Shown here in pieces: positions 1 to 28,237 of a DNA stretch of 28,237 bases. The DNA lies in IMG/VR virus record IMGVR_UViG_3300025030_001168, positions 1-28,237 of that record; one strand, written 5' to 3'. Source of the DNA: a virus. The notes under the pieces were generated by a model that searched no databases, was not told where the DNA came from, and worked only from the letters and a program-made list of their open reading frames with translations. Every line of letters starts with the position of its first letter. Position 1 is the first letter of the stretch. The translations under genes were made by a program, and so were the position numbers.

Positions 1-955
1 TTTTTTTTAGAATCCTATCTAAATCCAAATTAGCTAATTGAACTAAAGTTAGTAATCCCTTATCATAATCTTTTTTAAATTCATCAAGCCCATCAGTTGT
101 TTCCATAGCAATTCTCCAGAAAGCTACTCTTGTTTCTATTTCATTCAAAGCATTATCGTCTGAGACATTAGGTACTATTCCTGACAGATACCCTCCTAAT
201 CCTGCTGAAAGTGATCCTGCGTGTATCCAATCAAAGGGTTGTAGGGAAGGATGCCAATTCATAATTTCACCTGTTTTATCAGTTATTTCGTAAGGAGAAG
301 CGTGGTGTTGAGGTACTGATTGAGAACGAAGTCTTAATCCCCGTAATTGTATGGAAGCCCATACGAATGTATCACCCATATTATCTTCTTTAAAATGGTG
401 CATTAATTCCTGACACCATGATCCTTTGGAAAACTTTTTACTGCCAAAGTTTAAATCAGTTCTGAGTAAATCTGTACGTTTACAGAAGAAGAAGTTAGGC
501 CACCAGTTTGGTCCCTGATCTCCGTATCCTGAATAATCCAGCCCATACTTTTCCTTACTTTTATCCCATATTTCTTGTCCACAGGAACCTCTTGGAGAAC
601 CTACTATATCCGTAGTACCATTTTCAATCATTTGAAAACACCTGGAAACAATCCCAGAGTTAAAAATATAACCATCTTCTTCTAAAAACATAACCAAATC
701 TTCTTTTGCAATAAGAGTTAATTCCTTGAGAGCTTCTCCCTGTTCAATTCCGTTTGGATGATAGATAATGGTAATTTTGGGGTCTAAACAATTACCGAGA
801 AATTCCCGAACAACTTCTTGGGATACTTCTGCATGATTGTTGTAGTTGATATACAAACGGTCAATTTCATCATACCATCTTTCTTTCCACAATTTAATAG
901 CGAGGGAAGCTATAAATGGGTCTCCACTACAAGGTAAGAGCACGGCTTTTGTCAT
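1..955 (-). CDS. GT-A-like glycosyltransferase, 3' end cut by window edge
   Basis: The frame is open from an ATG at 953-955 to base 1 (318 codons) without a stop, so the C-terminus lies outside the window. It begins MTKAVLLPCSGDPF and contains LVMFLEEDGYIFNSG, a hydrophobic strand followed by an acidic EED cluster like the metal-binding DxD motif of GT-A glycosyltransferases, and later WWPNFFFCKRTDL. The next gene (952-1890) shares the N-terminal AVLLP..GDPF, the YIF(N/D)SGIV block and PNFFF, so the two are tandem paralogues. The start overlaps the upstream stop as ATGA, which supports the start and translational coupling. I infer a sugar-transfer role; donor and acceptor are unknown. Confidence 0.6.
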   Translation of the reverse strand, partial: MTKAVLLPCSGDPFIASLAIKLWKERWYDEIDRLYINYNNHAEVSQEVVREFLGNCLDPKITIIYHPNGIEQGEALKELTLIAKEDLVMFLEEDGYIFNSGIVSRCFQMIENGTTDIVGSPRGSCGQEIWDKSKEKYGLDYSGYGDQGPNWWPNFFFCKRTDLLRTDLNFGSKKFSKGSWCQELMHHFKEDNMGDTFVWASIQLRGLRLRSQSVPQHHASPYEITDKTGEIMNWHPSLQPFDWIHAGSLSAGLGGYLSGIVPNVSDDNALNEIETRVAFWRIAMETTDGLDEFKKDYDKGLLTLVQLANLDLDRILKK

Positions 956-1890
956 AATAAACTTTTAAAATACTTAATTCTTGGTTCTAATTCTTCTCTA
1001 GTTACTCCTGAGATTTTCATAATTTCATCTATAGTATTTTTATATTCATCAACAAACCACTGAATTTCTGTCATTTCAAACATCTCATAAAAAAGCACGT
1101 GCCAAGTAAGTCTCTGTAACATAATGTTGTGTGGGTAAGCATTGCTTTCCTTGCTTACTCCACTTTGGATTCCATTCCAGATAGCTGATAGTCCAGTAAC
1201 ATGAGTCCAAGGAATTTTCTTGTCTTTCCACTGCTCCCAATAACCATCCTGATACTGCGGAACATATTGCCAGCGTAACCCTTTATGTCGAAGTTCAAGC
1301 GATAATGCTCCCATTAAATCCATATCTGCTGTTTCTGGTAAAACTATATTATCTAGGAAATCTATTGGAGTATTCTTTCGTAATTGCTGAACTCCTATCC
1401 CTAATTTAGTATTTTGAATATCTGCAACTCTACCAAAAAAGAAATTAGGATAAAAAGCCAATCCTCTGTTAGCTTGTTTTTCTTCATCTGGGTACAACTC
1501 TGTTATGTATTCGTTTAGCCAAGCAGGATAAGTAAATTGATTACTGGCTACAATATCTGTCCACCCTTCTTCTATTGACCTAAAACAAGCGTCTACTATC
1601 CCAGAATCAAAAATATACGCATCGTCTTGGATAAGTAGAAATGTTTCTTCAGGCATTGGATTCATCAATAGGTCATTAAAAGCAGTGTTCATTTCATCTC
1701 CTATTCCTACAAATTGGAAATCTTTTAATAATTCTTTGGAATAGTCTATGACTTCTTGGTATTTTCCATCACGGGGGCCGATAGAAACATAAACCTTGTC
1801 TACATTCTTTCCCCACTTTTCAAAACAATATAACCAGAATTTTAATGCAAATGGGTCTCCGATACTTGGTAGTAATACAGCTCTGCTCAT
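952..1890 (-). CDS. GT-A-like glycosyltransferase, paralogue of the adjacent gene
   Basis: This 312-residue protein starts MSRAVLLPSIGDPF. The chosen ATG (1888-1890) overlaps the upstream stop as ATGA and aligns with the start of its tandem paralogue; a GTG 33 nt upstream is open but lies inside the neighbouring gene. A hydrophobic strand ending in LIQDDAYIFDSG gives a DD pair at the place expected for the GT-A metal-binding motif. FYPNFFF and a tryptophan-rich C-terminal half follow. No membrane segment is seen, so it probably acts in the cytoplasm on a nucleotide-sugar. Its placement beside sugar-modifying enzymes supports a role in glycan assembly. Family assignment is by motif only. Confidence 0.55.
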   Translation of the reverse strand: MSRAVLLPSIGDPFALKFWLYCFEKWGKNVDKVYVSIGPRDGKYQEVIDYSKELLKDFQFVGIGDEMNTAFNDLLMNPMPEETFLLIQDDAYIFDSGIVDACFRSIEEGWTDIVASNQFTYPAWLNEYITELYPDEEKQANRGLAFYPNFFFGRVADIQNTKLGIGVQQLRKNTPIDFLDNIVLPETADMDLMGALSLELRHKGLRWQYVPQYQDGYWEQWKDKKIPWTHVTGLSAIWNGIQSGVSKESNAYPHNIMLQRLTWHVLFYEMFEMTEIQWFVDEYKNTIDEIMKISGVTREELEPRIKYFKSLL

Positions 1891-2975
1891 ATAATCTGGA
1901 AATTTGGAATTGTCGTAATCCACTTACCTTTATAATTCTTTTCTTTCTTTTTGAAGTAATCCAGGAATCCATAAGGGAATACCCAAAGGTATTCACAATC
2001 TCTGGGAATAGCGTCTATTATGGGGACTTTAGTATTTATCGTATATTTACCCTTTTTGAGAGGGTTAATATCTACTATGGCTAAAGGGGCAATATGATAA
2101 TATTGCATGATAGTATTAGCCTTGGTTGATGCACCATATCCATACAAATTACCACTTAATTTTGAAATAAAGTCCCACATTTTTGACCTATTTTTTTCTA
2201 TTCTTCTAAAGAAATCCTTTAATTCTTTAATTCCATATTTCTCTTCCTTAAATTTAATGCTTCCCTTATTGTAATGTCTGGCAAATATGCGATAACTTCC
2301 CCCATTCATTCCATTTTTTTCTACTTTAAATATTTCAAGTCCGTTATGTTCATAAAGTCTTATTAAAGATTTATATGAGTAGAACTCTAAGTGTTCGTGG
2401 CATAAATTTCCTACATCGTTAAGCTCAATCATTGGAGAGAGAGTTTGTAGTTGAGAGATAAAAGTACCTTCTTTATGGAGATGTCTTTTTATATTTTTCA
2501 TAAAATTATTTGGATTTGGTAAGTCATATAAACAAGCAATAGCGGTAATTGTATAGGCCTTATAAGGAAGTGTTACATTCTCCCAATAATCCTGTATCCA
2601 TTCAGTTGCACCTTCAGGTTTTATATTAGATGGGTCAACAGCAGTTTTATGATAAACATTAGCATATTTTAGAAGTGTTCCGTCATTTGCTCCTATGTCA
2701 ATTATGTCTCCCTTAACTAAGGAAGCTATTTCTTTTAAATCCGCAACAACTACTGGATTTAATCTTGATTCATACCAATAGTTTTTATAAAGTAAATCTC
2801 TGGGCGTATTGTGTGCAAGCTGAAGTAAGGTACACTTTCCGCAATAAACAAGTTCTAGGGGGTATTTATGACCTTCAGAGGGCTTCGTAGTGAAGTCTGA
2901 TATAGCAATCTTACCCAAGGAACCTATTTTGATTAACTTTTTATTATTGCAAATTCTACAGCATTTTATTCGCAT
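1887..2975 (-). CDS. Sugar C-methyltransferase (NovU/TylCIII-like), SAM-dependent
   Basis: The 362-residue protein has the three-part layout of deoxysugar C-methyltransferases: an N-terminal zinc module (C6, C9, C45, C48), a Rossmann methyltransferase domain with SAM motif I IIDIGANDG at about residues 91-99 and HEHLEFYSY at about 193-201, and a C-terminal domain with YGYGASTKAN near 278-287. Known members methylate a carbon of nucleotide-linked keto-deoxysugars and are usually about 400 residues, so this one is slightly short. I prefer ATG 2973-2975 over a TTG 18 nt upstream because a GAAGGAG SD site sits just before it. It overlaps the upstream gene by 10 nt. The likely product is a C-methyl branched sugar; the substrate is inferred. 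Confidence 0.8.
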   Translation of the reverse strand: MRIKCCRICNNKKLIKIGSLGKIAISDFTTKPSEGHKYPLELVYCGKCTLLQLAHNTPRDLLYKNYWYESRLNPVVVADLKEIASLVKGDIIDIGANDGTLLKYANVYHKTAVDPSNIKPEGATEWIQDYWENVTLPYKAYTITAIACLYDLPNPNNFMKNIKRHLHKEGTFISQLQTLSPMIELNDVGNLCHEHLEFYSYKSLIRLYEHNGLEIFKVEKNGMNGGSYRIFARHYNKGSIKFKEEKYGIKELKDFFRRIEKNRSKMWDFISKLSGNLYGYGASTKANTIMQYYHIAPLAIVDINPLKKGKYTINTKVPIIDAIPRDCEYLWVFPYGFLDYFKKKEKNYKGKWITTIPNFQII

Positions 2976-3751
2976 AGGAACTCCTTCAACCAATGTGTTT
3001 CTGGATTAATGTCTGGAAATTTTTCTTTTAATAAAGCTAGTATCTTAGTTACTCTATCTGTATAGACATTATTCATTGGCACATTCATTTTTAGAGCATA
3101 ATATAAATATACATAATCCATTTTTCTTCTGCAATCATCTCTTGTTAGTCCCCAAATGTAACCTTGAGTCACTCCTCCTATGTGAAAGAAGTCTTTTTTA
3201 TCTTTTAAGCCTAGAACTTGGAGGGGATTAACCATCATACCTCTTTTTATCATATCCTCAGTTAAGAAATCACAATGGTCGTAACCTTCTCTTGCCGAAA
3301 AATCTTTACAACTTTTCTCATAAGAACTTCGTTTACAGGTGAAAAAAGCAGGTTGTATTAATACCTTGGCTTTATTGATGTATCCTATGAGGTCATTTAC
3401 TTCCAATGCTTCTTTCACCTTTTGAATTAATGAAGGAAAGTCTTTAACTAAAAAATCAGGGTGCATAATTAAGAACGCATCTGCGGTACTTTTGGAAAGC
3501 ATAGCTTTTAGGGCAAAATCACACCAATCTTGGTCTGCTGTTCTCAAAGATGGAGGCTCTACATAGGTAAATCCTAACTTTTGATATTCTGAAATTAAAA
3601 AGTCATCTATATCTGGAGTAATTTCGTTGGTATAGTGTTCGGAAATATATAGGAATTTCTGATTAAATAAATTACCATATTTCCCTAGTAATTCCCGAAA
3701 GTAGGGATAATCTACTCCTTTCGGAATGTATGTGAGCAGGTCTATAGTCAT
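2966..3751 (-). CDS. Probable glycosyltransferase-like protein
   Basis: This 261-residue protein lies between the aminotransferase and the C-methyltransferase, starting with an ATGA overlap. The N-terminal half is alpha/beta-like: MTIDLLTYIPKG, then a strand DAFLIMHPDFLVKD around residues 90-103 where a GT-A enzyme would carry its acidic metal site (here HPD). Later segments include FFHIGGVTQGYIWGLTRDD. The overall pattern resembles the other GT-A-like genes of this locus, but no diagnostic family motif is complete. A glycan-modifying role is inferred mainly from position. It could instead be a non-catalytic relative. Confidence 0.45.
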   Translation of the reverse strand: MTIDLLTYIPKGVDYPYFRELLGKYGNLFNQKFLYISEHYTNEITPDIDDFLISEYQKLGFTYVEPPSLRTADQDWCDFALKAMLSKSTADAFLIMHPDFLVKDFPSLIQKVKEALEVNDLIGYINKAKVLIQPAFFTCKRSSYEKSCKDFSAREGYDHCDFLTEDMIKRGMMVNPLQVLGLKDKKDFFHIGGVTQGYIWGLTRDDCRRKMDYVYLYYALKMNVPMNNVYTDRVTKILALLKEKFPDINPETHWLKEFLCE

Positions 3752-4818
3752 TTATATTCCTTTATGGTTTTTATTATGTGCGAGAATTCCTCATCAGTCA
3801 TATCGGGAAAAAGAGGTAAAGTAGCAAGTGTTTTCCACACCCTATCGGTTACAGGAAGTTTAGTTTGAGGAAAAATCTTGTAAGTATTTAGGGGTTTGTA
3901 GTGTACTCCTACAGATACTCCATGAGCCAACATATAGTCAATAAACCTATCTCTACTTTCCATTCTGATTACAAATAGGTGCCAAGAAGAATTAGCGTCA
4001 TATTTCGGAAGTTTAAGCCAATTTAGGTGCTGTAGTTCGTATAGATACTGGAGAACCCGTAGTTTTCTTTTGTTATTAAGTTCGTCAATCCTTTCCAACT
4101 GTGCTAATCCAATTGCTGCGGTAATATCGTTCATATGATATTTATATCCCACAGTTTGTATATCATAATTCCAACCATATTTCTTCTCAGTTCTCTCAAA
4201 AGTAGACTTATCAATTCCACACCATCTTAGGGGAATAAGTTTCTTATAAACTTCCTCATCATTAGTAGTTATCATTCCTCCATCTCCAGTGGCTAGATTT
4301 TTAACAGCATGGAATGACCAACAGGAAGTATTTTGTCCGACTAATTTATTGCCTGTAGCATGGGCACAGTCTTCAATCACTATAATTCCATGTTTTTTAA
4401 TTGCATAGGATAATCTTGAATCTTTACCGCCATAATGAACAGGAATAATAGCTTTGGTTTTATTAGTAACCTTCTTCTCTACATCCTTCCAGTCTATACA
4501 CAGCGTTTCTTCATCAATGTCTGCAAATATTACTTTACAGTTGTTATAAAGAGCTACAAGAGCTGTAGAAACGAATGTTAGAGCAGGAACTATAATTTCT
4601 CCATCTTTAATATCGTGAGCCTTTAGAGCTAAATCTAGGGCTGCTGTGGCACTATTTACTCCTACTGCGTATTTGGCTCCTACGTATTCAGCGAACTTTC
4701 TCTCAAATTCTTCTGTCTTTCTACCAAGACCCCACCATTTACTTCTTAAAACTTCATTTACATATTTTATTTCTAATTCAGAACAACTAGGTTCAAACAA
4801 TGGTATTAAGCTACGCAT
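3748..4818 (-). CDS. DegT/DnrJ/EryC1/StrS-family sugar aminotransferase (PLP)
   Basis: This is a complete fold-type I PLP enzyme of 356 residues from ATG 4816-4818; the family typically starts near IPLF, and an ATG 24 nt further upstream is an alternative. Visible family marks are VNSATAALDLAL, IIVPALTFVSTA, ADIDEETLCID, the cofactor aspartate in IVIEDCAHA (about D150), and the Schiff-base lysine in SFHAVKNLATGDGGM (about K173). SSWHLFVIR and GVSVGVHYKPL near the end are also typical. Such enzymes aminate nucleotide-linked 3- or 4-keto sugars. The downstream formyltransferase-domain partner suggests that the new amino group is then formylated. It overlaps the fusion gene by 8 nt and couples to the next gene through ATGA. 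Confidence 0.9.
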   Translation of the reverse strand: MRSLIPLFEPSCSELEIKYVNEVLRSKWWGLGRKTEEFERKFAEYVGAKYAVGVNSATAALDLALKAHDIKDGEIIVPALTFVSTALVALYNNCKVIFADIDEETLCIDWKDVEKKVTNKTKAIIPVHYGGKDSRLSYAIKKHGIIVIEDCAHATGNKLVGQNTSCWSFHAVKNLATGDGGMITTNDEEVYKKLIPLRWCGIDKSTFERTEKKYGWNYDIQTVGYKYHMNDITAAIGLAQLERIDELNNKRKLRVLQYLYELQHLNWLKLPKYDANSSWHLFVIRMESRDRFIDYMLAHGVSVGVHYKPLNTYKIFPQTKLPVTDRVWKTLATLPLFPDMTDEEFSHIIKTIKEYK

Positions 4819-6136
4819 AATGAATTTCAAACTTCTTTCCATTTATTACAAAATAAGGAGCTTCGAAAGGTGGGAATGTCAAAGCTCTGACATATCTGTC
4901 AATCTTATCTTTACTCCATTTTAGATTAATTTCAAGAGATGGAAACTCAGAACGGGTATGGTAGTTTTTGGAGAGTTTAATATTTTCGAAACTTGCTAGA
5001 CCTGCTCTCCAGTCTTTCATATAAGTAGGCCACCATGACTTAAACAATGCTACTGCTGCTCCTGTGCATTTGTAATATAGAGATTTACCCGTATCATAAT
5101 CATCTACACTAACCTTTGCTTGTGCATAAACTTTTCCTCCATCAATTTTAGAAGTCATCTCGTGAATTGTAATTCCTGCTTCTTTTTTCCCATCAATTAT
5201 TGGAAGTGTAGTCGGATAACAACCTCTATAATCTTGTACTAAACCCAGATGGACATTAACAGCTCCACACTTGGCTAATTTTAGGATTTGGGCAGGAATA
5301 ATCTTGTCATAATAAGCACATACTATCCAGTCAACTTTATCTTTCAGTTTAGGCTGTTCTTTCAGTACAGGATACCAAGTAGTTTTTTCATTATGGTCAT
5401 TTGTTACCACACCAACTATCTCATCTGTAGTTTTAAGATATTCCAGTATTCCATTACCTACACTTTTATCCCCAAAGAACAAAATTTTACTCAGCCACTT
5501 ATATTCGTCTGGTTTGGTTTTGTAAAATCCGAGTAATCCTCTGGGATTTGGAAAGTGCATTGGTCTTAAATCTCCATCTTTCACCCAATTCTTTATTTCC
5601 AGAGGTAAATCACCAAAAGGCCATGACTTGATTTCTGGATGGTCTGGATTAATATTCCCTTGGCAAAGAGATAACGGAACATCATGTATGAATACATACC
5701 CTCCTTCATTCAAATGAGGATAAAATTTAACCAATTCTCCCCAACGGATATTCGGTTCACTATCAAGAAAAAGCAAATCAATTTGTTCTTTAGGTTCATA
5801 TTTAGCTGCATCAATCAGCTCACAATTAACAGCTACTCCTACTTTTTCCCATAACTTCATTGCTCTTTGTCTATGATAATCAGAAATTTCAAGAGTAGTA
5901 ATATGTCCATACTTATTGTCTTTTAATGCCTGTCCCATATACATAGAGGAAATTCCAGTATAAGTTCCAGTTTCAAGAATGAAATTTGGTTGTAATATTC
6001 TAACCATACCATATAAAAATTCTCCCACTTGAACTTCAATTCCTCCATCATCAAACATTTGATAATGCCCAGTAGTATCTCTAACTTCAGGAGATATTGT
6101 TAAGCCACTTCTTGATACTAATTCATCTGTTATCAT
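4811..6136 (-). CDS. Methyltransferase - sugar N-formyltransferase fusion
   Basis: Two enzymes are joined in 441 residues. Residues 1-205 form a class I SAM methyltransferase-like domain: ILETGTYTGISS is motif I (about 53-64), and LLFLDSEPN and GGYVFIHDVP follow. Residues 215-440 are a formyltransferase: KILFFGDKSVG, VDWIVCAYYDKIIP, then the family catalytic triad N294 and H296 in AVNVHLGLVQDYRG and D332 in KIDGGKVYAQ. This triad is that of Met-tRNA formyltransferase and of sugar N-formyltransferases, which use N10-formyl-THF. Next to a sugar aminotransferase the sugar enzyme is the better reading. ATG 6134-6136 overlaps the upstream stop as ATGA; an earlier ATG at 6187 lies inside the neighbour. 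Confidence 0.8.
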   Translation of the reverse strand: MITDELVSRSGLTISPEVRDTTGHYQMFDDGGIEVQVGEFLYGMVRILQPNFILETGTYTGISSMYMGQALKDNKYGHITTLEISDYHRQRAMKLWEKVGVAVNCELIDAAKYEPKEQIDLLFLDSEPNIRWGELVKFYPHLNEGGYVFIHDVPLSLCQGNINPDHPEIKSWPFGDLPLEIKNWVKDGDLRPMHFPNPRGLLGFYKTKPDEYKWLSKILFFGDKSVGNGILEYLKTTDEIVGVVTNDHNEKTTWYPVLKEQPKLKDKVDWIVCAYYDKIIPAQILKLAKCGAVNVHLGLVQDYRGCYPTTLPIIDGKKEAGITIHEMTSKIDGGKVYAQAKVSVDDYDTGKSLYYKCTGAAVALFKSWWPTYMKDWRAGLASFENIKLSKNYHTRSEFPSLEINLKWSKDKIDRYVRALTFPPFEAPYFVINGKKFEIHYA

Positions 6137-7146
6137 AGTTTTGCAAAGAACTCCTCCCAATTTTTCTTGATGTGGTCTTTTCCCCATAATCGAATTGCAG
6201 TTTTTCTTCCCTCTTGAGAAATTCTCTTGGCTAGTTCTTCATCTTCAAATAATTGAGAAATATATCCCCGTAATTCATTAATATTGTCAGAGTAAAATCC
6301 ATTGGAACCATTTTTTATAATCGTAGGAATATCATAGTAATCCCACCTTTCATTCTGAGGTACGATAGCATTTGCTAATTCTGAACCTATGGCTACTACA
6401 GGAATTCCAGTCATCATCGCTTCCATTAAAGATAAAGTATAAGGGGAAGGCCAAGTACCTGCATAAACAAATACCCGATTATCCCGCAGTGCTCCCTTCA
6501 TCAAATCATAAGTCATTTCTCCTCCATCAAGAGACCCTAAATCCGTATTGCCAACACCATAAATTAAAGACGGAAAGCCATCTATTATCTGCATAATTGC
6601 ATCATAATGACAGCCAGCCCGTCTTCCTTTCAGGCTTTGGGTAAGATTTATTACTCGTTTTGTTTGTCCATTCCAATCCTTAAATTCTTCTGGGTCTTTG
6701 TAGAACCTTATCAGCGAATCATTTCCCACAAATCCTATTATGTTTTCTTCTTTCTGGGACATTCTAACTATTTTCATTCCCTCGTATCTCATTTTACGAA
6801 CCATGTTCTCTACAGTAGGAATTGATTGCCCAATCGTTCTCCAGATAACGGGTTTGTGTTTCATCCTATCCCAATTTTCAACTACTACATTGGGGTCGTG
6901 CATAATCATTATGGCATCAAAGAGATCAAAAAACTCTTGAGGAATTTTAGTTTTAGCCCATACTGCTTGTTCTGCTAATTCCTTATGGAAAGTCATTCCT
7001 GGTATTCCTGGCCTAATCAAAGAAGGATGTCCTTCTGGTATCATGTAGGCTCCCTGATAAGAAAAACAATCTATCCCAAGTTCAGTAAATAGAGAAAGTT
7101 CATCTCTTTCAAGCACAGAATGGGTTCCTATATAAAGTAACTTCAT
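6133..7146 (-). CDS. GT-B (GT4-like) glycosyltransferase
   Basis: The 337-residue protein has the two-domain look of a GT-B enzyme. The N-terminus is MKLLYIGTHSVLERDELSLF. The C-terminal half contains FVYAGTWPSPYTLSLMEAMMTGIPVVA (written here as two joined parts, FVYAGTWPSP and YTLSLMEAMMTGIPVVA, about residues 226-252), the donor-binding region of GT4 enzymes; E242 is the second glutamate of the usual E-x7-E pair, and the first is replaced. NGSNGFYSDNINELRGYI follows, like the end of many GT4 proteins. It is coupled by ATGA overlaps on both sides. Sugar specificity is not readable. Confidence 0.7.
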   Translation of the reverse strand: MKLLYIGTHSVLERDELSLFTELGIDCFSYQGAYMIPEGHPSLIRPGIPGMTFHKELAEQAVWAKTKIPQEFFDLFDAIMIMHDPNVVVENWDRMKHKPVIWRTIGQSIPTVENMVRKMRYEGMKIVRMSQKEENIIGFVGNDSLIRFYKDPEEFKDWNGQTKRVINLTQSLKGRRAGCHYDAIMQIIDGFPSLIYGVGNTDLGSLDGGEMTYDLMKGALRDNRVFVYAGTWPSPYTLSLMEAMMTGIPVVAIGSELANAIVPQNERWDYYDIPTIIKNGSNGFYSDNINELRGYISQLFEDEELAKRISQEGRKTAIRLWGKDHIKKNWEEFFAKL

Positions 7147-7337
7147 ATTATTCCTTCTTTCTTCAAAACTTTTTCTAATATATCTAATGCTTTTCTTCGA
7201 GTATTAGCATCTATTTTAGGATTAGCAAAATCTCTAATTCCATAAACAATACCCTGTATTCTCTGTGTTTTTTGCTTTTCTATCTCCTTATCTCTTTGAA
7301 CACACTCATAGGCACATTTTATATTCCCACAATTCAT
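7143..7337 (-). CDS. Hypothetical small protein
   Basis: I do not recognise this 64-residue protein. It has three cysteines near the N-terminus (MNCGNIKCAYECV) followed by a charged helix and a C-terminal segment RRKALDILEKVLKKEG that should be helical. It has ATGA overlaps with both neighbours and is clearly part of the leftward operon. No function is proposed. Confidence 0.6.
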   Translation of the reverse strand: MNCGNIKCAYECVQRDKEIEKQKTQRIQGIVYGIRDFANPKIDANTRRKALDILEKVLKKEGII

Positions 7338-7768
7338 TTTATTAATTTTTTAGAGCTTGGTAAAACAATTCCACTTCTTCCTGCTTCATCCATTCTTCCT
7401 ATTTGTTTATTTCTTTTTACCATTTTATCTGCAACTTGAACATAGTCTGCTTTAGTTATAAGAATTGGGTCATCCATTTTCATGCCCACTACTTTGGGAA
7501 GTAGTTCTTTTAATTTCTTCTCAAGTTTCGTCAGTTCTTCTTCACTAAAATTGAAGTGTTCACGGAGTAAATATTCAATGATAATAAGATGTTCATAATT
7601 CCACCTTACTATTGCTGTTCCATCTCTGGCATATTCTTTAATAAATTCTGGGAGTTTATTTTCAAGCCTTTGCATAATTTCAGGGGAAAGAATATCTGCT
7701 TCGCTTACCGCAGTGAGGTTTTTTTCAATTTCAGTTAATTCTTTAGTCGTAATTGCTTTAGTTTTCAT
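7334..7768 (-). CDS. Hypothetical protein, helical
   Basis: This 144-residue protein is unrecognised. It is rich in Lys and Glu, with predicted long helices around EEELTKLEKKLKELLPKVV (about residues 76-94) and a basic C-terminus. ATGA overlaps on both sides place it firmly in the operon. It precedes the glycosyltransferase cluster and lies next to small DNA-packaging-like genes, so the context does not decide its role. Confidence 0.65.
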   Translation of the reverse strand: MKTKAITTKELTEIEKNLTAVSEADILSPEIMQRLENKLPEFIKEYARDGTAIVRWNYEHLIIIEYLLREHFNFSEEELTKLEKKLKELLPKVVGMKMDDPILITKADYVQVADKMVKRNKQIGRMDEAGRSGIVLPSSKKLIK

Positions 7769-8004
7769 CTATTTATCTCTGTATTTAAAAGCTCATTTTC
7801 TATTGATAGCCAAATATCTCTAATGGTTATTTTATATTTATGAATAAATGGAAATTCTTTAGAAAAATAATAATATGTTGTTCTATTATATTTTTCCATA
7901 ACATAATAAAAAGACCGTTCTATGCGGAAGTATAACTGACTAGCAAAGTCATCTGTTCCCCCTTCCAAGACATAATCAGGTAGTTTTTTTTTAGTTTTTA
8001 CCAT
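7765..8004 (-). CDS. Hypothetical small protein, aromatic-rich
   Basis: This is an unrecognised 79-residue protein with an unusual run of aromatic residues (FYYVMEKYNRTTYYYFSKEF) in its middle. It overlaps the upstream gene by 14 nt and the downstream gene by an ATGA. No signal peptide or membrane helix is evident. Confidence 0.6.
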   Translation of the reverse strand: MVKTKKKLPDYVLEGGTDDFASQLYFRIERSFYYVMEKYNRTTYYYFSKEFPFIHKYKITIRDIWLSIENELLNTEINR

Positions 8005-8200
8005 GCTTTATATATAATTTTATTGATTTTCTTATAGTTTTTAATGTTGCCTGAACTCCCTTCATTTTAAAAAATCGGGTTGATTGATTATATTGTCCGT
8101 GGCCATATCCTGCTTCTTTCATTGATCTTCTTACAGAATACCCTTGAAAAATTAGCATAAGAGCTTTAATCTGAAGTGTAGTTGCTTTAATTCTTTTCAC
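7991..8200 (-). CDS. Stand-alone copy of the terminase small subunit HTH domain
   Basis: This 69-residue protein starts at a GTG preceded by a strong SD (AAGGAGG, 8207-8214 region on the minus strand). It aligns without gaps to residues near the N-terminus of the terminase small subunit encoded at 17760-18215. About 24 of 52 positions are identical by eye, including QIKA, SVR, AGY and FFK.KG. It therefore looks like a duplicated helix-turn-helix DNA-binding domain lacking the oligomerisation and C-terminal parts. It could bind the packaging site and compete with the terminase, or act as a regulator; both roles are inference. Confidence 0.7.
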   Translation of the reverse strand: MKRIKATTLQIKALMLIFQGYSVRRSMKEAGYGHGQYNQSTRFFKMKGVQATLKTIRKSIKLYIKHGKN

Positions 8201-8387
8201 TTTTAAGAAACCTCCTTATCTTTTTAAGCAAAGCTCTTGTATCTTTATTTTGGAATATCTGCATACTTAGAGTATCTAGTGCTTGTTTCAGACAAATTTT
8301 ACAATAATGATAATCATTAAATTCTGATTTTATAATCATCAAATCTTCTGGATTATATAACTGATTACACTTATTACAGAGTAGCAT
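8187..8387 (-). CDS. Small zinc-ribbon-like protein
   Basis: This 66-residue protein from ATG 8385-8387 begins MLLCNKCNQLY and has a second pair in HYCKICLKQA, giving a CxxC-x(n)-CxxC zinc knuckle, followed by a basic helical tail (LLKKIRRFLKSEKN). A TTG 12 nt upstream is an alternative start. The gene overlaps the end of the upstream glycosyltransferase by 14 nt. It is probably nucleic acid- or protein-binding; the partner is unknown. Confidence 0.6.
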   Translation of the reverse strand: MLLCNKCNQLYNPEDLMIIKSEFNDYHYCKICLKQALDTLSMQIFQNKDTRALLKKIRRFLKSEKN

Positions 8388-9474
8388 AAATTTGTTCAAG
8401 ACGTTGAAGCATTAAAGCTCCGACTTTCTGAAAACTAAAATTATTCATCACATATTCTTGGGCTTTTCTGCCTACTTTAACAGCCTTTTCGTAGTTATTG
8501 AATACTTCCAACATAGCTTTACCTAGTTCCTTTTCATCTAACATCTGCCATAGCATCTGATCTGTGTACCACGGAATATGGTTTTGGGAAGTAGCTTTCT
8601 GAGGCTTGCTTGGAACAGGAAAGTAATTAGTTGTGTAGTCTGTAATTCCTCCATGACTGCCTGAAATACAAGGTTTACCCATAAGCATTGCTTCCATTAT
8701 GGGTCTGTTCCACCCTTCTCCTGTTGAAGGATTTACAAAACAGTCTCCAGTTTTATGGAGCTTTAACATCTGAGTATCGGTAAGTAAGTTTCTGCATAAG
8801 TAAATTTTAGGATAGTGATTAAGACTTGCTTCTTTCTTCCATCCCTCAATTTCTTTTTTAAGAATACTAAATTCTGCGTCTGAATAGTTTACTCTGTGAG
8901 TTTTGAGTAGTAATGAAACCTTGTCATTTCCTTCAAATGCTTTCCAGTACGCCATCAAGAGTCCCTTGGGATTCTTCCTATCTATCCATTGAAAGATGGA
9001 GTAAAAGGTAAAGTCTTTAGGATATGGAAATAGAAATGGTTCAATACTTTCTTCTCCTCGTCCTGTAAATATAGGCTGAGGGAAAATGTAACAAGGTGTG
9101 GTAACTCCGCTTTTCTTAATCATTTCTGCCATTGTCTCCGAACCAGTCCACACCTCGTCTAGAGGTTGTACCCATTCTTTCGGAAGCCTATCAGTCTCCC
9201 AAAATAGATGGCTTATGGTATATCCGTTTTTATAGACTGGTAGGAGATCAGGGGTTAAGTGTACGATAGTTATTTTAGAAGGAATCTTTCTTCCTTCAAG
9301 ATTAGTAAGTATTCCTCCATTTAATCCATAAGAGGTTGTTTCAGGCATTTGTGATATTGTCTCAGTAGATAAATTTACACCCGATACAAATAATGCCGTT
9401 ATAAAGTTCCTGGCGGCTTCACCGTAGCCGCTTGGATTTCTTGCACTCGATACATACCTTGCATTTATGTTCAT
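8374..9474 (-). CDS. GT4-family glycosyltransferase
   Basis: The 366-residue protein has the hallmarks of a GT-B fold retaining glycosyltransferase of family GT4. The N-terminal Rossmann domain starts MNINARYVSSARNPSGYG with the glycine-rich acceptor-side loop. A second domain begins near residue 155 (FYSIFQWIDRKNPKGLL). The donor-binding motif STGEGWNRPIMEAMLMGKP has the E253-x7-E261 pair typical of GT4. It ends with a helix FSFQKVGALMLQRLEQIY. There is no membrane segment. It is separated from the other carbohydrate genes by five small genes but shares the operon. It overlaps its upstream neighbour by one base (TAATG). Confidence 0.8.
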   Translation of the reverse strand: MNINARYVSSARNPSGYGEAARNFITALFVSGVNLSTETISQMPETTSYGLNGGILTNLEGRKIPSKITIVHLTPDLLPVYKNGYTISHLFWETDRLPKEWVQPLDEVWTGSETMAEMIKKSGVTTPCYIFPQPIFTGRGEESIEPFLFPYPKDFTFYSIFQWIDRKNPKGLLMAYWKAFEGNDKVSLLLKTHRVNYSDAEFSILKKEIEGWKKEASLNHYPKIYLCRNLLTDTQMLKLHKTGDCFVNPSTGEGWNRPIMEAMLMGKPCISGSHGGITDYTTNYFPVPSKPQKATSQNHIPWYTDQMLWQMLDEKELGKAMLEVFNNYEKAVKVGRKAQEYVMNNFSFQKVGALMLQRLEQIYATL

Positions 9475-9701
9475 TAAATTCTTTCAACTTGGAGCACATC
9501 TGTATCTTCGTTTAAGTTTATAATTTCCTGTTCTCTAAAGGAAGGGTGAGTTTGATCGAACTCTGAATAGTAATCTCTTTTGGGGTTGACGACCTGTCTC
9601 CAGCCTTGTTTCTCAAGTTCTGGTACGAGATATGAATTACCGTGCCATAGTGAACCATCAGGTTTTATCATGTGGCTGTGGTTCTCATGGCAGACTATCA
9701 T
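9474..9701 (-). CDS. Hypothetical small protein
   Basis: This 75-residue protein is not recognised. The N-terminus MIVCHENHSHMIKPDGSLWHG is rich in histidine with one cysteine, which could bind a metal. The rest is polar and acidic at the end. ATGA overlap upstream and TAATG junction downstream make it part of the operon. Confidence 0.55.
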   Translation of the reverse strand: MIVCHENHSHMIKPDGSLWHGNSYLVPELEKQGWRQVVNPKRDYYSEFDQTHPSFREQEIINLNEDTDVLQVERI

Positions 9702-9985
9702 TTTCTTATTCTAAGTTTAGCAATTACTTCTTTGTCCTTTTTTTCTGACCATTCAAATTTTATCTTCAAAACATTAGCAAGAGCATTAACTTTTTCCTCT
9801 AGGCTCATTCCTCTTATTGATTCATCTCCCCAAAAAGATGAATAAACCAGGGAGAAAAAACTACTAGGTTTTATTTCTTCTGGAGCTAGAAGTTTATTTT
9901 CTAAATTCTCAATATCTCTTTCTAATTCCCTAACGCTTTTTACTAATCTAATCCAATCTTTTAGATATTTTATGAATTTTTTCAT
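9698..9985 (-). CDS. Hypothetical coiled-coil protein
   Basis: This 95-residue protein is unrecognised. Residues 1-33 (WIRLVKSVRELERDIENL and following) have heptad-like spacing and should form a coiled coil. A middle aromatic segment is followed by a helical part EEKVNALANVLKIKFEW. It starts 3 nt after the upstream stop. Confidence 0.55.
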   Translation of the reverse strand: MKKFIKYLKDWIRLVKSVRELERDIENLENKLLAPEEIKPSSFFSLVYSSFWGDESIRGMSLEEKVNALANVLKIKFEWSEKKDKEVIAKLRIRK

Positions 9986-9988
9986 ATA

Positions 9989-10321
9989 TTATCTCTGAAA
10001 GTGTGAATGGCCTCCCTTTTCAGTAAGTTCAGGATTAGTCAAGCATCGAAATACTTTATATGCGTTTCCTGCTTTAGAAATTCCTTCTTTGATTTCTGCT
10101 TTGCCTCCACATACTTGACATACAAGAGCTGGTTTAACTGCTACTGGAGAAGGAACACTTGTTTGCATTACCTCGTCTATTTCTTTATTTGGAAGGAATT
10201 TAGTTTTTATTTCCTCAATTACAAGGGCTAATTCTTCTGTTGTATCTGTTTGAACTACATAAATTTCTCCATTATCCAACTTAATACTCCACTGGTAGGG
10301 TTTGAATTGTATAGCACTCAT
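9989..10321 (-). CDS. Hypothetical protein with C-terminal zinc-binding motif
   Basis: The 110-residue protein has a beta-rich N-terminal half (QWSIKLDNGEIYVVQ), a helical segment and a C-terminal LVCQVCGGKAEIKEG...FRCL element, a half zinc ribbon with cysteines in CxxC plus a later C and two histidines (GGHSHF). An SD-like GGGGTGG precedes the ATG, which overlaps the upstream stop as ATGA. It may bind nucleic acid; not assigned to a family. Confidence 0.6.
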   Translation of the reverse strand: MSAIQFKPYQWSIKLDNGEIYVVQTDTTEELALVIEEIKTKFLPNKEIDEVMQTSVPSPVAVKPALVCQVCGGKAEIKEGISKAGNAYKVFRCLTNPELTEKGGHSHFQR

Positions 10322-10512
10322 TTTATTCCACCCCTCTTTATATACTTGTTTATAGCTCTTTGTTCAATTCTTATACTCTTACGGCTCTTATTTGCGGAGG
10401 CTACATTTACATAGGGTATAGTACCTTCCTCAAGCAGTTTGCGTAAATGAACTTCTGTCACGTGAAGTAATGAGGCTGTTTCTTCTACTGATAATAGTTT
10501 GTTTTCTTCCAT
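10318..10512 (-). CDS. Excisionase-like helix-turn-helix protein
   Basis: This 64-residue protein reads as a MerR-like/excisionase HTH_17 domain: LLSVEETASLLHVTEVHLRK is helix-turn-recognition helix, EEGTIPYVNV the wing, and INKYIKRG the last helix. Such proteins bind DNA as phage excisionases or transcription regulators. There is no SD site; instead a TTGACA/TATAAT promoter lies directly upstream, with the -10 ending 8 nt before ATG, so the mRNA may be nearly leaderless. No integrase is visible, so a regulatory role is as likely as excision. Confidence 0.75.
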   Translation of the reverse strand: MEENKLLSVEETASLLHVTEVHLRKLLEEGTIPYVNVASANKSRKSIRIEQRAINKYIKRGGIK

Positions 10513-10520
10513 ATCTATAT

Positions 10521-10550
10521 ATTATATTGTATTGGATAAGTTCTTGTCAA
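10521..10550 (-). promoter_or_regulatory. Leftward promoter before the HTH gene
   Basis: On the minus strand TTGACA (10550-10545) is followed after 18 nt by a perfect TATAAT (10526-10521). The ATG of the HTH gene begins 8 nt beyond the -10 box. The promoter lies over the last codons of the PD-(D/E)XK nuclease gene and would give the leftward genes a second start independent of the promoter near 14.85 kb. Confidence 0.65.
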
Positions 10551-11091
10551 TCCCTAAAATTCCTTCTTTCTCAAAATAAGAAAATATTTCAGGAGCTAAA
10601 CTCTCTATAAAGTTTCTACCTCTTTCTCTTTCCTGCTCTGTATTCCAAATTAAAGTTCTATCGTGTTCCTGTCGGTACTGGTCATAATGCACGATATACG
10701 CTTTGTCTACTTTTTCCTCAAGTAACATTAAATACATTGATACTTGGAAATCAGTCGCATAATCAGCCGAATCCTTAGCATTTCCTGTTTTTAGCTCGAA
10801 AATAATATCATCTGTTAAAATATCTATTACCCCAACAACTGTGCAAATTTTATTGAAATCCTTTTCTATTTTAACTTGAGTTCTTGGATTTTTTAAATCA
10901 TCTCCTCCAAACTCTGGTAGTAATTTATTATTTTTAATCGCATATTCACAGGCTCGATTGTCCCATTCTGTACCCATTTCCATTGCTTTAGATTTTGGCA
11001 TTGATTTTTTTAAATAAAAATTTACAGCATCTTCGTATCTTCCAGACCTCCATAAATTTCCTAATGTATACGAAAATCTTAATTTATTCAT
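10522..11091 (-). CDS. PD-(D/E)XK nuclease, Cas4/RecB-like
   Basis: The 189-residue protein carries the PD-(D/E)XK active site: D90 in VVGVIDIL, then E99 and K101 in IIFELKTGN, followed by the QxxxY motif of the RecB/Cas4 group (Q116, Y120 in FQVSMYLML). An N-terminal GTEWDNRACEY helix replaces the usual GTxxH. The four-cysteine iron-sulfur cluster of Cas4 is absent. Phage enzymes of this type act as 5'-3' or single-strand exonucleases in recombination. The start overlaps the stop of the homing endonuclease gene as ATGA. Confidence 0.8.
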   Translation of the reverse strand: MNKLRFSYTLGNLWRSGRYEDAVNFYLKKSMPKSKAMEMGTEWDNRACEYAIKNNKLLPEFGGDDLKNPRTQVKIEKDFNKICTVVGVIDILTDDIIFELKTGNAKDSADYATDFQVSMYLMLLEEKVDKAYIVHYDQYRQEHDRTLIWNTEQERERGRNFIESLAPEIFSYFEKEGILGIDKNLSNTI

Positions 11092-11558
11092 ATCTGGTTT
11101 ACGTGGGCAAATTTACCATAATATTTCTTAGCAGCATTATTATACGCTATTGCAGCATCAATTTCGTTCTTAAATCTACCTAATTGTATTTTTTTATAAT
11201 TTACTGTAATTTGAGCGTACCATATTTTATCTGTTTTGTACCAATTAACACCCTTATATTTTGAAACTCCGCTTGTTTTTATTCTATTGAAAGCATTTTG
11301 TTGATTACTACATAATCTAAGGTTTTTTATCCTATTATCTAACTTGTTTCCATTCACATGATCTATCTGAACATTTTTGCGAGCATTAAGTAAAAGTCTA
11401 TGCAATAAAAAATAACTAGATTTTTTCAATTTTTTGTCCCAAGTATTTCCATATACATATCCATTTGTACCATAATGCCAATTTTTTAAATATAATATTG
11501 GGTACCTTTCATCATCTATTATTGTTTGTTGTCCGTTCTGCAATGGTAAATATTTCAT
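11088..11558 (-). CDS. HNH homing endonuclease with AP2 DNA-binding domain
   Basis: This 156-residue protein has a classical HNH_3 nuclease core around LLHRLLL (H53), QIDHVNGNKLDN (D66, H67, N71) and LRLCSNQQN (about 80-88), followed by an AP2-type DNA-binding domain at about 99-154 (SKYKGVNWYKTDKIWYAQI, then AAIAYNNAAKKYYGKFAHVN). Free-standing HNH-AP2 proteins are typical phage homing endonucleases. ATG 11556-11558 is supported by an AGGAG site; a longer in-frame start lies inside the neighbour. It sits neatly between two operon genes, starting just past one stop and overlapping the next start, so it does not break either gene. Confidence 0.9.
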   Translation of the reverse strand: MKYLPLQNGQQTIIDDERYPILYLKNWHYGTNGYVYGNTWDKKLKKSSYFLLHRLLLNARKNVQIDHVNGNKLDNRIKNLRLCSNQQNAFNRIKTSGVSKYKGVNWYKTDKIWYAQITVNYKKIQLGRFKNEIDAAIAYNNAAKKYYGKFAHVNQI

Positions 11559-11559
11559 A

Positions 11560-11970
11560 TTACTCCTCTTCTCTAAATGAAATCGAGGCTTTTGCATTAC
11601 GGTCTTTCAATCTAATACCAGCAGGTAATTCATTATGTTGAGCAATGTAATCATCAATTTTTTGAGAATTAGCTTTACGATATACAATCTCTTTTGTATA
11701 TTCTTCAGGTGTATCCTCTCTGATTTCAAAACGTTCTCCATGATAACCGTATCTTACGACAATGTTTCCTGCTATGACTTTCTTTATTTTCCGTTCATTC
11801 ATCGCTTGTCCTAACTTATCTTGAACGTAATCGTATAAACTTTCTGCAAATTTCTTGAGTTCTAAAACTTTTCTAAGTTCCGCTTCTGCATCTTTTTTTA
11901 AAACTAATTCCCCAGCTTTATCTCTACTTAGTAAAAGTTTAGATTTGTCTATTGTTATAATGTCATTCAT
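11560..11970 (-). CDS. Hypothetical protein, helical N-terminus
   Basis: The 136-residue protein is not recognised with certainty. The N-terminal half is a long charged helix (DAEAELRKVLELKKFAESLY), followed by a basic beta-rich segment (KKVIAGNIVVRYGYHGERFE). It precedes the PD-(D/E)XK nuclease gene, from which it is now separated by the homing endonuclease. Phages often pair such nucleases with single-strand-binding or annealing partners, but nothing in this sequence proves that. It overlaps its upstream gene by 8 nt. Confidence 0.6.
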   Translation of the reverse strand: MNDIITIDKSKLLLSRDKAGELVLKKDAEAELRKVLELKKFAESLYDYVQDKLGQAMNERKIKKVIAGNIVVRYGYHGERFEIREDTPEEYTKEIVYRKANSQKIDDYIAQHNELPAGIRLKDRNAKASISFREEE

Positions 11971-12364
11971 GTAATTTTCTTCGTGTTTCTTCCCAATTAT
12001 CAGGTAGTGGTGTGTTTTTTAAAGCTGAGTAATCTATGGCTACGCTATCATCAATAGGTTCGAGTAGCTTCTTAAATGCAAAACGTGGTAGGCATATTAG
12101 TTCTGTATTATCTCTAGCTGTAAACTTACAGTTTATATATCTCATTGCTTTACTTGTAGTTATCTCATATCGTCCGTATTTATTTATTACCAGTATCTTC
12201 TTTTTAAGTTCTATTGCTGTTTGTAACGCATCATAAGACACACTATATCCTTCTGTACCTTCTGCCCAATTAAATCTCATATAAGCTGACCACCAAGGTT
12301 CATTTAATCTTAAAACTAAATGCCTATCTCCATCTATTTCCCAAATTTGTCCCTTTATTCTCAT
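11963..12364 (-). CDS. Hypothetical protein
   Basis: This 133-residue protein is unrecognised. It is beta-rich and rich in tryptophan and arginine at the N-terminus (GQIWEIDGDRHLVLRLNEPW). It starts with an ATGA overlap with the small membrane protein upstream and overlaps the next gene by 8 nt. Confidence 0.6.
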   Translation of the reverse strand: MRIKGQIWEIDGDRHLVLRLNEPWWSAYMRFNWAEGTEGYSVSYDALQTAIELKKKILVINKYGRYEITTSKAMRYINCKFTARDNTELICLPRFAFKKLLEPIDDSVAIDYSALKNTPLPDNWEETRRKLHE

Positions 12365-12531
12365 TTAAAAGCTGTTCCTGTTAATAGATTAAGCCCCTTT
12401 GTATTAAGGGTATAATTTAATTTAATATTATCTGGTAATCCAAGTTCCTTAACACTTTTAAAATTATCTGTAGTTTTTGTTAATAAAATTACTGATAAAA
12501 CTATAATAATTGCAATAATAAATAATTTCAT
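12361..12531 (-). CDS. Small single-span membrane protein
   Basis: This 56-residue protein begins MKLFIIAIIIVLSVILLT, an N-terminal hydrophobic helix of about 17 residues that would be a membrane anchor or signal peptide, followed by a polar tail ending LLTGTAFK. A strong SD (GGAGGTGAATT) precedes the ATG at 12529-12531, and its stop overlaps the next start as ATGA. It lies directly behind the lysozyme-like gene, so a holin or spanin-like role in lysis is possible but unproven. Confidence 0.75.
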   Translation of the reverse strand: MKLFIIAIIIVLSVILLTKTTDNFKSVKELGLPDNIKLNYTLNTKGLNLLTGTAFK

Positions 12532-12541
12532 AATTCACCTC

Positions 12542-12850
12542 CTATCTACATTCCCATTGTCTTTGTTGTCCTATGCTAAACATATATCGAGCCACTTTGA
12601 TTTGTTGAGCCCAGTTCCAAATATCTGGATTTTTAATCCTTATCCTTTTTGCGTTTGCCATAAATGTTCCTATTTTAAATTGATATAATCCTTTTGCCTG
12701 TCCATCTGTACGATTTACGTTATAAGGATTAAATCCCGATTCACACTGTGCAATTCTCAATCCCCAATTTATACCTTCTTGCCCTAAATCTTTAAATGCC
12801 AATCTTATATTCTGGGGAATAATCTCTGATTTAGGATATACTAAGAGCAA
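12542..12850 (-). CDS. Lysozyme-like / lytic transglycosylase (SLT-type) endolysin
   Basis: The 102-residue protein matches a minimal goose-type/SLT lysozyme-like fold. The catalytic glutamate is E37 in LRIAQCESGFNPYNVN, GLYQFKIGTF is the central strand-helix motif, and IWNWAQQIKVARYMFS plus a final QQRQWECR complete the domain. C36 and C101 could form a disulfide. It would cleave peptidoglycan glycan strands. No signal peptide is in this frame, and the start is a TTG at 12848-12850 with only a weak GGCGG upstream, so the N-terminus is uncertain. It lies between two small membrane proteins, which suggests a lysis cassette placed in the leftward operon. Confidence 0.75.
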   Translation of the reverse strand: MLLVYPKSEIIPQNIRLAFKDLGQEGINWGLRIAQCESGFNPYNVNRTDGQAKGLYQFKIGTFMANAKRIRIKNPDIWNWAQQIKVARYMFSIGQQRQWECR

Positions 12851-12873
12851 CGGTAATCCGCCAGTACCCCTTG

Positions 12874-13095
12874 TTATTTTGACACTTCGTCTTGAAAGAA
12901 AGCATCTTGAGCCGCCTTTTGGAATTTCTCAAATCTTGCTTTTGCATATTGAGTTTCTTTTGGATGTTGTCCTGCCCATATCTGTTCTGCTGATAACTGA
13001 GTTTTTAAATTACCATTCCATAAATAAAAGCCTACTGCGACAGTTGATACGCCTATTCCAATAATTATTCCAGTTAATAATTGTTTAAATTTCAT
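12874..13095 (-). CDS. Small membrane-anchored protein
   Basis: This 73-residue protein has one clear N-terminal membrane helix (LLTGIIIGIGVSTVAVGFYL, about residues 6-25) with a positive MKFK start, followed by a soluble charged tail (ETQYAKARFEKFQKAAQDAF). The SD region AGGTGGTGATG lies 5 nt or so before ATG. Topology and its place just upstream of the lysozyme-like gene fit a holin- or spanin-like accessory; sequence alone does not prove it. Confidence 0.7.
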   Translation of the reverse strand: MKFKQLLTGIIIGIGVSTVAVGFYLWNGNLKTQLSAEQIWAGQHPKETQYAKARFEKFQKAAQDAFFQDEVSK

Positions 13096-13108
13096 TTTGC
13101 ATCACCAC

Positions 13109-13270
13109 CTAAGTAAATGTAAGTCCACAATCGGGACATTCTTGTACATATTCAACTAGTCCATTTCCTCTGTCTTCTCGCTTTTCAATCATTGGAGAAC
13201 CGCAATCAGGACACCTCTCTACCATTCCTACCTGTTCATCTAAATCGTATCTTTTATCGTATTTGTCCAT
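13109..13270 (-). CDS. Zinc-ribbon miniprotein
   Basis: This 53-residue protein contains two identical CPDCG knuckles: VERCPDCGSPMIEKRED at about residues 17-33 and VQECPDCGLTFT at the C-terminus, the signature of a four-cysteine zinc ribbon. It overlaps the upstream gene by 17 nt. The fold suggests nucleic acid or RNA polymerase contact, but the target is unknown. Confidence 0.75.
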   Translation of the reverse strand: MDKYDKRYDLDEQVGMVERCPDCGSPMIEKREDRGNGLVEYVQECPDCGLTFT

Positions 13271-13436
13271 TTTTATATTCCCTTCCCATTTGTTTGCCTA
13301 TCCATTTTTTGTCAAATTCTCCTCTTAATAGTCCATAAAATATATTTATAGCTTCTTTTCTGTCTTTACATTCTATTTCTTTTTCCCAATCTGGAGCTTC
13401 CGTATGTGATTTTATATACAATAAATATGTATTCAT
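13254..13436 (-). CDS. Hypothetical small protein
   Basis: This 60-residue protein is not recognised. It begins MNTYLLYIKSHTEAPDWEKE and has the look of a small alpha/beta domain. The ATG overlaps the upstream stop as ATGA, and a GGAGG-like stretch lies in the last codons of the upstream gene. Confidence 0.55.
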   Translation of the reverse strand: MNTYLLYIKSHTEAPDWEKEIECKDRKEAINIFYGLLRGEFDKKWIGKQMGREYKNGQIR

Positions 13437-13594
13437 GTTGTTGCCTCCACAAATTGTATGTTATTTTCAAAACACTTTGAGCATTGAACCTTAGTCATTC
13501 TCGCTTTTACTTTTATTCCGAGTAAATTTTTCCCAGTTGAGATATATTCACTTAAAATTGTATAGTTATGTTTGCAAGCGTCTGTTTTAATCAT
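13433..13594 (-). CDS. Small cysteine-containing protein
   Basis: This 53-residue protein reads MIKTDACKHNYTILSEY at the start and has VQCSKCFENN near the end, giving one single cysteine-histidine group and a CxxC pair, possibly one zinc site. There is no clear SD, but its stop forms an ATGA with the next start and its start follows a short upstream reading frame by one base, so coupling is likely. Confidence 0.55.
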   Translation of the reverse strand: MIKTDACKHNYTILSEYISTGKNLLGIKVKARMTKVQCSKCFENNIQFVEATT

Positions 13595-13595
13595 T

Positions 13596-13679
13596 CTAAA
13601 AAGGTATTTGAAATTTTATACAAACCCACAAAGCTATTTTTCTATTTAGTTTCCATAAAATTTTAGATATAAGTTCCAT
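13596..13679 (-). CDS. Possible 27-residue peptide
   Basis: This very short frame, MELISKILWKLNRKIALWVC and seven more residues, exactly fills the space between two genes: its ATG overlaps the last base of the upstream stop (TAAATG region) and its TAG ends one base before the next ATG. It is basic and hydrophobic, possibly membrane-active, or it may serve only to carry ribosomes to the next start. Short length makes chance a real alternative. Confidence 0.3.
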   Translation of the reverse strand: MELISKILWKLNRKIALWVCIKFQIPF

Positions 13680-13871
13680 TTAGTTTATACTTCTTACTAC
13701 TTTATGTAATCCGAAATCCTCGCAAGTTTCAACAAACAATCTCAATCTCTCATAATACTCAACGGGGAAACATCTCAAACTCTCAGCTTCGGGATCAGAA
13801 GGATCAGTTGATCTCTCAAGTATTTCCTTAGCTTTTAAATATAATCTTTTTAAATTCTGAGATTCATTCAT
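13680..13871 (-). CDS. Hypothetical small helical protein
   Basis: This 63-residue protein is unrecognised and mostly helical (NLKRLYLKAKEILERS, then EYYERLRLFVETCEDFG). The ATG overlaps the upstream stop as ATGA. No motif suggests a function. Confidence 0.55.
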   Translation of the reverse strand: MNESQNLKRLYLKAKEILERSTDPSDPEAESLRCFPVEYYERLRLFVETCEDFGLHKVVRSIN

Positions 13872-14197
13872 ATTTCTATATAATGAGAAAACTTCCCAAA
13901 CTCATTTACAGGTACTTGTCTTTTAATTTTGTAATCTTCCATATCAATTTGAGAATAAGGCTGTTCATTTTCTTTGAGATCGTTCTGTAATCTGTAAATA
14001 CTATCCTGTATTCTTTGTATCTTTTCAACTATATTAGCAGGAGTATTCTCATTTGATAATACTTCGTCTAACAAAGTTTTTCTTATATGATATTCTTGTT
14101 TCCAATGATTACCGCTTGAGCTATACCCGATCAAAAAGTCTATTTGAAGCTGGAGGTCTTTCACTAACGCTGTTTTATTTCTTGCTAATTTATTCAT
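13868..14197 (-). CDS. Hypothetical coiled-coil protein
   Basis: This 109-residue protein is unrecognised. It starts with a helical LARNKTALVKDLQLQIDFLI and has a second coiled-coil-like segment NIVEKIQRIQDSIYRLQNDL (about residues 56-75), then a polar tail. The ATG has no SD and follows the upstream stop by 15 nt. Confidence 0.55.
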   Translation of the reverse strand: MNKLARNKTALVKDLQLQIDFLIGYSSSGNHWKQEYHIRKTLLDEVLSNENTPANIVEKIQRIQDSIYRLQNDLKENEQPYSQIDMEDYKIKRQVPVNEFGKFSHYIEI

Positions 14198-14212
14198 AAT
14201 ATGATAGACTAT

Positions 14213-14389
14213 TTAGTATGGATATACATAAACAATTGCTTTCCTGCGATATGCCCAACTTGACCGATAACATTTTATATGGGTAAACTCTTTTGAGATT
14301 AAACCATACTGTATATTTTTACAGGATACCATTTTACCCTCGCACTTCGCACATATTCTATTGATTGCTTTCGTAAAGTCTATATCCAT
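14213..14389 (-). CDS. Small CxxC protein
   Basis: This 58-residue protein has cysteines in RICAKCEGKMVSC and again in HIKCYRSS, consistent with a small zinc site, and a basic aromatic C-terminus. It starts 2 nt after the upstream stop. Function unknown. Confidence 0.6.
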   Translation of the reverse strand: MDIDFTKAINRICAKCEGKMVSCKNIQYGLISKEFTHIKCYRSSWAYRRKAIVYVYPY

Positions 14390-14391
14390 AT

Positions 14392-14553
14392 CTATATTAG
14401 TTGTATTGCTTCGTTAGCTCTTTTTATAGCCTCTTCTTTACTCAAAGCTACTGTGTATATATTATCCGAAGCTCTGTATTGATACCGAGTCAAACTATAA
14501 TGTTTGCGTATTCTAACTCGGTCTAGTTCTATTAACTGTTCTAATGTTTTCAT
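14392..14553 (-). CDS. Hypothetical small basic protein
   Basis: This 53-residue protein starts MKTLEQLIELDRVRIRKHYS and ends EEAIKRANEAIQLI. The start at 14551-14553 is preferred over an ATG 24 nt upstream because it forms an ATGA with the stop of the preceding gene. Not recognised. Confidence 0.6.
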   Translation of the reverse strand: MKTLEQLIELDRVRIRKHYSLTRYQYRASDNIYTVALSKEEAIKRANEAIQLI

Positions 14554-14720
14554 ATAAGTTGCCTCGGATTGAACCATAAGTATCGTTCATAGCCTCTGGG
14601 TTTGATGTAAAATGCTTTGCCATCAGTATAAATAGTATCAGTTTTTGATGCTATTTTAGCTCCAGAATATCCTCGCTCTACACTTTTAATAAGTTGTTTT
14701 TTTATTTTAAATGTTTTCAT
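14550..14720 (-). CDS. Hypothetical small basic protein, first gene after the structured leader
   Basis: This 56-residue protein starts MKTFKIKKQLIKSVERGYSG and is rich in lysine, tyrosine and glycine with a C-terminal WFNPRQLI. It is the first reading frame downstream of the main leftward promoter (14841-14868) and of a potentially folded leader (14737-14802). No SD is evident before the ATG. Not recognised. Confidence 0.55.
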   Translation of the reverse strand: MKTFKIKKQLIKSVERGYSGAKIASKTDTIYTDGKAFYIKPRGYERYLWFNPRQLI

Positions 14721-14736
14721 ATTTATTATTTAAAAT

Positions 14737-14802
14737 GCTAGGCTCTTTATGGACTTACTGTGATGACTTAGCTGGACTCGTTAAATGCTTCCAGTACCTA
14801 GC
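14737..14802 (-). promoter_or_regulatory. Structured 5' leader of the leftward transcript
   Basis: In the minus-strand RNA the ends GCUAGG and CCUAGC (DNA 14797-14802 and 14737-14742) close a 66-nt region. Inside, CUGGA and UCCAG (14790-14794 with 14772-14776) form a hairpin. A competing pairing, UACUG with CAGUA (14792-14796 with 14756-14760), shares bases with that hairpin, so two folds exclude each other. That is the arrangement of an attenuator or riboswitch. I do not recognise a known class. Confidence 0.45.
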
Positions 14803-14840
14803 TTTTTAATGTACTTATCGTTCTAAAATTATCTAAATAC

Positions 14841-14868
14841 AGTATAACACAGTATAGCTTCCTGTCAA
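14841..14868 (-). promoter_or_regulatory. Main leftward promoter
   Basis: On the minus strand TTGACA (14868-14863) and TATACT (14846-14841) are 16 nt apart. No coding start lies at once downstream; the first ATG is at 14720, after a leader of about 110 nt. A second TATACT copy lies within the spacer. This promoter would serve the long leftward gene series. Confidence 0.75.
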
Positions 14869-14892
14869 TAGGCAAAACTATATCAAACATAG

Positions 14893-15090
14893 TCAATATG
14901 CCCTGCGTTTAATCTCCCGATACCAACACGCTAGACAATAGCTATCTACTGATCCCCATACACTTTCAGTGTCAACTCTTTTTTCCCGAATGTTATACGC
15001 CCCACAAGACTCACAATCCCTTACAGTTCCAAAGTTAGGACTTAGATCAATATAACGCTCTTGCTTTCCATAAATGAATCTCACTAACAT
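14893..15090 (-). CDS. Small zinc-ribbon protein, first leftward gene
   Basis: This 65-residue protein has DCESCGAYNI (about residues 26-35) and YCLACWYREI near the end, two CxxC pairs spaced as in a zinc ribbon. It has no SD; a promoter-like TTAACA and TATTAC pair ends 4 nt before the ATG, suggesting a leaderless or nearly leaderless message. It is separated from the rest of the leftward genes by the promoter at 14841-14868. Confidence 0.65.
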   Translation of the reverse strand: MLVRFIYGKQERYIDLSPNFGTVRDCESCGAYNIREKRVDTESVWGSVDSYCLACWYREIKRRAY

Positions 15091-15094
15091 AGTA

Positions 15095-15123
15095 GTAATA
15101 AAGTAGTATAGTTCCCCTGTTAA
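15095..15123 (-). promoter_or_regulatory. Possible leftward promoter of the first zinc-ribbon gene
   Basis: TTAACA (15123-15118) and TATTAC (15100-15095) on the minus strand are 17 nt apart, each one or two bases from consensus. The -35 box starts 33 nt before the A of ATG, close to the 35-nt geometry seen on the plus strand. Confidence 0.4.
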
Positions 15124-15132
15124 GTAAATGGT

Positions 15133-15198
15133 ACTAGATAGTTAGTTAAGTAGTTAGTATTAGAGTAGTAGTAGGTAGTTTAGATAGAAGTAGATAGC
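15133..15198. repeat. TAG/TTAG-rich degenerate short repeats
   Basis: TAGT, TAGTT and TAGA units recur in an irregular tandem over about 65 bases, and no frame is used for coding. The strand is strongly depleted in C. It could be an easily melted element or a set of binding sites. Confidence 0.45.
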
Positions 15199-15210
15199 AT
15201 CTCATTCGGG

Positions 15211-15225
15211 AATTACTAGGTAATT
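15211..15225. promoter_or_regulatory. Inverted repeat, possible operator
   Basis: AATTAC and GTAATT are separated by TAG, forming a 6-3-6 perfect inverted repeat. A dimeric repressor such as the adjacent ribbon-helix-helix protein could bind here; the link is inference. Confidence 0.35.
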
Positions 15226-15507
15226 ATATTCTATCAATCTACCCTATAGTTGAAAATAGTAGTATTCTAGCCTCATTATTATGTCGTAGAATGTTTATTG
15301 TGCGACACTAATAGGGGAAAGCAAAAGGGCTTTTACCACCCTTCTACTCGTAGTAAAGAGTATAAAAAAGCTGTAAGTTCTCTCTGATTCCTGTGTATTT
15401 TTTATAGGTATTTGTAGCTGTATTCTGTAGGTATAGTATGGGCTCGTACCACCCTATTTAAGTATATCGTGTGTATGCCTAGATGTATAAAGTGTGTATA
15501 TTAGGTA

Positions 15508-15536
15508 TTGACAAAAGTAAGGTAGTGGTGTATAAT
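15508..15536 (+). promoter_or_regulatory. Consensus rightward promoter (leaderless)
   Basis: TTGACA (15508-15513) and TATAAT (15531-15536) are both perfect and 17 nt apart. The A of the next ATG (15543) is the seventh base after the -10 box, exactly where transcription should start, so the message would have no leader. Confidence 0.85.
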
Positions 15537-15542
15537 GTGTGT

Positions 15543-15887
15543 ATGGTTAAAAGATTAAATATAACTCTACCAGAAGAATTACTTACTAAGGTTGACAACT
15601 GGGGAAAAAAGTATTTTACATCAAGGAGTGAAGTAATTAAAGATGCTCTTGTGGAATATATACAGATACCTTTATCGGTAAAGGAGCAGAACGAAATTAT
15701 AGACGAAATAGCTGGTACAGAAGAAGCCTCGTTAGGAACAATACCTATTACCGCTACAGAGAAAAATTTGAAAACGAGTGGAGGGCTTGAGACAGTGTCT
15801 TCTGACGCCCCTACGGTATGTGTGCATGGAAAAACTAAGACTTATTGTACTATAGCCAAGTGTGAGAATTATGCTTCATGGAGATAA
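15543..15887 (+). CDS. Ribbon-helix-helix regulator with cysteine-rich tail
   Basis: The 114-residue protein starts with a typical CopG/Arc-type domain: strand VKRLNITLP, helix EELLTKVDNWGKKY, and FTSRSEVIKDALVEYIQ. It would dimerise and bind operator DNA. The C-terminal tail CVHGKTKTYCTIAKCENYA has three cysteines and a histidine, perhaps a metal site. A longer in-frame ATG at 15483 is rejected because the consensus promoter lies between it and 15543. It is the first rightward gene, has no SD and is probably leaderless. It is a likely early regulator of the switch. Confidence 0.8.
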   Translation: MVKRLNITLPEELLTKVDNWGKKYFTSRSEVIKDALVEYIQIPLSVKEQNEIIDEIAGTEEASLGTIPITATEKNLKTSGGLETVSSDAPTVCVHGKTKTYCTIAKCENYASWR

Positions 15888-16160
15888 ATGAAAATAGGAA
15901 AAAAAGTACGGGAGTGGATAAAAGCCAGTGATATTCTTGAGGAAATATATCTTGAGAAGGGAATAGTGTCTTGTGAACTGAAATTTGAGGGTTGCTGGAT
16001 AAATAATGCCCTGCACTTTGCCCATAAGTATAAACGTAATGATCCCCGCTGTGAACATACGTTTGAAGGGACTATACTCCTTTGCAATCCGTGTCATCAC
16101 CAGATAGAATACGATAGAGAGAAAACAGAGGAAGTATTTAAAAAACTAAGGGGCTATTAG
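15888..16160 (+). CDS. HNH endonuclease-like protein
   Basis: This 90-residue protein has an HNH core with structural cysteines: SCELKFEGCWINNALHFAHK (cysteine pair, then the histidine of the beta-hairpin) and ILLCNPCHHQIEYD (CxxCH plus the second histidine). The spacing fits small phage HNH proteins that nick DNA or assist packaging. GGAG lies 4-5 nt before the ATG, which follows the upstream stop directly. The last codons overlap the tRNA-like element at 16150. Confidence 0.75.
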   Translation: MKIGKKVREWIKASDILEEIYLEKGIVSCELKFEGCWINNALHFAHKYKRNDPRCEHTFEGTILLCNPCHHQIEYDREKTEEVFKKLRGY

Positions 16161-16227
16161 TTTCGACTGTCTACTCATTGAGATAATGTAGCTTAGACAA
16201 GATGGAGTGCGATTCTCCATAGCTCCA
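16150..16227 (+). ncRNA. tRNA-like element resembling a tmRNA without its mRNA domain
   Basis: Five parts of the tmRNA tRNA-like domain are in order. The acceptor stem GGGGCTA (16150-16156) pairs with TAGCTCC (16220-16226, one G-T pair). The D-region signature TTCGAC is at 16162-16167. A helix-2 stem TGTCTA (16168-16173) pairs with TAGACA (16194-16199). A T arm TGGAG/CTCCA (16203-16207, 16215-16219) encloses the 7-nt loop TGCGATT. A discriminator A is at 16227. The 5' GGGGCT...TTCGAC and 3' AGCTCCA match tmRNA ends. Instead of a tag reading frame, a 20-nt hairpin (CTAC...GTAG) caps helix 2. No alanine tag frame fits inside. It could be a functional small RNA, a mimic, or the remains of an att site. 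Confidence 0.5.
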
Positions 16228-16228
16228 C

Positions 16229-16366
16229 ATGAATATTAATCAATTTATAAAAGGTCGTAAACCAATCTGTGTTGCTCCACGCTACAGACATTGTAGAGTA
16301 CAGGGATTGGGAGTAAAGAAACCTTATTGTCTGTATTGCAAACTACCTCTTGACAAAACAAAATGA
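16229..16366 (+). CDS. Cysteine-rich miniprotein
   Basis: This 45-residue protein (MNINQFIKGRKPICVAPRYR at the start) has four cysteines: C14, C22, and PYCLYCKLPLD. It begins two bases after the tRNA-like element and lacks an SD. If that element is cut at its 3' end by tRNA processing enzymes, the resulting message would begin right at this ATG. Confidence 0.5.
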   Translation: MNINQFIKGRKPICVAPRYRHCRVQGLGVKKPYCLYCKLPLDKTK

Positions 16367-16377
16367 TAGTGTAATAC
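16350..16377 (+). promoter_or_regulatory. Rightward promoter ahead of the replication genes
   Basis: TTGACA (16350-16355) and TAATAC (16372-16377) are 16 nt apart, inside the end of the previous small gene. The first ATG of the next frame is at 16389, 11 nt beyond the -10 box, giving a very short leader. Confidence 0.6.
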
Positions 16378-16388
16378 TTTAAATATTG

Positions 16389-16562
16389 ATGATGATGAAA
16401 GATAAAACTCCTCAAATTAAACAGGTCAAACCCCAATACATTGCACAGCTTTGTCCCCGTTGTAAGGGTTATAAAACTGTATCCTATGGAAAAATTCCGT
16501 GTGATATGTGTAACCAAACTGGCTTCTTAAAAATTCCAGTAGAGGAGGCTGAAGATGTCTAG
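16389..16562 (+). CDS. Zinc-ribbon miniprotein, DnaJ-like knuckles
   Basis: This 57-residue protein has LCPRCKGYKT and PCDMCNQTGFLKIP, two CxxCxxxG knuckles like those of the DnaJ zinc domain. Three successive ATG codons (16389, 16392, 16395) could start it. It lacks an SD but follows a promoter closely. It overlaps the start of the replication gene by 8 nt and carries the SD for it (GAGGAGG). Confidence 0.65.
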   Translation: MMMKDKTPQIKQVKPQYIAQLCPRCKGYKTVSYGKIPCDMCNQTGFLKIPVEEAEDV

Positions 16563-17292
16563 CCCGCAAATAGAAAAGGGTTTCTTAAAAATAGCTTCAG
16601 GTAAACCTGAGAATGATATTTTAACTGCCTTGATTAAGGCAAATTTGACGGCTACACAATATCAAATAATGATGGTAGTAATTCGGAAAACATGGGGTTT
16701 TAACAAAAAAGAAGATTGGATTAGTATATCTCAGTTTGTTGAGCTTACATCGAAATCCAGGAAGCAAATTATAGAAGATATTAAAAAACTAGTGAAGTAT
16801 GGGTTACTAGTGAAGTCTACTACACTAGGTAAAACATCATTGTTGAAGCTAAATAAGTGTTTCAATGAATGGAAATCCTCACTAGTGAAGTCTACTACAC
16901 TGGTGAAGTCTACGTTACATAGTAGTGTAGTACAGCCGACAAAACTAGTGAAGTCTACTACACCCACAATAGATAATACAAAAGATACTATTACAAAAGA
17001 CATTCCTGCAAATAAATTGCAGGTGTCCAAAAAACCTTCTAACAATGCTAACTTAAATGAAGTGGTTTCCTTCTTAGAAGAAACTCTTTCCACCAAAATA
17101 GTAAATTGGGGAAAACAAGCTAAAGCACTTTCTGATATGCTAAAGGTTGGTTATACCAAAGAGCAGATAAAAAAAACCATTACTTATATGGCAACCAAGG
17201 ATGATTTTTTCTCAGAGAAGGGGTTTGACTTAACAACGGTTTCAAATCAAATATCTCGTTATAAGGCAGAGGAGGTGAAACGACATGGCTGA
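16555..17292 (+). CDS. Lambda-O-like replication initiator (phage_rep_O_N type)
   Basis: This 245-residue protein has an N-terminal winged-helix domain of the phage replication protein O family: GFLKIASGKPENDILTALIK, LTATQYQIMMVVIRKTWGFN, then SISQFVELTSKSRKQIIEDI and KKLVKYGLL (about residues 10-86). Such domains bind origin iterons and recruit helicase. A linker at 85-136 repeats LVKSTT. The C-terminal part has helices (EVVSFLEETL, KQAKALSDMLKVGYTKEQIK). The repeats are encoded by nearly identical DNA, described separately as iterons. The SD GAGGAGG is 6 nt upstream of the ATG. No helicase loader gene is recognised nearby. Confidence 0.75.
   Translation: MSSPQIEKGFLKIASGKPENDILTALIKANLTATQYQIMMVVIRKTWGFNKKEDWISISQFVELTSKSRKQIIEDIKKLVKYGLLVKSTTLGKTSLLKLNKCFNEWKSSLVKSTTLVKSTLHSSVVQPTKLVKSTTPTIDNTKDTITKDIPANKLQVSKKPSNNANLNEVVSFLEETLSTKIVNWGKQAKALSDMLKVGYTKEQIKKTITYMATKDDFFSEKGFDLTTVSNQISRYKAEEVKRHG
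16788..16963 (+). repeat. Iteron-like direct repeats inside the O-like gene
   Basis: ACTAGTGAAGTCTACTACAC occurs exactly at 16806-16825, 16881-16900 and 16944-16963. A degenerate copy (16 of 20) overlaps the second at 16899-16918, and an 11-base partial copy is at 16788-16798. Three 20-nt copies are identical at every base including synonymous positions. They encode the LVKSTT peptide repeats in one frame. In lambda the replication origin is a set of iterons inside gene O, so this is a candidate origin. Confidence 0.65.
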
Positions 17293-17716
17293 ATTAACAT
17301 TATCGCAGAAGAAAAAGAGGCAGAAATGGTTATCTAAACAAGTTTTAGAATTGTCTAAGACGGCTAGTGTAAAACTATTTCTTGCGTGGGAAGACTTACC
17401 CTATAAAGAGCAACAGGGGATAAGAAATGAATGGGAAAAATATTACGCTGATGTAATAAATATAAAAGCCTACAGAAGGTTTACAAAACAAAAGGAAGCC
17501 TTTCTTAAAAAGAATCCTTTATTGGTAAAAGAATACGCACAAAAAGCAAAAGAGCAAAGAGAAAATGGGGAATGGGAATTAAAAGAACCCCTAAATCCTG
17601 ACCCAAATTTTATCTATCTGGCTCCCGATACCCAAGTCTACAGAGCAATGATTGCCGAAATGCAAAAGTTAAAGAAGGATTATGAACTGGAAGACATAGA
17701 AGATATATTTACATAG
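17285..17716 (+). CDS. Hypothetical protein, charged and helical
   Basis: This 143-residue protein is unrecognised. It is rich in Lys and Glu with long helices (QKKKRQKWLSKQVLELSKTA, LPYKEQQGIRNEWEKYYADV) and an acidic end (YELEDIEDIFT). GGAGGTG lies 7 nt before the ATG, which overlaps the end of the O-like gene by 8 nt. Its place after a replication initiator could suggest a loader-like partner, but it lacks an ATPase motif. Confidence 0.6.
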   Translation: MAELTLSQKKKRQKWLSKQVLELSKTASVKLFLAWEDLPYKEQQGIRNEWEKYYADVINIKAYRRFTKQKEAFLKKNPLLVKEYAQKAKEQRENGEWELKEPLNPDPNFIYLAPDTQVYRAMIAEMQKLKKDYELEDIEDIFT

Positions 17717-17724
17717 GGGTAATC

Positions 17725-17753
17725 TTGACAGAAGGTAAAATATATACTATGTT
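17725..17753 (+). promoter_or_regulatory. Rightward promoter of the packaging genes (leaderless)
   Basis: TTGACA (17725-17730) and TATGTT (17748-17753) are 17 nt apart; the ATG of the terminase small subunit begins 6 nt after the -10 box. The -35 box starts 35 nt before the ATG. No SD is present. Confidence 0.65.
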
Positions 17754-17759
17754 ACTATT

Positions 17760-18215
17760 ATGGAAGATAAAATTCCAGAGAATATAATTCCGCAAAAACC
17801 CAGAGAACGAAATAGAAGACCCACAATAAGACAAATAAAAGCCGTTAAATTTATATCCGATGGAATGTCTGTTCGGGGAGCCTTAAAAAAAGCTGGATAC
17901 AGTCCTGGTGTTTACGAAGCCTCTACAGCATTTTTCAAACATAAGGGAGCTAAGATTGCTCTTGAATCTCAAATAGCTCATTTAAACAGAGCGGGAATTA
18001 CACAGGAGAAATTAGCAAACAAACTTGCAGAGTTTATAGATGCTACAAAAATAGACCATTCCCATACGGGGCCAGATAAGGAAGTTCCAGATTATTATAC
18101 TCAAATTCAGGGTGTTAAACTGGCTGATGAAATGTTTCAAAGAAGCGGACAGCAAGGTACAAAAAAACGGGAGATGACCATAACAGAATTTATTACGGGG
18201 GAGGAAAGTGCATAA
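17760..18215 (+). CDS. Terminase small subunit
   Basis: The 151-residue protein lies directly before the large subunit, with which it overlaps by 8 nt. Its HTH-like N-terminal domain (IRQIKAVKFISDGMSVRGAL, then KKAGYSPGVYEASTAFFKHK, about residues 23-65) should bind the packaging site. The following IAHLNRAGITQEKLANKLAE helices fit the oligomerisation region of small terminases. The C-terminal TITEFITGEESA may contact the large subunit. It has no SD and probably starts a leaderless message. Its HTH domain has a stand-alone copy at 7991-8200. Confidence 0.8.
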   Translation: MEDKIPENIIPQKPRERNRRPTIRQIKAVKFISDGMSVRGALKKAGYSPGVYEASTAFFKHKGAKIALESQIAHLNRAGITQEKLANKLAEFIDATKIDHSHTGPDKEVPDYYTQIQGVKLADEMFQRSGQQGTKKREMTITEFITGEESA

Positions 18216-19884
18216 CGCAGATTATTATAAAAAAGGAATAGAAAAAATGTTTCAGATAGTGGACATGGAAATGTCTGCTGTTCCGTTTATTCTAAACCCT
18301 CCCCAGGACAAGATTAACAAAGAGTTGGGCAATATGGACATAATCTTAAAAGCCCGACAGGAGGGTATATCGTCTTTAATTGGGGCGAGATTTTTGGTTG
18401 ATTGGCTGACTGTTGAAAACTCCTCCTCTGTTATTATTTCCCACGAAGATAAAGCAACCCAGCGTTTGTTTGACAGGGTAAAATATTTCCTGGATTCAAT
18501 GGGTAAGACTTGGCCTGGAGACTTGCCGTATAAATTAAAGTTTAACTCCCGACACGAAATTGTAAACCTTAAAATGAACTCCAGGTTTTATGTAGGTACT
18601 GCAGGTTCCAGAGCTTTCGGTAGAGGAGATACTATTAACAATCTTCATATCTCGGAACTTTCTATGTGGCAGGAGCAGGAAAAAATAATGATAGGTCTTC
18701 TTCAGGCAGTTCCAAAAGATGGGAACATCGTTATTGAATCAACCGCCAATGGTATAGGAGATTACTTCTATAAACTTTGTGTCAGAGCACGGGAGGGTTC
18801 ATCTCCTTTTAGGTTTCACTTCCTACCCTGGTTTGATTTGCCTGGATATGTAATGCCTGTTACTTATCCTATGGAACTTACTCCCGAAGAACAAACTCTT
18901 ATCAATCAGTACGGTCTTAAAAGGGAACAAATTGCATGGCGTAGGTGGAAAATAAATCAGATGAACGGGGACTGGCGAGACCCTGCAACTTGGGACAAAT
19001 TTCAACAGGAGTTTCCTTCAAATGCCGATGAAGCATTTATAGTTTCGGGTAATCCCGTCTGGTCTCCAACGCTTCTTAAACACTATCTTACAAAAACTAC
19101 TAAGCCCTTACTGACAGGATACCTTCGTGGATTTTCTCCAGTATCGGTTGAGCCAAACGAGAAGGGTTATCTTAAGGTTTATAAGGAACCAAATGAGTTT
19201 CATACTTACGCAATAGGAGTTGATGTTTCCGAGGGAAGACAAGTAGAGGAAGGTGGAGGACGGGAAAGAGATGCTTCGTGTGCTCAGGTATTTGATAAGA
19301 CAACTTATGAGCAGGTTGCAGTCTGGCACGGGAGAATAGATGCGGATAGATTGGGCAGAGAGCTGGATTTGCTCGGTCGGTATTATAACGAAGCCTTAAT
19401 TGGAGTTGAAAGAAATGCAGTCGGTATAACTCCACTCATTATCCTGCGGGACTTAAACTATCCGAATCTTTATTACAGGGAACAGCTCGGAATGATAGCT
19501 GATAAAATAACAGCAGAGCTGGGATGGCTTACAACTTCTCAATCAAAAGAATCTCTTATCGCAGATGCGACTAATTTACTTCGGGATAAGAGAATAGTCA
19601 TAAATGATGAGCAAACGGTTTCTGAAATGATGTCTTTCGTCAGAGATGCAGAAGGAAGAGCTAAGGGAGCCAAGTCAGCTTACGATGATCGTGTTATGGC
19701 GTTTTTAATTTCTCTTAGAATGTTATCCCGTGCGAAATCAACTTCAAATGTTAATGAAATAGAAAAAGATGATATGGACAGACCAAGAGGATTTTTTATG
19801 GATGGACAATCGTTTGATGAAAGGGGGATGCCAACTCATCCAGATTCCATGCAAGGCGACCTTTACCAAGGTGATGAGTTTTGA
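18208..19884 (+). CDS. Terminase large subunit (ATPase-nuclease)
   Basis: The 558-residue motor protein starts at GTG with GGGGGAGG just upstream. The ATPase domain shows a Walker A variant KARQEGISS (about 48-56), Walker B INNLHISE (about 143-150) with the catalytic glutamate, and the coupling motif ESTANG (about 177-182). The RNase H-like nuclease domain begins with D339 in YAIGVDVSEG, then E401 in IGVERNAVG and the aspartates of YDDRVMAFL (about 492-500). These are the expected three acidic positions. It translocates DNA into the head and cuts concatemers. Length is in the usual range. Confidence 0.92.
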   Translation: MHNADYYKKGIEKMFQIVDMEMSAVPFILNPPQDKINKELGNMDIILKARQEGISSLIGARFLVDWLTVENSSSVIISHEDKATQRLFDRVKYFLDSMGKTWPGDLPYKLKFNSRHEIVNLKMNSRFYVGTAGSRAFGRGDTINNLHISELSMWQEQEKIMIGLLQAVPKDGNIVIESTANGIGDYFYKLCVRAREGSSPFRFHFLPWFDLPGYVMPVTYPMELTPEEQTLINQYGLKREQIAWRRWKINQMNGDWRDPATWDKFQQEFPSNADEAFIVSGNPVWSPTLLKHYLTKTTKPLLTGYLRGFSPVSVEPNEKGYLKVYKEPNEFHTYAIGVDVSEGRQVEEGGGRERDASCAQVFDKTTYEQVAVWHGRIDADRLGRELDLLGRYYNEALIGVERNAVGITPLIILRDLNYPNLYYREQLGMIADKITAELGWLTTSQSKESLIADATNLLRDKRIVINDEQTVSEMMSFVRDAEGRAKGAKSAYDDRVMAFLISLRMLSRAKSTSNVNEIEKDDMDRPRGFFMDGQSFDERGMPTHPDSMQGDLYQGDEF

Positions 19885-19887
19885 CCT

Positions 19888-20301
19888 ATGAAATTATTTT
19901 GCAATTGTAAAGAAGAAAAGCAGCAAATCCTCAAAACCTTTGAGGATACTATTCTTGCGGTAATGACCTCCATTGAAAAAACCAATAATAAATTCTATGA
20001 GATGGCAACTAAGATTGAAGTTGAACACTTTAAGCAACTTGAAAAACAATCCGATAAGCAGTCAAAGTTATTTGATAAGAATGTAGATAAATTCTTAAAA
20101 CTTTTAGAAGAAGGGCAGAGGAAAGAAAAGGAATTAGAGTTTGAAAAGATTAGTAGAATAGAGTCTGGAGAAAGCAACAGTATAGAAAAAGACGAAGAAA
20201 GAGAAGACCCCTTAGCAGATTTAACCCCTGCTCAATTTGCAAATATTAAGAGTGTAAGGTTTGAGGGCGAAGAAGAAATTTTTCCAGTGAGTGTAGAGTA
20301 G
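19888..20301 (+). CDS. Hypothetical coiled-coil protein between terminase and portal
   Basis: This 137-residue protein starts MKLFCNCKEEKQQILKTFED and has a long coiled coil (about residues 10-95: FKQLEKQSDKQSKLFDKNVD, FLKLLEEGQRKEKELEFEKI) and an acidic C-terminal tail. It starts 3 nt after the terminase stop with only a distant SD-like AAGGTGATG. The position suggests a packaging or head-associated helper; no family recognised. Confidence 0.6.
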   Translation: MKLFCNCKEEKQQILKTFEDTILAVMTSIEKTNNKFYEMATKIEVEHFKQLEKQSDKQSKLFDKNVDKFLKLLEEGQRKEKELEFEKISRIESGESNSIEKDEEREDPLADLTPAQFANIKSVRFEGEEEIFPVSVE

Positions 20302-20306
20302 TACCC

Positions 20307-20335
20307 TTGACGAGAATATAAATTACTGATAAAAC
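20307..20335 (+). promoter_or_regulatory. Rightward promoter of the portal gene (leaderless)
   Basis: TTGACG (20307-20312) and TAAAAC (20330-20335) are 17 nt apart and the ATG begins 6 nt later. The boxes are weaker than elsewhere, but the spacing is identical to the other leaderless promoters, 35 nt from the -35 start to the ATG. Confidence 0.55.
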
Positions 20336-20341
20336 ATAAGA

Positions 20342-22414
20342 ATGCCTGCAAGTAGTCAATCATATCAGGATGTGTCTCCTTTGAACGTCATTACTTCTAT
20401 TTCGGGTTCATTGGATCAAAAGGAATTAACCAAAGAAGAAATCGGAGAACTCAAGGAAAGAAACGAACAGCGTCAATTTCTTGAAAATATAGCTAAAGTT
20501 GCTCAAAAACACTCCGCAGATTCCAGACGCAGGTATGATTATGAGTGGATGGTGCGTGATTTATTCAGACGAGGTTATCAATTCTCCCGATACCAGCCAA
20601 ATACTCAGACGGTTATTTTAGCTTCCCGTCAGACTGCCAGAATCCCCATTAACATTGTAAATGCACAAATGAGAAGTATTGCTTCTCAGGTTACATCCTT
20701 CAGACCAAAGTTTGAGGTAATGCCCCGTTATACAACTACCGAATCGGAAATAAATGCCCGTTATAGTGGGAAACTTTTAGATTATCAGTTCGATCATCTC
20801 GCTATGAAGAAAAAGATAAAAGAAACTGTTATTGAAGGATTGATGTTTTCAGTCGGAGGCCCTTGGGAGATAGTTTATGACGAGGAAAAGAAAGAAATAG
20901 TTATTTGGAAAAGAGACCCGTTTGATTTTTATTTTGATTCCTTAGCAACCAGCCCCGAAGATGCTGAATTTCAAATCTCTGCTGTTAGAAGACCGCTTGG
21001 AGAAGTTATCTACAATGAAGAATACGATAAGTTTGCCCGTTCCGAAATAAGGGGTGGAGAATCACGTCTTGCGGTTTCCGAATACAAACAATTCATGCTC
21101 CAAGCCCTAAAATATGTTACTCAATATAACAAAGCAGAATCTCCAGAGATTATTTTATTCGATGGAAAGTTTAGAATAAGAGAGGAAGGGCAAAAACCTC
21201 ATCTTCGCAGAGTTGTATGGACTGACCAAAACTCAGTACCTCTGGTTTATGAGGATTTGGATACCAATGAGTACGATACGATTCTTTATCAGGCAGACTT
21301 AAATCCCAACGAGGTATATGGTGAGGGATGGATGAAACACGTCATGCCTTTGAATAGGGTGCTTAATTCCCTTGAATCTTCGGTATTTGATTACAACTAC
21401 AAGGTTGCTAAGGGAAGAATTGTTGTTGATAAAGATTCGGGAGTACGGGCAATACATAATGTTCATGGAGAAATAATTTCCAAAAAGAGAGGTTCTGAGG
21501 TACGGGCTTTGGATATGCCAGCACTTCCTATTGCAACAACAAATCAGGTAGAAAGAATTTACCGTTATATGGAAGATATTTCAGGAGTCCACGATTCTTC
21601 TCTAGGGAGGATGCCTCCTAATAGACAAAGTGGCGTAACCCTTAGTGAAATGAAACAATCTGATAGTACAAATCAAGATCACTTGGTAGATAATCTTGAA
21701 GACTTCTTAACTTTAGTTGCAAAAAAGATTCTACGCAAGATTTCCGAAAATTACAGTACGGTTAAAGTCATTCAAGACTTAGGTTATAAAGAAGAAGACG
21801 CAAAATACTTTGCCGTAGTGGGAAAAGATTTCAAATCTAAAAAAGGTGAACCAACTAACAAGTTTAAGATAGGCCCAGACTATGTTGACTTGGCAGTTAT
21901 AGGAACTGATAATAATATCCGTGTAACAATAGGTTCTTGGCTTGGATACACTAAGGAAATGATGCAGGAAAAAACCATCAAACTGTTACAGCTCGGAGCA
22001 ATAGACCAGTCAACATTCCTTAGACTTTGGGAGTTTGGAAATGTAGATTCAATTGTTCAGGAAACCAGAAGGGAACAGATGCTTAAATCAAGACTCCAGC
22101 AAAAACCAGGAGAAATGAAATCTGTTGACCCTCAAGTCGAAAATACAATGATTGTTCAGGAAGCAAAAGCTGTAATGCCAGACCCGCATGACGACCATTA
22201 TATTCACATAGCATATCATCAGGAAGCTCTCGGTCTGGGCGGAGATGAATTATTACAAAAACACATAGAGGCTCACCAAATGTATTTGGCTCAGGAGGAA
22301 GGTGCTCCTGTTCCCGCAGAACAGCCAGATATGGGAATGGAAGACCAACTCAGAAATCAACAGGTACAGGAACAGCAAATTCCGCCAAATGGACAACCAC
22401 CAGTAGTGGGTTAG
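20342..22414 (+). CDS. Portal protein, P22-like
   Basis: The 690-residue protein follows the terminase genes and has the size and order of large P22-type portals. Recognisable segments are an N-terminal helical region with YDYEWMVRDLFRRGYQF, ARIPINIVNAQMRSIASQVT (a portal stem-like core), DPFDFYFDSLATSPEDAEF, GEGWMKHVMPLNRVLNSLES, SGVTLSEMKQSDSTNQDHLV and a C-terminal Gln/Pro-rich tail. It forms the dodecameric DNA gate of the head. No SD precedes its ATG; a promoter-like element is 7 nt upstream. The family call is by resemblance; no single motif is decisive. Confidence 0.8.
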   Translation: MPASSQSYQDVSPLNVITSISGSLDQKELTKEEIGELKERNEQRQFLENIAKVAQKHSADSRRRYDYEWMVRDLFRRGYQFSRYQPNTQTVILASRQTARIPINIVNAQMRSIASQVTSFRPKFEVMPRYTTTESEINARYSGKLLDYQFDHLAMKKKIKETVIEGLMFSVGGPWEIVYDEEKKEIVIWKRDPFDFYFDSLATSPEDAEFQISAVRRPLGEVIYNEEYDKFARSEIRGGESRLAVSEYKQFMLQALKYVTQYNKAESPEIILFDGKFRIREEGQKPHLRRVVWTDQNSVPLVYEDLDTNEYDTILYQADLNPNEVYGEGWMKHVMPLNRVLNSLESSVFDYNYKVAKGRIVVDKDSGVRAIHNVHGEIISKKRGSEVRALDMPALPIATTNQVERIYRYMEDISGVHDSSLGRMPPNRQSGVTLSEMKQSDSTNQDHLVDNLEDFLTLVAKKILRKISENYSTVKVIQDLGYKEEDAKYFAVVGKDFKSKKGEPTNKFKIGPDYVDLAVIGTDNNIRVTIGSWLGYTKEMMQEKTIKLLQLGAIDQSTFLRLWEFGNVDSIVQETRREQMLKSRLQQKPGEMKSVDPQVENTMIVQEAKAVMPDPHDDHYIHIAYHQEALGLGGDELLQKHIEAHQMYLAQEEGAPVPAEQPDMGMEDQLRNQQVQEQQIPPNGQPPVVG

Positions 22415-22419
22415 TCGTC

Positions 22420-22448
22420 TTGACAGAAATATAAAAAAGATTTATATA
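22420..22448 (+). promoter_or_regulatory. Rightward promoter (leaderless)
   Basis: TTGACA (22420-22425) and TATATA (22443-22448) are 17 nt apart, with the ATG 6 nt after the -10 box and 35 nt from the -35 start. It lies in the short gap after the portal gene. Confidence 0.6.
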
Positions 22449-22454
22449 TAAGAT

Positions 22455-22712
22455 ATGAATCCAAATCAACCATCAGCTCAACAGGGAGGTCAATTACAAC
22501 AGCCAGACCAGGAACGAATACAACAAATCTACGAACAGTTAAGGGAAGTTTTAGTACAAGCTGTTCGGGAGGGTATTCCAGGAATGGATCAAGTATTGAA
22601 TATTCTAAATCAACAGCAGATAAAACTTGTAAATCCTAATGATGCTTTAGGACAACAACCAGCCACTCCGTCTAATCCTACACCAGCGGGCAGTTATTCG
22701 CCTTTTAAATAG
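22455..22712 (+). CDS. Gln/Pro-rich small protein
   Basis: This 85-residue protein is rich in Gln, Pro and Asn at both ends (MNPNQPSAQQGGQLQQPDQE) around a helical core (IQQIYEQLREVLVQAVREGI). Disordered ends and location next to the portal suggest a virion-associated or scaffold-like helper. Not recognised. It has its own promoter and no SD. Confidence 0.6.
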   Translation: MNPNQPSAQQGGQLQQPDQERIQQIYEQLREVLVQAVREGIPGMDQVLNILNQQQIKLVNPNDALGQQPATPSNPTPAGSYSPFK

Positions 22713-22717
22713 TAGGG

Positions 22718-22745
22718 TTGACAAAGACTTTGAGTAGTGTAAAAT
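22718..22745 (+). promoter_or_regulatory. Rightward promoter (leaderless)
   Basis: TTGACA (22718-22723) and TAAAAT (22740-22745) are 16 nt apart. The ATG at 22753 is 35 nt from the start of the -35 box and 7 nt after the -10 box. No SD is present. Confidence 0.65.
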
Positions 22746-22752
22746 TTAATCA

Positions 22753-22983
22753 ATGAAAAATATGATGCCAACGGCATATTCTCAGAAAATGAAAATGAAA
22801 GTAGATTCTGAGCATTATTTTAATCATCCAGATCAGGTTAAAGAAATGAAAGAATATTCTGATGTTTACCCAGTTGATGTTTTTGGCGGACATATTTCAG
22901 AGGATAAATCTCCAGATAATCTAAAAGCAACAGAAGCGTGTATTCAAGAAAGATTCGGATTAAAGGCAGGGGGTGAAGCGTAA
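22753..22983 (+). CDS. Hypothetical small protein
   Basis: This 76-residue protein (MKNMMPTAYSQKMKMKVDSE at the start) is unrecognised. It ends with RFGLKAGGEA and carries the SD of the next gene in its last codons. It probably starts a leaderless message. Confidence 0.6.
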   Translation: MKNMMPTAYSQKMKMKVDSEHYFNHPDQVKEMKEYSDVYPVDVFGGHISEDKSPDNLKATEACIQERFGLKAGGEA

Positions 22984-23265
22984 ATGGGAGCAACAAACAG
23001 TTTTTCAGGTAAATTTAGGTCAGGAACATTTGCAGGTGGTCAGGGGCCAGTTATGGGTCAAACCGTAACTAAGCAATCTGAAACAGGCGGAGTTCTTAAT
23101 CCTGCTACTTCTGGGAGAAATCTTAAAGCACAAAGTGGCAGTAGCGATCTCCTGGCAGCAGAGCCAAAAGAGAAGAATTTTGATTTACAATCTAAGCCTT
23201 ACGCAGCACCAGGAAATATAGAATTTAAACCAGATAATAAAGGCGAAGTTAGTAACCAGCCTTGA
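22984..23265 (+). CDS. Hypothetical Gly/Ser-rich protein
   Basis: This 93-residue protein is low in hydrophobic residues and rich in Gly, Ser, Asn and Lys (GATNSFSGKFRSGTFAGGQG), so it is probably disordered. GGGGGTG lies 7 nt upstream, and the ATG follows the previous stop directly. Location suggests a virion component. Not recognised. Confidence 0.55.
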   Translation: MGATNSFSGKFRSGTFAGGQGPVMGQTVTKQSETGGVLNPATSGRNLKAQSGSSDLLAAEPKEKNFDLQSKPYAAPGNIEFKPDNKGEVSNQP

Positions 23266-23372
23266 TTTATTTTACACAATACATTCGTAATTTGGAGAAC
23301 GTTACCAAATAGGAACTATCGCTTAAAATAGTAGACTCGTCCGCTTAATCGGCTGAAAGGAGGTGACGTAAC
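23266..23372 (+). promoter_or_regulatory. Leader of the scaffold gene with long SD site
   Basis: No coding frame is seen here. A small hairpin CCG-CTTAAT-CGG (23341-23352) precedes a long SD stretch GAAAGGAGGTGA (23355-23366). The only ATG in the scaffold frame is 27 nt past the SD, while an in-frame ATA is at 23373, at normal spacing. Confidence 0.5.
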
Positions 23373-24092
23373 ATAGATCCAATAGATAATATGTTACAAG
23401 GGGATGGTACCCCCGCTGCCCCACAAGCAGGAACAGACCAACAGGTTGACCCTATCCAACCGATAGAGCAACAATCTGAAGAAGAGGTTGAATTTAGTAA
23501 GCTATCTGGTTCCGCACAGGAACGGGTAAGGGAGTTAGTAAGAAGAGCAAAGGATGCAGAGGAAAGAGCACAACAAGCATATACTCCTCCGCCACCAGCT
23601 CCAGCACCACTGGCTTTCGACCAGAAGCAAGCTATTGAAACTCTATCTGGATTTGGTATTTCAACAGACGATAAAGTAGATAACAAAATCGCTGAAGGAA
23701 TTAACCAGGTCAGATGGGAACTCCGTAATACAAATCTTCAGCAAAAATACTCTGGGGAAAATAGTGAACCCAAATATGACCCAGCAGAAGTTGAAGATTA
23801 TATACGCACACATCCTCAATATAGATACTACGACCCAGAGGATGTCTTCAAGTTCAAAATGTTTCCAGATGAATTTTCAAATGTGGAAGCAACGAAACCA
23901 AAGCCTAAAGCTTCTAGCTTACGACCAACCAAAGCCCTAACCCGACAGGATGCCTTAACTCCTGAATATATAGAGGAAAGGTTAAAGGCAGAAGACGCTG
24001 ACACATGGTATGAGGCAAATAAAGACGAAATTAACAAAGTAGTCTACAATCATACCCAGCAATTCAAGGGAACAAACTTTGGAGGCAAGTAA
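23373..24092 (+). CDS. Probable scaffold protein; ATA start suspected
   Basis: The protein (239 residues from ATA 23373, 233 from ATG 23391) is acidic and rich in Gln, Glu and Pro, mostly helical, and lies immediately upstream of the major capsid gene, as scaffolds do. Segments include EEEVEFSKLSGSAQERVREL, YTPPPPAPAPLAFDQKQAIE and an end KDEINKVVYNHTQQFKGTNF. The SD GGAGG at 23359-23363 is 9 nt before ATA but 27 nt before ATG, so I prefer the ATA start (Met-DPIDNMLQGDG). That start is inference. Function is by position and composition. Confidence 0.65.
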   Translation: MDPIDNMLQGDGTPAAPQAGTDQQVDPIQPIEQQSEEEVEFSKLSGSAQERVRELVRRAKDAEERAQQAYTPPPPAPAPLAFDQKQAIETLSGFGISTDDKVDNKIAEGINQVRWELRNTNLQQKYSGENSEPKYDPAEVEDYIRTHPQYRYYDPEDVFKFKMFPDEFSNVEATKPKPKASSLRPTKALTRQDALTPEYIEERLKAEDADTWYEANKDEINKVVYNHTQQFKGTNFGGK

Positions 24093-24101
24093 AGCCTAAT
24101 T

Positions 24102-24148
24102 AACCTCTTCTACTAAGGAATTAAAACTTCTTTTAGGAGAGGTTTTTT
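24102..24148 (+). terminator. Rho-independent terminator before the capsid gene
   Basis: AACCTCTTCT (24102-24111) pairs with AGGAGAGGTT (24135-24144) with one G-T pair, followed by a run of T residues to 24148. It ends the scaffold message or reduces read-through into the capsid gene. Confidence 0.7.
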
Positions 24149-24154
24149 AATGAG

Positions 24155-24174
24155 AAATTTACACGTGTAAATTT
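24155..24174. promoter_or_regulatory. Perfect 20-bp palindrome in the capsid leader
   Basis: AAATTTACACGTGTAAATTT equals its own reverse complement. It lies 17 nt before the capsid ATG. It may be a protein operator or an mRNA 5' hairpin that protects the abundant capsid message. Confidence 0.55.
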
Positions 24175-24191
24175 ATGAAGGGAGGTGAATA

Positions 24192-25127
24192 ATGAAATTT
24201 TTAGAAAAAACATTAAGTTATAGTGAATGTTTGGGTCTCGGAGATGTGGATAGAAATTTCCACTACACGGGATTTACGACAATGACATCAGCAGTATTTC
24301 TTCCAACAGTTTGGAGCAGGGAGGTTGTGAGGGCTACTGAAAATGCTTTGGTGGCCGCAGGGCTTGTTAAGAGATATGATTATCTCGTACAGGGTCGTGG
24401 TCAGACAATAGATATTCCAAATATCTCGAACGCATTTACAGCACGTTCCAAAACCCAAGGAAGTGATGTTACCGATGACAATGTAACAGAAACTCAGACT
24501 CAGATAACTATCAACAACTGGTATTACAACTCGTTTATTATCGAGGATATTGTAAGTGTCCAGTCTATTTACGATCTTCGCAGCGAATATTCCAATAAGG
24601 CGGGATATAGCATAGCCAAGAAGGTCGATACAGACATAATGGGGACTTACTCATCTTGGACAAATACCGCAGTTGGAACATACGGAGTTGATATAGGAGA
24701 TTCTACTATAGTATCAGCGTATGAATCGCTGAATTTAGTGGATATGCCCTTAGAAGACAGGGCTATTATTGTTCACCCGAAACAAATTTCGGCAATAATG
24801 AAATTGGATAAATTCGTCAAAGCAGATTTTCAGGGCGAATACCAAAAGCCAACTCAAGTCAAGACAGGGCCAAACAACCGCTATTTGTGGGGACAGATTT
24901 ATGGTTTGCCAGTGTACTTTACCAATAATCTTCCTTCAACAGCGGGAACTCCTACTCAGTATCACAATTTGATTTTCCATAAGGAAGCTAGTGCATTAGC
25001 ACTTCAGCAAGCACCTAGATTACAGGCAGCTTACTGGTTAGTTTCTCTTGGATGGAGAGTTATAGTTGACACTGTTTACGGTTACACAGCTCTAAGGTTG
25101 ACAGGCGGAACAGAAATTCGCAGTTAG
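24192..25127 (+). CDS. Major capsid protein, probable HK97 fold
   Basis: The 311-residue protein follows the scaffold. The sequence is beta-rich with typical coat features: FLPTVWSREVVRATENALVA, QGRGQTIDIPNISNAFTARS, ITINNWYYNSFIIEDIVSVQ, IVHPKQISAIMKLDKFVKAD, LWGQIYGLPVYFTNNLP and a C-terminal GWRVIVDTVYGYTALRLTGG. Such patterns occur in short coat proteins of P22-like and other podoviruses that lack a delta domain. The SD GGGAGGTGAATA is ideal. Terminator and palindrome just upstream suggest separate control of its expression. Confidence 0.85.
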   Translation: MKFLEKTLSYSECLGLGDVDRNFHYTGFTTMTSAVFLPTVWSREVVRATENALVAAGLVKRYDYLVQGRGQTIDIPNISNAFTARSKTQGSDVTDDNVTETQTQITINNWYYNSFIIEDIVSVQSIYDLRSEYSNKAGYSIAKKVDTDIMGTYSSWTNTAVGTYGVDIGDSTIVSAYESLNLVDMPLEDRAIIVHPKQISAIMKLDKFVKADFQGEYQKPTQVKTGPNNRYLWGQIYGLPVYFTNNLPSTAGTPTQYHNLIFHKEASALALQQAPRLQAAYWLVSLGWRVIVDTVYGYTALRLTGGTEIRS

Positions 25128-25128
25128 G

Positions 25129-25803
25129 TTGTTAAATCAATCTAATCGGGCAGGTAAGTTCATTACTTATCCTGCTCACATGATAGCTGTTATCTTGCCG
25201 ACTAGGGGATTAGTGTTCTCGCAAGTCGAGGACAGTATTTCTCGTAATTTGGCAGGATACAATTATAAAATTTATCGTTCTTTTACATTGCCTATACCAG
25301 ATTGCCAGAACTTCTTAGTTGAAAAGGCATTAGAAGATAATCCGACACACATCTTATTTGTGGAGGAGGATACAGTCATGCCAGATGGAGGATTTAAACG
25401 TCTTCTTTCAGCAGATGCGGATATTGCTTGTATAGATTACGCAGTTAATGGATATTCGTGCATCACTAAAAACAGAGATGGAGAGATACTTTGGTGTGGG
25501 TTGGGAAGTACACTTGTCAAATCCGTAGTGTTTGATAAACTGGAGAAGCCATACTTTAGGTCGGACAAACTTCTGCTTCTGAATGTATGGCCTAACATTG
25601 AATGGATAGATGCAGGAGAACAGGGATACGGAGGACAAGATATTTATTTCTGTATAAAGGCAAGAGAAGCAGGATTTAAAATTAAACAAGTAGAAGGAGA
25701 ATGTGAGCACCTAAAATTAGTCAATCTTGGTAGGCCAGAGATTAATAAGGGCTTGCATCAAATTGAACAAAAAGAAATTATTAGTAAACATCAAATTTTA
25801 TGA
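25129..25803 (+). CDS. GT-A glycosyltransferase inserted behind the capsid gene
   Basis: The protein (224 residues from TTG 25129, or 207 from ATG 25180) begins its fold with MIAVILPTRGLVFSQVEDSI, a GT2-like start. It shows HILFVEEDTVMPDGGFKRLL, with the acidic EED metal site, and GEQGYGGQDIYFCIKAREAG, like the catalytic ED region of GT-A enzymes. SD support is weak for both starts; the family start favours 25180. A sugar-transfer enzyme within the head genes, just after the coat gene, suggests modification of the virion. It could also act with the leftward sugar genes. Confidence 0.75.
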   Translation: MLNQSNRAGKFITYPAHMIAVILPTRGLVFSQVEDSISRNLAGYNYKIYRSFTLPIPDCQNFLVEKALEDNPTHILFVEEDTVMPDGGFKRLLSADADIACIDYAVNGYSCITKNRDGEILWCGLGSTLVKSVVFDKLEKPYFRSDKLLLLNVWPNIEWIDAGEQGYGGQDIYFCIKAREAGFKIKQVEGECEHLKLVNLGRPEINKGLHQIEQKEIISKHQIL

Positions 25804-25824
25804 TATTGAAAGGGGGTGAGTAAC

Positions 25825-26175
25825 ATTCGATTTACATACGTAGCAAGCGATAATTCAGCTGGGGACGCACAGGTTCTTGGAAATGCTGGAGAAGATATTT
25901 TCGTAAGAAAAGTAGTCTTTGGTAATCCAGCAGACGGTAAGGTTACTAACTTTTACAATAAGAGAGTAGCACCAGGACACGCATCTGGAATGGGTTCGGT
26001 TTCAACAACTGATGTAGCATTACAGCACACTCAACCAACAGCAGCAGCTGGAAAAGATTGGGAAAGATTTCTTGATTTTACTGATGCACCTTTGCAATTA
26101 GACGGAGGTTCATTTCACACTGATGCAAGTGATGTAACAGTCATTTGGGAGCCAGTTGATGAGGCAAAACAGTAG
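25825..26175 (+). CDS. Small head protein; ATT start suspected
   Basis: This protein of about 116 residues is beta-rich (RFTYVASDNSAGDAQVLGNA, VTVIWEPVDEAKQ) and lies in the head module. It may be a decoration or fibre-like protein; no family recognised. A long SD GAAAGGGGGTGA (25808-25819) overlaps the only nearby GTG (25816), which would then lie inside the SD. The in-frame ATT at 25825 is 5 nt after it, which is normal spacing. I prefer ATT as start; this is inference. Confidence 0.6.
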   Translation: MRFTYVASDNSAGDAQVLGNAGEDIFVRKVVFGNPADGKVTNFYNKRVAPGHASGMGSVSTTDVALQHTQPTAAAGKDWERFLDFTDAPLQLDGGSFHTDASDVTVIWEPVDEAKQ

Positions 26176-26201
26176 TAATAGAGGGGTACCCTTTTATTAT
26201 T

Positions 26202-26232
26202 ATATCCTGTCCCTCATGGGGGATGGGAATAT
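26202..26232 (+). other. Hairpin in the leader of a head gene
   Basis: ATATCC (26202-26207) pairs with GG-A-ATAT (26226-26232) and TCCC (26210-26213) with GGGA (26220-26223). No T run follows, so it is not a terminator. It lies before the SD AAAGGAGG of the next gene and could be a processing or stabilising structure. Confidence 0.4.
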
Positions 26233-26255
26233 GATAAGAAAAGAAAGGAGGTTTT

Positions 26256-26525
26256 ATGGCGGCTTGGGATAAGTCGGAAACGGCTCTAATAGCAGCAACC
26301 AGTTCAGCTAAAGCAGCGACTTTTGAAAGTGGTATAAAGGAGGTACATATTATAGCTTCCGCAGATTCTTATATTAGTTTTGATGAAGATGTAGCTACAA
26401 CAAGCTCATTTTTGATAAAAGCAGGAGTGGAGGCACAACCATTCAGATTCGATGGAGGAGGGCCTTTAAAGATTTGGGCTATTACAGCAACTACGGCTAA
26501 TGTTTACATTTTAATAATAAGGTAA
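26256..26525 (+). CDS. Small head protein
   Basis: This 89-residue protein is beta-rich with alternating small residues (KEVHIIASADSYISFDED, TATTANVYILIIR). It has an ideal SD (AAAGGAGG, 7-8 nt upstream). Position suggests a head decoration or connector protein; not recognised. Confidence 0.6.
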   Translation: MAAWDKSETALIAATSSAKAATFESGIKEVHIIASADSYISFDEDVATTSSFLIKAGVEAQPFRFDGGGPLKIWAITATTANVYILIIR

Positions 26526-26526
26526 A

Positions 26527-27261
26527 ATGTCTAAGTCAAATTTAAATTTACAAACCGAAACTAGGGTATATCTTGATGAAGCGAGTCAAACGGATTTTCT
26601 TGATACAGAGGTTCAAGTAGCGATAAATAGGGCATATCAGGATGTCGCTGGGGCTGTTATGGATGTTTATGAAAGATGGTATGAAACTACCACTCCGTTT
26701 ACTTATGCTATTGTTGCTAACCAGCAGGAATATACGATTGATTCATCTCTAATTAAGGTTACGAGAGTTGAAATAAACTATAGTCCTACAACTTCAGGTT
26801 CTACTGCTGCCCGTGCCATACCCTTAAATGAAGATGAAATTCGGGGAAATCTCGGTAATACATCAACTGGCGGTTCTCACTTCTCAGCAGGATATTATCT
26901 ACATGGAAATATAGGAGCACAAAAAATAGGTTTTATTCCTATCCCTACTGTTGCAGATACTACTGGACAATCTATTTCCGTATGGGGGATAGCAGTTCCA
27001 TCAGACCTTTCAGCCGCTGGTGATAATGTGAACATTCCGTGGGCTGACAGATTTGCCTACTTAATTGCACTTCGAGCTGCTGCACAACTTCTTCGTAAAG
27101 GTCAACAGGAGGAAAATACAGCACAGAATTATATCAACGAATATGATAAAGGAATAGTACAGATGCAGACTTTTCTTAAAGACAGACAAAGTGATGACGG
27201 TCAATTTATAATTGACAGCACTTTAGAACAGATTGACTTCTCTACTACGGGAATTATATGA
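26527..27261 (+). CDS. Head-tail adaptor, P22 gp4-like
   Basis: The 244-residue protein has a helical start (TRVYLDEASQTDFLDTEVQV, AINRAYQDVAGAVMDVYERW), a beta middle (QQEYTIDSSLIKVTRVEIN) and helical end (RFAYLIALRAAAQLLRKGQQ). That is the shape of podovirus adaptor proteins that extend the portal, like gp4 of P22. Its place after the small head proteins and before a beta-rich tail protein fits. It begins right after the previous stop (TAA-AATG). Family call is moderate. Confidence 0.65.
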   Translation: MSKSNLNLQTETRVYLDEASQTDFLDTEVQVAINRAYQDVAGAVMDVYERWYETTTPFTYAIVANQQEYTIDSSLIKVTRVEINYSPTTSGSTAARAIPLNEDEIRGNLGNTSTGGSHFSAGYYLHGNIGAQKIGFIPIPTVADTTGQSISVWGIAVPSDLSAAGDNVNIPWADRFAYLIALRAAAQLLRKGQQEENTAQNYINEYDKGIVQMQTFLKDRQSDDGQFIIDSTLEQIDFSTTGII

Positions 27262-27279
27262 AAGGAGAATTTATAATTT

Positions 27280-28237
27280 GTGCAGTCATTTCGTACTAAG
27301 CCCATCATCGAGAGTGAATTTTTAGGTTATGATGATTTACACCCCTCAGAGCTTCTGGCTCCTGGTAAATTTCAGGTAGCTGACAATGTCTTAATCTCAG
27401 ACAACAAAATTAAAAAAGTAACAGGTTCAACTGCTATAAATTCTGCAATAGCAGCGTTTCCTTTTAACGGACTTTTCTCCTTTGAAAAGATTTCTTCTGG
27501 AGATAAGTGGCTAATTGCTAATGTAGATGGAGCCTCAACCGCTTCTATATATCGTTCTACTGGCGGTAATTTTACTGCTATAAATGGAGCAAACACTTTC
27601 ACTAATGCTAAAAGAATGTATGCTGCAATTGCCAATGATTCTATCTTCGGATTTAATCAAACGGAAGTATTTGATTGGGACGGGACAACTTTTACAAAAA
27701 ACAGGTCTGGAGTTCCTCTTGGAAATTTTGCACAGTGGTTCCATAATTATTTATTTGTAGCTGCAACTTCGGCTAATCCCAACAGACTTTTCTTCTCTAA
27801 TTTAGGAGTACCAACGACTTTCACTGCGGCTGATTATGTAGACGTAAACCCAGGTGATTCCGATAGTTGTATGGGACTTGGTATGCTTCAGGATGAACTC
27901 TTTTTCTTTAAGAGAAATACTATCTGGTCTATTACTGGTTGGGCAGGGACTACATTTGCTGCGACAACGATTGCCGCACAAAACACTAACGTAAGATTAT
28001 TCGGTTATGGTTGTATTGCCCCAGGGTCTATCCTCTCAGTCGGAAATGATATATATTTTCTTTCCTTCCTTTCTGGCACTCCACAGATTCGTTCGCTAAA
28101 AAAGACTCAATTCGCTGCAACATTGGGTGGAGGAATAATCTCTTATGATATTTCGGAAACTATGGCGGGCATAAATAAATCTTATATGGCAAATACTGTT
28201 GGGGTTTTTGATGGAAGATATTGCCGTTGGGCTATAA
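27280..28237 (+). CDS. Tail (nozzle-like) protein, 3' end outside window
   Basis: The frame is open from GTG 27280 to the end of the window (319 codons). Only GTG is usable because a TAA lies two codons upstream; the SD AAAGGAG (27261-27267) is rather distant (12 nt). The sequence is beta-strand rich with repeating strand-turn units (YFLSFLSGTPQIRSLKK, ELFFFKRNTIWSITGWAG, RMYAAIANDSIFGFNQTEVF), like a beta-propeller. Podovirus tail hub or nozzle proteins such as P22 gp10 look like this and follow the adaptor gene. Family call is tentative. Confidence 0.65.
   Translation, partial: MQSFRTKPIIESEFLGYDDLHPSELLAPGKFQVADNVLISDNKIKKVTGSTAINSAIAAFPFNGLFSFEKISSGDKWLIANVDGASTASIYRSTGGNFTAINGANTFTNAKRMYAAIANDSIFGFNQTEVFDWDGTTFTKNRSGVPLGNFAQWFHNYLFVAATSANPNRLFFSNLGVPTTFTAADYVDVNPGDSDSCMGLGMLQDELFFFKRNTIWSITGWAGTTFAATTIAAQNTNVRLFGYGCIAPGSILSVGNDIYFLSFLSGTPQIRSLKKTQFAATLGGGIISYDISETMAGINKSYMANTVGVFDGRYCRWAI

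Follow-up and report, generated by a model that had tools for sequence, protein, structure and literature searches.

We analysed a window of 28,237 nucleotides of viral DNA (the whole stretch examined, positions 1 to 28,237 of IMG/VR record IMGVR_UViG_3300025030_001168), in which a run of two genes and a short RNA element lies behind a perfect match to a sigma-70-type promoter (Table 1). The expected start site of this promoter is the ATG (15543) of the first gene, a ribbon-helix-helix regulator, suggesting a leaderless or nearly leaderless mRNA. The HNH-like assignment of the second gene is that of the preliminary description; PHROGs and Pfam gave no match for this ORF, and no relatives of its product were found in our scan. 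Elsewhere in the window, the minus strand between 952 and 9474 carries a phage sugar-modification cluster of glycosyltransferases, methyltransferases, a fused methyltransferase-formyltransferase (4811-6187), and a DegT aminotransferase (3748-4842).

Table 1 Features of the promoter-to-element run in the window.
Feature	Coordinates	Strand	Remarks
Sigma-70-type promoter match	15508..15536	+	12/12, TTGACA-17-TATAAT; ahead of the RHH, HNH and mini-tmRNA run
Ribbon-helix-helix (CopG-type) regulator ORF	15543..15887	+	First gene after the promoter
HNH-like ORF	15888..16160	+	Upstream of the element
Whole element, TLD-only tmRNA (mini-tmRNA)	16150..16227	+	Sequence, descriptor, held-out covariance model
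Acceptor 5' strand, GGGGCTA	16150..16156	+	G3 of G3.U70 is 16152
D loop without D stem, TTAGT-TTCGAC	16157..16167	+	tmRNA signature TTCGAC is 16162-16167
Helix 2 5' strand, TGTCTA	16168..16173	+	Sequence and family covariation
Insert of 20 nt, CTCATTGAGATAATGTAGCT	16174..16193	+	Small hairpin; occupies the site of the pseudoknots and tag reading frame
Helix 2 3' strand, TAGACA	16194..16199	+	Sequence and family covariation
Linker, AGA	16200..16202	+	GGAC in most relatives
T arm, TGGAG-TGCGATT-CTCCA	16203..16219	+	G55 accompanied by A in the D-loop position of G18, a trait of the AG/TG subfamily
Acceptor 3' strand TAGCTCC and discriminator A73	16220..16227	+	U70 is 16224

Read directly from the sequence, the element is a tRNA-like-domain (TLD) RNA of 78 nt up to the discriminator A73, its parts following one another in the order of Table 1. 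All pairs are intact: seven of seven in the acceptor stem (including G3.T70, which is G3.U70 in the RNA), six of six in helix 2, and five of five in the T stem. Only 35 nt separate TTCGAC from the T stem, and the mRNA-like domain with its resume codon and tag frame is absent; the insert in its place could itself form a small hairpin. CA directly follows A73, so that a full CCA is not encoded. The reading thus bears out the preliminary description, which had reported an acceptor stem, TTCGAC, helix 2, T arm, and AGCTCCA end in the correct order within 78 nt, with a short hairpin replacing the tag-coding part. Its two caveats were also accurate. The T loop TGCGATT departs from TTCNANN, at a single position (T54-G55-C56-G57-A58), and the 5' end overlaps the last codons of the HNH-like gene by 11 nt, with the stop codon TAG (16158-16160) falling inside the D loop.

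Standard tools passed over the window copy. The element differs from a canonical tRNA in having no D stem on inspection and received no call from ARAGORN. Rfam missed it at gathering and relaxed thresholds, and the RF00023 tmRNA search of the viral record that the preliminary description had proposed was silent at this site, i.e., the copy lies below the gathering threshold, though 11 of the 12 relatives tested score 57-80 bits (gathering threshold 47). A strict descriptor of the architecture, partly post hoc because it was composed after the site had been seen, matched the window once, at the element, and had no match in 10,414 dinucleotide shuffles. The folding energy is ordinary (z -1.5); we dropped it as evidence because single-sequence minimum free energy often mispredicts helix 2. 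A covariance model (R2) trained on 35 relatives, with the window copy excluded, recovered the element as its sole good match in the window (38.2 bits, E = 3.5e-8). Other members score 46-93 bits, tRNA-Ala scores 33, and two unclear RNAs that are not members score 37-38; given the low score of the window copy, its membership also leans on TTCGAC, the missing D stem, and the AG/TG pairing described below. On these sequence features, the window copy is a divergent member of a viral mini-tmRNA family.

The extent of this family was explored with three pattern scans of viral contigs. The first, with 22 fixed bases that force G3.U70, returned 70 contigs, of which L041, L060, and L068 are chance matches and nearly all the rest share one design of 74-81 nt. 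The second left the acceptor stem unconstrained, and its counts are lower bounds; the third, combining AG in the D loop with TGCGA in the T loop, gave 16 matches. Across the three scans, at least 171 viral loci of the same 74-81 nt design pass the descriptor. The matches listed yield 91 non-redundant sequences, comprising viral loci, the window, phage isolates, and two bacterial bins. In 34 IMG/VR records, many of them fragments, RF00023 marks a short element of about 80 nt and no full tmRNA. One contig carries a degenerate second copy (L122, 5-81) upstream of an intact one.

The family is biased towards viruses. Over 257 Gb of prokaryotic contigs, the first pattern gave 21 matches, of which three are real (L076, L082, and L083), and all three bins also contain a full tmRNA. 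L076 adjoins terminase and portal genes, whereas the mini-tmRNA of L082 (6776-6856) lies among ordinary bacterial genes. L083 (737-800, from an Anaerolineae bin) has a 64-nt form with one stem instead of helix 2 and the hairpin. Cultured carriers include the Streptomyces phages LuckySocke, GiJojo, pSt2308, BRock, and Shaeky, as well as Pontimonas phage phiPsal1 and Stenotrophomonas phage Jojan60, and the element is unannotated in each of their public records. Related oddities came to light in other phages. Karimac (L201, 6001-6078) and Riptide (L206, 1476-1552) have a full tmRNA plus a TLD-only RNA with an altered TTCGAC (GGTGTGAC and GGTTAGAT, respectively). Vibrio phage D239 (L210, 1461-1528) has an unannotated 68-nt tRNA-Ala(UGC)-like RNA, seemingly without a D arm, with the acceptor GGGGCTG/CAGCTCC. 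In Tunturiibacter phage Tunturi_4 (L215, approximately 1400-1531), RF00023 gives 41 bits across just 132 nt beside a gene with an RF-1 domain (ArfB-like); by its sequence, this RNA may be a further case of a shortened tmRNA, neighbouring a rescue factor.

Compensatory change, which the preliminary description had named as a check, was found in the acceptor, helix 2, and T stems across the family. Among 35 members, 96.1% of the pair cells are paired, double-change cells number 189 against 51.5 in shuffles, and the covariation score is 0.685 against 0.151; in slid controls the signal collapses. The picture is the same in a wider set of 49 members, whose alignment was fitted to the model. In the 91 non-redundant sequences among the matches listed, the pairs 4:69, 5:68, and 6:67 take five pair types each and the T stem also changes freely, yet G3.U70 and A73 are both present in 91 of 91. 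The first scan imposed G3.U70, but 52 of the 91 sequences come from the search with the acceptor unconstrained and are free of that constraint, and all 52 have the pair. G3.U70 is the classic identity element of alanyl-tRNA synthetase (AlaRS). Its invariance therefore makes alanine charging of the family appear to be under selection. C74 is encoded in most copies and the full CCA in 21 of 91. No micro-tag frame is conserved: GCN-to-stop frames occur in 34 of the 91 relatives, with scattered lengths of 1-9, and the micro-tag hypothesis was rejected on this ground.

Most members combine GG in the D loop with TTCGA in the T loop. The window copy instead has AG(T) with TGCGA, as do L057, L186-L193, and others, while only three contigs showed AG with TTCGA, and in two of these GG lies nearby. 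The AG/TG combination suggests that the G18-U55 tertiary contact has changed in a coupled manner, although this pairing was built into the subfamily search. The window copy also lacks the GGAC linker and the insert of the AAARCC-hairpin-GG type found in most members. Its linker is AGA and its insert is unrelated; the two missing traits are common in the family but do not define it. Portal relatives of the window phage (54-73% identical, with one fragment at 100%) and relatives with TerL up to 72% identical contain no element in the genome parts examined. Compensatory support for the window copy thus comes from distant relatives, and the element looks, from this distribution, to be gained and lost in the manner of a tRNA gene.

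The genes next to the family are diverse, the commonest being those for capsid, exonuclease, and a DnaB-type helicase, and the idea of a dedicated partner gene was rejected on account of this diversity. Integrase families are not among the common neighbours. In large phages, the element sits within tRNA arrays, and in Streptomyces phage Shaeky it begins 4 nt after tRNA-Phe. No SmpB gene was found in the 44 records examined; a phage SmpB partner was therefore rejected, and host SmpB would have to serve. At several loci, the stop codon of the upstream gene shares one base with the element, TA being followed by a G that is also the first base of the RNA. The upstream gene is a phage exonuclease in L003, L021, L029, and L057, and another gene in L018 and L160. 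An initial capsid identity for the overlapping 390-aa neighbour was rejected in favour of phage exonuclease. In the window, the HNH stop codon lies within the element, so that the HNH mRNA would become non-stop if RNase P cut at 16150. As read from the overlaps, RNA maturation should make the mRNA of the upstream gene non-stop at such loci. An overlap of smpB and ssrA has been described in Carsonella and said to occur nowhere else (PMC4131195).

We consider it probable that the window RNA is a phage tmRNA cut down to its tRNA-like domain, which is charged with alanine, depends on SmpB, adds no tag, and blunts host trans-translation. The mini-tmRNA would be transcribed with its neighbours or, in other phages, inside tRNA arrays. 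RNase P would cut at G1, and host enzymes would finish the 3' end and add CCA. Once loaded with alanine by host AlaRS, the RNA would be bound by host SmpB and EF-Tu, take the place of host tmRNA on non-stop ribosomes, and receive the nascent chain. Because it has no reading frame, no degradation tag would be added. The net effect would be that host trans-translation is blunted during infection and incomplete phage proteins are spared. The suggestion in the preliminary description of a minimal tRNA-like RNA or a decoy for AlaRS and SmpB agrees with the compensatory changes and the fixed G3.U70 and A73.

Mao et al. (2009) is reportedly the original source for the inhibition of tmRNA by a molecule like that of Mycobacterium phage DS6A. 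Hudson et al. 2014, citing that study, describe strong inhibition of tmRNA in E. coli by a TLD-only molecule of the DS6A type, whether or not it can be charged (PMC4131195). By analogy, this assay supports inhibition of host tmRNA. As the published inhibition is independent of alanine charging, on its own it gives no reason for the retention of G3.U70.

The retention of G3.U70 and A73 bears on two other readings that also involve SmpB. In one, which we regard as rather unlikely, the charged RNA actively frees stalled ribosomes, and the chain with its one added alanine is then dropped or hydrolysed, the gain being recycled ribosomes rather than blocked tagging. The strictness of G3.U70 and A73, implying that charging matters, would suit such rescue, and mitochondrial tmRNA without a tag frame still co-occurs with SmpB (PMC11915505). 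However, without a resume codon the ribosome would have no route to a stop codon, and the published assay shows inhibition of tmRNA, not rescue. In the other reading, an uncharged RNA merely titrates SmpB. Titration was offered as a possible cause of the inhibition by the authors of PMC4131195, but a pure sponge would not need G3.U70 and leaves an AlaRS identity pair present in 91 of 91 sequences amid free covariation unexplained. We therefore consider passive titration improbable and, from the sequences, the charged form probably matters.

The preliminary description had also raised the remnant of an attachment site from a tmRNA gene. ssrA is a common site of integration, the window copy has diverged, and L122 (5-81) contains a degenerate tandem copy, all of which would suit a remnant or a decaying pseudogene. 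However, an attP core keeps the 3' half of the gene alone. Here the 5' half is retained as well and, in many unrelated phages, covaries with the 3' half; the window copy has intact helices, and integrases are not common neighbours. With both halves present and paired, the attachment-site and pseudogene readings were rejected for the family, and for the window copy they are very improbable. A chance fold, to which the ordinary folding energy might point, is hardly credible given the absence of strict matches in the shuffles and the E value of the held-out model.

We put forward, more tentatively, a broader proposal: many phage lineages may carry an alanine-charged, tag-less tmRNA that acts on the ribosome, either as an anti-trans-translation RNA or as a one-alanine rescue factor, and in some of them processing may convert the message of the upstream gene (the exonuclease or, here, the HNH-like gene) to a non-stop mRNA and so couple the RNA to its operon. 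Among viruses, the tmRNA variant that had been reported from a single phage is common and clearly selected, above all for its alanine-charging mark. This argues for an RNA-based attack by phages on the main ribosome-rescue system of bacteria, an idea that can be tested in the cultured Streptomyces, Pontimonas, and Stenotrophomonas phages. The TLD has been crystallized with SmpB and EF-Tu on a stalled ribosome in published work, and the mini-tmRNA is a natural counterpart of the tRNA-like fragments used for such studies of SmpB on the ribosome.

The statement in the preliminary description that no standard gene of this form was known needs correction, as TLD-only and CDS-less tmRNAs have been published. 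Hudson et al. 2014 listed a 'Mycobacterium phage DS6A (TLD only)' tmRNA (PMC4131195), and a 2025 tmRNA database paper repeats this account and adds CDS-less plastid and mitochondrial tmRNAs (PMC11915505). Within the open-access literature, we found no report of a wide viral mini-tmRNA family; what is new here is its breadth, the covariation, the strict alanine mark, the unannotated copies in cultured phages, and the D-loop/T-loop subfamily that includes the window. Likened by description, the window RNA resembles the DS6A molecule in being phage-borne and little more than a tRNA-like domain. DS6A was reported as a single case, unlike the present family, and the window copy, set beside it by description only, has the TGCGATT T loop, AGT in the D loop, and a non-standard insert. 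With bacterial one-piece tmRNA (ssrA, RF00023), the window RNA shares G3.U70, A73, TTCGAC, the lack of a D stem, helix 2, and the T arm, but it is without pseudoknots, resume codon, and tag frame and measures 78 nt against about 230-400. The mitochondrial tmRNAs of jakobids and oomycetes (RF02544) and the plastid forms of approximately 65 nt in Mallomonadaceae have likewise lost the tag frame and kept the tRNA-like domain; these organellar forms have their own ancestry, whereas the phage RNAs, which reside in viral genomes, possess a distinct insert hairpin. The two-piece tmRNA of phage Melnitz (PMC9004378) is also phage-borne, but it is permuted and has a tag frame. The window RNA has no frame and runs in the direct 5'-to-3' order, on which ground a permuted two-piece tmRNA was rejected.
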